A DNA stretch of 64,000 bases, from assembly GCF_031760065.1 (NCBI RefSeq), contig NZ_CP134500.1:4588001-4652000 (forward strand), written 5' to 3'. Positions 1 to 64,000 of this stretch are shown piece by piece. The notes under the pieces were generated by a model, which saw only the letters and a list, made by a program, of their open reading frames with translations, had not been told where the DNA came from and searched no databases. The stretch's first letter is position 1, and each line of letters starts with the position of its first letter. A program made the translations under genes and the position numbers. The stretch is from Streptomyces durocortorensis. Its GTDB lineage: Bacteria; Actinomycetota; Actinomycetes; Streptomycetales; Streptomycetaceae.

Positions 1-2
1 TG

Positions 3-410
3 GTCGGCGCGTCCGGCAAGGTCACCGTCCGCAGCCCCTGGCTCATGGACCCGAAGCTGCCGTTCGACCCGAAGCCCGGCAACAACACCGCGTGGACGAT
101 CGTGAACGGTGAGGGCAGCGGCGGCGACTCCGGCTCCACGACGGACGGGGCCGACGGCGGCTCCGGCGAACCGTCCACCCCGCCGACCACGGCCCCGTCG
201 GCGACCCCGTCCGGCACCTCCGGCACCTCGGCGTCCACCACGTCCGGCGGCAGCTCGGCGGGCACGGCCGGGGGCTCCGGCGGCGGGGGCAGCCTCGCCT
301 CGACGGGGTCGATCGCCCTGATCGCCTCGGGCACGGCGGCCGCGGCGCTGGCGGCGGGCCTGGTGCTCTTCGTGGCGTCCCGGCGACGGGCAGCGCGACA
401 GGCGGCCTGA
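3..410 (+). CDS. LAxTG-anchored surface protein, C-terminal part
   Basis: Only the last 135 codons are present; the gene begins before the window. The visible part is a short folded segment, a long Gly/Ser/Thr/Pro-rich wall-spanning linker, the pentapeptide LASTG (bases 294-308), about 23 hydrophobic residues and an Arg-rich tail (SRRRAAR). This is a cell-wall sorting signal. LAxTG is the form used by class E sortases in Streptomyces, as in the long chaplins, so the protein is probably linked to peptidoglycan on the outer surface. The function of its N-terminal domain cannot be read. Two hairpins follow the stop codon. Confidence 0.8.
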   Translation, partial: VGASGKVTVRSPWLMDPKLPFDPKPGNNTAWTIVNGEGSGGDSGSTTDGADGGSGEPSTPPTTAPSATPSGTSGTSASTTSGGSSAGTAGGSGGGGSLASTGSIALIASGTAAAALAAGLVLFVASRRRAARQAA

Positions 411-430
411 CCAGGGGCTGTCGCAGAGGT

Positions 431-458
431 GGGCGGAGGAGGGAACAGGCCTCCGCCC
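431..458 (+). terminator. Hairpin after surface-protein gene
   Basis: GGGCGGAGG (431-439) pairs perfectly with CCTCCGCCC (450-458) across a 10-base loop, 20 bases after the stop codon. There is no T-run, which is usual for Streptomyces terminators. Confidence 0.5.
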
Positions 459-470
459 GATACGTTCCGA

Positions 471-505
471 TGCGGCCGACCCGGGCGTCCCCGGGGTCGG
501 CCGCA
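471..505 (+). terminator. Second hairpin after surface-protein gene
   Basis: TGCGGCCGACCCGG (471-484) pairs with 491-505 with one bulged base and a 6-base loop. It is a second strong stem in tandem with the previous hairpin. Confidence 0.5.
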
Positions 506-770
506 CATGGGGTGACCGGGCTGCTGTCCCCTGCGGACCGGTCACATGAGCCGGGATGCGGTCCCACGGCGCACCTCGCGGTACGCCACACGTCCCGGCG
601 GAGCCACGCGTGGTTTTCCTACCGATGCCGCCCCTGGTTGGCACGGACACCGGGACCAACGAAGACACCGCCGCCCCGGTCACGCGCCGTACGGGTGAGA
701 CGGGGTCCGAACGCAGATACGGGCCATGTCCGGCGGGCGGAGAACCGTTCCCTCCCCGAGGGCCTGTCGT

Positions 771-798
771 CAGACTCCCGCCTGCCGGGCGGCGTCTG
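771..798 (-). terminator. Hairpin after chorismate mutase
   Basis: Arms 771-782 and 787-798 pair with one mismatch around a 4-base loop, about 30 bases beyond the stop codon of the minus-strand chorismate mutase gene. Confidence 0.5.
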
Positions 799-829
799 GC
801 CCCGGGGGTGTCCGGCGGCCCGTACGGGC

Positions 830-1132
830 TCACACCCGGCCGCGGCACAGCTCCAGGAGCGTCATCGCGAGCGCGGTGCCCGGCTTGCCCAGCGCGTCCC
901 TGTAGTGGCCGAGCACGGCGGTCTCGCGGGAGAGGTTGACCCGGCGGCCGCCCGAGGTGATCCGGGCCTCCTGGATCACCGCCGAGACGGCCATCCGTTC
1001 CTGGACGAGCCCGATGATCCGGTCGTCGAGGGTGTCGATGCGTTCCCGGGCGCCGCCGATCAGGGTGGCGGCCTCGTCGGTGCGGGCCCCGGTGCGCTCG
1101 GCGGCGGTGGCGGCGGTGCTGGTGCTGCTCAT
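830..1132 (-). CDS. Chorismate mutase (AroQ type)
   Basis: 100-residue all-helical chorismate mutase, which converts chorismate to prephenate, the committed step to phenylalanine and tyrosine. The sequence runs through the typical first helix (ARERIDTLDDRIIGLVQERM, about residues 28-47), an Arg-rich middle segment (GGRRVNLSRE) and a final LLELCRGRV helix, the length and layout of stand-alone actinobacterial AroQ enzymes. The ATG has a GGGAG Shine-Dalgarno site about 8 bases upstream. Upstream lie a strong hairpin and a tiny Phe/Tyr-containing reading frame, which suggest control by ribosome-mediated attenuation. It faces away from guaA. Confidence 0.88.
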   Translation of the reverse strand: MSSTSTAATAAERTGARTDEAATLIGGARERIDTLDDRIIGLVQERMAVSAVIQEARITSGGRRVNLSRETAVLGHYRDALGKPGTALAMTLLELCRGRV

Positions 1133-1190
1133 GGTGGTGACTCCCGGTGGGTGGCGACCCCCCGGGGCGCGAGGACCCGGACACGCAGAA

Positions 1191-1216
1191 CGCCCCGGGC
1201 CTGTCGGCCCGGGGCG
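1191..1216 (-). terminator. Putative attenuator hairpin upstream of chorismate mutase
   Basis: CGCCCCGGGCC (1191-1201) and GGCCCGGGGCG (1206-1216) form a perfect 11-bp stem with a 4-base loop. It sits between the leader-peptide stop codon (1241) and the chorismate mutase start (1132), the position expected of an attenuator terminator. There is no T-run. Its regulatory role is inferred. Confidence 0.6.
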
Positions 1217-1240
1217 CCTGGAACGTTGCTTGTCAGTAGC

Positions 1241-1312
1241 TCAAGCAGCACGACCATGGCAGCCGGCGGGCCGGATGCCATAGGTAAAGACGAAGGTCGT
1301 GTGCTGACGCAT
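1241..1312 (-). CDS. Putative Phe/Tyr leader peptide of chorismate mutase
   Basis: A 23-codon frame reads [20 protein letters not shown] followed by RAA and a stop. Phe, Phe and Tyr fall within five codons (FVFTY), both end products of the chorismate mutase branch. A possible promoter (TTGGCG, 18 bases, CATACT) ends 7 bases before the ATG, so the transcript would be leaderless, as is common for small actinobacterial leader peptides. A strong hairpin follows 24 bases after the stop. The peptide would act only by ribosome position: stalling at scarce Phe or Tyr would prevent the terminator from forming. Not proven; the reading frame is also part of a longer chance open frame. Confidence 0.55.
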
Positions 1313-1349
1313 GGGGGACAGTATGGCCCCGCCCCCGAGGACCCGCCAA
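1312..1349 (-). promoter_or_regulatory. Candidate promoter of the leader-peptide/chorismate mutase transcript
   Basis: On the minus strand, TTGGCG (1344-1349) is followed after 18 bases by CATACT (1320-1325), and 7 bases later by the leader ATG. This is a reasonable vegetative promoter giving a leaderless start. Confidence 0.4.
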
Positions 1350-1381
1350 AGCGGGGCCCGCATCGTGAGACGCCCGGCTCG

Positions 1382-1410
1382 GCGGAGGGTCCGCGCGCGG
1401 CCGGTAGAAT
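1382..1410 (+). promoter_or_regulatory. Candidate guaA promoter
   Basis: TAGAAT at 1405-1410 is a good -10 hexamer 42 bases before the guaA GTG. No convincing -35 hexamer is seen 17-18 bases upstream, so the assignment rests on the -10 alone. Confidence 0.3.
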
Positions 1411-1451
1411 CGGGAGAACCGACCCCCTCATCACCGCCGGAAGGCCGCCCC

Positions 1452-3038
1452 GTGCCAGCAGCACCCCCCGCCGCCCCCGACACCACGGCCGACGTGGTCC
1501 TGGTTGTCGACTTCGGCGCGCAGTACGCCCAGCTCATCGCCCGCCGTGTCCGTGAGGCCCGGGTCTACAGCGAGATCGTCCCGTCCACCATGCCGGTGGC
1601 CGAGATGCTGGCCAAGAACCCCCGCGCGATCATCCTCTCCGGCGGCCCCTCGTCGGTGTACGCGGAGGGCGCGCCGTCCCTGGACCGCTCGCTCTTCGAG
1701 GCCGGGGTCCCCGTCTTCGGCATGTGCTACGGCTTCCAGCTGATGGCCACCACGCTCGGCGGCACGGTCGACGACAACGGCGCGCGCGAGTACGGCCGCA
1801 CCCCGCTGCACGTCACGAAGGCGGGCTCGACGCTCTTCGAGGGCACGCCCACCGAGCAGCCGGTGTGGATGTCGCACGGCGACGCCTGCTCGGCGGCCCC
1901 CGAGGGCTTCACCGTCACCGCCTCCACGGACGTGGTCCCGGTCGCGGCCTTCGAGAACGACGAGAAGAAGCTCTACGGCGTCCAGTACCACCCCGAGGTC
2001 CTGCACTCCACGCACGGCCAGCAGGTCCTGGAGCACTTCCTCTACCGCGGCGCGGGCATCGAGCCGAACTGGACCACCACCAACGTGGTCGAGGAGCAGG
2101 TCGCCCTCATCCGCGAGCAGGTCGGCACCAAGCGCGCCATCTGCGGCCTCTCCGGAGGCGTCGACTCCGCGGTCGCCGCCGCCCTCGTGCAGAAGGCCAT
2201 CGGCTCCCAGCTCACCTGCGTGTACGTCGACCACGGGCTGATGCGCAAGGGCGAGACCGAGCAGGTCGAGAAGGACTTCGTGGCCGCGACCGGTGCGAAG
2301 CTGAAGGTGGTCGACGCGGAGAAGCGCTTCCTCGACGCCCTGGCCGGGGTCTCCGACCCGGAGCAGAAGCGGAAGATCATCGGCCGCGAGTTCATCCGCG
2401 TCTTCGAGCAGGCCCAGCTGGAGATCCTCCAGGAGGACGGGCCCGAGGTCGCCTTCCTGGTCCAGGGCACGCTCTACCCGGACGTCGTCGAGTCCGGCGG
2501 CGGCACCGGCACCGCCAACATCAAGTCCCACCACAACGTCGGCGGCCTCCCCGACGACATCGAGTTCCAGCTCGTCGAGCCGCTGCGCCAGCTGTTCAAG
2601 GACGAGGTCCGGATGGTCGGCCAGGAGCTGGGCCTCCCCGAGGAGATCGTCCAGCGCCAGCCGTTCCCCGGCCCCGGCCTCGGCATCCGCATCGTCGGCG
2701 AGGTCACCAAGGACCGCCTGGACCTGCTCCGTGAGGCCGACGCCATCGCCCGCGAGGAGCTGACGGCGGCCGGCCTGGACCGTGACATCTGGCAGTGCCC
2801 GGTGGTCCTCCTCGCCGACGTCCGCTCGGTCGGCGTCCAGGGCGACGGCCGCACCTACGGCCACCCGATCGTCCTGCGCCCGGTCTCCTCCGAGGACGCC
2901 ATGACGGCCGACTGGTCGCGCCTGCCGTACGAGACGCTGGCGAAGATCTCCACCCGCATCACCAACGAGGTCGCCGACGTCAACCGCGTCGTCCTCGACG
3001 TGACGAGCAAGCCGCCGGGGACGATCGAATGGGAGTGA
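1452..3038 (+). CDS. guaA: GMP synthase (glutamine-hydrolysing)
   Basis: 528 residues. GuaA converts XMP, ATP and glutamine to GMP in the cytoplasm. The N-terminal class I glutamine amidotransferase domain (about 14-205) carries the nucleophile Cys92 (GMCYG) with His180 and Glu182 (YHPEV). The ATP-pyrophosphatase domain starts with the P-loop SGGVDS (234-239), and the C-terminal dimerisation domain ends in KPPGTIEWE. The GTG at 1452 was chosen because it is preceded by GGAAGG at good spacing and gives the family length. An open frame extends 47 codons further upstream but runs through the promoter region. It is divergent from the chorismate mutase gene. Confidence 0.97.
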
Positions 3039-3085
3039 CCTCCCCGCCCCCGGTGAGCCCGTAGGGCTTTCCCGGGTCAACGTCC

Positions 3086-3117
3086 ATGCCGTCGCTCATT
3101 CGTTTGGGCGGCGGCAT
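3086..3117 (+). terminator. Hairpin after guaA
   Basis: ATGCCGTCGC (3086-3095) pairs with GCGGCGGCAT (3108-3117), with one wobble pair and a 12-base loop, 48 bases after the guaA stop. Confidence 0.45.
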
Positions 3118-3176
3118 TGTCGTATCTGCTGGGTACGCTGAGTGAAGAGACGAGACTTCGGCGTATGGGAGTAATC

Positions 3177-3788
3177 ATGAGCGCCGCACCCAAGCCCGGG
3201 CTTGAGCAGCAGGAGCCGTACCGGTGGCCCGTTCCGCCGGAGGGCGGCTGGACGGCGGACGACCTCGACCGGATTCCGGGCCTCCCGCCCCACACCGAGC
3301 TGATCGACGGGAGTCTCGTCTTCATGAGTCCGCAGACCGCCTTCCACGGGCGTGCCATGCGTTTGTTCGAGAATGCCCTGCTGGACCAGGCGCCGGCACA
3401 TCTGGATGTCCTGCGCGAGATGACGATCAAACTGGACGAGAAGAACAGGCCGGAGCCGGACGTGCTGGTCTTCCCCGTCGAGGCGAACACAGGCCACCGC
3501 CAGACCTGGTTCCGCCCCGAGGACGTCGTGCTCGCCATTGAGGTGGTCTCGGACGATTCTGTGGAGCGTGATCGCGACGTCAAGCCCCGGAAGTACGCAG
3601 CCGCCGGAGTGCGGCACTTCTGGCGGGTGGAGGCGGACGACGAAGGACTGCCGATCGTCTATGTCTACGAACGCGACCCCGCGCTGGAGGTCTACGTGCC
3701 CACAGGCATCCACCGTGACAAGCTCACCCTGACGGTTCCGTTCCCGCTGGACATCGACCTCACGGCGATCAACCGGCGTCGGCCCTAG
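3177..3788 (+). CDS. Uma2-family (DUF820) putative nuclease
   Basis: 203 residues. Uma2 proteins have a PD-(D/E)XK restriction-endonuclease-like fold and are present in many paralogues in Streptomyces; their substrate is unknown. Family marks visible are the N-terminal PPEGGWTADDLDRIPGLPPHTELIDGSLVF-type block (described here by its ends only), EPDVLVF near residue 95, EVVSDDS near 122 and the Lys-rich RDVKPRKYAAAGV segment. Start ATG 3177 has GGGAG 6 bases upstream; an ATG 12 bases earlier is less well placed. Single gene, apparently transcribed alone. Confidence 0.85.
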   Translation: MSAAPKPGLEQQEPYRWPVPPEGGWTADDLDRIPGLPPHTELIDGSLVFMSPQTAFHGRAMRLFENALLDQAPAHLDVLREMTIKLDEKNRPEPDVLVFPVEANTGHRQTWFRPEDVVLAIEVVSDDSVERDRDVKPRKYAAAGVRHFWRVEADDEGLPIVYVYERDPALEVYVPTGIHRDKLTLTVPFPLDIDLTAINRRRP

Positions 3789-3832
3789 AAACCACTGGCA
3801 CCGCCTCCACTCCCCGTGCCAGGCTCCCCACC

Positions 3833-4588
3833 GTGTCCGCCGAAGAAGTCCGCGCCATCCTGTCCGCCGCCGGGAACCACCGCCTCACCTGGAACACCCC
3901 GCTCTCCGAAGGACACGCGGCCCGGCTCGTAGCCGCCTGCGCCCCCGCTCCCGGGGCACGGATCGTCGATCTCGGCTCCGGCTGGGGCGAGTTGCTGATG
4001 CGGCTCGTCGAAGCCGCGCCGGGGGCCGCCGGGGACGGCGTCGAGACCGACCCCGCCGCCGTGGCGCGCGGACGGAAGCTCGCCGAGGAGCGAGGGCTCG
4101 GTGACCGGGTGCGGTTCCACGAGGTGCCCGCCGCCGAGTGGGCCGAGGGCGGATACGACCTCGCCGTCTCCATCGGGTCCTCGCACGCCTGGCCCGGTAC
4201 GACCAGGGAGGCCCTGACCGCCCTGCGCGCCGCCGTACGGCCCGGAGGCCGGGTGCTCCTCGGCGAGGGGGTCTGGCTGAAGGCCCCGACGTCCGCCGCG
4301 CTGGAAGGGCTCGGGGCCGAGCCCGGGGACTTCGGGTCGCTGCTGGAGCTGATCCGGCTGGCGGAGTCCGTCGGACTGCACGCGCTCCAGGTCACCGTCG
4401 CCGACCAGCACGAATGGGACCTCTTCGAGTCGGAGGGTCCGATCGGGCGCGGGCAGCGCTGGGCGCTGGAGAACCCGGGCCATCCGCTGTACGGCGAGGT
4501 GATGGCCGAGGTCGACGCCCGCCGCACCGGCTACTACGCCGGCTACCGCTCGTATCTGGGCCTCGCCTACCTGGTGCTCAGCACCTGA
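3833..4588 (+). CDS. Class I SAM-dependent methyltransferase
   Basis: 251 residues. A Rossmann-type methyltransferase: motif I is IVDLGSGWGELL (about 45-56), followed by an acidic residue at the end of the second strand (VETDP) and the YDLAVSIGSSHAW motif IV region. The product after that (GGRVLLGEGVW) is motif VI-like. The C-terminus has a Tyr-rich stretch (TGYYAGYRSYLGLAY). The substrate is unknown. The GTG start is poorly supported by a Shine-Dalgarno site. It lies 44 bases after the Uma2 gene and may be cotranscribed with it. Confidence 0.8.
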   Translation: MSAEEVRAILSAAGNHRLTWNTPLSEGHAARLVAACAPAPGARIVDLGSGWGELLMRLVEAAPGAAGDGVETDPAAVARGRKLAEERGLGDRVRFHEVPAAEWAEGGYDLAVSIGSSHAWPGTTREALTALRAAVRPGGRVLLGEGVWLKAPTSAALEGLGAEPGDFGSLLELIRLAESVGLHALQVTVADQHEWDLFESEGPIGRGQRWALENPGHPLYGEVMAEVDARRTGYYAGYRSYLGLAYLVLST

Positions 4589-4668
4589 CCTGCGCCCCAC
4601 CCCTTTTCACCACCCCCACCCGGCGGTAACTTCCGGTCCCGTACGCCCTGGGAACCCGAGGAGCCGCC

Positions 4669-5460
4669 ATGTCAGAGCCGGTCGCCGTGCCCGCCGCCCC
4701 CGCCCCGATCCCCGTCGAACAGCTTCAGTTCGCGATGCCGCCCGTCCACGCGTCGCCGGGGGAGGAACGCGCGTACCGCAGGGAGCGGCTCGCGGGGGCA
4801 CTGCGGTTGTTCGGGCAGCTCGGGTACGAGGACGGGGTCTCCGGGCACATCACCGTGCGCGACCCGGAGCTGGAGGACTGCTTCTGGGTCAACCCGTTCG
4901 GCGCGCCCTTCGCCGACATCACCCCACAGGACCTGATCCTCGTCAACGGCGACGGGCAGGTCGTCCGGGGCCGCTTCCACGTCAACCAGGCCGCGTTCGC
5001 CGTGCACGCGGCGGTGCACCGGGCCCGGCCCGGCGCCGTGGCCGTCGCGCACACCCACTCCGTGCACGGGCGGGCCCTCGCCGCGCTCGGGGAGCCGGTC
5101 GAGCCGATCACCCAGGAATCCTGCGCCTTCTACGAGGACCACGCGCTGTACGACGCGTACACGGGCGTTGTCGTGGACGAGGAGGAAGGGCGGCGCATCG
5201 CCGACACGCTCGGGCCGCACAAGGCGGTCATCCTGCGCAACCACGGGCTGCTGACCGTCGGCGACTCCGTGGACGCGGCGGCCTGGTGGTTCCTGACCCT
5301 GGAGCGCGCCTGCCAGGTGCAGCTGCTGGCGCGGGCCGCCGGGAAGCCCGTGCTCATCGCGCACCAGGACGCCGTCACCACCCGCGAACACCTCGGCAGC
5401 GACCTGGTGGCCTGGATCAACTACCAGCCCCTGTGGCAGCGGGTCAGTCGAACATTCTGA
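4669..5460 (+). CDS. Class II aldolase/adducin-family protein
   Basis: 263 residues with the full class II aldolase fold seen in fuculose- and ribulose-phosphate aldolases. Zn-binding histidines are visible in AHTHSVHGRAL (about residue 126) and in ILRNHGLLTVG (about 190); Glu in the QESCAFYED segment could be catalytic. SGHITVRDP near residue 57 is the substrate-phosphate region. Family members also act on non-phosphorylated ketoacids, so the reaction cannot be assigned. The ATG has GAGGAG at good spacing. No linked sugar pathway is nearby. Confidence 0.85.
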   Translation: MSEPVAVPAAPAPIPVEQLQFAMPPVHASPGEERAYRRERLAGALRLFGQLGYEDGVSGHITVRDPELEDCFWVNPFGAPFADITPQDLILVNGDGQVVRGRFHVNQAAFAVHAAVHRARPGAVAVAHTHSVHGRALAALGEPVEPITQESCAFYEDHALYDAYTGVVVDEEEGRRIADTLGPHKAVILRNHGLLTVGDSVDAAAWWFLTLERACQVQLLARAAGKPVLIAHQDAVTTREHLGSDLVAWINYQPLWQRVSRTF

Positions 5461-5573
5461 CGGTCCGGGCCCGCCGGTCGCCCCGATGCGGGAACTCCTC
5501 GCCCGGTGCGGCACAATTCGCTGATATCGCAAGTGAGTTGGCTGTACCGGGGCGGGAAAGGGCGTAATCCTCC

Positions 5574-6842
5574 GTGGCGTTGGACGAGGCAAGGACGAGC
5601 GGCACCCACGGCGGCGGCTGCACCTGCGGCGACTGCCCGCACGGCGCGCGCGAAGGGCACCGGCGCGCCGTCGCGGCCTTCCTCGCCAAGCGCGACGAAC
5701 TGGCCGCGGGCAACGGCCTGCCCGCCGGGGTCGCCCAGTCCGCCTCCGCGTCCCGGCAGTGGGTCTCCGACGAGCTGACCGGCTCCGCCCGGACCGTCGC
5801 CGAACGGGCCCGGGAGGCCGGGGACGCCTGGCTCCACCAGGTGTGGCGGGGCACACTGTTCGCCGTGTGGGGTGCGGCCGGGGCCCTCCTCGTCGGCGCC
5901 TGCGTCACCGCGATCGGGGCCGGCTGGTCCACCGCCCGCACCGCCGGTCTGCTCGCTGCCCTCGTCACCGCCGGTCTGCTCACCGCCGCCGCCCGCTTCC
6001 ACCGCGCGCGCGGGGGCCTCCTCGCCCCGTTGATCGGCGAGGACAACCGGCTCTCCACCTCCCGGGCGGTTGCCGCCGCCTGGGTGCTGCTCGCCGTCTT
6101 CGCGGTTCTTGTTCTCGCACTCCAGCTGGCCGGGGCCGCCGACCCCTCCGACCGGGACGCGCTGATCGAGGGGCTCGACCTCGTACGGTCCGCCGGGGTG
6201 GTGACCGTGCTGGCGCTGGTGTGCGCGGTCGCCGTCCTCGTACGCCGCGTGGTGACCGTACGGGTGCTGGGCCAGCGCCTCCAGAAGCTGCGCGCGGACC
6301 GGCCGCGCGCAGCCGATCTGCTCACCGACGACTCGGGGCGCGGCTCCTTCACCGATGTGCAGTACGTGCTGGTCAGCGCCGTCGCCGTGCTGTTCGCCGC
6401 GGTCCGCCTGGCCCGCCGCCCCGAGCAGCTGCCCGATCTGCCGTGGGGGCTCGCGCTGCTGGTGGCCGTCTCGGCGGCGACCTACTTCGCCGGGAAGTAC
6501 ACGGAGGGCGGGCGTCCGGTCGTGCTGTCCGTCGTCCGGGCCCGGGAGGCCGGGGACCTGGACGCGCCGATCCGGACCGGCGACGACATCGAGATCCGGG
6601 GTGCGGGCTTCGTGCCGCCCGGCGCGGGCAGCCCCGACCGGCTGGCCCGGCTCGTCGTCCGCATCGGCACGGTCCACGTCCATGTCCCCCTCATCCCGGT
6701 CGCCGGAGGCTTCGCCAACCCGGCCGACACCGTCCTGACCGTGCCCGTCCCGGTCGAGGTGGAGCCGGGCACTGTGGACGTCCAGGTCGTCACCGCCGCC
6801 GGGGTGGAGACCAACCGCTGCCCGATCGACGTCACGGACTGA
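5574..6842 (+). CDS. Membrane protein with N-terminal Cys cluster and C-terminal beta domain
   Basis: 422 residues, not assigned to a known family. The N-terminus carries GGGCTCGDCPHG (CxCxxC plus His), a possible metal site, then a charged helix. Hydrophobic segments follow at about 97-120, 124-142, 165-187, 205-228, 263-280 and 290-307. The last 100 residues are Val-rich beta sequence (IEIRGAGFVPPG ... VDVQVVTAAGVETN) resembling an IPT/TIG-type immunoglobulin-like domain. GTG start with a weak ribosome site. It stands between the aldolase and DoxX genes, on the same strand as both. Confidence 0.7.
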   Translation: MALDEARTSGTHGGGCTCGDCPHGAREGHRRAVAAFLAKRDELAAGNGLPAGVAQSASASRQWVSDELTGSARTVAERAREAGDAWLHQVWRGTLFAVWGAAGALLVGACVTAIGAGWSTARTAGLLAALVTAGLLTAAARFHRARGGLLAPLIGEDNRLSTSRAVAAAWVLLAVFAVLVLALQLAGAADPSDRDALIEGLDLVRSAGVVTVLALVCAVAVLVRRVVTVRVLGQRLQKLRADRPRAADLLTDDSGRGSFTDVQYVLVSAVAVLFAAVRLARRPEQLPDLPWGLALLVAVSAATYFAGKYTEGGRPVVLSVVRAREAGDLDAPIRTGDDIEIRGAGFVPPGAGSPDRLARLVVRIGTVHVHVPLIPVAGGFANPADTVLTVPVPVEVEPGTVDVQVVTAAGVETNRCPIDVTD

Positions 6843-6954
6843 CCACCGCTTTCTCCCACCTCCTTCCGCTGAATGCCCCGCAACCCTGGTGAGCAGCGCG
6901 CCGAAGGCGTACGTATGGTCAAGCGACGGAACACCGGGAAGCGGGGCAGTGGTC

Positions 6955-7467
6955 ATGCACAGCTACGACGGCAGCGGTTCGTACGGACTGGGCGAGCGCA
7001 GGACGCTGAGGGAGCAGGCGCGTACATACGCCCTGCTGCCGCTGCGGATCTTCCTCGGCGTCACCTTCGTCTACGCGGGCCTCGACAAGCTCACGGACAG
7101 CGCCTTCCTGTCCGCCGACGGCGCCGGGTCCATCGGCGAGATGATGCGCGGGGTGCGTGACTCCTCCGCGATCCCCGCCCTCGTCGACCTGGCCCTCAAG
7201 AACCCGGAGGGCTTCGGCTACGCCATCGCGACCGGCGAACTCCTCGTCGGCCTCGGCACCCTCGTCGGCCTCTGGGCCAGGCTCGCGGCGCTCGGCGGCG
7301 CGCTGATCTCGCTGAGCCTCTGGCTCACCGTGAGCTGGCAGGCCACCCCGTACTACTACGGCAACGATCTGCCCTATCTGATGGCGTGGCTGCCGCTGCT
7401 GCTCGCCGGGGCCCCGATGTTCTCCGCCGACGCCTTCCTCGCCTCACGCCGGCGCCGGACCATGTAG
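6955..7467 (+). CDS. DoxX-family membrane protein
   Basis: 170 residues from the chosen ATG. Four predicted membrane helices, the first in LLPLRIFLGVTFVYAGLDKL (about 21-40), which is the DoxX signature, then TGELLVGLGTLVGLWARLAAL and two more. DoxX proteins are inner-membrane proteins linked in mycobacteria to thiol-redox complexes with SodA and SseA; the function here is unproved. A GTG at 6889 would add 22 residues, but these do not resemble the family. The 3' end overlaps the convergent small gene at 7374-7637 by 94 bases. Confidence 0.75.
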   Translation: MHSYDGSGSYGLGERRTLREQARTYALLPLRIFLGVTFVYAGLDKLTDSAFLSADGAGSIGEMMRGVRDSSAIPALVDLALKNPEGFGYAIATGELLVGLGTLVGLWARLAALGGALISLSLWLTVSWQATPYYYGNDLPYLMAWLPLLLAGAPMFSADAFLASRRRRTM

Positions 7468-7637
7468 GCGACCCAGGTCACCGTAGCGGCCAGCCACAGA
7501 CCGCCGAAGAGCAGCGGGAAGAAGAACGTCCAGGGGACCTCCCACGCCCCGGCGGCGTCGGCCGCGTACCCGCCCGCCAGAGCCAGCATGGCCAGACCCG
7601 CCACCGCGCGTCCCGGCCGGAATTCATGACGCAGCAC
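7374..7637 (-). CDS. Small two-helix membrane protein downstream of esrI
   Basis: 87 residues from GTG 7637, which overlaps the end of the PspC gene by 14 bases, so translation is probably coupled. Two hydrophobic helices (AVAGLAMLALAGGYAADAAG and WTFFFPLLFGGLWLAATVTWVAYM) precede a basic RRRREARK tail. No family recognised. Its 3' end runs antisense into the last 94 bases of the DoxX gene. Position suggests an accessory of the PspC protein. Confidence 0.6.
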   Translation of the reverse strand: MLRHEFRPGRAVAGLAMLALAGGYAADAAGAWEVPWTFFFPLLFGGLWLAATVTWVAYMVRRRREARKASAENIGAPASSSGSHAIR

Positions 7638-8958
7638 GGGTGACCTCCACCTGTCCGATGCCGACTTCCAGTTCCAGTTCGATCGTTCCGGCGGGCTTCG
7701 TGCCGGCCGGCGGCGGCAGGGTCCGCTGCCTCGCCTCGTCGCTGTTGATCCGGACCTGGACCCGCTGGCCCTCCTCCAGCCGGATCTCTCCGAGATCCAC
7801 CTCGGCACGCACCTTCACCGTCACGTCCTCCGGGACGACGACGGCCGCCCGCCCCGCTGCCACGTCGAGTTCCGTACGCACGGTCTCGCCCTCCGGCACC
7901 TTCAGGCCGGACAGGTCCAGCCGGGCGTCGCCGGTGCCCAGCTCGTAGTGCGGCTGGAGGGCTGCCACCGAGGCGGGCCGCCACTCCTGGCGCACCCAGG
8001 TCGTGTCGATGTCCTCCGGCACCGCCGCGGCACCGGCCAGCAGGCCCGCCGTGACCATCGCCATCAGCACCGTGCCGAAACCCGTCCGGCCCAGCACCGA
8101 GGCGACCAGCAGCCCGAGGCCGAAGACCGCGAGGGCGGCGACGAGCCCGATCTGGAGGGCCGTACCCAGCGGCTGGTGCTCCCAGCTCAGCCCCGTACCG
8201 AGACCACCCGCCACCAGGGCCGCCAGGAAGACCGGGCCCCCGATCGAGCGCGGGCCGCGCGGCTCGGGCAGCGGGTGCGGCGGCCGGAACGGGGCCTCCT
8301 TGCTGGGCCCGGCCTGGGCCGCCGCCTGGTCCGTGTCCGCCGGGCCCCACAGATAGCCGGAGGCCACCGGCCCGGTCGTCCCGTCCTTGACGATCGGGTC
8401 GCGCCACCACGACGGGCCGCCCGGCGTCGGCGGGGCCTTCACCTCCGGAGGGGGCGTGCCGAGCCCGCCGGTGTGGGTGGGGCCGGGCGGGGCGGCCGGT
8501 GTGCCGGGCGGGGCCGCCGGGTCCTCGGGGGCCGCCGTCCTATGGGACTGCGTCCACACGGAGAATCCGACGACGGCCAGCGTCAGCAGGGCGGCGAACG
8601 ACAGCATGCCCCGGTTGTGCAGCATCGACAGGAACAGCCCGCAGCCGATCAGCGCCAGCAGCAGCGCCACCAGCGACGCCCCGTCGACCCGCCCCGACAG
8701 CAGCTTGCGCGCCTCGTTCTCCTCGTCGCCCTCTGCGGGCAGCAGCAGCCAGGCGAAGCCGTAGAAGATCAGGCCGATGCCCCCGGTGACCGACAGGACA
8801 CCGAGCACGATCCGGAAGATCACCGGGTCCACGTCGCAGTACCGGCCCAGCCCGCCGCACACCCCGGCGACGACCTTCTGCCGCGGGGTGCGCCGCAGCT
8901 GCGGCTTCGGCGCGTCGGGGGGCGCGACGCCGGGAGGGGCGTCCGAGGGAGCGGTCAT
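7624..8958 (-). CDS. esrI: PspC-domain membrane protein, EsrI-like
   Basis: 444 residues. Residues about 20-80 are a PspC domain (RTPRQKVVAGVCGGLGRYCD ... IFYGFAWLLLPAEGDEENEA). Several more membrane helices, a Pro-rich loop (about 145-215) and a C-terminal beta-rich domain follow (LDVAAGRAAVVVPEDVTVKV), like the adhesin-type domains in other PspC proteins. In Corynebacterium the PspC protein EsrI inhibits the kinase EsrS and is encoded divergently from esrSR. Here the same pair is on the opposite strand of esrSR but separated from it by a glycosyltransferase gene. The ATG has GGAGG only one base upstream, so the start is uncertain. Confidence 0.75.
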   Translation of the reverse strand: MTAPSDAPPGVAPPDAPKPQLRRTPRQKVVAGVCGGLGRYCDVDPVIFRIVLGVLSVTGGIGLIFYGFAWLLLPAEGDEENEARKLLSGRVDGASLVALLLALIGCGLFLSMLHNRGMLSFAALLTLAVVGFSVWTQSHRTAAPEDPAAPPGTPAAPPGPTHTGGLGTPPPEVKAPPTPGGPSWWRDPIVKDGTTGPVASGYLWGPADTDQAAAQAGPSKEAPFRPPHPLPEPRGPRSIGGPVFLAALVAGGLGTGLSWEHQPLGTALQIGLVAALAVFGLGLLVASVLGRTGFGTVLMAMVTAGLLAGAAAVPEDIDTTWVRQEWRPASVAALQPHYELGTGDARLDLSGLKVPEGETVRTELDVAAGRAAVVVPEDVTVKVRAEVDLGEIRLEEGQRVQVRINSDEARQRTLPPPAGTKPAGTIELELEVGIGQVEVTRAAS

Positions 8959-9104
8959 GCCTCCATGGTGACGGTCCGGACCGCCCGCCGGGACCCGCCC
9001 CGACCCTGGACGGTCCCTGATATTGCCCGCGTGCGTCCCTGAAGGGCCGGGGCGCGGCAGGCTGGTCCGCCCGTCGCGCCCCGGCGCCCGGGCCGGGCTG
9101 CCGA

Positions 9105-9302
9105 TCACCCCGGGGAGGGCTCCCTGGAGGAGAACACGGCCGGCGGCCGCGCCGAGCGCTCGTGTACGACGCGCGCGTCGTGCCACCTGCGGGCGAACGA
9201 GGCCAGGTAGCAGCCGACGCTGAACAGGAGGATCAGCAGGCTGACACCGAGGAAGACCAGACCGAGCGGGCCCAGCTCGGAAAGGGTGTGTGTCACGCCC
9301 AT
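9105..9302 (-). CDS. Small single-span membrane protein coupled to glycosyltransferase
   Basis: 65 residues. ATG 9302 overlaps the last 10 bases of the upstream glycosyltransferase gene. One long hydrophobic helix (LGPLGLVFLGVSLLILLFSV) is followed by a basic tail (FARRWHDARVVHERSARPP). It may be a partner or anchor for the glycosyltransferase. No family recognised; existence is inferred from the coupled start and the coherent membrane segment. Confidence 0.55.
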   Translation of the reverse strand: MGVTHTLSELGPLGLVFLGVSLLILLFSVGCYLASFARRWHDARVVHERSARPPAVFSSREPSPG

Positions 9303-10495
9303 GTGGCCGCTCCGGAGGTGTAGGAGCGCCACAGGGAGGCGCCCATCCAGTAGGTACGGATGAACTGGAAGACCAGCTCCGGTAGGAGCAGAGCGCACAC
9401 CAGCATCGCCTTCCAGCCCAGCGGGATGACCCGGACCGCCGAGAAGACCGACCAGGCGAGCAGGAGGAGCAGCCAGAGCGGGTCTCCGGCGGGCTGCCCC
9501 TGCGCGATGGACTGGGCGGCCCACACGGCGACCCAGCCGAGGCTGTAGGCGAAGCCGAGGAGGCCGAGTACGTACTGGACGATCGAGAGCCGTGTGTGCC
9601 GGGTCCAGCCGCGCTGCCGCATGATGTCCAGTGTTCCGCGTACCCAGCGCTCCCGTTGGCGCACCAGGTCGCCGAGAACCGGCATCAGGTCGGTGTAGGC
9701 GACGCAGTACTGGTTGGCGGTCACCCGCCAGCCCGCCTCCTTCAACGACAGCGTTGTCTCGTAGTCCTCGACCAGGTTGCCGCTGTGCTGCCAGAAGACT
9801 TCGCCGCGGGCGTCGATGAGGTGCTGAAGGGCGGCCGTGCTGTAGAAGGAACCGGCACCGGCCATGGTGTGCAGGTCGGTCCGTGAGCGTGTGTGGGCGT
9901 ACCTCCCGTACTCGATGATCTGCATGCCGGCGAGGTAGCGCTGCCATGTGTTCCGCCACAGACCGCTGCGGCCGTAGCAGGTGGCGCTCACCCCGCCCAG
10001 AGTCGGATCGGATTCCATGACCATCCGTGCCCGCTGGACGAATCGCGGATGCAGGGAGGTGTCTGCGTCCATGACGAGGACGTAGCGTGCCGCGCCGGTG
10101 AGGTCTCCGCACTGTTCGGCGAGACCGGCGAGGGCATGGTTGAGAGCCCCGGCCTTCTTGTGGGGATTGTCGGGCAGGCACAGCACCCGGGTCTGCGGAA
10201 CGCCGGGCCGGCCGGCGAACTCGCGGGTGATCCGCTCCGTGCCGTCCGTCGAGTTGTTCACCACGACGAGGATCAGGTCGGGGCGGTGGGTCTGGGCGGC
10301 CAGGGACTCCAGGGAGCTGAGAACTTCGGCTTCCTCGTTCCGGGCCGGGATCACGACGACGGTGTCGTGTGCTGGTTCGCGATGCGCTTTCGGTAACACC
10401 TCGGCCACTGCTGGGGGCGGCGCCGGCCTGACGGCTTCGGCGCCTAGGGGAAGTGCTTCCTCGGAATCGAGCAGGGCTGGCCCTGTCAATGCCAT
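9293..10495 (-). CDS. Membrane glycosyltransferase, family 2 (processive type)
   Basis: 400 residues. A GT-A catalytic domain shows TVVVIPARNEE (about 45-55), the metal-binding DAD at 143-145, EDYETT and the QRERW motif, the D,D,D,Q(R/Q)RW set typical of hyaluronan, cellulose and poly-GlcNAc synthases. Three or four C-terminal helices would form the membrane part. It probably extends a surface polysaccharide from a nucleotide sugar. ATG 10495 has GGAGAA upstream. A small membrane gene overlaps its end. Base composition is visibly lower in GC than its neighbours, especially upstream, and it interrupts an otherwise conserved esrI-esrSR arrangement, which points to later insertion. Confidence 0.85.
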   Translation of the reverse strand: MALTGPALLDSEEALPLGAEAVRPAPPPAVAEVLPKAHREPAHDTVVVIPARNEEAEVLSSLESLAAQTHRPDLILVVVNNSTDGTERITREFAGRPGVPQTRVLCLPDNPHKKAGALNHALAGLAEQCGDLTGAARYVLVMDADTSLHPRFVQRARMVMESDPTLGGVSATCYGRSGLWRNTWQRYLAGMQIIEYGRYAHTRSRTDLHTMAGAGSFYSTAALQHLIDARGEVFWQHSGNLVEDYETTLSLKEAGWRVTANQYCVAYTDLMPVLGDLVRQRERWVRGTLDIMRQRGWTRHTRLSIVQYVLGLLGFAYSLGWVAVWAAQSIAQGQPAGDPLWLLLLLAWSVFSAVRVIPLGWKAMLVCALLLPELVFQFIRTYWMGASLWRSYTSGAATWA

Positions 10496-10523
10496 AAGGG
10501 TTCTCCAGTCGAGCGCGGATCGA

Positions 10524-10538
10524 TGTGTGCAGCACACA
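10524..10538. promoter_or_regulatory. 15-base palindrome, candidate operator
   Basis: TGTGTGC-A-GCACACA is a perfect 7-bp inverted repeat 28 bases upstream of the glycosyltransferase ATG. It fits an operator for a dimeric repressor; no cognate regulator is adjacent. Confidence 0.4.
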
Positions 10539-10916
10539 GCACTGTGTACCTGGTTCACCTGGCAGCGGTCATGATCACACACCTCTCGTCATTGGTCTGG
10601 ACCTGTCTCGGTGTACGGATCGCGAAGAGATGGCGAACTCTGGCCCGGCCTTTCCCTTTGATTGCGTTGGCAACGCGCGAGGTGCATATTCCGGCCACTT
10701 CGCCGGCCACGCTTATGGGAGAAACCGCCTGATCTCGACTGAGGCTGCCTTATGCGTATTTGATGAGGCGCCAGAGAGGTGACGGGTGTTCGGTGAGCGA
10801 GCTCACATGCGCCCCTCCGGGGCTCCGTCGTACAAGAAGGGGGCGTCCCAGAGGTGCCGGCGCGCGTCGGGCCGCATCGAGAGGGGCGCCACCACCATGC
10901 GTGCGCCGGGGACAGC

Positions 10917-10946
10917 ATCAGGGTCACTTCGGGGGGTGACCCTGAT
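10917..10946. promoter_or_regulatory. 11-bp inverted repeat, candidate EsrR operator
   Basis: ATCAGGGTCAC (10917-10927) and GTGACCCTGAT (10936-10946) are perfect inverted repeats with an 8-base spacer, ending 34 bases before esrS. The half site CCCTGAT recurs upstream of esrI (9015-9021). EsrSR is autoregulated in Corynebacterium, so this is the best candidate for its binding site. Confidence 0.5.
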
Positions 10947-10980
10947 GCCGCCCCGCGCCCGCGCGTGTGACGATCGGGGT

Positions 10981-12267
10981 ATGCCAGCCGCCACCGCCCG
11001 AGCCGCCAGCTCCCTCACCGCCGACCCGGAGGAGCCGCCGCAGCGCAAGCTGTACCGCAGCGCCGACGGACGGATGCTCGGCGGCGTGGCGCGCGGGCTC
11101 GCCGGACACCTCGGGCTGCCGGTCGCCTGGGTGCGGTTCGTGTTCCTCGGGCTGTTCTTCACCGACGGCCTGGGCGCCCTGCTGTACGCGGTGTTCTGGA
11201 TCGTCGTCCCGCTCGGCGTCGGCGGCGTCGAGGCCCCGCGCTCGGTGTTCGAGACCGCCGCGGACGGCCGCCGCAAGCTCCGTAAACCGGACCGGGGCCA
11301 GGTCTTCGCGCTGGTCGCCCTCACCTTCGGGGCCGTCGCGTTCGTCGCCAACGTCGACATGGGCAGCGAGGCCGACCGCTACATCTGGCCCACCCTCCTG
11401 ATCGGCGCGGGTTCCGTCCTGGTCTGGCGGCAGGCGGACAACGCCCGCCGCGCCCGCTGGATGGAGGTCGGCCGCAACCGCAAGCTGCTCCACCTGGCGC
11501 GCGGCTTCGCCGGAGTGGCCCTGGTCGGCCTCGGCCTAGCCGTGTTCCTCGTCGTACGCGGCTCGGCGGCCCAGCTGGGCAACGTGCTCACCGCCGCCAT
11601 CGCCGTGCTGACCGGCATCTTCCTGCTCGCGGGCCCCTACCTGGTGCGGATGACCCAGGACCTCTCCGAGGAGCGCCTGATGCGCATCCGCGCCCAGGAG
11701 CGGGCCGAGGTCGCCGCCCATGTTCACGACTCGGTGCTGCACACCCTCACCCTGATCCAGCGCAACGCGGACGACGGCGGCGAGGTCAGACGCCTCGCCC
11801 GCGCCCAGGAGCGCGAGCTGCGCAACTGGCTCTACAACCCCGAGGGCACCGGCAAGGACGAGGACGACGAACCGGAGACCCTGGCCGAGGCGGTCAAGCG
11901 GGCCGCCGCCGAGGTCGAGGACAAACACGGCGTGCCCCTGGAAGTCGTCGTGGTCGGCGACTGCCCGCTCGACGAGAAGCTGAGCGCGCAGATGCAGGCC
12001 GCGCGCGAGGCGATGGTGAATGCCGCCAAGTACGGTGGCGAGGGCGGCGCCGTGCAGGTCTTCGCGGAGGTCGAGGGCCGTACGGTCTTCGTGTCCGTAC
12101 GGGACCGGGGTCCGGGCTTCGACCTGGACGAGGTTCCCGGGGACCGCATGGGCGTACGAGAATCAATCATCGGCCGGATGCAGCGCAACGGCGGCAGCGC
12201 CCGGCTGCGTTCGGTGCCCGGCGGGGGCACCGAGGTCGAGCTGGAGATGGAGAGGGCGAGCGAATGA
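10981..12267 (+). CDS. esrS: PspC-domain sensor histidine kinase, EsrS-like
   Basis: 428 residues. Residues about 22-80 form a PspC domain (RSADGRMLGGVARGLAGHLG ... LYAVFWIVVPLG). Further membrane helices lie near 103-122, 137-150, 177-193 and 200-222. The cytoplasmic part has a HisKA_3-like box (AAHVHDSVLHTL) with His249 the likely phospho-acceptor, and a HATPase domain (EAMVNAAKYGG N-box, RDRGPGFD, GGGTEVELE). A PspC-headed kinase is the hallmark of the EsrISR envelope-stress system, which responds to inhibitors of the lipid II cycle in Corynebacterium. It overlaps the regulator gene by 4 bases. ATG 10981 has GGGG very close, so a slightly earlier start cannot be excluded. Confidence 0.85.
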   Translation: MPAATARAASSLTADPEEPPQRKLYRSADGRMLGGVARGLAGHLGLPVAWVRFVFLGLFFTDGLGALLYAVFWIVVPLGVGGVEAPRSVFETAADGRRKLRKPDRGQVFALVALTFGAVAFVANVDMGSEADRYIWPTLLIGAGSVLVWRQADNARRARWMEVGRNRKLLHLARGFAGVALVGLGLAVFLVVRGSAAQLGNVLTAAIAVLTGIFLLAGPYLVRMTQDLSEERLMRIRAQERAEVAAHVHDSVLHTLTLIQRNADDGGEVRRLARAQERELRNWLYNPEGTGKDEDDEPETLAEAVKRAAAEVEDKHGVPLEVVVVGDCPLDEKLSAQMQAAREAMVNAAKYGGEGGAVQVFAEVEGRTVFVSVRDRGPGFDLDEVPGDRMGVRESIIGRMQRNGGSARLRSVPGGGTEVELEMERASE

Positions 12268-12959
12268 CCGAGAACACCGAAGCCACCGGGGGCCCGGAGC
12301 GGCGGGTACGGGTCGTGCTCGTCGACGACCACCGGATGTTCCGCACCGGGGTGCAGGCCGAGATCGGCCGCACCGAGGAGACCGGCGTCGAGGTGGTCGG
12401 TGAGGCCGCCGACGTCGACCAGGCGGTCACCGTCATCACCGCGACCCGCCCCGAGGTCGTCCTCCTCGACGTCCACCTCCCGGGCGGCGGCGGCGTCGAG
12501 GTGCTGCGTCGCTGCGCCCCCCTGATGAGCGCCGCCGAGGACCCGGTCCGCTTCCTCGCCCTGTCCGTCTCGGACGCCGCGGAGGACGTCATCGGGGTCA
12601 TCCGGGGCGGGGCGCGGGGCTACGTCACCAAGACGATCACCGGCACCGACCTGGTCGACTCCGTCTTCCGGGTCCAGGAGGGCGACGCGGTCTTCTCGCC
12701 CCGCCTGGCCGGTTTCGTCCTGGACGCCTTCGCCTCCACGGACGCCCCGCCGGTCGACGAGGACCTGGACCGCCTCACCCAGCGCGAGCGCGAGGTGCTG
12801 CGGCTGATCGCGCGCGGCTACGCGTACAAGGAGATCGCCAAGCAGCTGTTCATCTCGGTGAAGACGGTCGAGTCGCATGTCTCGGCGGTGCTCCGCAAGC
12901 TCCAGCTCTCCAACCGGCACGAGCTGACGAGGTGGGCGACGGCGCGACGCCTGGTCTGA
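12264..12959 (+). CDS. esrR: NarL/LuxR-type response regulator, EsrR-like
   Basis: 231 residues. The receiver domain has the acidic pair in VVLVDDHRMF, phospho-acceptor Asp69 (VVLLDVHLPG), the Ser of LALSVSD and Lys in GYVTKTI. The C-terminal LuxR helix-turn-helix is LTQREREVLRLIARGYAYKE onward (about 168-225). The start overlaps the kinase stop as ATGA, so the two are translated together. Expected to bind DNA as a dimer after phosphorylation by the kinase; the inverted repeat at 10917-10946 is a candidate target. Confidence 0.92.
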   Translation: MTENTEATGGPERRVRVVLVDDHRMFRTGVQAEIGRTEETGVEVVGEAADVDQAVTVITATRPEVVLLDVHLPGGGGVEVLRRCAPLMSAAEDPVRFLALSVSDAAEDVIGVIRGGARGYVTKTITGTDLVDSVFRVQEGDAVFSPRLAGFVLDAFASTDAPPVDEDLDRLTQREREVLRLIARGYAYKEIAKQLFISVKTVESHVSAVLRKLQLSNRHELTRWATARRLV

Positions 12960-12981
12960 GGCGCCGCTGCCTGTTACGGGC

Positions 12982-14061
12982 TTACGCCACCCGGGTCGCG
13001 CCCGCGAACGGCATCTGGTCGATGGGCGCGATGCGGACCGGGGCGCCGGGGCGCGGGGCGTGGATCATGCGGCCGCCGCCGATGTAGAGGCCGACATGGC
13101 TGATCCCGGAGTAGAAGAAGACCAGGTCGCCGGGGGCCAGCTGGGAGCGGGGCACTCGCTGTCCGGCGTTGATCTGGGTGTAGGTGGTCCGCGGCAGGCT
13201 GACGCCCGCCGCCTTCCACGCCGCCTGGGTCAGGCCCGAGCAGTCGAAGGCGTTCGGGCCGGTCGCGCCCCAGACGTACGGCTTGCCGATCGCGCCGTGG
13301 GCGAAGGCGATGGCCCGGGCGGCACGGGAGTTGGGTGCGGCGACGGAGGTGCGGGCGGTGGAGCGGTCGGCGTGGGCGGGGACGCCGCCGTGCCGGGCGT
13401 CGGCGGAACGTTCGTACGCGGCGCGCTCGTCCGCGGTCAGGGTGTCCAGGAGCCTGCGGGCGTCGGCCAGTTTGGTGCGGATCGCGGTGCGGTGTTCGTG
13501 CAGTTCGGCGCGGCGGGCGGCGAGCCGCTCGGCCTCCCGGTCGGCGCGGGCCTTCACCTGGGAGATCTGGGAGATCTGCCGCCGGATGCCGTTGAGCACA
13601 CCCCGCCGGCGGTCGCCCGCCCGGTCGAGGAAGGCCGCACGCTCCAGGTAGGCGTCGGGGTCGGAGGAGAGCGCCAGCTGTACGGCCGGGTCGAGCGTTC
13701 CGCTGCGGTACTGGGCGGTCGCCAGCGAACCGAGCGCGTTGCGGGCGGTGTTGAGGCGGCCGGTGCGGCGGGCCGCCTCGTCGGTGAGGGCGTCCAGGCT
13801 GCGGGTGGCGGCAGCCGCCTTCTCCTTCGCCCCGTTGTACTTCTCGGTGGCGACCTCGGCGTCGTGGTACAGCCGGTCGACCTTGGCCCGGACCTGGGTG
13901 GCGGTGGGGGCCGCCGGTTCGGCGGGGGCGGCCCCGGCCCCGGTGACCGATCCGGCGGTTGCGGCCCCGGCGAGCGCCAGGGTGGCCGCGGTGCGGGCAG
14001 CAGGGCCGGTGAGCGGGCGCTGCTTGGGTTTTCGGTGAGCTGACCTGCGGTGCGCTGCCAC
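12982..14061 (-). CDS. Secreted NlpC/P60 (C40) peptidase
   Basis: 359 residues. GTG 14061 is chosen because GGAAGGA lies 10 bases upstream and it gives a twin-Arg-like basic N-terminus and a signal peptide ending near VTGAGAAPAEP. A long coiled coil (about 60-215) precedes the C-terminal catalytic domain: Cys in NAFDCSGLTQ, His in ISHVGLYIGG and a polar residue in MIHAPRPG. Such enzymes cut D-Glu-mesoDAP type peptide bonds in peptidoglycan; the coiled coil probably regulates or docks the domain, as in RipA. Closely related in layout to the gene at 15447. Convergent with esrR, 22 bases apart. Confidence 0.9.
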   Translation of the reverse strand: MAAHRRSAHRKPKQRPLTGPAARTAATLALAGAATAGSVTGAGAAPAEPAAPTATQVRAKVDRLYHDAEVATEKYNGAKEKAAAATRSLDALTDEAARRTGRLNTARNALGSLATAQYRSGTLDPAVQLALSSDPDAYLERAAFLDRAGDRRRGVLNGIRRQISQISQVKARADREAERLAARRAELHEHRTAIRTKLADARRLLDTLTADERAAYERSADARHGGVPAHADRSTARTSVAAPNSRAARAIAFAHGAIGKPYVWGATGPNAFDCSGLTQAAWKAAGVSLPRTTYTQINAGQRVPRSQLAPGDLVFFYSGISHVGLYIGGGRMIHAPRPGAPVRIAPIDQMPFAGATRVA

Positions 14062-14260
14062 GGGGGCGGCATCCTTCCTGTCGGCTGCCCGCCGGGGGAT
14101 GCCGACGGGGTCCGGGATGGACGCTAATCCGGGCGCGGAGAAAAGAGTCGGCATGACAGCTATTGCCCTGATGTGACGTTTCTTCGTTCACGGATGATCA
14201 GGGCCATTCAAGATGATCAGGTTCAGTCCATCGGGATCACTCATGGGGAAGTACGCAAGG

Positions 14261-14290
14261 AAGGTTCGCCTCACTGAAAGGTGAAACCTT
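14261..14290. promoter_or_regulatory. Inverted repeat with iron-box-like half
   Basis: AAGGTTCGCCT and AGGTGAAACCTT form an imperfect inverted repeat 24 bases before the next gene. The 19 bases from 14260 match about 13 positions of the DmdR/DtxR consensus TTAGGTTAGGCTAACCTAA. It would cover the -35 region of the -10 TAGGCT at 14300. Confidence 0.35.
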
Positions 14291-14299
14291 CGCCATGGC

Positions 14300-14305
14300 T
14301 AGGCT
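14300..14305 (+). promoter_or_regulatory. -10 TAGGCT, likely leaderless start
   Basis: TAGGCT ends 8 bases before the ATG at 14314, so transcription would begin at or next to the start codon. Confidence 0.35.
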
Positions 14306-14313
14306 CCGGAGCC

Positions 14314-14667
14314 ATGGACGTACTCATCAAGGTCTTCGTCGCCCTGCACATCATCGGCATCGCCTCCCTGCTGGGCGGTTTCCTGACGCAGATGAAGGCC
14401 ATGGGGGCGGGCGCCGCCCGCTTCACCCCCGCCATGCTGCACGGCGCGCTGACCATGCTTGTCACCGGCATGGTTCTGGTCGGCCTCAACCAGGCAGACG
14501 ACCAGGCCGTGAACAACGTCAAGATCGGCATCAAGCTCGCCCTGCTGGTCGTGATCCTCGCCCTGGTCTACGTCAAGCGGGACGACGAGACGGTCGACAA
14601 GGGCGCGTTCGCGGCGGTCGGCGGGCTGACTGCCGCCAACGTCTTCATCGCCACGATCTGGACCTGA
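14314..14667 (+). CDS. Four-helix integral membrane protein
   Basis: 117 residues with four hydrophobic helices: VLIKVFVALHIIGIASLLGG, MLHGALTMLVTGMVLVGL, IKLALLVVILALVYV and FAAVGGLTAANVFIATIW. The layout recalls DUF2269-like or CopD-like small membrane proteins, but no family is certain. ATG 14314 was chosen over an upstream GTG-containing extension because the -10 box lies within that extension. A possible iron-box sequence overlaps its promoter. Tandem with the lipoprotein gene, 53 bases apart. Confidence 0.75.
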   Translation: MDVLIKVFVALHIIGIASLLGGFLTQMKAMGAGAARFTPAMLHGALTMLVTGMVLVGLNQADDQAVNNVKIGIKLALLVVILALVYVKRDDETVDKGAFAAVGGLTAANVFIATIWT

Positions 14668-14720
14668 GCCTGAGCATCCCCGCTCGAAACGAGCGCGCCC
14701 CTGGGCGGGATGCTGTGTCC

Positions 14721-15332
14721 ATGCCCATACACATTCCCTTCAGACGTTCCGCCGCCGCCGCTGTCCTCGTCGCCGCCACACTGACGGCGTGCGGGACCCA
14801 ACAGGGCGGCGAGGTGCGATCGGCCGCATCGGCCGCCGCGTCCTCCGCGAGCCCCCAGCCCTCCTTCAGCCCCCGGCCGCTGTGCGCGCGGTCGGACCGG
14901 ACGCCCGAGGAGATTCCCGCCTCCTCCGCTCCCGCCCCGGACGAGGGCGGCGACCGCCAGGAGGCGGGTCAGGGCCACCCGGACATGCCCCCCAACTACG
15001 CCGACAACCACGCGTACCGCATGGCGGGGAAGCTGACCGAGGAGGCCCGCGCCCGGGGAGAGGCCTCGGCCGAGCTCATCCGGGGCGAGCTGGAACAGGC
15101 CATGCGGGAGGGCGACCTCAGCGACGAGCGGCTCAAAAAGGCGCTGAAGAACCTCGGCTGCGGCGAGGAGCACGGCGTCTACGTCGGCCACGGGTTCTAC
15201 AGCGTCCACACGGGGAACGCCTGCGTCTCCGGAAACGCGTCGCAGGACGGGATCACGAGCAACGTGCACGGGGCCTACATCGAACCCCAGCCCGGAACGG
15301 GGCCCTGCGTCAGGAACCAGGGCGGTCACTGA
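14721..15332 (+). CDS. Putative lipoprotein
   Basis: 203 residues. Basic N-terminus, hydrophobic stretch and lipobox LTAC (AAVLVAATLTACGTQQGG), so the mature protein would be lipid-anchored at Cys24 or so. A low-complexity linker is followed by a charged helical region (about 95-140) and a small C-terminal domain with several Cys (NLGCGEEHG, GNACVSG, GPCVRN), which suggests disulfides outside the cell. No family recognised. Convergent with the NlpC/P60 gene; the 114-base gap contains imperfect CACCCCGGC repeats. Confidence 0.7.
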   Translation: MPIHIPFRRSAAAAVLVAATLTACGTQQGGEVRSAASAAASSASPQPSFSPRPLCARSDRTPEEIPASSAPAPDEGGDRQEAGQGHPDMPPNYADNHAYRMAGKLTEEARARGEASAELIRGELEQAMREGDLSDERLKKALKNLGCGEEHGVYVGHGFYSVHTGNACVSGNASQDGITSNVHGAYIEPQPGTGPCVRNQGGH

Positions 15333-15446
15333 CCGGGCCGTCGGGACCGACAGGGGAGCCCGGGTGGTGGCGGCAGCTCCCGGCGCCCTGGCACCCCGGC
15401 TCCCGCACCCCGGCACCCCGGGCACCCGGCACCCCGCTTCCCCCTG

Positions 15447-16628
15447 CTACGCCGGGCGCACGCTCCCGTAGATCGGCATGTAGTAGATCGACTCCTCGCG
15501 CACGTTCGCACCCGGCTTCGGGGCGTGGATCATCATCCCGTCGCCCTTGTAGATGCCGACGTGGCTGATGTCGTCGTAGAAGAAGACCAGGTCACCGGGC
15601 TGGAGGTCGGAGGTGGCGACCCGGGTGCCGACCTTCACCTGGTCCCAGGTCGTCCGGGGCAGGTCCACGCCCGCCTCGCGCCACGCCGACTGCGTCAGCC
15701 CCGAGCAGTCGTACGAGGACGGGCCCGAGGCCCCCCACACGTACGGCTTCCCGATCTGGGCGCGCGCGAAGGCCAGCACCTTCTCCGCCTTGGCGGCGTA
15801 ACCGCTGCCCGCGCCGGTGCCGGAGTCCGTACCCGTACCCGTACCGGAGCCCGCCCCCGTACCGCCGCCCGACTCCTTCGCGGCCTCCTCGCGGGCCTTC
15901 TCCTCGGCCTCGGCCCGCTGCTTCGCCTCGGCGGCCTGCTTGCGGGCCAGCTTCTCCGCCTTCTCCTTGGCCTCGGCCTCCTTCTTGCGCTCCAGCTCAG
16001 CCAGCCGCGCCTTCTCCTCGGCGGTCAGCCGGGAGAGCAGGGACCGGGCCTCGGTGAGCTTGGTCTGCACGTCCTTCTTGCTGGCGGCGAGCGTGGCCTG
16101 CGTCTCGGTAAGGGTCTCCAGGCTCTTCACCGCCTCCGCGCGCTTCTTCGCCGCCGAGGCCTGCTGCGTACGGAAGTCGACGACGGCCTTCTGCTGGCGT
16201 TCCGTCACCCGGCTCATCAGCTGGTTCTGGTCGAAGTACCCCTGCGGGTCGTCCGCCAGGAAGAACGTGGCCGTGGGCGCGATGCCGCCGCTGCGGTACT
16301 GCGCCGCCGCATACGCCCCCAGCGCCCGGCGCGCCTCGTTGATCTTCTCGGCCCGCTTCGCCACGTCGGAGAGCAGAGTGTCGACCTTCGTCTGCTGGGC
16401 CGCGGAGGCGGCCTTGGCCCGGTTGTACTCCTGGGTCGCGGAGCCCGCCTGCCGGTAGAGGGCGTCGACCTTCTTCTGGACTTCCTCGACGGCGGGCTTG
16501 GGCTCGGCGGGCGCGGCCGTCGCGCTCTGCGTGGAGAGCAGGGTGACGGAGGCCAGCGCGGCCGTCGTCAGCCCGACGGCGGGTGTGGCGGTGCGCACTT
16601 TCGCGCGCGGCTTGCGATGCGATGCCAA
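15447..16628 (-). CDS. Secreted NlpC/P60 (C40) peptidase under c-di-AMP riboswitch
   Basis: 393 residues from TTG 16628. The Shine-Dalgarno GGAAGGAG (16638-16645) abuts the ATG at 16637 with no spacing but lies 9 bases before this TTG, which then gives MASHRKPRAK, like the sister gene. Signal peptide to about STQSATAAPA, long coiled coil (45-215) with a Lys/Glu/Ala-rich segment, Gly/Thr linker, then catalytic domain: Cys in SSYDCSGLTQ, His in ISHVGIYKG, and MIHAPKPG. A peptidoglycan endopeptidase by family. The upstream riboswitch links its expression to c-di-AMP, which in Streptomyces controls cell-wall hydrolases such as RpfA. Confidence 0.9.
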   Translation of the reverse strand: MASHRKPRAKVRTATPAVGLTTAALASVTLLSTQSATAAPAEPKPAVEEVQKKVDALYRQAGSATQEYNRAKAASAAQQTKVDTLLSDVAKRAEKINEARRALGAYAAAQYRSGGIAPTATFFLADDPQGYFDQNQLMSRVTERQQKAVVDFRTQQASAAKKRAEAVKSLETLTETQATLAASKKDVQTKLTEARSLLSRLTAEEKARLAELERKKEAEAKEKAEKLARKQAAEAKQRAEAEEKAREEAAKESGGGTGAGSGTGTGTDSGTGAGSGYAAKAEKVLAFARAQIGKPYVWGASGPSSYDCSGLTQSAWREAGVDLPRTTWDQVKVGTRVATSDLQPGDLVFFYDDISHVGIYKGDGMMIHAPKPGANVREESIYYMPIYGSVRPA

Positions 16629-16650
16629 GACCGGCATCTCCTTCCGTGGA

Positions 16651-16795
16651 CCGCCTACCGGGTTAGCTGTCGGGTTCGGACGGGAACGGAAGGCTGTCCT
16701 ACGGTCCGGACGGGAGAGGTACGGACCGATTCACCCCGGTTCTGCGTGTGGGTCCCCGGTTCCGAACTGCCGCGAGGGCAGGCCGGATTCGGCGG
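16651..16795 (-). ncRNA. c-di-AMP riboswitch (ydaO/yuaA type)
   Basis: On the minus strand the conserved blocks occur in order: GGGGACCCA, GGGGTGAATC, GTAGG, CCGAACCCGACAGCTAACC and GTAGGCGG. These match the ydaO consensus. CCGCC at the 5' end (16791-16795) pairs with GGCGG at the 3' end (16651-16655) as P1, and CTGCC/GGCAG forms the next stem. The aptamer ends 6 bases before the Shine-Dalgarno of the NlpC/P60 gene. Ligand binding normally turns such genes off. Confidence 0.9.
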
Positions 16796-16849
16796 AGGTG
16801 TCCGTCAGGCGCGGTTCGCCTCAGGGAGGTACGGATCACCTGACCGAGC

Positions 16850-16879
16850 ACGCTAGCCAACCGGCCCCGCCGCTGGGAA
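16850..16879 (-). promoter_or_regulatory. Candidate promoter of riboswitch transcript
   Basis: Minus strand TTCCCA, 18 bases, TAGCGT (16850-16855) lies about 55 bases before the riboswitch P1 stem. The -35 match is weak. Confidence 0.3.
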
Positions 16880-17062
16880 GGACGATGAGCGATATGCCCG
16901 ATACATTTTCGTGACCTTCGCGGATCAGGCGCCCCGCACCCCCTCCGACCGGGCACTCCTTCACGGAACGTGGACGTCCGCTGTCCGTGTGTGCCGGTGT
17001 GAACGGCCCCTTCCGGACTTCGGCGGAAGGTTGTCAGTACGGCCGCCTAGACTCGGGAGGCG

Positions 17063-19501
17063 ATGAGCAGCCTCTTTGACGACAGCTTCCTGACCGGCCT
17101 CCAGCCCGCGGAGGACGGCCCTCCGCCGCCCCCCGAGGACCACGCACCCGAAGCGGTGCCGGAGGGACTCTTCGAGGGCGTCTTCGACGCGCCCCCGCCG
17201 CCCCGGGACGGGTATTACCGCGACGGTCACCCGCGCCCGGTGATCGACTCCGCCGCGCTGCTCGACGGGCTCAACACCGAACAGCGCGCCGCCGTCGTGC
17301 ACGCCGGGTCCCCGCTGCTCATCGTCGCCGGGGCCGGCTCCGGCAAGACCCGGGTGCTCACCCACCGCATCGCCCATCTGCTGGCCGAGCGCGGGGTCCA
17401 CCCCGGGCAGATCCTCGCGATCACTTTCACCAACAAGGCCGCGGGCGAGATGAAGGAGCGCGTCGAGCAGCTCGTCGGCCCGCGCGCCAACGCCATGTGG
17501 GTCATGACCTTCCACAGCGCGTGCGTCCGCATCCTGCGCCGCGAGTCCAAGAAGCTCGGCTTCACCTCGTCGTTCTCGATCTACGACGCCGCCGACTCCA
17601 AGCGCCTGATGGCCCTGGTCTGCCGCGACCTCGACCTGGACCCCAAGCGCTATCCGCCGAAGTCCTTCACCGCCAAGGTCTCCAACCTCAAGAACGAGCT
17701 CATCGACGAGGAGACCTTCGCCGGGCAGGCTGCCGATGGCTTCGAGAAGACCCTCGCCCAGGCGTACACGCTCTACCAGGCCCGTCTGCGCGAGGCCAAC
17801 GCCCTGGACTTCGACGACATCATCATGACGACGGTCCACCTCCTCCAGGCCTTCCCGGATGTCGCCGAGCACTACCGCCGCCGCTTCCGTCACGTCCTGG
17901 TCGACGAGTACCAGGACACCAACCACGCCCAGTACACGCTGGTACGGGAGCTGGTCGGCCCGGCCGGGGAGCACGACGCCCCCGCAGAGCTGTGCGTGGT
18001 GGGCGACGCGGACCAGTCGATCTACGCCTTCCGGGGTGCGACCATCCGCAACATCCTCCAGTTCGAGGAGGACTACCCGGACGCGACGACGATCCTCCTG
18101 GAGCAGAACTACCGCTCCACGCAGACGATCCTCTCCGCCGCCAACGCGGTCATCGAGCGCAACGAGAGCCGCCGCCCCAAGAACCTCTGGACCAACGCCG
18201 GCAGCGGCGCCCGCATCACCGGCTATGTCGCGGACACCGAGCACGACGAGGCCCAGTTCGTCGCCGAGGAGATCGACCGCCTCACCGACAAGGGCGATGC
18301 CAAGGCGGGCGACGTCGCCGTGTTCTACCGGACCAACGCCCAGTCCCGTGTCTTCGAAGAGATCTTCATCCGCGTCGGCCTGCCCTACAAGGTCGTCGGC
18401 GGTGTGCGCTTCTACGAGCGCAAGGAGGTCCGGGACGTCCTGGCCTACCTCCGTGTCCTCGCCAACCCCGAGGACACCGTCCCGCTGCGCCGCATCCTCA
18501 ACGTGCCCAAGCGCGGCATCGGCGACCGCGCCGAAGCGATGATCGACGCCCTCTCGCTGCGCGAGAAGATCTCCTTCCCGCAGGCGCTGCGCCGCGTCGA
18601 CGAGGCCTACGGCATGGCCGCCCGCTCGGCCAACGCCGTCAAGCGGTTCAACACGCTGATGGAGGAGCTGCGCACGATCGTCGAGTCCGGCGCCGGCCCA
18701 GCCGTCGTGCTGGAAGCGGTCCTGGAGCGCACGGGCTATCTCGCCGAACTCCAGGCATCCACCGACCCGCAGGACGAGACCCGCATCGAGAACCTCCAGG
18801 AACTCGCCGCCGTCGCCCTCGAATTCGAGCAGGAGCGAGGCGAGACGGAGGGCGCGGGCACCCTCGCGGAGTTCCTGGAGAAGGTCGCGCTCGTCGCCGA
18901 CTCCGACCAGATCCCCGACGAGGACGGGGACGGCTCCGGCGTCATCACGCTGATGACCCTGCACACGGCGAAGGGCCTGGAGTTCCCGGTCGTCTTCCTC
19001 ACCGGCATGGAGGACGGCGTCTTCCCGCACATGCGGGCCCTCGGCCAGACCAAGGAGCTGGAGGAGGAGCGCCGCCTCGCCTACGTCGGCATCACCCGCG
19101 CCCGCGAACGCCTCTACCTCACCCGCGCCGCCATGCGCAGTGCCTGGGGCCAGCCGTCGTACAACCCGCCCTCGCGGTTCCTGGAGGAGATCCCGGACGA
19201 GCACCTGGACTGGAAGCGCAAGGGCCCGATGGCCGCCCCGGCCGGACCCACCTCGGGCATCACGTCCTCGCTCTCCTCCTCCCGCTCCCGCTCCGGCCCC
19301 TCGGGTTTCGCGACCCGGCGCGGTACGGAGAAGCCGGTCGTCACCCTGGTGGTGGGGGACCGGGTCACCCACGACCAGTTCGGCCTCGGCACGGTGACGG
19401 CCGTCGAAGGCGTGGGCGACCAGGCCAAGGCGACGGTCGACTTCGGGGACGAACGCCCGAAGAAGCTGCTGCTGCGGTACGCGCCGGTCGAGAAGCTGTA
19501 G
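17063..19501 (+). CDS. pcrA: ATP-dependent DNA helicase UvrD/PcrA
   Basis: 812 residues, a superfamily 1A 3'-5' helicase used in repair and replication-fork maintenance. Walker A GAGSGKT is at about 90-96, Walker B DEYQD at 281-285, QNYRS near 348, and the C-terminal LMTLHTAKGLEFPVV and ITRARERLYL motifs are all present. The last 70 residues (VTHDQFGLGTVTAVEGVG ... ) form the Tudor-like RNA-polymerase-binding domain of PcrA. An extra acidic, Pro-rich N-terminus of about 60 residues is usual for Streptomyces. ATG has GGGAGG upstream. A perfect 18-bp hairpin separates it from the convergent M23 gene. Confidence 0.96.
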   Translation: MSSLFDDSFLTGLQPAEDGPPPPPEDHAPEAVPEGLFEGVFDAPPPPRDGYYRDGHPRPVIDSAALLDGLNTEQRAAVVHAGSPLLIVAGAGSGKTRVLTHRIAHLLAERGVHPGQILAITFTNKAAGEMKERVEQLVGPRANAMWVMTFHSACVRILRRESKKLGFTSSFSIYDAADSKRLMALVCRDLDLDPKRYPPKSFTAKVSNLKNELIDEETFAGQAADGFEKTLAQAYTLYQARLREANALDFDDIIMTTVHLLQAFPDVAEHYRRRFRHVLVDEYQDTNHAQYTLVRELVGPAGEHDAPAELCVVGDADQSIYAFRGATIRNILQFEEDYPDATTILLEQNYRSTQTILSAANAVIERNESRRPKNLWTNAGSGARITGYVADTEHDEAQFVAEEIDRLTDKGDAKAGDVAVFYRTNAQSRVFEEIFIRVGLPYKVVGGVRFYERKEVRDVLAYLRVLANPEDTVPLRRILNVPKRGIGDRAEAMIDALSLREKISFPQALRRVDEAYGMAARSANAVKRFNTLMEELRTIVESGAGPAVVLEAVLERTGYLAELQASTDPQDETRIENLQELAAVALEFEQERGETEGAGTLAEFLEKVALVADSDQIPDEDGDGSGVITLMTLHTAKGLEFPVVFLTGMEDGVFPHMRALGQTKELEEERRLAYVGITRARERLYLTRAAMRSAWGQPSYNPPSRFLEEIPDEHLDWKRKGPMAAPAGPTSGITSSLSSSRSRSGPSGFATRRGTEKPVVTLVVGDRVTHDQFGLGTVTAVEGVGDQAKATVDFGDERPKKLLLRYAPVEKL

Positions 19502-19511
19502 CGGCGGAGAA

Positions 19512-19553
19512 CATGGTGAAGGGGGCCCCACGCCCGGGGCCCCCTTCACCATG
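19512..19553. terminator. Bidirectional terminator between pcrA and M23 gene
   Basis: A perfect 18-bp stem (19512-19529 with 19536-19553) with a 6-base loop lies between the two convergent stop codons. Confidence 0.85.
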
Positions 19554-19561
19554 TGCGCGTG

Positions 19562-21244
19562 TCAGGTCGGGTCGACGCCCTTGCTGCGCAGCCACGCCAG
19601 CGGGTCGACCGCCGCGCCGCCGCCCGGCCGGACCTCGAAGTGCAGGTGCGGGCCGGTGGAGTTGCCCGAATTCCCGGAGTACGCGATGACGTCACCGGCC
19701 TTGACCGGGCCCGAGCGGATCTTGGTGCTGCTGAGGTGGCAGTACCAGGTCTCCGTGCCGTCGGCCGCGGTCACGATCGCCATGACCCCGTACGCGCTGT
19801 TCAGCTGTGTGCGCACGGTGCCGTCGGTCGCGGCCATCACCGGAGTGCCGTACGAGACGGGGAAGTCGATGCCCGTGTGCACGGACATCCAGTTGATGCC
19901 CGCCTGGCCGTAGTAGGCGCTCAGCCCGTGCTGCTTCACGGGCAGGACGAACTTGGGGCGCAGCGCCTCGCGGCGTGCGGCCTCCTCCTCGCGCTTCTTC
20001 TTCTCCGCCGCCTGCCGCTCCCGCAGGTCGATGCGTTCCTGGGTGCGGCTCGCGCGCTCGCGGAAGTCGGCGCTGCCCTCGGAGAGCTGTTCCAGCTGGT
20101 TGTCGAGCTTGTTGTTGGCGGCGACCGTCTTGACCGTGCTGGGGTCGGCGATCGCCATGGAGGCGGTCGCCTCCTCCGGCTTCTCCTCGCCGCCGGACAT
20201 CCCGCTGACCGAGGCGGCGGCGATGCCCGCGACGCTCATCACGCAGGCGGAGGGCACCGCGACGGTCAGGAGCGCGGAGCGCTTGGCGGGGCTGCGGCGC
20301 CGGGCCCGGTTGCGGGCGGCGGGTGGGCGGACGACGGCGCGGTTCACGGGGTGCGGGGCGGGCGCGTGGTTCGCGTAGTCCTCGGCGTCCGGCTCCGGAG
20401 CGTCGTCGGTGGCGGGGGCTGCCTCGGTGGCGAGCTCGGCGGTGGAGGACGGGGCTGTGTCCGTGCCCGCTTCCACGCCCCCTTCGTGAGTCTGCTGTTC
20501 GTACAGCGGATACGACGTCTGTTCGGGTCCGTACGCGGACTCCTCGGGCGTGGCGCCGGAGTTCCAGGCGGTCGCGTCGTAGGCACCCGTGTCGTACGTG
20601 CCGGTGCCGTACGCGCTCGTGCCGTACGCACCGGTTTCGTACCCGTCGGCCGTGTAGGTGCCGGTGGCGAAGGCGGTGGTGTCGTGGGCCCCGGTGTCGT
20701 ACGCGTCGGTCCCGTAGCCGCCGTCGGCCCTGTAGCCGCCGTCGGTCCCGTAGGCGGTGCCGACCGGATACGCCCCGGTGTCGTAGGCGTCCGTGCCGTA
20801 CGGGGCGGAACTGAACGCGGTGGTGGGGAAGGCGCCGGTCTCGGTGGCCGTCCACTGGCCGGTCGCGTCCTGGTCGACGGTCTGCTGCCAGGCGCCGGTG
20901 GCGTCCCACTGCTGCCCGGTCGTGTCCCACTGCTGGTGGACCTGCGAATGATCCGTGTAGCCGTCGTACGTGGCGGCCGCGGCGGCCGTGGCCGTCTGCT
21001 GGGCGCCCGTGTCCCAGGCGGTGGAGTCGTACGCGCCGCTGTAGCCGCCGTAGGACTCACCGCCGTAGGTGCCGTCGTACCCGGTGGTGGCGGTCGCGGT
21101 GGCCTGATGGGCCGAGTCGTAGCCGGCTGCTTGGCCGGATTCGTGCGCACCCGGAAGGGAGCCGAAGAGCGGGTCGGTGGCGAAGCTGCCGGTCGACTGA
21201 CTGTCGTACCCGACGGGCCCGGCGTGGGGGTGCTGGTCGTTCAC
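19562..21244 (-). CDS. Membrane-anchored M23 peptidase with Tyr/Gly/Thr repeat domain
   Basis: About 560 residues. The first 280 are a cytoplasmic low-complexity domain built of degenerate YDTGAYGT-like repeats. A membrane helix follows (ALLTVAVPSACVMSVAGIAA), then a coiled coil with a basic/acidic end (about 375-420) and a C-terminal LytM domain with Zn ligands in HTGIDFP and HLHFEV plus the GxxG-type loops. It is a likely peptidoglycan endopeptidase or an amidase activator. The GTG at 21244 is preferred over the adjacent TTG; a GAGAG stretch lies upstream. The repeats are in-frame at DNA level and likely vary between strains. Confidence 0.85.
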   Translation of the reverse strand: MNDQHPHAGPVGYDSQSTGSFATDPLFGSLPGAHESGQAAGYDSAHQATATATTGYDGTYGGESYGGYSGAYDSTAWDTGAQQTATAAAAATYDGYTDHSQVHQQWDTTGQQWDATGAWQQTVDQDATGQWTATETGAFPTTAFSSAPYGTDAYDTGAYPVGTAYGTDGGYRADGGYGTDAYDTGAHDTTAFATGTYTADGYETGAYGTSAYGTGTYDTGAYDATAWNSGATPEESAYGPEQTSYPLYEQQTHEGGVEAGTDTAPSSTAELATEAAPATDDAPEPDAEDYANHAPAPHPVNRAVVRPPAARNRARRRSPAKRSALLTVAVPSACVMSVAGIAAASVSGMSGGEEKPEEATASMAIADPSTVKTVAANNKLDNQLEQLSEGSADFRERASRTQERIDLRERQAAEKKKREEEAARREALRPKFVLPVKQHGLSAYYGQAGINWMSVHTGIDFPVSYGTPVMAATDGTVRTQLNSAYGVMAIVTAADGTETWYCHLSSTKIRSGPVKAGDVIAYSGNSGNSTGPHLHFEVRPGGGAAVDPLAWLRSKGVDPT

Positions 21245-21449
21245 CAACTTCTCTCTCGCCTCGGCAGCAGGACTGTTCTGGGTCCCGGTCAGCGGGTCCC
21301 CAGGGGGAAGCAGTGGCCGCGACTGTACCCGGCAGTATGTGAGGACGACAATCTTCGACAGGTTTTACGGCCGCAGGAAACGGGCAATCGGCCGTCTTTC
21401 GGTGGACGACTGGCACAGCCTTGGCCCTACGTTCGATAGATGTTCTATT

Positions 21450-22397
21450 TCAGGCCGCGGAAGCTGTCGTTCCGTCGGAGGCGGATGTGTCCTCCCGCGC
21501 CTCGCACGCATCGAGCGCCTCACGGACGGCGGCGGCCACCGCCGGATGTACGGGCAGCGCGAGGTGCCCGATGCCGGTGACGCGTACGTTCACGGCGTCG
21601 AGGTCGGAGTGGTCGACGCACGCTGTCTCGACCGGGACCATCACCTGGTCCAGCTCGCTCCAGAAACTGACGAACCGCGTCCGGCAACCGGGTGCGGGGC
21701 TGCGCAGCTCCTCGATCACGGAGGACCCGCCGCGCATCTGCCGCACGATGGGGTGAATACCCGCCCCCGGTGCGACGGCGGTGCCGCTGTGCGGCGTGCC
21801 GAGCGTGACCAGGGTGCGGACCCGGTGGTCACCGCCGAGCCGCTGCACGTAGTACCGGGCGATCAGTCCGCCGAGGCTGTGCCCGACGATGTCGACCCGG
21901 CGGTGCCCGGTACGCGCGCAGATCTCCTCCACATGTCGGCCGAGCAGTTCGGCGGCTGTACGGATGTCGCGTGTCAGCGGGGAGTAGTTGAGGGACTCCA
22001 GGTGCCGGCGGCCGTGCCGGGACAGCGTCCGGCGCAGGAGGAGGAAGACGGAGCGGTTGTCGATGAACCCGTGCAGCAGGACGACGGGCGGCGGGGCGGA
22101 GGCCGGGGCGAGGTGCGGGGCGGGCGACGGGTCGGGCGAGGGAACCGGCCGGCGGCGCTCCGGGGTGAGGCCGAAGGGGTAGACAGCCAGGTGCCCGGCG
22201 AGGACGACCAGCTCCAGTGCGGTGGCGCCGAGCAGCGCGGAGGAGAGGCGGGGGCCCGGGCGCCCGGGGCGGGCGAGCGGTCCGGCGAGGTGCGGCATTC
22301 CGGCGCGGTGCAGCAGTCCGGGGAGACGTAGCAGCCCGGGGCGGTTCAGCGGTAGGGGGCGGTTCAGCAGTAGGGAGAGGAAAGGGAGGACCTTCAC
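21450..22397 (-). CDS. Secreted or membrane-tethered lipase/alpha-beta hydrolase
   Basis: 315 residues. GTG 22397 has a perfect AGGAGG 7 bases upstream, so the longer upstream open frame is not coding. An N-terminal Arg/Leu-rich region with one helix ([20 protein letters not shown]) precedes the hydrolase: oxyanion-hole motif LLHGFIDN, nucleophile elbow GHSLGG (Ser near 178), Asp in a [10 protein letters not shown] segment and His in GIGHLALP. This layout matches triacylglycerol lipase/EstA-type enzymes. Substrate unknown. Confidence 0.85.
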
Positions 22398-22768
22398 GGG
22401 CCGACCTCCTGCACTGGTGCACGGGGGAGGCGGCTCCCGTCCCCGTGGACCCTCATGGGGTGTCGGCACGAGGTCGCGACCGGGTCGGCCAGCCGGTCGG
22501 TCAGCCGGTCGGTCGGGCGAAGATGGCCGTACCACCGTGCCGTGCGGCTGGCGGCGCGGTGGTACGGCGACCTCGTAGCGGCTCCCCTTGCGCCGGGTCC
22601 CCGCGCGGCCGGAACACCGCGTGGACGGGGGACGACGCCTGGCGAACATGTCCCACGTGTGATTTCCCCCTCCCCGCCTGCCGCGAAACGGCGGCGTGCG
22701 GGATGCTGTGGATAACGTTCGTTCACATCCCCGGCCCTTCAGGCGCGGGAGACCATGTGGAGGCAGTG
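22398..22768. other. Divergent intergenic region, lipase/icmB
   Basis: It holds the lipase ribosome site, repeats of GCCGGTCGGTC (22487-22517), a 12-bp inverted repeat (22526-22568) and GATAAC at about 22712-22717, a possible -10 for icmB. No gene seen. Confidence 0.5.
22526..22568. repeat. 12-bp inverted repeat
   Basis: GCCGTACCACCG (22526-22537) and CGGTGGTACGGC (22557-22568) are perfect inverted repeats around a 19-base loop. It could be a hairpin or an operator. Confidence 0.6.
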
Positions 22769-23182
22769 ATGGGTGTGACCGGTCCGATCCGTGTGGTGGT
22801 GGCCAAGCCGGGACTCGACGGCCATGACCGCGGGGCCAAGGTGATCGCACGGGCGTTGCGTGATGCCGGTATGGAGGTGATCTATACGGGGCTCCACCAG
22901 ACCCCCGAGCAGATCGTCGACACGGCGATCCAGGAGGACGCCGACGCCATCGGCCTCTCGATCCTGTCCGGAGCGCACAACACGCTCTTCGCGAAGGTGA
23001 TCGAGCTGCTGAAGGAGCGGGAGGCGGAGGACATCAAGGTGTTCGGCGGCGGGATCATCCCGGAGGCGGACATCCCTCCGCTGAAGAAGCTGGGCGTGGC
23101 CGAGCTCTTCACGCCGGGGGCGACGACGACCGAGATCGTCGACTGGGTCAACGCCAACGTCCGCCAGCCCGCGCAGACCTGA
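22769..23182 (+). CDS. icmB: Isobutyryl-CoA mutase small, B12-binding subunit
   Basis: 137 residues, a stand-alone cobalamin-binding domain. The base-off/His-on motif DGHDRG gives the axial His19, followed by SILSGAH and VFGGGIIP. Length and motif match IcmB, which joins a larger IcmA subunit to interconvert isobutyryl-CoA and n-butyryl-CoA, feeding valine carbon into polyketide precursors. The large subunit is not in this window, which is usual because icmA and icmB are unlinked in Streptomyces. ATG has GGAGG 7 bases upstream. A methylmalonyl-CoA mutase epimerase-type role is not supported. Confidence 0.88.
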
Positions 23183-23194
23183 GCCCGGACGTGG

Positions 23195-23290
23195 GTGCGG
23201 GCCTGGGCGTTGGCTCGGGCCTGGGCCTGGGCCTGGGCCTGGACTTGGGTGCCGGTGCCGGTGCCGGTGTGGGTGCGGGCCTGGGTGCTT
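23195..23290. repeat. Degenerate hexamer repeats
   Basis: Runs of GGGCCT (five copies near 23219-23240) and GGTGCC (three copies near 23251-23266) fill the gap between the convergent icmB and DUF5691 genes. It looks like slippage-made low-complexity DNA. Confidence 0.7.
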
Positions 23291-23318
23291 CAGGTGCGAG
23301 GAGGCGGGAGCGGGGCCG

Positions 23319-25031
23319 TCAGGTTGTCAGCTCCGCCTCCATCGCGGCGCGCAGCCGCAGAGTGGAGACCAGGCGCTGGAAGGCCTCCGACCAGTACCCT
23401 CCGGCTCCGGGCGACGCGCCCTCCTGTTCGTCCTGCGCGGCCGTGAGGACTTCCAGTCGATCGGCCTCGGCCGGGTCCAGGCAGCGTTCCGCGAGGCCCA
23501 TCACCCCGCTGAAGCTCCACGGATAACTCCCGCCGTCCCGAGCGATGTCGAGCGCGTCCACCACCGCGCGCCCGAGCGGCCCGGTCCAAGGGACCGCGCA
23601 GACCCCGAGCAGTTGGAACGCCTCCGACAGGCCGTGTGCCGCGACGAACTCGGCTATCCAGGAGGCGCGTTCGGTCTGGGGAAGGGTCGCAAGCAGCTTC
23701 GAACGCTCGGCGATCGAGGCGGTCCCCGGGCCGCTCGCCGGAGGCGCCGAAGGGGCCCCGAGCAGGGCTCGTGCCCACTGCGGATTGCGCTGGCGCACCG
23801 CCGCCCGGCACCACGCGGTGTGCAGTTCGACGGCCCACTCGTCGGCGACGGGCAGGGCCACGATGTCCTCGGCCGGGCGCCCGCCGAACCGTTCCTCCCA
23901 GATGCCGAGCGGCGTGGCCTCCACCAACTGCCCCAGCCACCAGGACCGTTCGCCCCGGCCCGTGGGCGGGACAGCGGCGACACCGTCGCGCTGCATGCCC
24001 GCGTCGCACTCGTGCGGCGCCTCCACGGCGATGGACGCACCGCCTCCCGAACGGTCCGGGTTCACACAGGACGTCGCGCGGGCCGCCATCCGCCCGGCGA
24101 GTGCAGACCCGGGCAGGGCGGACAGCAGCTCGGCGGCAGTGGCGCGGACATTGCGGCTGCGGTCCGACAGGGCCTGCTCCAGGAAGGGCTCGTCGTCACC
24201 GCTGAGCCCGGTCCGCAGCGAGTCCAGGAACATCAGCCGGTCCTCGGCCCGTTCAGTGGACCAGGTCGTGGCGAGGAGGGCCAGTGCGGCCGGCGGATCC
24301 TGGGCCCGTACGGCGTCGAGCAGCGCGATCCGCTCCGCGAACAGCCCCTCCTCCCACAGGCTGCGCACCGCCTCCGGGTCGGTGATGTCGGGTTGGACCG
24401 ATCCGTTCGCGGAACCGCGCAGGGCGAACTTCCACTCGGTGTTCAGCCCGGCCAGCCACAGCCCCCGCGGCCCCGCGAACGCGAGCGCCTGCGGCCGCAG
24501 ATCGGTGCGGGCACGAGCGGCGTCCAGCAGCGCGGGCACCAAGGCGGCCGGGGCCCGGAAGCCCTTCCGGTTGGCGGTGGCCAGCCACTGGGGAATCAGT
24601 TCGGTGAGGTCGGGCGCCGATCCGCGCCGCCCGCCGCCCGAGGGCCCGGCCCGGTCGGCGAGCAGGTGGGCGAGCCGCTGCCGGGCGGCCTCGGGGAGCG
24701 GCGGGCGCGGATCGGGGGCGGTGAGCTCCGGACGGGCCTCGGGTGCGGCGGGCAGCAGTCCCGCCCGCTGCCGCACGGTGTGCAGCGCGGCCGCGTCCAG
24801 CAGCGCGGCGGGGCCGTCGGCCGGTGCGGGGGCGCCCTGCGGCACCGGCGGTCGGCGGTCGGTGCCGAGCAGCGCCGAGGTGACCAGCTCCTCCCAGGGG
24901 AGCGCGTCGACGGCCCAGGTCGAGGCAGGGGCGGGGGCGGCGGGGGTGGGGGTGGTTGCGTCAAGGGCCCTGTTCCGGTGCGGGTCCGTGGTTGCGTTTC
25001 CGGCCGGGCGGTCGGCGGTCGTACGAGGCAT
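23319..25031 (-). CDS. DUF5691-family protein of the MoxR-VWA block
   Basis: 570 residues. A helical, HEAT-repeat-like protein (LFAERIALLDAVRAQDPPAA ... FLEQALSDRSRNVRATAAEL), with TLRLRAAMEAEL at its end; I recognise the DUF5691 family by content and by its genomic company. Function unknown. ATG 25031 has GGAGGGGA at ideal spacing. It lies 222 bases downstream of the SWIM gene on the same strand, with a hexamer microsatellite just before its ribosome site. Probably part of one functional unit with the divergent MoxR, DUF5682 and VWA genes. Confidence 0.8.
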   Translation of the reverse strand: MPRTTADRPAGNATTDPHRNRALDATTPTPAAPAPASTWAVDALPWEELVTSALLGTDRRPPVPQGAPAPADGPAALLDAAALHTVRQRAGLLPAAPEARPELTAPDPRPPLPEAARQRLAHLLADRAGPSGGGRRGSAPDLTELIPQWLATANRKGFRAPAALVPALLDAARARTDLRPQALAFAGPRGLWLAGLNTEWKFALRGSANGSVQPDITDPEAVRSLWEEGLFAERIALLDAVRAQDPPAALALLATTWSTERAEDRLMFLDSLRTGLSGDDEPFLEQALSDRSRNVRATAAELLSALPGSALAGRMAARATSCVNPDRSGGGASIAVEAPHECDAGMQRDGVAAVPPTGRGERSWWLGQLVEATPLGIWEERFGGRPAEDIVALPVADEWAVELHTAWCRAAVRQRNPQWARALLGAPSAPPASGPGTASIAERSKLLATLPQTERASWIAEFVAAHGLSEAFQLLGVCAVPWTGPLGRAVVDALDIARDGGSYPWSFSGVMGLAERCLDPAEADRLEVLTAAQDEQEGASPGAGGYWSEAFQRLVSTLRLRAAMEAELTT

Positions 25032-25046
25032 CGTTCCCCTCCAGTT

Positions 25047-25076
25047 CCGGTGGCGGTGGCGGTGGCGGTGGCGGTG
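25047..25076. repeat. GGTGGC hexamer microsatellite in 5' region of DUF5691 gene
   Basis: Nearly five copies of GGTGGC directly upstream of the ribosome site. G-rich strand could form a quadruplex, and copy number may vary. Confidence 0.75.
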
Positions 25077-25166
25077 ATTGCGTGGTGGCTGTGCGTGGGT
25101 GTCGGACGCGGGCGGCGGGTGGTACGGCTACCAGGTCGTCGTCGCTGTCGCCGGGGCGTGGCGGAG

Positions 25167-25250
25167 CCCGGCGTCAACGGCACCCGGCCTCAAGGGCACC
25201 AAGTGCCAACGACGCCCGGCGTCAACGGCACCGGGCCTGAACGGCTCCCG
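25167..25250. repeat. Two near-copies of a 33-base repeat
   Basis: The sequence beginning CCCGGCGTCAACGGCACC occurs near 25167 and again near 25216 with few changes, between the SWIM stop codon and the DUF5691 gene. Confidence 0.6.
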
Positions 25251-25253
25251 GGA

Positions 25254-26750
25254 TCAGACCAGTTGCACCAGGGCCCCTCCCGTAGCGGCACCGGACTCCG
25301 CCCCGCCCTCCGGGTCCCAGGCCGCGAACGGGTCGAAGCCGCGGTGGCCGATTTCGCCGAACACGGTGACCGGGCCGCCGCCGGACAGTGCGACGAGCTT
25401 CCACAAACCGGGCCGGTGCAGCGCGGCCGGATTGATCGGCAGGGCGGAATCCGCCTGGGAGTCCGCCAGCTGCCAGCCGTTCTTGGACGGTACGGGTATG
25501 ACCTCGCGCAGGGTGACCGGACAGGCGTCCAGCCAGGGGTCGTCCCGCAGCGCCTCCCCGTAGACGGCGGGCGCGGCGGCCGCGGTGATCCCGGGCGGGG
25601 GTGTGGCCGGGGCGGTGCCCGGCAGGGGTGCGGCCGGGGCGGTGTTTGACAGGGTCGTGGCCGGGGTGAGGGTTCCGAACTGCTGCCCCAGCTCGGCCCG
25701 GAGCCGCCCGCCGCCCGGATATGGGGTCAGCTCGGCGTCGATCGTCGCGCCCACCGGCAGCGCCTGCGCGGGGGAGCGGCCCGCCGCACCGAAGGAGAGC
25801 AGCAGCGCCGTACGGCCCGACCCCTGCCCGTACAGCCAGATCCGGCGGGCGACGATCCTGCCATCGGGGGTGTCGTACTGCGCGAGGACCAGCCAGTGGT
25901 CGCGGACCGGGGGGCCTTCGGCGGAGGACGGCAGGCCCACCCTCGTCCGTACCGTCGCGGCCAGGGCGTCCGGCAGCCGCTCCCGGCCGAGCCAGGCCGT
26001 GGCCAGCAGGTGGAGCAGGCCGCACTCCTCCAGCAACCGCACCGGCCAGCCCGGCCCGGACCCGGCGATCGCACCCAGCTCCCGTACCCGGGCAGCCAGG
26101 CCGGGGGCCTGGGCGTCGACCATGCGGGCCGCGGTCTCCTCCCACAGGGCGTAGCCCGAGCGGTCGGCCGCCGCGAGGCCGCCCCGCAGCAGGTCGGCGA
26201 GGCGCTGTTCCAGTTCCTGGGCCCCGTCGGTGATCCGGGCGGCCCGGCGCTCCGCCCGCTTCCGGGCGGCGGGCTCGGCGGGTCCCGAGTCGGCGGCCCC
26301 CGGTGCGGCTTCGTCGTTCCCGGCGGCCCGGCCCTTCGCGGCCGCGCGTATCCGGCGGCCCTCGATCCACGGGGCGGCCCAGTCGGCGGGCTCGCCCCGC
26401 TGGAACACCCCGTCGTCGGCCGCCCGGAGCAGCAGCAGCCCGAGCGCGTGCTTGCACGGGAACTTCCGACTCGGGCAACTGCACTTGTACGCAGGTCCGG
26501 TGGTGTCGACAATCGTCCGATACGGCGTGCTCCCGCTTCCCTTGCACAGCCCCCACGCCGCGCCCGCGCCGTCGAACCCCGTGCCGGACCACGGTCCGGC
26601 TGTTCCGAGCTTGGCGCCCGCCTTGCGTGAGGCGTCGTCAGGGGCCAGTGCCAGCACCTGTTCCACCGTCGGGCGCGCCACCGGTCCGTCGGTGGGTGAG
26701 GGTTCTCCCCCGTGAGATAGCAGCATGGGAACGACGGTAGGCGGCACCAC
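25254..26750 (-). CDS. SWIM zinc-finger protein
   Basis: About 498 residues. Near residue 92 the SWIM motif CSCPSRKFPCKH (CxCx6CxH) should bind zinc; SWIM domains bind DNA, RNA or proteins. The rest is helical and Ala/Arg-rich, with a C-terminal beta-rich part (WLVLAQYDTPDGRIVARRIW ... GPVTVFGEIGHRGFDPF). GTG 26750 is chosen because GGGAGGGG lies about 7 bases upstream; ATG 26726 has no ribosome site. It is divergent from the moxR gene (152-base shared promoter region). The same set of families occurs in E. coli as the yeh cluster (YehL, YehM, YehP, YehQ), from memory. Confidence 0.82.
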   Translation of the reverse strand: MVPPTVVPMLLSHGGEPSPTDGPVARPTVEQVLALAPDDASRKAGAKLGTAGPWSGTGFDGAGAAWGLCKGSGSTPYRTIVDTTGPAYKCSCPSRKFPCKHALGLLLLRAADDGVFQRGEPADWAAPWIEGRRIRAAAKGRAAGNDEAAPGAADSGPAEPAARKRAERRAARITDGAQELEQRLADLLRGGLAAADRSGYALWEETAARMVDAQAPGLAARVRELGAIAGSGPGWPVRLLEECGLLHLLATAWLGRERLPDALAATVRTRVGLPSSAEGPPVRDHWLVLAQYDTPDGRIVARRIWLYGQGSGRTALLLSFGAAGRSPAQALPVGATIDAELTPYPGGGRLRAELGQQFGTLTPATTLSNTAPAAPLPGTAPATPPPGITAAAAPAVYGEALRDDPWLDACPVTLREVIPVPSKNGWQLADSQADSALPINPAALHRPGLWKLVALSGGGPVTVFGEIGHRGFDPFAAWDPEGGAESGAATGGALVQLV

Positions 26751-26902
26751 TGACAGTCCCCTCCCGCCTGTTCTCCCGCCCGCACTCCGACCTGCCCTTC
26801 GCGCTGCCGCTGCGCGGGACATGACCGCAGGTCAGGGCTGGCTGTCAGTGGCATGGTGCACGGTGGGAACCACATCAGGTCGACCGATCTGGAGGGGGAA
26901 CC

Positions 26903-28027
26903 ATGACCATGCCCACAACCACTGCGTCCGTCGCGCCGGAGGCCGGCGGCGAGGCCCTGCGTCCGCACGCCGAGGACGCCTTCGCCGGCGAGCTGAAGGC
27001 GCTGGCCGCCGCAGACGACCGTCCCAGGCCCGCCCGCTGGAAGCTCTCACCCTGGGCCGTCGCCACCTATCTGCAGGGCGGGACGCTCCCCGACGGGACG
27101 GTGATCACGCCGAAGTACGTGGGGCCCCGGCGGCTCGTCGAGGTCGCCGTGACCACGCTCGCCACGGACCGCGCACTGCTGCTGCTCGGAGTTCCGGGGA
27201 CGGCCAAGACCTGGGTGTCCGAGCATCTGGCCGCCGCCGTCAGCGGTGACTCGACGCTCCTGGTGCAGGGCACCGCGGGGACCCCCGAGGAAGCCGTCCG
27301 CTACGGGTGGAACTACGCCCAGTTGCTCGCCCACGGCCCCAGCCGCGACGCGCTGGTGCCGAGCCCGCTTATGCGGGCCATGTCCGAGGGCATGACCGCC
27401 CGGGTCGAGGAGCTGACCCGCATCCCCGCCGACGTACAGGACTCGCTGATCACGATCCTGTCGGAGAAGACCCTGCCCGTCCCCGAGCTGGGACAGGAGA
27501 TCCAGGCCGTCCGCGGATTCAACCTCATCGCCACTGCCAACGACCGGGACCGCGGCGTCAACGAGCTGTCCAGCGCGCTGCGCCGCCGGTTCAACACCGT
27601 CGTCCTGCCGCTGCCCGCCACCCCGGATGCCGAGGTCGACATCGTGTCCCGGCGCGTCGACCAGATCGGCCGCTCGCTCGACCTGCCCGCGGCGCCGGAG
27701 GGACTGGCCGAGATCCGGCGTGTGGTCACGGTCTTCCGTGAGCTGCGCGACGGGGTGACCACCGACGGGCGTACCAAACTGAAGTCCCCCTCCGGCACGC
27801 TTTCCACGGCCGAGGCGATCTCTGTCGTCACGAACGGCCTCGCCCTCGCCGCCCACTTCGGCGACGGCATCCTGCGTCCCGGCGATGTCGCGGCGGGCAT
27901 CCTCGGCGCCGTCGTCCGGGACCCGGCGGCGGACCGCGTGGTCTGGCAGGAGTATCTGGAGACCGTGGTCCGCGAGCGGGACGGCTGGAAGGACTTCTAC
28001 CGCGCCTGCCGCGAGGTATCCGCATGA
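26903..28027 (+). CDS. MoxR-family AAA+ ATPase
   Basis: 374 residues. Walker A GVPGTAKT (about 99-106), Walker B/sensor region (RIPADVQDSLITILSE), sensor NLIATANDRD and Arg finger in SSALRRRFNTVVLP are visible. MoxR ATPases act as chaperones that load metals or remodel partners together with VWA proteins. Strong ribosome site GGAGGGGG. It is the first gene of a three-gene operon: it overlaps DUF5682 by 4 bases, and DUF5682 overlaps VWA by 4. Likely drives remodelling of an unknown target. Confidence 0.92.
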   Translation: MTMPTTTASVAPEAGGEALRPHAEDAFAGELKALAAADDRPRPARWKLSPWAVATYLQGGTLPDGTVITPKYVGPRRLVEVAVTTLATDRALLLLGVPGTAKTWVSEHLAAAVSGDSTLLVQGTAGTPEEAVRYGWNYAQLLAHGPSRDALVPSPLMRAMSEGMTARVEELTRIPADVQDSLITILSEKTLPVPELGQEIQAVRGFNLIATANDRDRGVNELSSALRRRFNTVVLPLPATPDAEVDIVSRRVDQIGRSLDLPAAPEGLAEIRRVVTVFRELRDGVTTDGRTKLKSPSGTLSTAEAISVVTNGLALAAHFGDGILRPGDVAAGILGAVVRDPAADRVVWQEYLETVVRERDGWKDFYRACREVSA

Positions 28028-30390
28028 CGAGCGCGGTGGGGAGAGGGGCGCTCGCGGGGGCCGGGCCGTGGGTGCTCGGGGTGCGGCATCACGGTCCCGG
28101 GTCGGCCCGTGCTGTTCTCGCGGCGCTCGCGGCGGCCCGTCCGTCCGCGGTCCTTATCGAGGGGCCGCCCGAGGGCGACGCGCTGCTGCCGCTCGCCGCC
28201 GATCCGCAGATGCGTCCGCCCGTCGCGCTGCTCGCGCACGCGGTGGACGATCCGGGGCGGGCCTCCTTCTGGCCGATGGCCGCGTTCTCACCCGAATGGG
28301 TGGCGATCCGCTGGGCCCTCGACCACGACGTCCCGGTGCGCTTCATCGACCTTGCGGCCGCCCACTCCCTGGCGCTGAAGGCGGCCACGCCGGAGGCGGA
28401 AGAGGTCACGCCGGTCATCGACCCGATCCGCGTGCTCGCCGAGACTGCCGGATACGACGACCCCGAGCGCTGGTGGGAGGACGTCGTCGAGCACCGCTCA
28501 CCGGGCCCGAGCACCGACTCCAGCACGAGCACCAGCAGTGGCGCCAGCAAGGGCAGCGACGCGGATGACGCGCTCGCTCCGTTCGTCGCGCTGGCGGAGG
28601 CCATGACGGCACTGCGCGAGGCGTACGGGGACGGCGGGCAGCCCCGGGACGCCGTGCGCGAGGCGTACATGCGTATCCAACTGCGAGTTGCACGTAAGGA
28701 GTTCGGGGACGCCGTCGCGGTCGTCTGTGGTGCCTGGCATGTTCCCGCGCTCGCTGCGCGGACCACCCTCGCCGCAGACCGCGCCCTGCTCAAAGGGCTT
28801 CCGAAGGTCAAGACCGAGCTGACCTGGGTCCCCTGGACTCACCGCAGGCTCGCCCGGCACAGCGGATACGGGGCAGGGATCGACGCACCCGGCTGGTACG
28901 GCCACCTCTTCGACGCGGCCGACCGCCCGGTCGAACGGTGGATGACCAAGGCCGCCCGACTGCTGCGCGCGGAGGACCGGCCCGTCTCCACCGCCCATGT
29001 CATCGAGGCCGTCCGGCTCGCCGAGACCCTCGCCGCCCTGCGCGGCCGCCCGCTGGCCGGACTGGGCGAGACGACCGACGCGGTACGGGCTGTGATGTGC
29101 GAGGGCTCCGACATCCCGCTCGCACTCGTCCAGGACCGGCTGATCGTCGGCGAGACCCTCGGCGAGGTGCCCGACACCGCCCCGGCCGTCCCGCTGCAAC
29201 GGGACCTGACCCGCAGCCAGCGCACCCTGCGGCTCAAGCCCGAACCGCAGGAGCGCGAACTGGACCTCGACCTGCGCAAGGAGACCGATGCCGCCCGCAG
29301 CCGGCTCCTGCACCGGCTGCGCCTTCTCGACGTCGGCTGGGGCGACCCGGTCGTGGGGCGGGGGAGCACCGGCACCTTCCGGGAGAGCTGGCGGCTCCGA
29401 TGGGAACCGGAGCTCCACATCCGGGTCGCGGAGGCCGGGGTGTGGGGCACCACCGTTCGCACCGCCGCGACCGCGAAGGCCGAGTGGCAGGCCGTCGAGG
29501 CGACCGCCCTGGCCGACGTCACCGCCCTTGCCGAGCACTGCCTCCTGGCCGAACTGCCCGACGCGCTGCCCGTCGTGATGAAGGCTCTCGCCGACCGCGC
29601 CGCACTCGACGCGGATGTCGGCCACCTCGCGGACGCGCTGCCCGCCCTGGCCCGCTCCCTGCGGTACGGGGACGTGCGCGCCACGGACACGGCGGCGCTC
29701 GCCGAGGTCGCCGCCGGTCTCGCCGAGCGCGTCTGCGTCGGGCTGCCGCCCGCCTGCACCGGCCTCGACGCGGACGGGGCGGAGGCGCTGTGCCGCCAGG
29801 TGGAGGCCGTGCACGGCGCGATCGGGCTGCTGCTCGCAGGGGCGGCGCCCGCCCCGGGACTGCGGGAGCGCTGGGACGCAGTGCTGCACAAGCTGGCGGG
29901 CCGCGACACGGTCGCCGGGGTCATCCGGGGCCGGTCCGCCCGGCTGCTCCTGGACGAGGGGCGGCTCGCGGAGGACGAGGCGGCACGGCTGATGGGCCTG
30001 GCGCTCTCGCCCGGCACCCCGCCCGCCGACGCCGCTGCCTGGATCGAGGGGTTCGTCGGCGGCGCGTCGGGCGGCGGCATGCTGCTGGTCCACGACGAGC
30101 GGCTGCTCGGCCTCATGGACACCTGGCTGACCCGTGTGCCCGCCGACATGTTCACCGATGTGCTGCCGCTGCTGCGTCGTACGTTCTCCGCCTATGAACC
30201 GGGCGTACGCCGCACCCTGGGCGAGCTGGTCCGGCGCGGGCCCGTCCCCGGGAGCGCCCACCGGGACGGCGTCGACCGGGCGCCCGCAGGGTTCGGCCCC
30301 GGGATCGACCGGGCCAGGGCCGATGCGGTGGAGCCGGTGCTGAGTCTGCTGCTGGGCCGGCACTCCGAGCCGACGGGAGCGGCCGGATGA
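28024..30390 (+). CDS. DUF5682-family protein
   Basis: 788 residues, translationally coupled to the MoxR ATPase (ATGA). Starts with WVLGVRHHGPGSARAVLAAL, the hallmark N-terminus of DUF5682, with His-His. An alpha/beta domain follows (PSAVLIEGPPEGDALLPL ... FIDLAAAHS), then long helical regions with a small Ser/Thr linker near 165-180. No catalytic motif can be named; the N-terminal domain resembles TraB-type or hydrolase folds only loosely. The third gene overlaps its end by 4 bases. Always associated with MoxR, VWA, SWIM and DUF5691 proteins. Confidence 0.85.
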   Translation: MTSAVGRGALAGAGPWVLGVRHHGPGSARAVLAALAAARPSAVLIEGPPEGDALLPLAADPQMRPPVALLAHAVDDPGRASFWPMAAFSPEWVAIRWALDHDVPVRFIDLAAAHSLALKAATPEAEEVTPVIDPIRVLAETAGYDDPERWWEDVVEHRSPGPSTDSSTSTSSGASKGSDADDALAPFVALAEAMTALREAYGDGGQPRDAVREAYMRIQLRVARKEFGDAVAVVCGAWHVPALAARTTLAADRALLKGLPKVKTELTWVPWTHRRLARHSGYGAGIDAPGWYGHLFDAADRPVERWMTKAARLLRAEDRPVSTAHVIEAVRLAETLAALRGRPLAGLGETTDAVRAVMCEGSDIPLALVQDRLIVGETLGEVPDTAPAVPLQRDLTRSQRTLRLKPEPQERELDLDLRKETDAARSRLLHRLRLLDVGWGDPVVGRGSTGTFRESWRLRWEPELHIRVAEAGVWGTTVRTAATAKAEWQAVEATALADVTALAEHCLLAELPDALPVVMKALADRAALDADVGHLADALPALARSLRYGDVRATDTAALAEVAAGLAERVCVGLPPACTGLDADGAEALCRQVEAVHGAIGLLLAGAAPAPGLRERWDAVLHKLAGRDTVAGVIRGRSARLLLDEGRLAEDEAARLMGLALSPGTPPADAAAWIEGFVGGASGGGMLLVHDERLLGLMDTWLTRVPADMFTDVLPLLRRTFSAYEPGVRRTLGELVRRGPVPGSAHRDGVDRAPAGFGPGIDRARADAVEPVLSLLLGRHSEPTGAAG

Positions 30391-31778
30391 CGACAACCAC
30401 CAGGGTAGGGGCGAGCGCGGCGATCGGGACGAGCACGGGGGTCAGGACGAACGCGGAGATCGGGACGAACGCGGAGATCGGGACCAGCACGGGGGTCGGG
30501 ACGGACGCGGCCATCGGGACGACCACGACCACCAAGGTGAAGGAACGGGCGGAGGAGACGGTGGACAGGACGACTCCGGGCGCACGGCACCCGGACGACG
30601 GCGAACGGCTGCGGCGCTGGCGGTTGGTGCTCGGGGCGGACAGTACCGACAGCACCGGCCGCGCCCTCAGCGGCCAGGACGCCGCGATGGACAGTGCGTT
30701 GAACGCGCTCTACGGCGAGGGCGCCGGGAAGAAGCAGGGAGGCCGGGGCGGCGGCCGTTCGGCGGGGCTCGGCGCGTCGGCCCCCTCCGTCGCCCGCTGG
30801 CTCGGCGACATCCGGACGTACTTCCCCAGCTCCGTGGTCCAGGTCATGCAGCGCGACGCGATCGACCGGCTCGGCCTGGCGGCGCTGCTGCTGGAGCCGG
30901 AGATGCTGGAGGCGGTCGAGGCGGACGTCCATCTCGTCGGCACCCTGCTCTCCCTCAACAAGGCCATGCCCGAGACGACGAAGGAGACCGCACGGGCCGT
31001 CGTCCGCAAGGTCGTCGAGGACCTGGAGAAGCGCCTGGAACACCGCACCCGGGCCGCCCTGACCGGGGCCTTGGACCGCTCGGCGCGGATCAGCCGGCCG
31101 CGCCACCGCGACATCGACTGGGACCGTACGATCCGGGCCAACCTGAAGAACTATCTGACGATCCCGGGACCGGACGGCACGGCGGCGACGGGCACGGTCG
31201 TGCCGGAGCGCCTCATCGGCTACGGACGTGCCTCCAGGGCCGTCAAGAAGGACATCGTCCTGTGCATCGACCAGTCGGGCTCGATGGCCGCCTCCGTCGT
31301 CTACGCCTCCGTGTTCGGCGCGGTGCTCGCCTCCATGCGCAGCCTCGCCACCCGGCTCGTCGTCTTCGACACGGCGGTCGTCGACCTCACGGACCAGCTC
31401 GACGACCCGGTGGACGTCCTCTTCGGTACCCAGCTCGGCGGTGGCACCGACATCAACCGGGCGCTCGCCTACTGCCAGTCGAAGATCACCCGCCCCGCGG
31501 ACACCGTCGTCGTCCTCATCAGCGACCTCTACGAAGGCGGTATCCGCGACGAGATGCTCAAGCGGGTCGCGGCGATGAAGGCCTCCGGCGTGCAGTTCGT
31601 GACGCTGCTCGCGCTCTCCGACGAGGGGGCGCCCGCGTACGACCACGAGCACGCGGCGGCGCTCGGGGTGCTGGGCGCACCCGCGTTCGCCTGTACGCCG
31701 GATCTCTTCCCGGACGTCATGGCGGCGGCGATCGAGAAGAGGCCCCTGCCCATACCGGACAAGGAGACCCAAGAGTAA
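30387..31778 (+). CDS. VWA-domain protein, partner of MoxR
   Basis: 463 residues. A helical N-terminal half precedes a von Willebrand A domain with an intact metal site: DQSGSM (DxSxS), Thr in GGGTDINRA and Asp in LISDLYEGG. Start at 30387 overlaps the DUF5682 stop as ATGA. The first 50 residues are encoded by an 18-base minisatellite (TSTGVRTNAEIGTNAEIGT) and may not be native: a GTG at 30561 with GGAGGAG just upstream is an in-frame alternative. CoxE-like MoxR-VWA pairs act as chaperones or in conflict systems. Last gene of its operon. Confidence 0.88.
   Translation: MTTTTRVGASAAIGTSTGVRTNAEIGTNAEIGTSTGVGTDAAIGTTTTTKVKERAEETVDRTTPGARHPDDGERLRRWRLVLGADSTDSTGRALSGQDAAMDSALNALYGEGAGKKQGGRGGGRSAGLGASAPSVARWLGDIRTYFPSSVVQVMQRDAIDRLGLAALLLEPEMLEAVEADVHLVGTLLSLNKAMPETTKETARAVVRKVVEDLEKRLEHRTRAALTGALDRSARISRPRHRDIDWDRTIRANLKNYLTIPGPDGTAATGTVVPERLIGYGRASRAVKKDIVLCIDQSGSMAASVVYASVFGAVLASMRSLATRLVVFDTAVVDLTDQLDDPVDVLFGTQLGGGTDINRALAYCQSKITRPADTVVVLISDLYEGGIRDEMLKRVAAMKASGVQFVTLLALSDEGAPAYDHEHAAALGVLGAPAFACTPDLFPDVMAAAIEKRPLPIPDKETQE
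30415..30530. repeat. 18-base minisatellite within the VWA N-terminus
   Basis: Units of the type GCGGAGATCGGGACGAAC repeat with drift about six times. They keep the frame and would code for alternating AxIGTx and TGVxTx hexapeptides. Confidence 0.75.
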
Positions 31779-32009
31779 CCAGGGGCTTGCGTGCCCCCAC
31801 GGGCTCCTGCAAGCGTCGATCCGTCGCCACGGAGGGCGGCATTCCGCTGCTCCGGGGCCCGCTGCCCTCGACCACCGTTCTTTGCCCCACTGTCCTTTGT
31901 CTCACCGTCCATCGTCGAAGGATCTGGCATGCCCATGCTCAAGAATGCGCCGCACCACCGATCCACTCGACTCGCCTGCCCCTCCTCGCCCCTCCCGCCC
32001 CTCGCGGGT

Positions 32010-32046
32010 CTTCCGGCTCCCGGCGTCACCACCCGGGAGCCGGAAG
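32010..32046 (+). terminator. 14-bp hairpin
   Basis: CTTCCGGCTCCCGG (32010-32023) and CCGGGAGCCGGAAG (32033-32046) pair perfectly. It is 231 bases after the VWA stop and is the first strong stem there, so it is a candidate terminator. Confidence 0.5.
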
Positions 32047-32192
32047 GCTCAGGCAGATCCCATGCGGGGCATCACGCGAGGTCCCGGGCGAGATCCCGGG
32101 CAAGGTCTCCGGCAGGGTTCCGGACAGGGGCCGGATGACAGCCCTGGCCGGAACCCGAGCAGCCCGGCGGTGTCACGCGCCCCGGCACCCTC

Positions 32193-32208
32193 TGTGACCG
32201 TTATCACC
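32193..32208. promoter_or_regulatory. Crp-like binding site upstream of sucCD
   Basis: TGTGA-CCGTTA-TCACC matches the TGTGA-N6-TCACA consensus at 9 of 10 arm positions and sits about 180 bases before sucC. Confidence 0.45.
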
Positions 32209-32386
32209 GCTCAGGTGTGATCTGCGATTTAGGGTCACGCCGAGCGCGGGGATAACCTGCCGGATGGACATGCCGCGTACTCGGACACCGTGTGCGCCTC
32301 CCTAGTGACAGAGCAGTCACGTTGCCCTTCGCGGCACGCCCACGCAGAAGAACGAACCGCGATACCACTAAAAGGGACGGACGCGC

Positions 32387-33568
32387 GTGGACCTGTTCGA
32401 GTACCAGGCGAGGGACCTCTTCGCCAAGCACGGTGTACCGGTGCTGGCCGGTGAAGTCATCGACACGCCTGAGGCAGCCCGCGAGGCGACCGAGAAGCTG
32501 GGCGGCAAGTCTGTCGTCAAGGCGCAGGTGAAGGTCGGCGGCCGCGGCAAGGCCGGCGGTGTCAAGCTGGCCGCCGACGCCGACGAGGCGGTCGCCCGGG
32601 CGACCGACATTCTCGGCATGGACATCAAGGGCCACACGGTCCACAAGGTGATGATCGCCGAGCTGTCCCCGGAGATCGAGGCGGAGTACTACGTCTCGTA
32701 CCTCCTCGACCGCACCAACCGCACCTTCCTGGCCATGGCCTCGGTGCAGGGCGGCATGGACATCGAGGAGGTCGCGGAGAAGACCCCCGAGGCCCTCGCG
32801 AAGGTCCCGGTCGACTCCAACTCCGGCGTCGACATCGTCAAGGCCCGCGAGATCGTGGCCCAGGCGAAGTTCCCGGCCGACGTGGCCGAGGGTGTCGCCG
32901 AGGCCATGGTGACCCTGTGGGAGACCTTCGTCGCCGAGGACGCCCTCCTCGTCGAGGTCAATCCGCTGGTGAAGACCAAGGACGGCCGCATCCTGGCGCT
33001 GGACGGCAAGGTCTCGCTCGACGAGAACGCCGACTTCCGCCAGCCGGGCCACGAGGCTCTTGAGGACAAGGACGCAGCCAACCCGCTTGAGGCTGCCGCC
33101 AAGGCCAAGAACCTCAACTACGTCAAGCTCGACGGCGAGGTCGGCATCATCGGTAACGGTGCCGGTCTGGTCATGTCGACCCTGGACGTCGTCGCGTACG
33201 CCGGCGAGAACCACGGCAACGTGAAGCCCGCCAACTTCCTCGACATCGGTGGCGGCGCCTCCGCCGAGGTCATGGCGAACGGCCTGGAGATCATCCTCGG
33301 CGACTCGGACGTCAAGTCCGTCTTCGTCAACGTCTTCGGTGGCATCACCGCCTGCGACGAGGTCGCCAACGGCATCGTGCAGGCGCTCGCGCTGCTTGAG
33401 TCCAAGGGCGAGAAGGTCGAGAAGCCGCTGGTCGTGCGTCTCGACGGCAACAACGCGGAGCTGGGTCGCAAGATCCTTTCCGACGCCAACCACCCGCTCG
33501 TGCAGCGCGTGGACACCATGGACGGCGCGGCCGACAAGGCCGCCGAGCTCGCCGCGGCTGCGAAGTAA
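32387..33568 (+). CDS. sucC: Succinyl-CoA synthetase (ADP-forming), beta subunit
   Basis: 393 residues. An ATP-grasp protein with [20 protein letters not shown] at its N-terminus, the [18 protein letters not shown] nucleotide loop, and the C-terminal CoA-ligase domain ([27 protein letters not shown]). With SucD it converts succinyl-CoA, ADP and phosphate to succinate, ATP and CoA in the citric acid cycle. GTG start with AAAAGGGA upstream. Followed after 21 bases by sucD, so one operon ending in the 21-bp hairpin at 34507. Confidence 0.97.
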
Positions 33569-33589
33569 GGAAGAGGGACTCAGACCACC

Positions 33590-34474
33590 ATGGCTATCTT
33601 CCTCACCAAGGACAGCAAGGTCATCGTCCAGGGGATGACCGGCGCCACCGGCATGAAGCACACCAAGCTCATGCTGGCCGACGGCACCAACATCGTCGGC
33701 GGCGTGAACCCGCGCAAGGCCGGCACCTCCGTCGACTTCGACGGCACCGAGGTCCCGGTCTTCGGTTCCGTCAAGGAAGCGATGGAGAAGACGGGCGCGA
33801 ACGTGTCCGTCCTCTTCGTGCCGCCGGCGTTCTCCAAGGCCGCCGTCGTCGAGGCGATCGACGCCGAGATCCCGCTCGCGGTCGTCATCACCGAGGGCAT
33901 CGCCGTTCACGACTCCGCCGCCTTCTGGGCGTACGCGGGCGAGAAGGGCAACAAGACCCGGATCATCGGCCCGAACTGCCCGGGTCTCATCACCCCCGGC
34001 CAGTCCAACGCCGGCATCATCCCGGGCGACATCACCAAGCCCGGCCGCATCGGTCTCGTGTCCAAGTCCGGCACGCTGACCTACCAGATGATGTACGAGC
34101 TCCGTGACATCGGCTTCTCCTCCGCCGTCGGCATCGGTGGCGACCCGATCATCGGTACGACGCACATCGACGCCCTCGCGGCGTTCGAGGCGGACCCGGA
34201 GACCGACCTCATCGTGATGATCGGCGAGATCGGCGGCGACGCCGAGGAGCGTGCCGCCGACTTCATCGCGAAGAACGTCACGAAGCCGGTCGTCGGCTAC
34301 GTCGCGGGCTTCACCGCCCCGGAGGGCAAGACCATGGGCCACGCGGGCGCCATCGTCTCCGGCTCCTCGGGCACCGCGCAGGCGAAGAAGGAGGCCCTTG
34401 AGGCCGCCGGCGTCAAGGTCGGCAAGACGCCGACCGAGACCGCCAAGCTGGCGCGCGAGATCCTCGGCGCCTGA
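33590..34474 (+). CDS. sucD: Succinyl-CoA synthetase, alpha subunit
   Basis: 294 residues. The CoA-binding Rossmann domain begins with [18 protein letters not shown], the ligase domain carries [20 protein letters not shown], and the phosphorylated active-site residue is His251 in [12 protein letters not shown]. It forms the catalytic complex with SucC. ATG has GGAAGAGGGA upstream. Full family length. Codon use is strongly biased, as expected for a highly expressed enzyme. Confidence 0.97.
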
Positions 34475-34506
34475 CTCAGGCGGCTGAGGCATCACAGCCA
34501 CGCGTG

Positions 34507-34561
34507 AACGGCGCGGGCCCGCACCCCCTTTTCTCCACCAGGGGTGCGGGCCCGCGCCGTT
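34507..34561 (+). terminator. Terminator after sucCD
   Basis: A perfect 21-bp stem (34507-34527 with 34541-34561) around a 13-base loop containing CTTTTCT. It lies 32 bases after the sucD stop and also faces the minus-strand gene that ends at 34585. Confidence 0.85.
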
Positions 34562-34584
34562 CGCGTACACAGCTGTCGCACGGC

Positions 34585-35865
34585 TCACTTGGGCTGCGGG
34601 ACCAGCCGTTCCGGACCGTGGGCCAGCTGCTCGCTCAGTGACTTCTGGAGCTTCAGGTCCTGTGCGGTGAGCTTCTGCGGACCACCGCGCGGTGGTACGC
34701 CCCCGACGCGTTCGGCGGGGGAGATCGGCTGCTCGTAGTGGGTCGGCGCGGTGTGCAGGGTCAGCCCTGTCACGCTGATGAGGAGGACGGCGCCCGCGAT
34801 GGCGGCCTTCGTCCACAGCTTGGCCTTGTTCTCGCTGCCGGTGCGCACGGCACGGGCGGGCGGTGGTACGGGGACGTGCTCGGCGCGGGCGAGCCCGCCG
34901 AGCCGGTCGTGCAGCAGGGCGGACTGCTCGGCGGGCGATGCGGCCTCCGCCAGCTCGGGCAGCCGTTCCGCGACGGCGGCGCGGGCGGTCATCAGGCGGC
35001 CCGCCGCAGCCGGGGTGCTGGCCTCCGTCTCGGCCGCGGTCTCCGGGAGGTCCAGGCCGACCCCGTCGTACAGGAGCAGCGTGCGCCGATAGGCCGGGGG
35101 CAGGTCGAGCAGCGCGTCGAACAGCGCCCGCTTGCCCGGCTCGGTGGGCGGGGCGTCGGGGTGCCGGTGGACGCGGCGCAGCCGGTGCCAGGGGGACATC
35201 GCGTACTCGTATGCCGCCGCGCGCACCCACCCGACCGGATCGCGGTCGACGGCCACCTCGGGCCAGCGGTGCCAGGCTAGTTGGAAGGCGCGCTCCACGG
35301 ACTCGCGGGCCAGGCTGCGGCGCCCGGTCAGGAGAAAGGTCTGCCGGACGAGGGCGGGCGCGGCGCCGGCGTACAGCTCGTCGAACGCTTCGGCGGGGGA
35401 GAGAGCGGGGGAGCGGGCGGGCGCGGGTTCGGGAACCGCGGGGTCGGGCTGCTCCTCGGGCGTGACCGCTCCAAGGGGCGTTTCCGCTGCTTCTGCCGTT
35501 TCCGTTTCCGCTGCTTCTGCTTCTGCTTCTGCTGTCGCTGTCGCTGTCGCTGTCGCTGCCGTTTCCGCTACCGCTGCCGCCTTCACTTCGGCTTCCGGCT
35601 CGGTTGGCGGTTTCGGCTGTGCCGTCGCCGGTGCCGCCTCGGGCGGTGACGGAGTTTCCGGGGCGATCAGCTTGGCGTACAGCGCGCGCTTGCGTCCGCG
35701 CGGGCTCGTGCGCCCCGTCTCCCAGGAGCGCACGGTGGCGCGCGTGACGCCGACCGCCGCCGCCACCTGATCCTCGCTCAACGACTTCGACTCACGCAGT
35801 CTGCGGCGCTCCTTGGGGGAGGGCAGCGGCGGCGCAGCGGCCTCATCGGTGGTGCTCCGGGTCAT
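34585..35865 (-). CDS. HTH / sigma-factor-like / membrane fusion protein
   Basis: 426 residues in three parts. Residues about 17-60 are a Cro/C1-type helix-turn-helix (LSEDQVAAAVGVTRATVRSW). An Ala/Glu/Thr low-complexity linker (about 75-150) follows, encoded partly by hexamer repeats. Residues about 160-310 resemble an ECF sigma factor: region 2-like LVRQTFLLTGRRSLARESVE with AFQLAWHRWP, and region 4-like ALLDLPPAYRRTLLLYDGVG. Near the C-terminus is one membrane helix (KAAIAGAVLLISVTGLTLH) and a short outer tail. ATG 35865 has GGGGGG upstream. The sigma-like part has lost several usual promoter-contact residues, so it may regulate rather than initiate transcription. Divergent from the PerM-like gene. 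Confidence 0.75.
   Translation of the reverse strand: MTRSTTDEAAAPPLPSPKERRRLRESKSLSEDQVAAAVGVTRATVRSWETGRTSPRGRKRALYAKLIAPETPSPPEAAPATAQPKPPTEPEAEVKAAAVAETAATATATATAEAEAEAAETETAEAAETPLGAVTPEEQPDPAVPEPAPARSPALSPAEAFDELYAGAAPALVRQTFLLTGRRSLARESVERAFQLAWHRWPEVAVDRDPVGWVRAAAYEYAMSPWHRLRRVHRHPDAPPTEPGKRALFDALLDLPPAYRRTLLLYDGVGLDLPETAAETEASTPAAAGRLMTARAAVAERLPELAEAASPAEQSALLHDRLGGLARAEHVPVPPPARAVRTGSENKAKLWTKAAIAGAVLLISVTGLTLHTAPTHYEQPISPAERVGGVPPRGGPQKLTAQDLKLQKSLSEQLAHGPERLVPQPK
35490..35575. repeat. TTCTGC / CTGTCG hexamer repeats in coding sequence
   Basis: Tandem TTCTGC and CTGTCG hexamers keep the frame and code for the Ala/Glu/Thr linker of the minus-strand fusion protein. Confidence 0.7.
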
Positions 35866-35934
35866 GGGTGCCCCCCGGCACCACCACACTGGGAGAAAAA
35901 GTACATAAACGTATATTGAGCGACACAACGGCTG

Positions 35935-35951
35935 TTCGCGCGTTACGCGAA
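35935..35951. promoter_or_regulatory. Inverted repeat in divergent promoter region
   Basis: TTCGCG-CGTTA-CGCGAA is a perfect 6-bp inverted repeat between the fusion-protein gene and the PerM-like gene. Nearby AT-rich sequence (35900-35918) is the likely promoter of the minus-strand gene. Confidence 0.4.
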
Positions 35952-35973
35952 ATAAGCGCGTGTCGTTGGCAGC

Positions 35974-37860
35974 ATGGGCCGCGTGACCCAAATGACGCAA
36001 CGCAGTCCGAAGGCCCCGGCCGAGCGGAACCGCACCCTCGCCCTGGCTTCCGCCCTGGTGCGGGGCGCCGTCGCCGCGGGCCTCGGCCTCGGGTCGCTGA
36101 CCGTGCTCGTCATGGTGATGTGGATCAGTTCCCCGTACCCGGACAGCGGACCCGGCGGGGCGCTGCGCGCCGGGGCCGGGGTCTGGTTGCTCGCGCACGG
36201 CGCCGGGCTCGTGCGGCCCGACACCCTGAACGGCGTGCCCGCCCCCGTCGGCGTGGTGCCGCTGCTGCTCGTGGCGGGCCCGGTCTGGCTGGCGCACCGG
36301 GCGGCGCGGGACGCGGCGGAGCCGGAGGAGGGGCGGGCGCGGCCCTCGCGGGCGGGGGCGTTCTGCGCGGTGACGGCGGGTTACCTCCTGGTCGTGGCGG
36401 GGGCGGCGGCCTATGCGCGGGCCGGTTCGCTGCGCGTCGAACCGGACACGCTGGCGTTCCCGGTGGCGTTCGTGGTGGCCGGTTCGGCGGTGGCCGGGGT
36501 GTGGACGGCGGCCGGGCGGCCGCTGGGTCCGCTGCCGTCCTGGTCGCCCCTGGTGCTTCAGGAGGCCGTCGCGCGGACGCTCTTCCGCAACCGGGCCGAG
36601 GCGGCGTGCCGGTCGGCCGCTGCGGGGGTGATGGTGCTGCTCGGCGGCGGGGCGCTGCTGGTCGCGGTGGCCCTCGGCCGGAACGCGATGGCGGCACAGG
36701 ACGCGTTCCTGGCGCTCGCGGGCGACCGGCCGGGGCGGTTCGCCGTGTTCCTGCTGGCCGCCGCGCTCGTGCCGAACGCCGCGCTGTGGGGAGCGGCGTA
36801 CGGGCTCGGGCCCGGCTTCTCGCTCGGTACGGGAGCCACCGCCACCCCGCTGGGCCTCGACGGCACCCCGGCGGTGCCCGGCTTCCCGCTGCTGGCGGCG
36901 GTGCCGGAACAGGGCCCGGGCTCCCTGCTGAGCGGGGCGGCCCTGGCGGTCCCGGTGGCGGCCGCGCTGGCCGTCGCCTGGTTCACCGTACGCGGGGCGG
37001 CCCCCGCCGAAGCCCCGCGCGACCGGGCCTGGACCCCGCGCGAGACGGTGCTGGTGACCCTGCTCGGCGCGCTGGGGTGCGGTGCCGGTACGGCGTTGCT
37101 CACAGCGGTCGCGGGCGGACCGCTCGGCACGGGGGTGCTCAGCGCGTTCGGGCCCGTGTGGTGGCTGACCGGTCCGGCGGCGCTGGTGTGGACGGCGGCC
37201 ATCGGAGTACCGGCGGCCCTCCTGCTGCGGGCGTGGCGGCTGCGCACACCCGGGTGGGCCTGGCGCCGGGACGTACCGGAAGGGGACGCGGGGCGGGACC
37301 CGGAAGCGGATGCTCCGCCCACTCCCTCCGCTCCACCTGCGGCTGCGCTAGCCGCAGAGCAAGGTGCCGGGAAGAGGGCCGGGAAGAGCGGTCCCGGGGC
37401 GGAGGAAGGCGACGACGAGGAGGCCGTCGTCGTCATCGGCCGACCGCGCCGCTGGTGGGCGTCCTGGCGCAGGGGCAAAGGGACGGGGGACGAGGCCGTT
37501 CCGGCAGCTTCCTCCGTACAGGCCCCTGTACAGGCCCCTGTGCCGGCCCCCGGCGCGGCTCCCGGCGAGGCCCCCGAAGCGGCCTCCCGGGCGTCGGCGG
37601 CGTTCCAGCCCTACGACTTCCTGCCGACCGACCCCTGGCACGGGAACGAAGCCCGGCAGGCCCGGTGGGCCTCCCTCAAGCGGGACTCCGGCGGGCTGAT
37701 GGCCGACTTCCCCGCGGGGGAGGCGGTGCGGAAGCCGACCACGACGGAGCCCGCCGGTCCGGCCAGTCCGGGCGGTCCGGAAGACCCGGCCGGTCCGGAA
37801 GACCCGGACTGGCCGGAAGGCCCGGGCGGCGCGGAAGGCCCGGAAGGAGCTACTCCTTGA
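35974..37860 (+). CDS. PerM-like (DUF6350) multi-span membrane protein
   Basis: 628 residues. About 11 membrane helices in the first 420 residues, starting with AAGLGLGSLTVLVMVMWISS, then a charged, Pro-rich cytoplasmic tail with SAAFQPYDFLPTDPWHGNE. Mycobacterium tuberculosis PerM, a divisome-associated membrane protein, has the same position between sucCD and purN-purH, so orthology is likely. The tail ends in a Pro/Gly/Glu repeat (GPEDPAGPEDPDWPEGPGG). Start ATG 35974 lacks a strong ribosome site; a GTG at 35983 or ATG at 35992 are alternatives. The 3' end overlaps the convergent gene by 11 bases. Confidence 0.78.
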   Translation: MGRVTQMTQRSPKAPAERNRTLALASALVRGAVAAGLGLGSLTVLVMVMWISSPYPDSGPGGALRAGAGVWLLAHGAGLVRPDTLNGVPAPVGVVPLLLVAGPVWLAHRAARDAAEPEEGRARPSRAGAFCAVTAGYLLVVAGAAAYARAGSLRVEPDTLAFPVAFVVAGSAVAGVWTAAGRPLGPLPSWSPLVLQEAVARTLFRNRAEAACRSAAAGVMVLLGGGALLVAVALGRNAMAAQDAFLALAGDRPGRFAVFLLAAALVPNAALWGAAYGLGPGFSLGTGATATPLGLDGTPAVPGFPLLAAVPEQGPGSLLSGAALAVPVAAALAVAWFTVRGAAPAEAPRDRAWTPRETVLVTLLGALGCGAGTALLTAVAGGPLGTGVLSAFGPVWWLTGPAALVWTAAIGVPAALLLRAWRLRTPGWAWRRDVPEGDAGRDPEADAPPTPSAPPAAALAAEQGAGKRAGKSGPGAEEGDDEEAVVVIGRPRRWWASWRRGKGTGDEAVPAASSVQAPVQAPVPAPGAAPGEAPEAASRASAAFQPYDFLPTDPWHGNEARQARWASLKRDSGGLMADFPAGEAVRKPTTTEPAGPASPGGPEDPAGPEDPDWPEGPGGAEGPEGATP

Positions 37861-38716
37861 CGCCGAAGAACGGCTCCAGCGGCTTCGGCAGCTGATCGTT
37901 GCAGGACAGTGCGCCGGTCTTGGTCAGGGCGTCGTTCACGCACGTGTAGTAGTCGCGGTAGACGAGCTGCACGGTGAACGTCGTCAGCACGATGAGCAGG
38001 GCGAGCAGGGCCGTCACCAGTCCGCTGATCGCCGCCGTGGTCTGCTGCTTGCCGCTGACGCCCTGCGCGACCGTGGGCGCGGTCCCCGTGCCGCCCCCGG
38101 GAGCGGCCCCGGTCGTTCCCGTACCGCTGACGACGGCCGCGCGGTCCGCCGCGGAGGCGTCCTTCTTCGGCGGTGTGCGCAGCGCGCTGATCGCCCAGTA
38201 GACGGAGAGCGAGCCCAGAAGCAGGGCGATCTCCGGGAGGTCGAAGAGGGCGAAGAAGACGGCCCACATGCCGCCGAGCAGCGCGTAGCGGGCGCGCCGC
38301 TGCGCGGGGTCGGTGGGGTCCCAGCGCATTCCGCCGGGACCGCCGTCGGGTCCGCCCCTGCCCCCGGGGCCGCCGGAGCCGTTCCCGCCGGGGCGGCCGC
38401 CCCAGCCGCCGCTGCCCCGGCCGGGCTGCTTGCTGCTCCACTGGCTGCCCCACGCCGGCCGGTCGCCGGAGGAGCCGTCGCCGGAGCCGTCCCCTGATCC
38501 GTCGCCGGAGCCCTCGCCGCCGTTCCCGTTGCCCGGCCCGGAGGGGTGGCGCGGCTGCCAGGGCTGGTCCGGCCGGTCCGCGGGCGGCGCGGCGAACGGA
38601 TTGTCGCGCTCCGGCTCGTCGGCCTCCGGCGAGGAGGACTGGCGTTCCCGCATCAGAAGGGCGGCCCGCTCGGGCAGCGGGAGGCGGAAGGCGGTGCGGC
38701 GGCGTCGGTCCGGCAT
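37850..38716 (-). CDS. Membrane protein with disordered Gly-rich N-terminus
   Basis: 288 residues. A long Gly/Asp/Ser-rich disordered stretch (about 58-135, with GSGDGSGDGSGDGSSGD) is followed by a hydrophobic pair at 148-182 (YALLGGMWAVFFALFDLPEI, LLLGSLSVYWAISAL) and a third helix near 236-258. The extracytoplasmic end has two Cys (YYTCVNDAL, LSCNDQL) likely to be disulfide-linked. A conserved Streptomyces membrane protein of unknown function. The ATG has no clear ribosome site, so the start is uncertain. Divergent from purN. Confidence 0.7.
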   Translation of the reverse strand: MPDRRRRTAFRLPLPERAALLMRERQSSSPEADEPERDNPFAAPPADRPDQPWQPRHPSGPGNGNGGEGSGDGSGDGSGDGSSGDRPAWGSQWSSKQPGRGSGGWGGRPGGNGSGGPGGRGGPDGGPGGMRWDPTDPAQRRARYALLGGMWAVFFALFDLPEIALLLGSLSVYWAISALRTPPKKDASAADRAAVVSGTGTTGAAPGGGTGTAPTVAQGVSGKQQTTAAISGLVTALLALLIVLTTFTVQLVYRDYYTCVNDALTKTGALSCNDQLPKPLEPFFGVKE

Positions 38717-38744
38717 GTGGTGAACGTCTTCCCCATCTCGTCAT

Positions 38745-38779
38745 GTCCGCCCGGAGGACGGTTCGTCCGCCCGGAGGAC
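38745..38779. repeat. Direct repeat at 20-base spacing upstream of purN
   Basis: GTCCGCCCGGAGGAC occurs at 38745-38759 and 38765-38779. Each copy also has GTCC/GGAC ends. The spacing of two helical turns suggests a regulator-binding array or a duplication in the divergent promoter region. Confidence 0.6.
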
Positions 38780-38997
38780 CCGGTGGACGGTGAGCTGTCC
38801 CCTGACGCTACCTCCCGGTCACGCCCCCGTCCCGTGGGGGCCGTCGGGTGTGCCGGTATCGTTGCTGACGGTCGGCCCGTTCGTAGGGTTCCCCGTATCG
38901 GGCGAAGCGATTCTCTCGTACGACCCTACAAAGAGCATCCCCCGGTGCCGCCGCGCCTGTGTCACCACGTGGTCATCACGCGAGAAAGGGCCCCGAC

Positions 38998-39654
38998 GTG
39001 GCCTCCCCGCCCCCCTCCTCCGTTCCCGCCCGGCTGGTCGTGCTGGTCTCCGGATCCGGTACGAATCTCCAGGCCCTGCTCGACGCCATCGGCGACGACC
39101 CGGCGGCGTACGGAGCGCAGATCGTCGCCGTCGGCGCGGACCGTGACGGGACCGGGGGGCTTGAGCGTGCCGCGCGGGCCGGCATCCCCACGTTCGTGTG
39201 CAAGCTCAAGGACCACGCGACCCGTGCCGAGTGGGACGAGGCGCTCGCCGCGCAGGTCGCCGCTCACCGCCCGGACCTCGTGGTCTCCGCGGGTTTCATG
39301 AAGATCGTCGGCCCGGCGTTCCTCGCCGCCTTCGGCGGCCGGACCGTCAACACCCACCCCGCCCTGCTGCCCAGCTTTCCCGGCGCGCACGGAGTGCGTG
39401 ACGCACTCGCGTACGGCGTGAAGGTCACCGGCTGCACCGTCCACTTCGTCGACGACGGTGTCGACACCGGCCCGATCATCGCCCAGGGCGTGGTCGAGGT
39501 GACCGAAGAGGACACCCCGGAGGGCGAAGCCGCCCTCCACGAACGCATCAAGGAAGTCGAGCGCACGCTGCTCGTCGAGGCCGTGGGGCGGATCGCCCGT
39601 GACGGTCATCGCATTGAGGGACGAAAGGTTCATCTCGGTCATGTCGGTGAATAA
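38998..39654 (+). CDS. purN: Phosphoribosylglycinamide formyltransferase
   Basis: 218 residues. PurN transfers a formyl group from 10-formyl-THF to GAR in purine synthesis. It shows [16 protein letters not shown] at the phosphate site, and the catalytic Asn-His-Asp set in [17 protein letters not shown] and [15 protein letters not shown] start with GAAAGG upstream. The next gene, purH, starts inside the last 14 bases, so the two are translated together. The C1 donor is produced by FolD, encoded 4 kb downstream. Confidence 0.95.
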
Positions 39655-41194
39655 GCCCATCCGCCGCGCCCTGGTCAGTGTCTACGACAAGACGGGGCTC
39701 GAAGACCTCGCCCGCGGTCTGCACGAGGCGGGCGTCGAGCTCGTCTCCACCGGCTCCACCGCCGGGAGGATCGCCGCCGCCGGGGTTCCGGTCACCAAGG
39801 TCGAGGAGCTCACCGGCTTCCCGGAGTGCCTGGACGGCCGCGTCAAGACGCTCCACCCCCGCGTCCACGCGGGCATCCTCGCGGACCTCCGCCTGGACGC
39901 CCACCGCGAGCAGCTCGCCGAGCTGGGAGTCGAGCCCTTCGACCTGGTGGTCGTGAACCTCTACCCGTTCAAGGCGACCGTCGCCTCGGGCGCCTCCGAC
40001 GACGAGTGCGTCGAGCAGATCGACATCGGCGGCCCCTCCATGGTCCGCGCCGCCGCCAAGAACCACCCCTCGGTGGCCGTCGTCACCAGCCCGGAGCGGT
40101 ACGCGGACGTCCTCGCGGCCGTCAAGGCGGGCGGCTTCGACCTGACCGCCCGCAAGCGGCTGGCCGCCGAGGCGTTCCAGCACACCGCCTCCTACGACGT
40201 GGCCGTCGCCTCCTGGTTCGCGGACGACTACGCGGCCGTCGGCGACTCGGGCCTCCCCGAGTTCCTCGGCGACACCTTCGCCCGCAAGAACGTCCTGCGC
40301 TACGGCGAGAACCCGCACCAGCCCGCCGCGCTCTACACCTCCGGCGAGGGCGGTCTCGCCGAGGCCGAGCAGCTGCACGGCAAGGAGATGTCCTACAACA
40401 ACTACACGGACACCGACGCCGCCCGCCGCGCCGCCTACGACCACGCCGAGCCGTGCGTCGCGATCATCAAGCACGCCAACCCGTGCGGCATCGCCATCGC
40501 CGACGACATCGCCGAGGCGCACCGCAAGGCCCACGCCTGCGACCCGCTCTCCGCGTTCGGTGGCGTCATCGCCGTCAACCGGCCGGTGACCGTCGAGCTG
40601 GCCGAGCAGGTCGCGGAGATCTTCACCGAGGTCATCGTCGCCCCGGCGTACGAGGACGGCGCCGTCGAGGTGCTGGCCCGCAAGAAGAACATCCGGGTGC
40701 TGCGCGCCCCCGAGGCCCCGGCCGCCGCGTTCGAGGTCAAGCCGATCGACGGCGGCGCGCTGCTCCAGGTGACCGACCGCCTCCAGGCCGAGGGCGACGA
40801 CCCGGCCAACTGGACGCTGGCCACCGGCGAGGCGCTCTCCGAGGCGGAGCTGAAGGAGCTGGCCTTCGCCTGGAAGGCGTGCCGCGCGGTCAAGTCCAAC
40901 GCCATCCTCCTCGCCAGGGACGGCGCCTCGGTCGGCGTCGGCATGGGCCAGGTCAACCGCGTCGACTCCGCGAAGCTCGCCGTCGAGCGGGCGGGCGAGG
41001 AGCGGGCGGCCGGTGCCTACGCCGCCTCCGACGCGTTCTTCCCGTTCCCCGACGGCCTGGAGATCCTCACCGCCGCCGGTATCAAGGCCGTCGTCCAGCC
41101 CGGCGGCTCCGTCCGCGACGAGCTGGTGATCGAGGCCGCGCAGAAGGCGGGCGTCACCATGTACTTCACCGGGACGCGCCACTTCTTCCACTGA
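39641..41194 (+). CDS. purH: AICAR transformylase / IMP cyclohydrolase
   Basis: 517 residues. The N-terminal IMP cyclohydrolase domain ([40 protein letters not shown]) and C-terminal AICAR formyltransferase domain ([38 protein letters not shown]) are both complete. It makes the last two steps to IMP. ATG 39641 fits family length; the open frame runs upstream inside purN. A 21-base tandem duplication straddles the stop codon and a 14-bp hairpin follows. Confidence 0.96.
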
Positions 41195-41232
41195 CCGGCA
41201 GCTGTACGTTCCTGACCGGCACCTGTACGTTC
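41191..41232. repeat. 21-base tandem duplication at the purH stop
   Basis: CTGACCGGCAGCTGTACGTT-C and CTGACCGGCACCTGTACGTT-C lie head to tail with one difference. The first copy contains the purH stop codon. Confidence 0.8.
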
Positions 41233-41267
41233 CGTGGCCGCACCCGTCCGAAAGGGTGCGGCCACGG
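41232..41267 (+). terminator. Terminator after purH
   Basis: CCGTGGCCGCACCC (41232-41245) pairs perfectly with GGGTGCGGCCACGG (41254-41267) around an 8-base loop. Confidence 0.8.
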
Positions 41268-41309
41268 CCGTGTCCGACGTCCGGAATCCGCTCGCCGCTC
41301 TGTTCTAAT

Positions 41310-41336
41310 GAACGGCCGTATCAAAGAACGGCCGTA
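41310..41336. promoter_or_regulatory. Direct repeat GAACGGCCGTA upstream of DUF2079 gene
   Basis: GAACGGCCGTA occurs at 41310-41320 and 41326-41336, a 16-base period. Each copy contains the palindrome ACGGCCGT. They sit 26 bases before the start codon and could bind a regulator. Confidence 0.45.
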
Positions 41337-41361
41337 GAAATCCCTAGCGGGGGCAGTCACC

Positions 41362-42891
41362 GTGCTTGAGCTGAACAAGAGTGGAACGGACCGGTCGGAG
41401 CCGGGCCGCCTGCCCGCGCAGGGCACCGGGCCGGACGCTCGCCCGGCGGACGGTTCCCCGGGCGCGGCCACCGGCGACGAACGCGTCCCGCTGCGCCCGT
41501 ACCTGATCGCCGCCGCGATCCTGTGCGCGCTCTACTTCCTCTACTCGTACTTCCAGTACGCCCGCTTCGGCTCGCCCTCCTGGGACCTCGGGATCTTCGA
41601 GCAGGAGGTCAGGGCGTACGCGGCGTTCGAGGCCCCGGTCGTCGACATCAAGGGCCCCGGCTATCTGATCCTCGGAGACCACTTCTCCCCGATCGTGGCG
41701 CTGCTCGCCCCGCTCTACTGGATCTGGCCGTCGGCGACGGCCCTGCTCTTCGCCCAGGCCGCGCTGTTCGCGCTGGGGGCGGTCGTGGTCGGCCGCACCA
41801 CCCAGCAGCTCCTCGGCGGCCGCTCCGGGCTGTGCGTCACCGTCGCGTACGGGCTGTCCTGGGGCATTCAGGAAGCGGTGAAGTCCGACTTCCACGAGAT
41901 CACCTTCGCCGTGCCGCTGCTGGCCCTGGTCTGCCGGGCGCTGCTCCTGAAGCGGTGGACGGCCGCCCTGCTCTGGTCGCTGCCGCTCGTCCTGGTCAAG
42001 GAGGACCTCGGCGCGACCGTCGCGGTCGTCGGCTTCCTGCTCTTCGTGTACGGCCGCCGCCTCCAGGGTGCGCTGCTCGCCGCCTACGGCGTCGCGGCCT
42101 TCGTCGTCACCCTCGTCGTCCTCATCCCGGCGGCCAGCAGCGCGGGCACGTACGACTACTGGCAGAAGATCGACAAGAACGGGGAGCAGGACGTCTCGAT
42201 GCTGGACTCCGTCCTCGGCGTCCTCAACTCCTCCGTCAAGATCGAGATGCTGGTCTTCCTGATCGGGATCACCGCGTTCATGGCGCTGCGCTCGCCGCTG
42301 ACGCTGCTGATCATCCCCACGCTCGGCTGGCGGCTGCTCTCGCAGGACAGCAACCACTGGGGCATGGTCTGGCACTACAGCGCGATTCTCATGCCGGTGC
42401 TGTTCCTCGCGATGGCCGACGGCGTCCGCCGCAGCCGCGACTCGCACCGCCCCTGGCTCGCCTCGTACGCGAGGGTCGCCGTCCCCGTCGCCACCGCGAT
42501 CGCCATCGCGATGACCCAGCACCTGCCGCTGCGCGACCTGCTGCGCCCGGAGACCTACCGCACCGACGACGCCCGCGCCCAGGCGGCCCGGGCGGCGCTG
42601 GACGCCATCCCGGCCGGCTCACGCGTCGAGACGGACATCACGCTGATGGCCCACCTCACCTCCGACCGCACCGTCTACTGGGTCGGCGGAGCCCCGGGCA
42701 CCGCGCCCGACATCGTCGCCATCAACCTCGACTTCGGCTGGTCCCGGCCGATCCAGGACCCCGTGGCGTACGCCGAGCAGCTGCACCCCGAGGCGCGCTA
42801 CCGCCTCAAGCACCGGGGCGGCAGCTTCGTGGTGATGGAGCGTACGACGCCGGAGCCGGCGGAGATCCCGGGCGTGCGCGGGGGCCGCTGA
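41362..42891 (+). CDS. DUF2079-family membrane protein
   Basis: 509 residues. After a disordered N-terminus the first membrane helix (YLIAAAILCALYFLYSYFQY) leads to the family signature WDLGIFEQ and LGDHFSPIVALLAP. About ten helices follow, including an outer-loop SDFHEITFAVPLLAL motif. DUF2079 proteins have a GT-C glycosyltransferase-like fold and lipid-linked donors, but no substrate is known. GTG has GGGGG at good spacing. A 16-bp hairpin closes the gene. Confidence 0.88.
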   Translation: MLELNKSGTDRSEPGRLPAQGTGPDARPADGSPGAATGDERVPLRPYLIAAAILCALYFLYSYFQYARFGSPSWDLGIFEQEVRAYAAFEAPVVDIKGPGYLILGDHFSPIVALLAPLYWIWPSATALLFAQAALFALGAVVVGRTTQQLLGGRSGLCVTVAYGLSWGIQEAVKSDFHEITFAVPLLALVCRALLLKRWTAALLWSLPLVLVKEDLGATVAVVGFLLFVYGRRLQGALLAAYGVAAFVVTLVVLIPAASSAGTYDYWQKIDKNGEQDVSMLDSVLGVLNSSVKIEMLVFLIGITAFMALRSPLTLLIIPTLGWRLLSQDSNHWGMVWHYSAILMPVLFLAMADGVRRSRDSHRPWLASYARVAVPVATAIAIAMTQHLPLRDLLRPETYRTDDARAQAARAALDAIPAGSRVETDITLMAHLTSDRTVYWVGGAPGTAPDIVAINLDFGWSRPIQDPVAYAEQLHPEARYRLKHRGGSFVVMERTTPEPAEIPGVRGGR

Positions 42892-42904
42892 GCCCTCCGC
42901 GTAC

Positions 42905-42944
42905 GCGCGAAGGCCGCCCCGATGTGCCGGGGCGGCCTTCGCGC
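42905..42944. terminator. Bidirectional terminator, DUF2079/RDD
   Basis: GCGCGAAGGCCGCCCC (42905-42920) pairs perfectly with 42929-42944 across an 8-base loop between convergent genes. Confidence 0.85.
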
Positions 42945-42964
42945 GCACAGGGTGTGCGGGTGGG

Positions 42965-43603
42965 TCACTTGGACTTGACGACCACCGACGAGCAGACCTT
43001 GTCCGCGAACGTCTGCTTCTTCTCGTCCCACAGCGGCCACAGCCAGCCGATGTAGCAGGCGAGGCTGTCGAGGAAGTGGGCCAGGCGGCGCACGAAGGCC
43101 ATGCCGAAGCCCAGCGGGCGGCCGTCGGCCTCGCGCAGCAGGCGGATGCCCACGGCCTTCTTGCCGACCGTCTGGCCGGTGGTGCCCTCCTGGTACAGCT
43201 GCCAGATGGCGACGCCGATGAGGCCGAGGAAGCCCACGATGGCGAGGATCGCGCCGAACGCATCGCCGACCGCACCGCCGATGACGACGAAGATGTACGG
43301 GACCATCAGGACGAGCCCGTCGATGATCAGCCCGCCGAACCGCAGACCCCAGTGGGCCAGCTCCGGCATGCCGCCGCCGTACCCGGGCTGCTGGCCGTAG
43401 GCCGGCGGCTGCTGCGGGTAGGCCCCGTACGGCTGGCCGGGCTGCTGCGGGTAACCGGGCTGCTGGGGGTAGCCGTAGCCCTGCGGCGGGACACCCTGGG
43501 GAGCCTGCTGCGGGTAGCCGTACCCGGGCTGGCCCTGCGGCGGCCCCTGGGGCGGCTGACCGGGCTGCTGCCCGTACGGGTTGTTCGGGTCGCCGAAGCT
43601 CAT
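42965..43603 (-). CDS. RDD-family membrane protein with PQQ-rich N-terminus
   Basis: 212 residues. The first 80 are Pro/Gln/Gly/Tyr repeats ([31 protein letters not shown]). The RDD domain follows: [20 protein letters not shown] supplies the Arg-Asp pattern, then [20 protein letters not shown] and [11 protein letters not shown]. Three membrane helices. Family members are thought to be transporters or regulators of the envelope. ATG 43603 has AAGGAAA about 11 bases upstream. Divergent from folD. Confidence 0.87.
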
Positions 43604-43824
43604 ATGGGGTGTTTCCTTCAACAGACGTGTGGGGACGAGATGGCCACACGGAGGAAGGACGACGTTCAGCGGCCCGCCCCCCGTACAACCGCGGCCTTCA
43701 TCGTTATAAGGGGGGCCCGCGTTTGTCCAGTCCGGAGCCCCAGACGTTGTGCAAGTGCAATCTCGTGTACGGGGGAGGCGCCGGCAATTGGTATGCGGGC
43801 GGGGTCATCCGCGAGGATGGGCCC

Positions 43825-44706
43825 ATGACTGCCCAGATTCTCGACGGCAAGGCCACCGCTGCCGCGATCAAATCCGATCTGACCGTCCGTGTGGCGGCCC
43901 TCAAGGCGCAGGGCATCACCCCCGGCCTGGGAACCCTGCTCGTCGGGGACGACCCGGGCAGCCGGTGGTACGTCAACGGCAAGCACCGTGACTGCGCACA
44001 GGTCGGCATCGGCTCCATCCAGCGCGAACTCCCCGACACCGCCACCCAGGAGGAGATCGAGGACGTCGTACGGGAGCTCAACGCCAACCCCGAGTGCACC
44101 GGTTACATCGTCCAGCTGCCGCTGCCCAAGGGCATCGACACCAACCGGGTCCTGGAGCTGATGGACCCGGAGAAGGACGCCGACGGGCTGCACCCGATGA
44201 GCCTCGGCCGTCTCGTCCTCAACGAGACCGGCCCGCTGCCCTGCACCCCGCAGGGCGTCGTCCAGCTGCTGCGCGCCCACGGCGTGGAGATCAACGGGGC
44301 GCATGTCGTGGTCGTCGGACGCGGTGTCACCATCGGCCGGTCGATCCCACTGCTGCTGACCCGTAAGTCGGAGAACGCCACGGTGACCCAGTGCCACACC
44401 GGCACCCGGGACCTCTCCTCCCACCTGCGTCAGGCAGACATCATCGTCGCCGCCGCGGGCGTCCAGCACCTGATCAAGCCCGAGGACGTGAAGCCGGGGG
44501 CCGCGGTCCTCGACGTCGGCGTCAGCCGGGACGCGGACGGCAAGATCGTCGGCGATGTGCACCCGGGGGTCCGCGAGGTGGCCGCCTGGGTCGCCCCGAA
44601 CCCCGGCGGTGTCGGCCCGATGACCCGCGCGCAGCTGCTGGTCAACGTGGTCGAGGCGGCCGAGCGGCTCGCCGCCGAGGCCGCCGACGCCGCCGCCGCG
44701 GGCTGA
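43825..44706 (+). CDS. folD: Methylene-THF dehydrogenase / methenyl-THF cyclohydrolase
   Basis: 293 residues. FolD interconverts 5,10-methylene-THF and 10-formyl-THF using NADP, supplying formyl groups to PurN and PurH. Catalytic Lys53 (YVNGKHRDC), [20 protein letters not shown] and the NADP motif [12 protein letters not shown] are all visible. ATG has GAGGATGGG upstream. The last 20 residues are Ala-rich. Followed after 24 bases by the DUF3017 gene, an arrangement seen in other actinobacteria. Confidence 0.96.
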
Positions 44707-44730
44707 CGGCCGGACGGCGGAGGGAACCCC

Positions 44731-45249
44731 ATGGGTGCTGGTACGAGTCCGGCCGAGCCGGACGGGTCGAGCGAGTCGGGCGGTGAGGGCGCGGTGGCCG
44801 GGGCCGGGGCCGGTGCTGTGGCCGGGCCCGGGACCGGGAGCGCCCCCCGGCGCCGGTCGCGGCGGTTCCCGAAGTTCACCCGGGACACCGCGCGCCCCGA
44901 GGGCGGCGGCCGGGCGGCGTCCGGCGACGCGCCCGCACCGGCCCGGCAGTGGCCGCTGCTCACCGTGCTCTGCGCGGCGGGCGCGGGGCTGCTGATCGTG
45001 GCCCTGGACCCGTTCGACCAGGCGTTCCGCATCGGCACCATCCTGATCGGCGGTGCGCTGATCGCCGGTGCCGTGCTGCGCTGGGTGGTGCCGTCGGTCG
45101 GCATGCTGGCGGTACGTTCCCGGTTCACCGACCTGGTGACCTACGGGCTGATGGGCACCCTGATCGTGCTGCTCGCGCTGGTCGCGCAGCCGAAACCGTG
45201 GCTGGACGTGCCGATCCTGGAGGACGCCGTCCGCTTCACGGTCCGCTGA
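44731..45249 (+). CDS. DUF3017 membrane protein
   Basis: 172 residues. An acidic/Gly-Ala low-complexity N-terminus (about 1-70) precedes three membrane helices (WPLLTVLCAAGAGLLIVALD, IGTILIGGALIAGAVLRWVV, LVTYGLMGTLIVLLALVAQP). Family DUF3017 regularly follows folD in actinobacteria, with unknown role. ATG has GGAGGG upstream and is in a folD operon. Confidence 0.87.
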   Translation: MGAGTSPAEPDGSSESGGEGAVAGAGAGAVAGPGTGSAPRRRSRRFPKFTRDTARPEGGGRAASGDAPAPARQWPLLTVLCAAGAGLLIVALDPFDQAFRIGTILIGGALIAGAVLRWVVPSVGMLAVRSRFTDLVTYGLMGTLIVLLALVAQPKPWLDVPILEDAVRFTVR

Positions 45250-45714
45250 GGGCTGCCCCGCGATCCCGCCCGTGGTGACCGTCCCTTCCCCCGTAGAAGG
45301 GACGGGCACCCCGGATCGGAGTGACCAGGGCAACAAGCCCTGGTATGGGGCGGAATGAGCATCCTTGCCCCGTCCTGCTCCAAGCGTCATGGACACGAAG
45401 AGCCGCTTCAAGGGTTCCCTGGGGCCTGTGGCACGGAAGTGACCATTCCGGCACGGTGTGATCGTCGCGCAACGATGGCAGACTGGCCCGGCGCACAGAG
45501 CAGCACGGAGCAGACAGAGCAGTGATCGGGGCAGTGATCGGGGCGCGCGAAGATGCGTACCCCGTCCCGAATGCTCCCGTGCGCCCCCTCGTCAGGAACT
45601 GACACCCTGGCTTCGCGCATCCTCGTGGGTAGTTCGGCGGGGTTGCGTGGGTCGGGGGGACCGGCCGCAGCGGGGCACAGCAAGCACGTCCGGGGGACAT
45701 GAGGGGGGAAAGCG
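45250..45714. other. Intergenic region before HTH regulator
   Basis: Contains a hairpin (45279-45305), two head-to-tail copies of GCAGTGATCGGG (45519-45542) and the promoter region of the downstream gene. No coding sequence identified. Confidence 0.55.
45279..45305 (+). terminator. Terminator after folD-DUF3017
   Basis: CCGTCCCTTC (45279-45288) pairs with GAAGGGACGG (45296-45305) around a 7-base loop, 30 bases after the stop. Confidence 0.6.
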
Positions 45715-46902
45715 ATGCCTCGTTGGAAGGCACTGCCCGAAGAGCTCGATCCGCAGATCAGGGAGTTCGCCAGCCAACTGCGCAGGCTCGTCGACCGCAG
45801 CGGGCTCAACATCAACGCGGTGGCCGACCGCACGGGCTACAGCAAGACGTCCTGGGAGCGGTACCTCAACGGGCGGCTCCTCGCCCCGCGCGGGGCCGTC
45901 GTCGCTCTCGCCGAGGTGACGGGCACCCCGCAGCACCACCTCACGACCATGTGGGAGCTGGCCGAGCGCGCGTGGAGCCGGGCCGAGATGCGCCACGACA
46001 TGACGATGGAGGCCATCCGGATCACCCAGGCCCGTGCGGCGCTCGGTGAGTTGGGCGCGACCGGCCCCGACGCTCCGGCGGGCGGCCGGTCCGGCCGTTC
46101 CGCCTCGGGCGGCCGTCACAGCGCGGCCGGCTCCGGCGGCGCCCGGGTCCCGGCCGCGGCGGGCGCGGACGCCCCGCCGCGCGACGCCTACGACAGCGAA
46201 GCCCACAGGGGCGATCCCCACGGCCGCGACGCCTACGGGACCGGCCGCGACAGCACGCGCCCGCCCTCCGTGCCCGCCCAGCGCGGTGCCGCACCGCACG
46301 TCCCCCAGCAGCACCAGGGCGGGCAGCGACCGGAGCGGTACGCCGGAGAGGGCGCCGGACGGAGCGTCGGCAAGGGCTCCGGAACGAGCGCCGGCGGGAA
46401 GGCGCCCGGCGGCCGCCGCAAGGGGGCCATGCTCGCCGTCGGGGCCGTCGGCGCCCTGATCGTCGCGGTCGGCGCGGTGCTGCTCGCGCCGGGCGGCGAC
46501 GACCCGGCCAAGGCCACCCCGCCCCCGTCGGCCGCCCCCACCACGGCCGCCCCCGAACTGCCCGTAGGCGTCGAGTGCAGCGGCACCGACTGCGCCGGGC
46601 AGGACCCGGAGGAGATGGGCTGCGGCGGCGATTTCGCCCGTACGGTGTCGAGCGCCGTGGTCGGCGGCAGCAAGGTCGAGGTCCGCTACAGCGAGGTCTG
46701 CTCCGCCGCCTGGGCCCGGCTCTCCGAGGCGGCGATCGGCGACACCGTACGGATCACCGCGGGCAAGGGCGCGCAGGACGGCGAGGTCATGGGGGACACG
46801 AAGGCGTACACCCCGATGGTCGCGGTGAAGAAGGCGAGCGACGCGAACGCCTGCGCGACGCTCACCTCCGGCACGAAGGGCTGCACCGACCCGGACGAGT
46901 GA
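45715..46902 (+). CDS. Membrane-anchored HTH regulator with DUF2690 domain
   Basis: 395 residues. Residues about 15-70 form a Cro/C1-type helix-turn-helix ([20 protein letters not shown]). A disordered Gly/Arg-rich linker follows, then one membrane helix ([20 protein letters not shown], about 240-262) and an outer domain of the DUF2690 type with three Cys pairs ([33 protein letters not shown]). The layout suggests a transmembrane regulator that senses the cell exterior. ATG has GGGGGGAAAG upstream. Monocistronic by spacing. Confidence 0.83.
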
Positions 46903-46991
46903 CGCCGGGGCCGGGGGCACGGCAGGTGACCGGTTGTGCGCGGTGCAACAGGGGGCCGGGCGGTCCCCCCTGCCCGGGTCCGATAGCCTGA

Positions 46992-48092
<1,101 letters not shown>

Positions 48093-48116
48093 GGTCCCTG
48101 CCCGCACCACGCCGGC

Positions 48117-48148
48117 GGCCCCCGGCAGCGCACCCGCTGCCGGGGGCC
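48117..48148. terminator. Bidirectional terminator after mdh
   Basis: GGCCCCCGGCAGC (48117-48129) pairs perfectly with GCTGCCGGGGGCC (48136-48148) between convergent genes. Confidence 0.8.
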
Positions 48149-48158
48149 GTCGGCGTCC

Positions 48159-48890
48159 TCACCGCAGCCGCTGTGCCGCCTCGCGTACCGCTGCCGCCGC
48201 GAGCCGCTGGAGGGCGGGGCCGAACGTGACCCGGGACGCGCCGAGTTCGCCCAGCCGGCGCACAGCGGCCGGGGAGTCCGGCGTGCCGATGGCGTTCAGC
48301 GGTACGGGGACGGCGGCGGCCAGCCGGGGCAGGTCATCGGGCGGGGCGGCGATCGGGTAGACGCAGTCGGCGCCCGCCGCCGCGTACCGCAGGGCCCGGC
48401 CGGTCGCGGCCGACGCCCGGTCCGTACCGGAAGGCGCCGCGTGGAGGTGGACGTCCACGCGGGCGTTCAGGAAGAGCCGGTCGCCCGCCGCCGCGCGGAA
48501 GCGGGCCAGCCGGTCGGCCTGGCGGTCCGGGTCCAGCAGGACGCCGTCCACGGAGTCCTCCAGGTTGCAGCCGACGGCCCCCGCCGCCAGCAGCCGGTCC
48601 ACCAGCTCCTCCGGCTCCAGCCCGTAACCGGCCTCGATGTCCGCCGAGACGGGGACGGAGACCGCGCGGACGATCCGGGTCACGGCGGCGAACATCTCGT
48701 CCGCCGGGGTCCGCCCGTCCTCGTGGCCCAGCGAGGCGGCGACGCCCGCGCTCGGGATCGCCAGCGCCGGGAACCCGGCCTCTTCCAGGGCCCGCGCGCT
48801 CGCCGCGTCCCACGGTCCCGGCAGGACCAGCGGATCGTCGGGGGCGCGGCCGTGGTGCAGCGCGCGGAACACGGCGGCCGGGTCGGCCAT
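48159..48890 (-). CDS. Isocitrate lyase/PEP mutase-family protein
   Basis: 243 residues. A beta-barrel enzyme of the PEP-mutase/isocitrate lyase superfamily: LPGPWDAASARALEEAGFPA, VPVSADIEAGYG (metal-binding Asp/Glu), NLEDSVDG and FLNARVDVHL. The KKCGH loop of true isocitrate lyases is absent, so C-C lyase or oxaloacetate decarboxylase-like chemistry is more likely. ATG has GGAGGAG. It lies 45 bases upstream of nothing else on its strand and is adjacent to an AhpD-like gene on the same strand (gap 45 bases), so the two may be cotranscribed. Confidence 0.87.
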   Translation of the reverse strand: MADPAAVFRALHHGRAPDDPLVLPGPWDAASARALEEAGFPALAIPSAGVAASLGHEDGRTPADEMFAAVTRIVRAVSVPVSADIEAGYGLEPEELVDRLLAAGAVGCNLEDSVDGVLLDPDRQADRLARFRAAAGDRLFLNARVDVHLHAAPSGTDRASAATGRALRYAAAGADCVYPIAAPPDDLPRLAAAVPVPLNAIGTPDSPAAVRRLGELGASRVTFGPALQRLAAAAVREAAQRLR

Positions 48891-48935
48891 GGGGGTCTCC
48901 TCCTGGCTGTGGGCCTGGCTATGGGCGTGGGGCCG

Positions 48936-49466
48936 TCAGTGCTTGAAGTCGCCCGGCGTGTAGTGGCCCGGTGCGAGCCGTCCGGTGACGCCGAAGCGGT
49001 TCCAGGCGTTGATCACCGTGATGGCCGCGACCAGCTGGGCCAGTTCCGTCTCCTCGAAGTGCTCGGCCGCCTCCGCGTACACCTCGTCCGGGACGAAGCC
49101 GTCGGTGAGGATGGTGACCGCCTCGGTCAGGGCGAGCGCCGCCAGCTCCTTCCCGGTGTAGAAGTGCCGCGACTCCTGCCAGGCGCTGAGCTGGACGATC
49201 CGCTCGACCGACTCGCCCGCGGCGAGCGCGTCCTTCGTGTGCATGTCCAGGCAGAACGCGCACCGGTTGAGCTGCGAGGCCCGGATCTTCACCAGCTCGA
49301 CCAGGACGGGGTCCAGACCCTTCCGGGCCGCGATGTCGAGCCGGACCATCGCCTTGTAGACATCGGGGAGCAGCTCGGAGACGGAGAGGCGCGCCGGGTG
49401 CTCGGCCGCCCGGTCGGCGGGGGCGGCGGCGGGGGCGGGGTGGTGTGCGTGCGGTGTGGTGGTCAT
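48936..49466 (-). CDS. AhpD-like carboxymuconolactone decarboxylase-family protein
   Basis: 176 residues. The catalytic CxxC with following His is present in NRCAFCLDMHTKDA (Cys69, Cys72, His76), as in AhpD peroxidases. The remainder is helical (LTEAVTILTDGFVPDEVY). Likely reduces peroxides or alkyl radicals with a thiol partner; true decarboxylase activity is not expected. The ATG has no strong ribosome site; possible leaderless start. Divergent from a MocR regulator, which often controls an adjacent AhpD-like gene in actinobacteria. Confidence 0.85.
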   Translation of the reverse strand: MTTTPHAHHPAPAAAPADRAAEHPARLSVSELLPDVYKAMVRLDIAARKGLDPVLVELVKIRASQLNRCAFCLDMHTKDALAAGESVERIVQLSAWQESRHFYTGKELAALALTEAVTILTDGFVPDEVYAEAAEHFEETELAQLVAAITVINAWNRFGVTGRLAPGHYTPGDFKH

Positions 49467-49513
49467 GGGGACGACGCTACGGGTCCGATGGCTCGGCGGT
49501 ATGGTCCATTCCC

Positions 49514-50914
49514 ATGACCGATTCCTGGGCCAGTTTCGGTGCAGACCTGCATCTGGAGCCGGTCGGCACGGGTTTGCGCAGCGGGCTGATGGAGGCGCTG
49601 CGGGAAGCGGTGCGCAGCGGGCGGCTGGCCCCCGGAACCCGGCTGCCGTCCTCCCGGGCGCTCGCCGCCGACCTGGGCATCGCCCGTAACACGGTCGCCG
49701 ACGCCTACGGCGAACTGGTCGCCGAGGGCTGGCTCACCGCCCGCCAGGGCTCCGGCACCCGGGTCGCCCAGCGGTCCGCCCCGCGCCGGACGCGGCCCCC
49801 GGCGGCCCCCGCCCGGCCGGTGCGGTCCGGGCCCGCGTACACCCTGAAGCCAGGCTTTCCCGACGTGTCCGCCTTCCCGCGCACCGCCTGGCTCCGGGCC
49901 GCCCGCAAGGCGCTCACCGCCGCACCCGACGAGGCCTTCGGCTACGGCGATCCACGCGGGCGAGTCGAACTGCGCACGGCCCTGGCGGAGTACCTGGCGC
50001 GGGCGCGCGGGGTGCACGCCGACCCGGAGCGCATCGTGATCTGTTCCGGTTTCGTGCACGGGCTGGCGCTCCTGGGCCGGGTGCTGCGGCAGCGCCGGGT
50101 CCGGGAGGTCGCCGTCGAGTCCTACGGCCTCGGCTTCCATACGAACCTCCTCACCGATGCCGGGCTGCGCACCCCGTGCCTGCCGCTGGACGAACGCGGC
50201 TCCCGGACCGAGGAGCTGGCCGCGATGCGGGCCACGGGGGCGGTGCTCCTGACCCCGGCGCACCAGTTCCCCACCGGCGTACCCCTGCATCCGGACCGGC
50301 GGGCCGCAGCCGTCGACTGGGCCCGGGCCACCGGCGGGCTGATCCTGGAGGACGACTACGACGGGGAGTTCAGGTACGACCGGCAGCCGGTGGGCGCCCT
50401 CCAGGGCCTCGATCCGGAGCGGGTCGTCCATCTCGGCACCGCCAGCAAGTCGCTGGCCCCGGGGCTGCGCCTGGGCTGGATGGTGCTGCCCCGGAGCCTG
50501 GTGGGGGAGGTGGTGGCGGCGAAGGGTGTGTCCGAGTGGATGTCCGGCTCGCCCGACCAGCTGACGCTCGCGGAGTTCATCGCCTCGGGGGCGTACGACC
50601 GGCATGTGCGTTCCATGCGGCTGCGCTACCGCCGCCGTCGCGACCAGCTCGTCGCGGCGCTCGCGGAGCGCGCGCCGGGCATCGAGGTCAGCGGGATCGC
50701 GGCCGGACTGCACGCGGTCCTCGAACTCCCGGCGGGCGCCGAGCGTTCGGTGATCCAGGCGGCAGCCTTCCAGGGCCTGGCGCTGGAGGGCCTCGCGCGC
50801 TACCGCCACCCGGACGCCCCGGCCACCCGCGACGCCCTGGTGATCGGCTACGGCTCGCCGTCGGAGAGCGCCTGGGCGGGCACCCTGGACGCGCTGTGCC
50901 GGGTGCTGCCCTGA
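49514..50914 (+). CDS. MocR-family regulator (GntR HTH + aminotransferase fold)
   Basis: 466 residues. The N-terminal GntR-type winged HTH (SGRLAPGTRLPSSRALAADL, about 35-90) is joined to an aspartate-aminotransferase-like domain with PLP Lys in GTASKSLAPGLRLGW (about 320), GLILEDDYDGEFRY and YGDPRGRVELR. MocR proteins sense PLP or amino acids and regulate a neighbouring gene. ATG 49514 lies 8 bases after TATGGT, so it may be leaderless. It ends at base 50914, exactly where a long inverted repeat begins, so its last residues could come from that element. Confidence 0.88.
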   Translation: MTDSWASFGADLHLEPVGTGLRSGLMEALREAVRSGRLAPGTRLPSSRALAADLGIARNTVADAYGELVAEGWLTARQGSGTRVAQRSAPRRTRPPAAPARPVRSGPAYTLKPGFPDVSAFPRTAWLRAARKALTAAPDEAFGYGDPRGRVELRTALAEYLARARGVHADPERIVICSGFVHGLALLGRVLRQRRVREVAVESYGLGFHTNLLTDAGLRTPCLPLDERGSRTEELAAMRATGAVLLTPAHQFPTGVPLHPDRRAAAVDWARATGGLILEDDYDGEFRYDRQPVGALQGLDPERVVHLGTASKSLAPGLRLGWMVLPRSLVGEVVAAKGVSEWMSGSPDQLTLAEFIASGAYDRHVRSMRLRYRRRRDQLVAALAERAPGIEVSGIAAGLHAVLELPAGAERSVIQAAAFQGLALEGLARYRHPDAPATRDALVIGYGSPSESAWAGTLDALCRVLP

Positions 50915-51080
50915 GGGCTGTCGTCCCGTCATCCCTGGCGGGTGCACGACGACAGGCACGGCACCTCGCCGCATTGCCGGAACGCCGGAATGCGTCCCGT
51001 ACGCGGGCGCTCCTCCGCCGTGCGATGCGCCGCATCCGACGCCGCCCGCTGATCCACCAGGGATGACGGGACAGCCCTCA
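50912..51080. mobile_element. MITE-like element with long inverted repeats
   Basis: The left end (50912-50938) and right end (51057-51080) are inverted repeats of 24 matched bases (TGAGGGCTGTCCCGTCATCC) with a 3-base insertion on the left. The GGGCTGTCCCGT ends resemble those of Streptomyces IS5-type elements. About 118 bases separate them and contain no gene. No clear target duplication is seen. A remnant of a transporter gene stops exactly at the right end. Confidence 0.6.
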
Positions 51081-51218
51081 GCGGCCGCTGCCCGGCGGCG
51101 GTACGGTCGCGGGCGCGGTGACCGCGAGCGAGGCGGGACGGGCGGCTGCCCGCGCGGCGACCTCCTGGAGGACGGACGCCGTCCCGAAACAGACCGCCGC
51201 CCCGAGCGCACAGATCAC
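51078..51218 (-). pseudogene. Truncated membrane transporter remnant (EamA/DMT-like)
   Basis: On the minus strand, GTG 51218 begins VICALGAAVCFGTASVLQEV and continues AARAAARPASLA to a stop formed by the right inverted-repeat end of the MITE-like element. This resembles the first helix of EamA/DMT-type permeases in Streptomyces. Only 46 codons remain; the rest of the gene is missing. Similarity is judged by eye. Confidence 0.45.
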
Positions 51219-51397
51219 CCCGAAGGGCGCAAAGGGAATCTACCGGGCGGAGGTTGACGCTCCGGCGCCTCCTTGTTCCGAACCGGCCACCTGTCGAACT
51301 AGTCTGACAAGAGATCCGGCGCCCGGAAGGAAGCAGAAGGAAGCAGAGGGAAGAGGAAGGGCCGGATTCGATCACGTACCACGGGGGAGAACAGAAC

Positions 51398-51712
51398 ATG
51401 TCCAAGCGGAGGTTGAGGTCGAGTACGGTCGTGCTCGGCGGAATGGGGCTGCTCGCCCTGACGATCTCGTCCTGCGGATCGGAGCCGGACCGGCGGTGCG
51501 CCGACCGGATGACCCGTGAAACCCTGCCCAGCTACGAGTGCCGTGGCAGCGGCGGCGGTTCGGGAGGCAGCGGCGGTTCCGGTGGCGGCACCGGCCGCGG
51601 CTCGTACTACTACGGCGGCGACAGCTCGGACGGCAAAGTACAGGGCGGCAGTTTCGACAAGTCCGCGGTCGACCGCGGCGGCTTCGGCTGCGCCCGGTCC
51701 GGCGGAGGCTGA
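51398..51712 (+). CDS. Small Gly-rich lipoprotein
   Basis: 104 residues. Basic N-terminus, hydrophobic core and lipobox ISSC (LGGMGLLALTISSCGSEPD), so probably anchored at Cys26. The mature part is short and Gly/Ser-rich with YYYGGDSSDGKVQ and a final Cys (GCARSGGG). Functions unknown. ATG has GGGGGAG upstream. It ends 5 bases before the glutathionylspermidine-synthase-like gene and is surely cotranscribed with it. Confidence 0.72.
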   Translation: MSKRRLRSSTVVLGGMGLLALTISSCGSEPDRRCADRMTRETLPSYECRGSGGGSGGSGGSGGGTGRGSYYYGGDSSDGKVQGGSFDKSAVDRGGFGCARSGGG

Positions 51713-51717
51713 CCGCC

Positions 51718-52905
51718 ATGGAACGCCGCACCACGCAGCCGCGCCCCGGCTGGCAGGAGACCGTCGAGTCCCAGGGCGTCGTCTATCCGCTGACCCGCTA
51801 CCCGGACGACTCGCTGCGCCCCTACTGGGACGAGAGCGCCTACTACGTCTTCTCGCTGCCCGAGGTCGAGGCCCTGGAGGAGACCGTCGAGGAGCTGCAC
51901 GCGATGTGCCTGGCCGCCGCCGCGCACATCGTCGAGCAAGGCCGCTTCGCCGACCTCGGCATCACCGACCCGCGCCTCGCCTCCCTGGTCGCCGAGTCCT
52001 GGCGCCGCCGCGCCGAACTGCCCTCGGTCTACGGGCGGTTCGACCTGCGCTACGACGGGAGCGGCCCGGCGAAGATGCTGGAGTACAACGCCGACACCCC
52101 GACCTCGCTGGTGGAGGCGGCGAGCGCGCAGTGGTTCTGGATGGAGGACCGCTTCCCCGGTGCCGACCAGTGGAACTCCCTGCACGAGCGGCTGGTCGAC
52201 GCCTGGAAGCGGCAGGCGCCCCTGCTGCCGCCGGGTCCGCTGCACTTCGCGCACTCGGACGGCGACGAGGCGGGCGAGGACCTGATGACGGTCGCGTATC
52301 TGCGCGAGACCGCCCAGCAGGCCGGGATCGACACCGAGGCGCTGTCCGTCGAGGAGATCGGCTGGGACCGGCTGTCGGGCCGGTTCGTCGACGACCGGCT
52401 GCGCTTCATCCGCAGCTGCTTCAAGCTCTACCCGTGGGAGTGGCTGGCCACGGACCGCTTCGGGCCGCAGGTGCTGGACACCCTCGACAACGGCGGCGGC
52501 AGCGGTACCACCTGCTGGATCGAGCCCGCCTGGAAGATGCTGCTCTCCAACAAGGCGCTGCTGGCGATCCTGTGGGAGCTCTACCCCGGCCATCCCAACC
52601 TGCTGCCCGCCTATCTCGACGGACCCCGCGAGCTGGCCGGGCCCGGCGGGGCCGGATACGTCTCCAAACCGCTGCTCGGCCGGGAGGGCGCAGGCGTCGA
52701 CCTGCACGGCCCCGGCTCGCCGCCCGTCCCGCGCGACGAGCCGTGCTGCTACCAGGAGCTGGCCCCGCTGCCCGACATCGACGGCAATCGGGTGGTGCTC
52801 GGCGCGTGGATCGTCGAGGACGAGGCGGCGGGGCTAGGCATCCGGGAGTCGTCGGGGCCGGTCACGGACGAGTACGCCCGCTTCCTGCCCCACGTCCTAC
52901 TCTGA
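51718..52905 (+). CDS. Glutathionylspermidine synthase-like ATP-grasp protein
   Basis: 395 residues. It aligns by eye with the GSP-synthase C-terminal ATP-grasp domain: YYVFSLPEVEALEETVEEL, RFDLRYDGSGPAKMLEYNAD, SWLE-like TPTSLVEAASAQWFW, KLYPWEWL and YVSKPLLGREGAGV (nucleotide loop). Actinobacteria use mycothiol and lack glutathionylspermidine, so another amide-forming role, such as peptide or polyamine ligation at the envelope, is likely. ATG with GGAGG upstream; coupled to the small lipoprotein gene. Homologues in other bacteria also accompany membrane or lipoprotein genes. Confidence 0.85.
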   Translation: MERRTTQPRPGWQETVESQGVVYPLTRYPDDSLRPYWDESAYYVFSLPEVEALEETVEELHAMCLAAAAHIVEQGRFADLGITDPRLASLVAESWRRRAELPSVYGRFDLRYDGSGPAKMLEYNADTPTSLVEAASAQWFWMEDRFPGADQWNSLHERLVDAWKRQAPLLPPGPLHFAHSDGDEAGEDLMTVAYLRETAQQAGIDTEALSVEEIGWDRLSGRFVDDRLRFIRSCFKLYPWEWLATDRFGPQVLDTLDNGGGSGTTCWIEPAWKMLLSNKALLAILWELYPGHPNLLPAYLDGPRELAGPGGAGYVSKPLLGREGAGVDLHGPGSPPVPRDEPCCYQELAPLPDIDGNRVVLGAWIVEDEAAGLGIRESSGPVTDEYARFLPHVLL

Positions 52906-52939
52906 GGTCCTGAAGCTCCGCGACGCACGAGGGACCGGC

Positions 52940-54145
52940 TCAGGCGCTCAGCACCGTACGCAGCTTGTCCAGGCCCCAGTCCAGATCCTCCTTGCTGATC
53001 ACCAGCGGCGGGGCGATCCGGACCGTGGAGCCGTGGGTGTCCTTCACCAGCACCCCCTGCTCCATCAGCCTCTCGGAGATCTCCCGGCCGGTGCCCAGCG
53101 CGGGCGCGATGTCGACGCCCGCCCACAGGCCCCGGCCGCGCACCGCCTCCACCGCGCCGCCGCCGACGAGCAGCCCCAACTCGCGGTGGAGGTGGTCGCC
53201 CAGCTCGGCGGCCCGCTGCTGGTACTCACCGGTCCGCAGCATCGCGATCACCTCCAGCGCCACCGCGCACGCCAGCGGGTTCCCGCCGAACGTGGAGCCG
53301 TGCTCGCCGGGCCTGAAGACCCCGAGCACATCCGCCGAGGAGACGACCGCGGAGACCGGCACCACTCCGCCTCCCAGCGCCTTTCCCAGCACGTACATGT
53401 CCGGCACCACGCCCTCGTGCTCCAGCGCGAACGTCTTCCCGGTCCGGCCCAGGCCCGACTGGATCTCGTCCGCGACGAACAGCACGTTCCGCTCGCGGGT
53501 CAGCTCCCGCACTCCGGGCAGATAGCCGGCCGGCGGCACCAGCACCCCCGCCTCGCCCTGGATCGGCTCGATCAGCACCGCCACGGTGTTCTCCGTCATC
53601 GCCTCCCGCATCGCGGTGAGATCCCCGTACGGAACGATCTCGAACCCCGGTGTGTACGGGCCGAAGTCGGCCCGGGCCGCCGGGTCCGTGGAGAAGCTGA
53701 CGATCGTCGTCGTGCGGCCGTGGAAGTTGTCCGAGGCCACGATGACCTTCGCCATCCCGTCCGGCACGCCCTTGACCCGGTAGCCCCACTTGCGGGCGGT
53801 CTTGACCGCCGTCTCCACGGCCTCCGCCCCGGTGTTCATCGGCAGCACCATCTCCATCCCGCACAGCTCGGCCAGCCGCGTGCAGAACTCGGCGAACCGG
53901 TCGTGGTGGAACGCCCGGGAGGTCAGCGTCACCCGGTCCAGCTGGGCTTTGGCCGCGTCGATGAGCCGACGGTTGCCATGGCCGAAATTGAGCGCCGAAT
54001 ACCCGGCCAGGAGGTCCAGATACCGGCGGCCCTCGACATCGGTCATCCACGCACCGTCCGCCGAGGCGACGACGACCGGCAACGGGTGGTAGTTGTGCGC
54101 GCTGTGCGCCTCGGCGGAGGCGATGGCGGTTTCCGTGGTCGACAC
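52940..54145 (-). CDS. rocD: Ornithine aminotransferase
   Basis: 401 residues, a class III PLP enzyme that moves the delta-amino group of ornithine to 2-oxoglutarate, giving glutamate semialdehyde for proline and arginine metabolism. Visible: LNFGHGNRRLIDAAKAQLD, NTGAEAVETAVKTARKWGY, LIEPIQGEAGV, VADEIQSGLGRTG and the PLP Lys in VLGKALGGG. GTG 54145 has GGAGA 6 bases upstream and matches family length. Divergent from trpS by about 240 bases. No arginase is adjacent. Confidence 0.94.
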   Translation of the reverse strand: MSTTETAIASAEAHSAHNYHPLPVVVASADGAWMTDVEGRRYLDLLAGYSALNFGHGNRRLIDAAKAQLDRVTLTSRAFHHDRFAEFCTRLAELCGMEMVLPMNTGAEAVETAVKTARKWGYRVKGVPDGMAKVIVASDNFHGRTTTIVSFSTDPAARADFGPYTPGFEIVPYGDLTAMREAMTENTVAVLIEPIQGEAGVLVPPAGYLPGVRELTRERNVLFVADEIQSGLGRTGKTFALEHEGVVPDMYVLGKALGGGVVPVSAVVSSADVLGVFRPGEHGSTFGGNPLACAVALEVIAMLRTGEYQQRAAELGDHLHRELGLLVGGGAVEAVRGRGLWAGVDIAPALGTGREISERLMEQGVLVKDTHGSTVRIAPPLVISKEDLDWGLDKLRTVLSA

Positions 54146-54370
54146 GGGATCTCCGTTCGTCGTGCGGCGTGGGCGCAGGGTGGTGCCCACTTTGTATCGT
54201 CGGTCGGATCCCGCGCCGGGAAACCTTCGCCGCCCGGCGCGCCCGCCGTCGCGCGCCCGGCGGCCGGAATGTGCCGTTCGTCTCAGCTGTGCGCTCCTGT
54301 GCCCCGGGATCGTGCGGGGACGCGCCCGGTATGCCCCGCACCGGCTGCCGGAGATGGCCCGGGCACCTGA

Positions 54371-55450
<1,080 letters not shown>

Positions 55451-55574
55451 GCCCAAGGGCCCTGGCGAGATCACGGCCGCAGGGGTCACACTTGCGGCGA
55501 CAGGACGCGCGGGGCGGACACCCGGCCCGCGCGGCATGACCGAGAATCGACCATCGACGGTGGAGGAGAACGAC

Positions 55575-56174
55575 GTGGGGACCGTAACGCTCGGCGTTTC
55601 GATCGCGGTCCCGGAGCCCTACGGCAGCCTGCTCCAGGAGCGCCGCGCGAGCTTCGGGGACCCTGCCGCCTTCGGCATTCCCACCCACGTCACCCTGCTC
55701 CCGCCGACCGAGGCACAGGCCGCGGACCTCCCGGCGATCGAGGCCCACCTCGACCGGATCGCCACGGCCGGCCGCCCGTTCCCGATGCGGCTCTCCGGCA
55801 CCGGCACCTTCCGCCCGCTGTCGCCGGTCGTCTTCGTCCAGGTCGTCGAGGGCGCCTCGGCCTGCTCCTGGCTCCAGAAGCGGGTCCGGGACGCCTCCGG
55901 GCCACTGGTGCGCGAGCTCCAGTTCCCGTACCACCCGCATGTCACCGTCGCCCACGGCATCGCCGAGGAGGCGATGGACCGGGCCTACGAGGAGCTCGCC
56001 GCCTACGAGGCGTCCTGGACCTGCGGCTCCTTCGCGCTGTACGAGCAGGGCCAGGACGCCGTGTGGCGCAAGATCAGGGACTTCCCGTTCGGCGCCGGGG
56101 GCGGCACGCCCGCCGTCCCCGCCCAGGGCGGCTATGTGGTCGACACGCCGTCCGCCGCGTCCCTGCGCCCCTGA
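55575..56174 (+). CDS. 2'-5' RNA ligase-superfamily (2H) protein
   Basis: 199 residues. Two HxT motifs characteristic of 2H phosphoesterases are visible: GIPTHVTLLPPT (about residue 38) and YHPHVTVAHG (about 120). Such enzymes act on cyclic phosphodiester bonds in RNA or nucleotides. GTG 55575 has GGAGGAG 6 bases upstream; an ATG at 55536 would add a non-conserved leader. Convergent with dprE2 across 24 bases. Substrate unknown; it may be coregulated with trpS, 125 bases upstream. Confidence 0.85.
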   Translation: MGTVTLGVSIAVPEPYGSLLQERRASFGDPAAFGIPTHVTLLPPTEAQAADLPAIEAHLDRIATAGRPFPMRLSGTGTFRPLSPVVFVQVVEGASACSWLQKRVRDASGPLVRELQFPYHPHVTVAHGIAEEAMDRAYEELAAYEASWTCGSFALYEQGQDAVWRKIRDFPFGAGGGTPAVPAQGGYVVDTPSAASLRP

Positions 56175-56198
56175 CCGACTCAGCCGTACGGCCCCGGG

Positions 56199-56954
56199 TC
56201 AGACCGGCAGCCGCCGGAACAGCGGCCGCGGGACGTGCCGCAGCGCTGTCATCACCACCCGGAGCGACCCGGGCACCCAGACCGTCTCCGAACGCCTCCG
56301 CAGCCCCGTGACGATCGCCCGCGCCACCTCCTCCGGGCCGGTGGCGAGCGGCTGCTCGGGCCGCCCCGCCGTGGCCCGCGTCCGGACGAAGCCGGGGCGG
56401 ACCACCATCACATGCACCCCGGTGCCCTGGAGCGCGTCGCCCAGCCCCTGCGCGAACGCGTCCAGGCCCGCCTTGCTCGACCCGTAGATGAAGTCCGCGC
56501 GCCGGGCACGCTCTCCGGCCACCGACGACAGCACCACCAGCGAACCGTGGCCCTGCGCCTGGAGTGCGCCGGCGCACACCAGTCCGGCGGAGACCGCCCC
56601 CGTGTAGTTGGTCTGGGCGACCCGGACCGCCGCCATCGGCCGCTCCTCGTCGCGCGCCTGGTCGCCGAGGACCCCGAACGCCATCAGCACCACGTCGATG
56701 TCCCCCTCCGCGAACACCTTGCCGAGGACCACCTCGTGCGAGGCGGGGTCCAGTGCGTCGAAGCCGACGGTACGGACGTCCGCCCCGCGTCCGCGCAGTT
56801 CGGCGGCGGCCGCGTCCAGTGCGGGGGAGGGGCGCCCGGCCAGCCACACCCGCCGGGTCCGCAGGGCGATCAGGCGGCGGGCGGTGGCCAGGGCGATCTC
56901 GGAGGTGCCGCCGAGGACGAGCAGGGACTGCGGGGCACCGAAGGCATCCTTCAC
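56199..56954 (-). CDS. dprE2: DprE2-like short-chain dehydrogenase
   Basis: 251 residues. An SDR with LLVLGGTSEIALATARRLIA (NADH-binding GGTSEI as in DprE2), catalytic Ser (VVLSSVAGERARRADFI) and YGSSKAG (YxxxK). DprE2 reduces decaprenylphospho-2-keto-ribose to arabinose after DprE1. GTG start with AGGAG 6 bases upstream. It follows dprE1 by about 110 bases on the same strand, so the pair is one operon as in mycobacteria. Streptomyces walls lack arabinogalactan, so the sugar product or its role may differ. Confidence 0.85.
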   Translation of the reverse strand: MKDAFGAPQSLLVLGGTSEIALATARRLIALRTRRVWLAGRPSPALDAAAAELRGRGADVRTVGFDALDPASHEVVLGKVFAEGDIDVVLMAFGVLGDQARDEERPMAAVRVAQTNYTGAVSAGLVCAGALQAQGHGSLVVLSSVAGERARRADFIYGSSKAGLDAFAQGLGDALQGTGVHVMVVRPGFVRTRATAGRPEQPLATGPEEVARAIVTGLRRRSETVWVPGSLRVVMTALRHVPRPLFRRLPV

Positions 56955-57065
56955 GGAACACTCCTGTTCAAGAGGGGCGGGGGCAGGGTGCAGAGAGCGA
57001 GGGGTGGTCGTCCCAAGAGCGGGCAGGGAGCAGAGGACCAGGGGCGGACGTCGAGCGGTCGGCGG

Positions 57066-58436
57066 TCACAGCCCGAGTCGGCGCGACAGGTCGGAGCGGA
57101 ACGCCCCCGTCGGGTCCAGCGCCTCCCGCAGCTCCCGGAACTCCGCCAGCCGCGGGTACATCGCGGCCGCGGTCTCCGGCCGCACCCGGGAATCGGCCGC
57201 CAGGCAGACCCGGCCCCCGGCGGCCGCCACCTCCTCGTCGAGCCCGTCCAGGAGGCGGGCGAGCGAGGGCAGGGCGGCGGGCAGATCGAGGGCGAGCGTC
57301 CAGCCGGGCGCGGGGAACGACAACAGGCCCGGGTCCGCCGGCCCGAACCGCTGGAGCACCGCCCGCAGCGCGGGGGCCCGGTGCGCCGCAATCCGGCGCA
57401 CCACCCGGTGCAGGGTCTCCTCCTGCCCATACCCGACCACGAACCGGTAGCGCACCAGGCCGCCCCGGGCGTGCAGCCGGTTGACGCCCGGGAGTGCGTC
57501 CAGGGCGTGGAAGAAGGCCGGGACCGGCCGCGGCTCCCCGGTCCGCGCGCGGGGCGCACTTCGGTAGCGGACCTCGTTGTAGAGGGCGGCGGAGGCGCGG
57601 CCGAGCGGTCCGTCGGGCAGCGACAGCAGACCGGCGGCGGCCGGGAGCCCTCGGCCCCCTGCCGTGCCCGTGCGCGGGGCACGCAGAATGCGCCGGTCGT
57701 GCGCCGGGCGCACATGCTGGGGTGCGTGCTCCCCTCGGGTGATGATTCCGCGCCCCGTCGCCCGGCCCCGGGCCAGCAGATCGACCCAGGCGGAGGCGTA
57801 CGGCAGCCGGTCGCCGCCCGCCGTGAAGCGGGCCAGCAGGTCGTCCAGGTCGTCGGCGCGCTCGGTGGAGACGGACATCAGCGAAGAGGCGACACGCCGG
57901 AGGCGGAGCGTGGCCGAGAGGATCACCCCGGTCAGCCCGAGGCCCCCGGCGGTCGCGTCGAAGAGGGCGGTGCCCGGCAGCACCGTACGCACCTCGCCGT
58001 CGGCGGTGAGCAGCTCCAGGGCACTGACGTGCCGGGCGAAGGAACCGGCCTCCCGGTGGTTGCGGCCGTGCACGTCGGAGCCGAACGCCCCGCCCACCGT
58101 GACCCTGCCGGTCTCCGGCAGCACCGGCGGGAACCAGCCGAGCGGCAGCAGCACCCGCAGCAGCCGGTCCAGGCGCACCCCCGCCTCGCAGCGCACGGTC
58201 CCGGCGACCGGGTCGACCGCGCCGATCCGGGCCAGGCCCGTCATGTCGAGCACCGAACCGCCCGCGTTCTGCGCCGCGTCGCCGGGCGCCCGGCCGAGCC
58301 CGCGCGCGATGGCGCCCCGGGGGCCCCGGCCGCGGACGACGGTCGCCGCCTCCTCGTAGGTACGCGGGCGGAACCGCACGGCGGTCGTCGGGGCGGTGCG
58401 GCCCCAGCCGGTCAAGGACACCGTGTCGACGGACAT
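57066..58436 (-). CDS. dprE1: DprE1-like FAD oxidoreductase with altered active site
   Basis: 456 residues. FAD-binding segment GRAPGDAAQNAGGSVLDMTG and the DVHGRNHREAGSF motif (mycobacterial GKNHH region) are conserved, as are LPGTALFDATAGGLGLTG and the end DSRVRPETAAAMYPRL. Where M. tuberculosis DprE1 has the drug-target Cys387 (GWNICVDF) this protein has Ala382 (GWTLALDL). Where Mtb has catalytic Lys418 (AKDSR) it has Ala414 (AADSR). It probably oxidises a polyprenyl-phospho sugar but may use a different substrate or be resistant to benzothiazinones. ATG 58436; TACGGT about 14 bases upstream suggests a leaderless start. Confidence 0.87.
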   Translation of the reverse strand: MSVDTVSLTGWGRTAPTTAVRFRPRTYEEAATVVRGRGPRGAIARGLGRAPGDAAQNAGGSVLDMTGLARIGAVDPVAGTVRCEAGVRLDRLLRVLLPLGWFPPVLPETGRVTVGGAFGSDVHGRNHREAGSFARHVSALELLTADGEVRTVLPGTALFDATAGGLGLTGVILSATLRLRRVASSLMSVSTERADDLDDLLARFTAGGDRLPYASAWVDLLARGRATGRGIITRGEHAPQHVRPAHDRRILRAPRTGTAGGRGLPAAAGLLSLPDGPLGRASAALYNEVRYRSAPRARTGEPRPVPAFFHALDALPGVNRLHARGGLVRYRFVVGYGQEETLHRVVRRIAAHRAPALRAVLQRFGPADPGLLSFPAPGWTLALDLPAALPSLARLLDGLDEEVAAAGGRVCLAADSRVRPETAAAMYPRLAEFRELREALDPTGAFRSDLSRRLGL

Positions 58437-58627
58437 GGGGGTGACCGTATCGTCCGGTAAACCCCATTCGAGGCATTGGTGAATTCGCTCACCGGAACGG
58501 GTGATGCTCACCGGAACGGGTGATGGAGGGAGTGTCACCCCCACGTGCCGGGGAACTCCCCCACCCGTCGGGAAGAGTCCGGGGCGGGCCGCTGGTGTTC
58601 CGGGCCCAGGAGGGTACGCGGTAGGTC

Positions 58628-59596
58628 ATGGACTGGCTCAAGAAACTCCCGGTCATCGGGCCCCTGGTCACCCGGCTGATGGAGACGCACGCGTGGCGTT
58701 CCTACGAGACGCTGGACCGGGTCCACTGGGCCAGGCTGGCGGCGGCGATCACCTTCATCAGCTTTCTGGCCCTCTTCCCGCTGATCGCGGTCGGCGCGGC
58801 GATCGCCGCCGCGCTGCTGAGCGACAAGCAGCTCGCCACCATCAAGGACAAGCTCGCCGAGCAGGTGCCCGGCATCTCCGACCAGCTGGGCATCGACGGT
58901 CTGGTCGCCAACGCGGGCACGGTCGGTCTGGTGGCCGGTGCGCTGCTGCTGTTCACCGGTGTCGGCTGGGTCGGCTCGATGCGGGAGTGCCTGCGTGCGG
59001 TCTGGGAGCTGGACGACGTCCAGGAGGCCAACCCGGTCGTCGCCAAGCTGAAGGACACGGTGCTGCTGGTCGGCCTCGGCGGCGCGGCGCTCGCCACCCT
59101 GGCGGTCTCCACGGTCGGCTCGACGGCCGTCGGCTGGACCGCCGACCAGCTCGGCATCTCCGGGGGAGGGGCGGGCGGCGTGCTGCTCCGGGTGGCGGCC
59201 CTGGCGGTCGCGGTCGTCGCCGACTTCCTGCTGATGCTCTACCTGCTGACGCTGCTGCCCGGGGTCCAGCCGCCCCGGCGGCGGCTGGTGGTCGCGGCGC
59301 TGCTCGGCGCGGTCGGCTTCGAACTGCTCAAGCTGTTGCTCGGCAGCTATATGAAGGGCGTCGCGGGCAAGAGCATGTACGGCGCGTTCGGCGTCCCGAT
59401 CGCGCTGCTCCTGTGGATCAGCTTCACCGCCAAGCTGCTGCTGTTCTGTGCCGCCTGGACGGCGACCGGCAGCAAGGGCGGGGGCGAGGGGGAGGGCGAG
59501 AGGGAGGGCGAGACCGAGGGCGAGAGAGAGGGCGAGACCGAGGCCGAGGGCCATCGCGAGGAGCCGGAGCCCGGAGGCTCGACCCGGGCGGCCTGA
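58628..59596 (+). CDS. YihY/BrkB-family membrane protein
   Basis: 322 residues. Six membrane helices with family marks: LAAAITFISFLALFPLIAVG, LLLFTGVGWVGSMRECLRAV, and the final SYMKGVAGKSMYGAFGVPIA and LLWISFTAKLLLFCAAW. The C-terminal 45 residues are Glu/Gly repeats (EGEREGETEGEREGETE). BrkB proteins, once called serum-resistance factors, have no certain function; some act in the membrane as transporters or RNase-like tBN proteins. ATG 58628 with GGTAGG near. Bidirectional hairpin downstream. Confidence 0.9.
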   Translation: MDWLKKLPVIGPLVTRLMETHAWRSYETLDRVHWARLAAAITFISFLALFPLIAVGAAIAAALLSDKQLATIKDKLAEQVPGISDQLGIDGLVANAGTVGLVAGALLLFTGVGWVGSMRECLRAVWELDDVQEANPVVAKLKDTVLLVGLGGAALATLAVSTVGSTAVGWTADQLGISGGGAGGVLLRVAALAVAVVADFLLMLYLLTLLPGVQPPRRRLVVAALLGAVGFELLKLLLGSYMKGVAGKSMYGAFGVPIALLLWISFTAKLLLFCAAWTATGSKGGGEGEGEREGETEGEREGETEAEGHREEPEPGGSTRAA

Positions 59597-59620
59597 GGGA
59601 CGGCCCGGCCGGGCCGTCCC
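59597..59620. terminator. Bidirectional terminator, BrkB/DacA
   Basis: GGGACGGCCC and GGGCCGTCCC form a perfect 10-bp stem with a GGCC loop between convergent genes. Confidence 0.75.
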
Positions 59621-59644
59621 ACACGGGGCGGCCCGGCCCGGGCG

Positions 59645-60895
59645 TCAGCGGCGGGGCAGCCGCAGCGGCCAGCGCCGGTTGACCAGGAACACCCCGCCCG
59701 CCAGGACCACCAGCACTCCGCCGACGACCGCCAGGGCGATCCCGACGCCGCTGGAGCCGCCGGCCGCCGACGCGTGCGCGGCCTCCGCCTGGCCCCCGGA
59801 GCCCTGGTCCGCCCCGGCGGCGGGCTGCGCGCCCTTGCCGCCGGTCGTGGTCCCGCTCCCGGTGTCGATGGACTTCGGGGGCACGAGCTCGCCGACCGGG
59901 GTCACCTTGCCGCTCGCGGCGAAGCCCCAGTCGAGCAGCTTCGCGGCCTCCTTGTAGACGGCGTGGCTCTCCTCCTGCGACGGGTTCATGACCGTCACCA
60001 GGAGCACCCTGCCATTGCGCTCGGCGATGCCGGTGAAGGTGTTGCCCGCGTGGGTGGTGTAGCCGTTCTTGACGCCCGCGATGCCCTTGTACGGGTCCAC
60101 GCCGATGCCCCCGGTGATCAGCCGGTTGGTGTTCTGGATCTCGAAGGTCTCGCGCTTCTTCCCCTTCTTCTTCTCGCCGGGGAAGTCGGCCGACGCCGTC
60201 GCCGCGTACTCGCGGAAGTCCTTCTTCTGCATCCCGCTGCGGGCGATCAGGGTCAGGTCGTAGGCGCTGGAGACCTGGCCGGGCGCGTCGTACCCGTCCG
60301 GTGAGACCACCTTGGTGTCCAGCGCCTGGAGCTCCTCGGCGTGCTTCTGCATGGCGGACACCGCCTGGGGCATGCCGCCGTACATCTGCGCCAGCACGTG
60401 CACGGCGTCGTTGCCCGAGCGCAGGAAGACACCCAGCCACAGGTCGTGGACCGTGTAGGTGTGGTCCTCCTTGATCCCGACGAGGCTGCTGCCCTCACCC
60501 ACCGCCGCCAGGTCACTGTCCGTCACCTTGTGGGTCAGGGTGGTGGGCTGGAGCGCCGGAAGGAGCGTGTCGGCGAACAGCATCTTCATCGTGGAGGCGG
60601 GCGGCAGCCGCCAGTGGGCGTTGTGCGCCGCCAGCACATCCCCCTTCTCCGCGTCCGCCACGATCCACGACCGGCCGGTCAGCCCCTTGGGCAGCACCGG
60701 CGCACCCGGGCCCAGGGCGACCTGGGTACCGGGCTTGCCGAGCCGCTCGCCGCCGAGGCTCGACATCGTGGCCGGCGGCTTGGGCTGCTTGTCGTCACTC
60801 TTGTCCTTGTCGGCCGCCGAGGCGGGACTGAGGACCAAACCGGACAGCAAAATGGCGGAGGTGACCGTCAGGGCGATCTTTTTCAGAGCAGGCAC
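59645..60895 (-). CDS. D-alanyl-D-alanine carboxypeptidase (DacA-like)
   Basis: 416 residues, a penicillin-binding serine peptidase that trims the fifth D-Ala of peptidoglycan. Signal peptide (ALKKIALTVTSAILLSGLVL, ending near ASA), SxxK as STMK (Ser101) in RLPPASTMKML, SxN as SGN (about 157), and the KTG box is KNG (VKNGYT). The C-terminus has a membrane anchor (GIALAVVGGVLVVLAGGVFL). GTG 60895 lies 7 bases after TACGTT, so likely leaderless. The substitution of Thr by Asn in the third motif is common in this group. Confidence 0.92.
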   Translation of the reverse strand: MPALKKIALTVTSAILLSGLVLSPASAADKDKSDDKQPKPPATMSSLGGERLGKPGTQVALGPGAPVLPKGLTGRSWIVADAEKGDVLAAHNAHWRLPPASTMKMLFADTLLPALQPTTLTHKVTDSDLAAVGEGSSLVGIKEDHTYTVHDLWLGVFLRSGNDAVHVLAQMYGGMPQAVSAMQKHAEELQALDTKVVSPDGYDAPGQVSSAYDLTLIARSGMQKKDFREYAATASADFPGEKKKGKKRETFEIQNTNRLITGGIGVDPYKGIAGVKNGYTTHAGNTFTGIAERNGRVLLVTVMNPSQEESHAVYKEAAKLLDWGFAASGKVTPVGELVPPKSIDTGSGTTTGGKGAQPAAGADQGSGGQAEAAHASAAGGSSGVGIALAVVGGVLVVLAGGVFLVNRRWPLRLPRR

Positions 60896-61028
60896 GGTCG
60901 GAAACGTACAGGGCGAAGATGTGGATGCGGACCCGGAGCGGCTGACCCGCCGCAGGGACCGCCGGGACGGCCGTGTCCGGACACCACCCCGGGCGAGGGT
61001 GCCGGAGGGCGGCGGCGATACTGGACCC

Positions 61029-61292
61029 ATGAAGCTCAGCCGCCCCGTCTCCTGGTTCCTGCTCGTGTTCGGGGTGTGGAGCTGGTTCATCTGGATCACT
61101 TTCGTCAAGAACCTGTGGCAGGACGGCAGCGGGCTCGCCTTCGACGACGCGGGCGAACCGACCGGGTACTTCTGGGTGCACCTGCTGCTCGCCATCACGT
61201 CCTTTCTTCTGGGGACGGTGGTCGGCGCGATCGGGTTGCGTGGTGTCCGGGCATTGCGCGACGAGCGCGCTGACGAGGACGAGAAGGCGTAG
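61029..61292 (+). CDS. SCO4848-family membrane protein
   Basis: 87 residues with two helices (PVSWFLLVFGVWSWFIWITF and WVHLLLAITSFLLGTVVGAI) and a charged tail (DERADEDEKA). The family is named after its Streptomyces coelicolor member and is conserved next to the carboxypeptidase. Function unknown. GATACT ends 7 bases before the ATG, so transcription likely begins at the start codon. Precedes the metallophosphoesterase gene by 10 bases on the same strand. Confidence 0.87.
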   Translation: MKLSRPVSWFLLVFGVWSWFIWITFVKNLWQDGSGLAFDDAGEPTGYFWVHLLLAITSFLLGTVVGAIGLRGVRALRDERADEDEKA

Positions 61293-61302
61293 GTAGGCAC
61301 GG

Positions 61303-62715
61303 ATGGCAGCAGTGGTGTTCGCGCTCGTGGCGCTCGTGGTGCTGGCGCTGCTCGCCGCCGTGCACCGCTATGTGTGGCGCCGCTTCGTCGGCGACACGAC
61401 CGTCCCCGGCAGCACGATGCGCAAGGCGGGCACGGCCGCCGCGTTCGTGCTGCCGCTGCTGAGTGTCGGAGCCATGACCTCCGGCCGGATCGGCGCGCCC
61501 TTCTGGCTCCAGCAGGTGCTGGCCTGGCCGGGCTTCCTGTGGCTGGCCTGCCTGCTGTACCTGACGCTGGCGCTGTTCGTGGGCGAGCTCGTGCGTCCGG
61601 TGCTCCTGAGGGTCCTCGCGCGGCGCGACAAGGCGGCGGCGCAGCCGGTCACCGAGCGTCCGGCACCCGAAATCGGAACATCTTCCGGAACCACTGCCGA
61701 GGTCCCGGGTGAGACCCGCCCCCGTACGGAAGAGCTCGTTCCGGTCGCCTCCGCCGGCGCCCCCACCTCGTCGGAAGCCTCCGTACGTACGACCCCGGAG
61801 GCCGCACCGGAACCGGAGACCACACCGGAACCGGAAGCCAAACCGGAATCGGGACCGGAGCGCCCGGCGGCCCCCGCCCCGGCCCCCGGCCCCTCCCGCC
61901 GTCTCTTCGTCTCGCGGGTCGTCGGCGGCGCGGCGGCCGCCGCCGGGCTCGCCACCGTCGGGTACGGGACCCACAACGTGCTGCGCGGGCCGAGCGTCAA
62001 GCGGGTCTCCGTGCCGCTGGCCAAACTGCCCCGCGCCGCCCACGGCTTCCGCATCGCCGTGGTCAGCGACATCCACATCGGCCCGATCCTCGGCCGCGCC
62101 CACACCCGTCGCATCGTCGACACGATCAACGCGACCTCGCCCGATCTGGTCGCCGTCGTCGGGGACCTCGTCGACGGGTCCGTGGCGGACCTGGGCTCCG
62201 CCGCCGAACCGCTGTCCGCCCTGCGGGCCCGGCACGGCAGCTACTTCGTCACCGGCAACCACGAGTACTTCTCCGGCGCCGAGCAGTGGGTCGACCACGT
62301 CCGCGAACTGGGGCTGATCCCGCTGGAGAACGCCCGCGTCGAGATCGACGGCTTCGATCTCGCCGGGGTCAACGACGTGGCGGGCGAGACCGAGGGCCAG
62401 GGCCCCGACTTCGTCCGTGCGCTGGGCGACCGGGACCGCGCCCGGGCCGCCGTCCTCCTCGCCCACCAGCCGGTCGTCATCCACGACGCCGTCGAGCACG
62501 GCGTCGACCTCCAGCTCTCCGGCCACACCCACGGCGGCCAGCTCTGGCCCGGCAGCTACCTCGCCGAGCTGGCCAACCCCACCGTCGCCGGGCTCGAACG
62601 CTACGGGGACACCCAGCTCTTCGTCTCGCGCGGCGCGGGCGCCTGGGGGCCGCCGGTCCGGGTCGGCGCCCCGGCCGACATCACCGTCGTGGAGCTCGCT
62701 TCCCGCCAGGCGTAG
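61303..62715 (+). CDS. Membrane-anchored metallophosphoesterase
   Basis: 470 residues. Four N-terminal hydrophobic segments (to about 110), a Pro/Glu/Thr-rich linker (about 115-195), a twin-Arg-like RRLFVSRVVGGAAAAAGLAT segment, then a calcineurin-type domain: DIH (about 257), VVGDLVDG, GNHE, LLAHQP and SGHTHGGQLWPG carry the two-metal site. Such proteins resemble YaeI/YkuE (lipid A- or wall-lipid-related phosphodiesterases). ATG with AGGTAGG upstream; likely operon with SCO4848. Substrate unknown. Confidence 0.9.
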   Translation: MAAVVFALVALVVLALLAAVHRYVWRRFVGDTTVPGSTMRKAGTAAAFVLPLLSVGAMTSGRIGAPFWLQQVLAWPGFLWLACLLYLTLALFVGELVRPVLLRVLARRDKAAAQPVTERPAPEIGTSSGTTAEVPGETRPRTEELVPVASAGAPTSSEASVRTTPEAAPEPETTPEPEAKPESGPERPAAPAPAPGPSRRLFVSRVVGGAAAAAGLATVGYGTHNVLRGPSVKRVSVPLAKLPRAAHGFRIAVVSDIHIGPILGRAHTRRIVDTINATSPDLVAVVGDLVDGSVADLGSAAEPLSALRARHGSYFVTGNHEYFSGAEQWVDHVRELGLIPLENARVEIDGFDLAGVNDVAGETEGQGPDFVRALGDRDRARAAVLLAHQPVVIHDAVEHGVDLQLSGHTHGGQLWPGSYLAELANPTVAGLERYGDTQLFVSRGAGAWGPPVRVGAPADITVVELASRQA

Positions 62716-63005
62716 ACCGGACGCGCTCAGACACGTTGCGGGTGCGATCTCCCGTTCGACGTCCGGATGTCCGACGTCATGAAATCCGCACCGCAGCGTC
62801 ACCGTCAGCGACGAAGAACCGCAGGTGGGAGGCGGGAAACGGCCTTTTCGGACAGGGTGCGTCGCAGGTGTCCAACAAAAGGCTGTGAGAGCCCTATTTA
62901 CTCTTCCAGATGTGAAAATCGTGTGATTGGGTAAGCGCGAGTGTGCGGCGGTGTGCGTGTCTTGGCGCAACTGCCGAGGTGGGGCTGGTAAGGGAGAGCA
63001 CGGCA

Positions 63006-64000
63006 ATGCGGTCGGTCCGGGTACGGATTCTCGCGATTTTCGCGGTTTTGGTCATCGCAGGCGTCGGCGCCTGGCAACTCCTCCCCTCCGGGGGGGCGAA
63101 GTCCGACGCGGTGACGATCGGTACATCGGACGAGGTGACATCACTTGACCCGGCCGGCGCCTACGACGCGGGTTCCTGGGCGATCTACAGCAACCTCTAC
63201 CAGTCGCTGATGACCTTCAAGGCCGGGGCGGTCACGCCGGAGCCGGACGCCGCCGAGAGCTGCGGCTTCATCGGGCAGAAGCTCCAGACGTACCAGTGCA
63301 AGCTCCGCGACGACCTGACGTTCTCCAACGGCAGGAAGGTCACCGCCGAGGACGTCACGTTCTCCTTCGAGCGGCTGCTGCGGATCAACTCCGACGTCGG
63401 CCCGGCAGGGCTGTTCCCGACCCTCGACACCGTGGTCGCCGAGGGGCGCACGATCACCTTCAACCTGTCCGGGAGGGACGCGACCTTCCCGCAGAAGCTC
63501 GCGACCGGCGCCGGGGCGATCGTCGATTCGACGAAGTACCCCGAGGACAAGCTCCGTACGGGCAACGAGGTCGACGGCTCGGGCCCGTACGCCCTGAAGT
63601 CGTACGAGTCGGGCTCGCGCGCCGAGCTGGTGCCCAACCTGAAGTACAAGGGCGCGCTGAAGAAGACCGGCGAGGCCGTCACCATCCGCTACTACAAGAG
63701 CTCCGACGAGCTCCTGTCCGCGTGGAACAGCGGCGAGATCGACGTCACCCACCGCCAGCTTCCGCCGGCCCGCCTCTCCGCGCTGAACCCCAACGACCCG
63801 GACCTGCGGGTGACCGAGGCGGACAGCGCCGAGATCCGCAACATCATCTTCAACGTCCGCGACGACTCGCCGTTCTCGGACAAGCGGGTCCGCCAGGCCG
63901 TCGCCGCGATCATCGACCGCGGGCCGCTGGTCCGGGAGGTCTACCAGAGCACCGTCGAGCCGCTGTACTCGCTGATCCCGCAGGGCTTCATCGGGCACAG
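63006..64000 (+). CDS. Peptide ABC transporter substrate-binding protein (family 5), N-terminal part
   Basis: The first 331 codons are seen; the gene continues beyond the window. N-terminal signal (VRILAIFAVLVIAGVGAWQL) without a lipobox Cys, then the SBP_bac_5 domain: VTIGTSDEVTSLDPAGAYDA, SNLYQSLMTF, KLRDDLTFSNGRKVTAEDVT (family signature) and DGSGPYALKS. Such proteins bind oligopeptides or other solutes for an ABC importer. ATG 63006 has AAGGGAG upstream; a 290-base intergenic region lies before it. Permease and ATPase genes are presumably downstream. Confidence 0.9.
   Translation, partial: MRSVRVRILAIFAVLVIAGVGAWQLLPSGGAKSDAVTIGTSDEVTSLDPAGAYDAGSWAIYSNLYQSLMTFKAGAVTPEPDAAESCGFIGQKLQTYQCKLRDDLTFSNGRKVTAEDVTFSFERLLRINSDVGPAGLFPTLDTVVAEGRTITFNLSGRDATFPQKLATGAGAIVDSTKYPEDKLRTGNEVDGSGPYALKSYESGSRAELVPNLKYKGALKKTGEAVTIRYYKSSDELLSAWNSGEIDVTHRQLPPARLSALNPNDPDLRVTEADSAEIRNIIFNVRDDSPFSDKRVRQAVAAIIDRGPLVREVYQSTVEPLYSLIPQGFIGH

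Follow-up and report, generated by a model that had tools for sequence, protein, structure and literature searches.

Does a leader rich in Phe and Tyr codons govern the chorismate mutase gene of Streptomyces durocortorensis? In actinobacteria, the Phe/Tyr branch also feeds aromatic natural products. Chorismate mutase (CM) is described, in the available part of PMC11802643, as the enzyme that commits chorismate to Phe and Tyr. The window analysed here, a stretch of 64,000 nucleotides of contig NZ_CP134500.1, contains a CM gene for which an earlier reading of the DNA (hereafter, the original prediction) had proposed a ribosome-mediated attenuator, composed of a 23-codon frame with the residues FVFTY, a leaderless-type promoter and a perfect 11-bp hairpin ahead of the gene. 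The frame, the hairpin and CM were confirmed in attenuator order on the minus strand, both by their coordinates and by the CM domain matches.

Organization of the chorismate mutase locus

The locus lies between guaA, which is encoded on the plus strand and recognized by its GMP synthase domains, and the gene for a 100-aa CM of the AroQ type (830..1132, minus strand; PF01817, 30.6 bits at a cut-off of 27; NCBIfam NF005894, the PRK07857 equivalog, 119.8 bits at a cut-off of 73). Read along the minus strand, on which all the features described below are located, a CATACT element is followed by 7 bases, the ATG at 1312, 22 further codons, the TGA at 1243-1241, a hairpin, 58 bases and the CM start. 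A terminator of guaA was ruled out, guaA being on the other strand and pointing away.

The leader frame (1241..1312, with its ATG at 1312-1310), assigned by ORF reading and by homologous frames, carries at 1280..1294 the putative regulatory codons TTC GTC TTT ACC TAT (FVFTY), as judged from sequence and codon conservation. The CATACT element (1320..1325), 7 nt ahead of the ATG, is a candidate -10 element of a leaderless promoter. At 1100-1450, no sigma-70 promoter was found by a generic scanner and no -35 consensus was evident.

Several RNA structures can be formed by the leader, and the original prediction had left out three of its parts, namely a hairpin just past the Tyr codon, an antiterminator and a stem holding the leader stop codon. 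The first of them, hairpin 1 (regions 1:2; 1253..1285), is an inverted repeat, ACC-U-AUGGCA-n-CCGG / CCGG-n-UGCCAU-GGU, also seen in covariation. According to folding and pairing, the predicted antiterminator (regions 2:3; 1213..1264) would join GGC(U)GCC(A)UGG at 1264-1254 with CCAGGCGCC at 1221-1213, and could be extended by pairing of CGGCCCG (1273-1267) with CGGGCCG (1211-1205). Its apical part is the stop-codon stem GCUUG/CAAGC (1228..1246), identified by covariation, in whose 5' arm the leader stop codon begins. The terminator hairpin (regions 3:4; 1191..1216), another inverted repeat with covariation, is the perfect 11-bp stem CGCCCCGGGCC-GACA-GGCCCGGGGCG, with arms at 1216-1206 and 1201-1191, followed from 1190 by a tail that is T-enriched by count. 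Overall, folding of the leader RNA beat 199 of 200 dinucleotide shuffles (z -2.78).

Conservation of the leader frame and its Phe and Tyr codons

Conservation was examined in 110 rows, made up of the window, the best 80 of 166 confirmed CM relatives and 29 loci from a genus draw, with some genomes entered twice. The alignment across Streptomyces genomes that came with the original prediction as a check shows conservation of both the Phe/Tyr codons and the hairpins, with modest covariation in the antiterminator. An automatic motif recovered the leader in 108 of the 110 rows. In one of the two misses (L099) the leader is visible by eye, and the row failed the orientation test because it has ATC where the others have ACC; the other (L103) offers only about 116 bases between CM and the contig end.

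An [N]A[TC]ACT element precedes an in-frame start codon by 5 to 7 nt in all 108 rows (6 nt in 80, 7 in 27 and 5 in one). The -10 element with its short spacing would fit the leaderless-type promoter originally proposed; the lack of a -35 element and of a scanner-detected sigma-70 promoter counts against it. Because the spacing is kept throughout, transcription probably starts at the leader ATG, and not downstream of 1241, a placement that would be incompatible with the attenuator as predicted. Eight of the 108 rows have 1, 2, 3 or 5 extra codons before TYG, and each of them retains the in-frame start beside the -10 element. The frame changes after FTYG in three rows (L037, L067 and L106), and therefore the C-terminal part of the peptide is not strictly kept.

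Numbering from the central Phe codon, codon 0 is TTT in 107 rows and TTC in one, codon +2 is TAT in all 108, and codon -2 is TTC in 101, TAC (Tyr) in three, TCC in two and GTC in two. The retention of TTT and TAT is striking since both are scarce in the 34 long ORFs of the window, where TTT accounts for 8 of 367 Phe codons and TAT for 25 of 295 Tyr codons. The hairpin that starts at the Tyr codon may account for part of the constraint on TAT. A short 5' frame with codons for the pathway end products, as expected of an attenuator, thus appears to be present in the 108 rows, its length changing by whole codons.

Of 84 genomes of the same genus, 81 were matched by a covariance model built from 98 rows, none of these matches being weaker than 2.1e-15. 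Among the three left unmatched, G099 and G123 also lack a CM match, and in the third (G149) the leader would fall off the contig, because CM begins at contig base 81. Extra copies of the leader were sought among 22 model matches in the same genome (E up to 10), and the three next best (L115-L117), when read, contained no Phe/Tyr leader.

Covariation in the leader RNA

Covariation was assessed in 35 divergent rows aligned by the covariance model. In the structures covered by the model, namely hairpin 1, the stop-codon stem and the terminator, 95.6% of the cells were paired vs. 88.3% in shuffles, and changes on both sides were found at 17 of 29 pairs vs. 5.4 in shuffles; on each of five measures, all 500 shuffles scored lower. 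The test favours these structures, since the alignment was fitted to them. Slid controls fell far below the real alignment. Covariation is strong in the terminator and the stop-codon stem, weaker in hairpin 1 and modest in the antiterminator. Indeed, the terminator hairpin is the best-paired helix (99.5% of cells), with both-side changes at 7 of 11 pairs, and in the stop-codon stem, gapped in 7 to 9 of the 35 rows, 4 of 5 pairs have changed in both arms (for instance, GCUUG/CAAGC vs. GUCUG/CAGAC). In hairpin 1, 92.2% of the cells are paired and both sides change at 6 of 13 pairs, each in one to three rows.

The antiterminator lies outside the structures of the covariance model. Its cells are paired at 97.2% in the 98 close rows, where it shows no covariation, and at 84.9% in the 35 divergent rows, where three pairs changed on both sides, a value reached by 16 of 500 shuffles. 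Its possible extension did no better than shuffles on pairs changed in the divergent set (317 of 500). In a swap test on 36 unique rows, six close ones among them picked by hand, region 2 and the left arm of the terminator behaved as cognates, with permuted partners as good in 2 of 5000 cases, shared ancestry being still included in this figure.

The anchor pattern used to select a further divergent set of 33 rows contained TT[TC] and T[AT]TGG and thereby biased the codon counts of that set; L148, L159 and L160 (imperfect stems), as well as L175 and L184 (no anchor), were left out of it. L178, with a misassigned stem, was left out of both the swap test and the divergent T-tail count. Less biased codon counts come from the 35 model-picked rows, which were read by eye: codon 0 encodes Phe in all 35, and codon +2 encodes Tyr in 33, the two exceptions being L147 with Phe and L175 with Gln.

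Predicted folding switch at the Phe and Tyr codons

The effect of ribosome position was modelled on transcripts that stop where the left arm of the terminator is complete and the right arm has yet to be made; 13 nt from the A-site codon were masked, and what was left was folded at 30 C. With TTT in the A site, every one of the 108 rows paired at least 7 of the 11 left-arm nt upstream; with TAT there, 70 did so, with the next Gly codon 4, and with later codons 0 to 14, the ranking of Phe over Tyr hinging on the assumed 13-nt footprint. As this pairing drops from 108 to 70 to 4 rows, the antiterminator is predicted to be lost as the ribosome leaves the Phe/Tyr stretch. Folding of the ribosome-masked RNA thus places the switch at the Phe/Tyr codons and lends model support to the Phe/Tyr attenuation that had originally been suggested.

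With the A site at TTT and the right arm not yet made, the antiterminator is the minimum free energy (MFE) structure of the window RNA. At least 9 nt of the left arm were paired in 108 of 108 real sequences vs. 1113 of 4320 shuffles, and the mean MFE was -36.7 vs. -29.4 kcal/mol; in energy, 38 of the 108 rows beat all 40 of their own shuffles and 73 beat all but at most one. By folding, then, the antiterminator and the terminator would be mutually exclusive structures that share an arm, and covariation in the former is modest.

Some results of the model count against the attenuation reading. Antitermination would likewise result if the ribosome stalled before reaching the Phe codons (100 to 105 of 108 rows). 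In the ribosome-free RNA without the right arm, the window folds as the antiterminator and L065 as hairpin 1, which lends no support to termination by default when there is no translation. Once both arms are made, the outer pairs of the terminator reach a mean probability of 0.97 in the free RNA and, with a ribosome in place, of 0.94 (A site at the stop codon), 0.88 (TTT) and 0.86 (TAT). With the terminator thus ahead in each of these four states once the right arm exists, antitermination would have to be kinetic.

The leader in other genera and families

In a draw from the family of the window, CM was matched at E 0.001 or better in 93 of 121 genomes. Among 20 hand-chosen stretches from 16 other genera of this family, a leader with F-[T/S]-Y-G or FFFYG was found at 18 loci and in 14 genera, and was missing at L175, which reads VFTQG, and at L184. 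Within the genus itself, 15 divergent genomes (L147-L161) likewise have the leader, as do three genomes of a second family, f3 (L162, L164 and L166), with CM downstream where visible. Outside the family and within the same order, 11 genomes had a model match and five were fetched, of which L163 and L165, without a leader, were dropped before later counts. Phe and Tyr replace one another in several places: TTC becomes TAC in 3 of the 108 close rows, TAT becomes TTT in L147, and the residues are FFFY in L174 and FFY in L162. Six leaders (L147, L148, L150, L151, L156 and L157) carry a Trp codon beside the Phe/Tyr codons, as in FWFTYG or VWFSYG, which possibly links them to all three aromatic amino acids.

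A draw from the class yielded this type of CM in 38 of 148 genomes, 11 of them in the genus of the window, and 29 CM loci were fetched from the other 27. An F[x]Y[G/A/Q] motif in a short ORF before CM was found at 18 of the 29 loci in sense, at none of the 29 in antisense and in 4 of 1450 dinucleotide shuffles, a criterion that was set after the first 20 loci, of which 15 pass, and is passed by 3 of the later 9. These later 9 loci include two second CM copies and one stretch cut to 155 bases. L241 and L253 show the motif by eye and fail the automatic criterion. Family f6 passes it at 4 of 9 loci, and leaders read, for example, QRRFFYGYR in f6, TRFFYGYR in f37, FFFYG in f33, and FYGDR or FYGGR in f20. 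With masked folding, pairing of the left arm falls again in f6, f33 and f39 as the ribosome moves beyond the Tyr codon; no clear terminator switch was obtained by this procedure in f20, L254 or L258, the hairpin taken by the finder in L254 differing from the one seen by eye. At the f20 loci (L239-L242, L248-L250, L252 and L257), a short F-Y-G frame before CM is followed by a hairpin such as GGGGACCG/CGGTCCCC, and neither a T-tailed terminator nor a clear left-arm switch was found at them; the output stage may differ in f20. Two loci of genus g51 in f6 (L236 and L246) have no F-Y-G leader before CM and share a block, GTCTGTTTCACGGTGAAnGAACT followed by CGGTAACrCG, upstream of the gene.

A different target gene was met at L190 (1486-1658) and L191, both of f30, where a leader with RFFSYGDAPEAARAGR and a terminator hairpin precede DAHP synthase (PRK08673), encoded by the first gene of the pathway; the switch profile of these two loci in masked folding is mixed. 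A 12-base pattern was also followed outside the genus, and 25 of the 27 genomes that carry it (one locus each) were set aside for their long frames, for an A+T-richer genome or for absence of the layout; the remaining two, which look like leaders, are L190 and L191. We give even odds to the proposal that a common plan, an F-x-Y-G leader at the 5' end with a hairpin opening right behind the Tyr codon, is an old control of monofunctional CM across the class, that one lineage has either retained it on DAHP synthase or transferred it there, and that its output stage has changed, being a terminator in some families and something else in f20. A single leader plan could then be compared across families and across two target genes, CM and DAHP synthase.

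Proposed mechanism and rival explanations

The locus carries a Phe/Tyr-coded leader with a conserved RNA switch, and of this we are confident. We put at roughly 85% the probability that, in the family of the window, it acts by ribosome-mediated transcription attenuation of the trp/phe type in response to the supply of Phe (and Tyr); for other families, our confidence in the output stage is far lower. RNA polymerase would start at or beside the leader ATG, and a ribosome would begin at once on the leaderless message. When Phe-tRNA (or Tyr-tRNA) is scarce, this ribosome would stall at TTC, TTT or TAT and cover the 5' arm of hairpin 1, leaving the 3' arm free to pair with CCAGGCGCC and the left arm of the terminator; the resulting antiterminator, capped by the stop-codon stem, would allow read-through into CM. 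When both amino acids are plentiful, the ribosome would clear the Gly codon and reach the stop codon inside the antiterminator, which would be broken there, and the terminator would form. The start site, translation, stalling, termination and the response to Phe vs. Tyr are steps that we infer.

The terminator is where this scheme meets its strongest competitor, a leader peptide that controls translation, RNA stability or Rho access, its stalled ribosome exposing the CM ribosome-binding site or a Rho site, instead of intrinsic termination. The tail speaks to both. In the 108 close rows, the 14 nt past the stem hold a mean of 5.1 T vs. 1.6 further downstream, and at least 5 T occur there in 84 rows vs. 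none of 108 further downstream; this number is reached in only 7 of 32 divergent rows, and the generic scanner finds no T-run terminator at 1100-1450. As a candidate intrinsic terminator, the G+C-rich hairpin is well supported, and its tail shows T enrichment, more among the close rows than among the divergent ones, and has no T run. Such a weak tail would suit the competitor, as would f20, with its F-Y-G leader and first hairpin before CM and neither a T-tailed terminator nor a clear left-arm switch. However, the best-paired covarying helix is a G+C-rich, terminator-like hairpin followed by T-enriched sequence in most close rows, and 58 bases of the window separate it from the CM start further downstream; we consider control at these other levels unlikely.

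Attenuation by tRNA supply is also to be weighed against arrest by the nascent peptide, in which a conserved F-x-Y-G peptide would stall the ribosome on a small molecule and not on uncharged tRNA. The retention of Tyr-Gly across several families would agree with it, but the Gly codon (GGC/GGG) opens an arm of hairpin 1, so that RNA pairing can account for Gly; moreover, the residues ahead of the Phe codons vary, the C-terminal peptide is frame-shifted in 3 of 108 rows, and Phe and Tyr interchange, all of which makes an arrest peptide very improbable. Slightly lower still do we rate a structured RNA or DNA element (a small RNA, a protein site or an intergenic terminator) in which the frame is incidental. 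Nucleotide conservation does continue beyond the leader stop codon, but the frame varies in length by whole codons while its start spacing stays the same, Phe/Tyr are retained through codon changes, and a search of window positions 1-6000 against 4227 Rfam families, T-boxes and riboswitches included, gave no match at E up to 1.

Relation to known attenuators

An attenuator for a CM, of which the original prediction knew none, exists in E. coli, where the pheL leader controls pheA and couples the supply of Phe-tRNA to CM-prephenate dehydratase (PMC11802643, in its accessible sections). By description, the present locus is like pheL-pheA in that a Phe-responsive leader would precede a gene with chorismate mutase activity, but differs from it in that the fused CM-prephenate dehydratase is replaced by a separate 100-aa AroQ CM, the message is probably leaderless and Tyr codons are present too. 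In Corynebacterium glutamicum, the aroR-aroF leader contains Phe-Tyr-Phe and responds to Phe and not to Tyr (same sections of PMC11802643). The likeness, again by description, is that of an actinobacterial aromatic-pathway leader with Phe and Tyr codons, whereas the target there is an operon with DAHP synthase and here it is CM. Neshat 2014 is reportedly the source of the aroR-aroF attenuator. The leader before DAHP synthase at L190 and L191 may be a closer analogue of aroR-aroF.

In Streptomyces, the leader-peptide attenuators trpL1, trpL2, leuL and ilvL, several of them leaderless and some without a U-rich stretch, are described in the available parts of PMC8079986 and PMC1262725; they share with the CM locus a leader peptide and hairpins before amino-acid genes, and serve other amino acids. 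The eight attenuators in Table 4 of PMC8079986, for S. lividans, include none for CM, and the accessible portion of the 2005 survey reports no attenuator for Phe/Tyr operons in Actinobacteria (PMC1262725), a gap that a CM attenuator, if true, would fill. In the open-access literature that we searched, no report of a CM leader or attenuator in Streptomyces was found. This attenuator could be among those listed in Lopatovskaya 2010, and the five genomes of Stav 2019 presumably include no actinobacterium. Phe/Tyr uORFs for shikimate genes are described by Stav 2019 (PMC6429828, in part) and an aroF leader in Acholeplasma by PMC8632094 (likewise in part), and no CM leader was found in the available text of PMC8269248, PMC13236596 and PMC1173090 (main text only).

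As far as open-access searches reach, the CM leader would appear to be new, its kind, classical attenuation, being already known. In our judgement, its uncommon traits are its reach across families, the strict use of TTT and TAT in a G+C-rich genome and the stop codon inside the antiterminator. A conserved CM attenuator, if true, would provide a directly testable control point and would account for the retention of TTT and TAT, both of them rare. Besides the CM of the window, two further CM_2 domain matches occur in the same genome, at G000:C1:1461212-1461448 (L001) and 3107231-3107464 (L002), with Pfam scores above that of the window CM.
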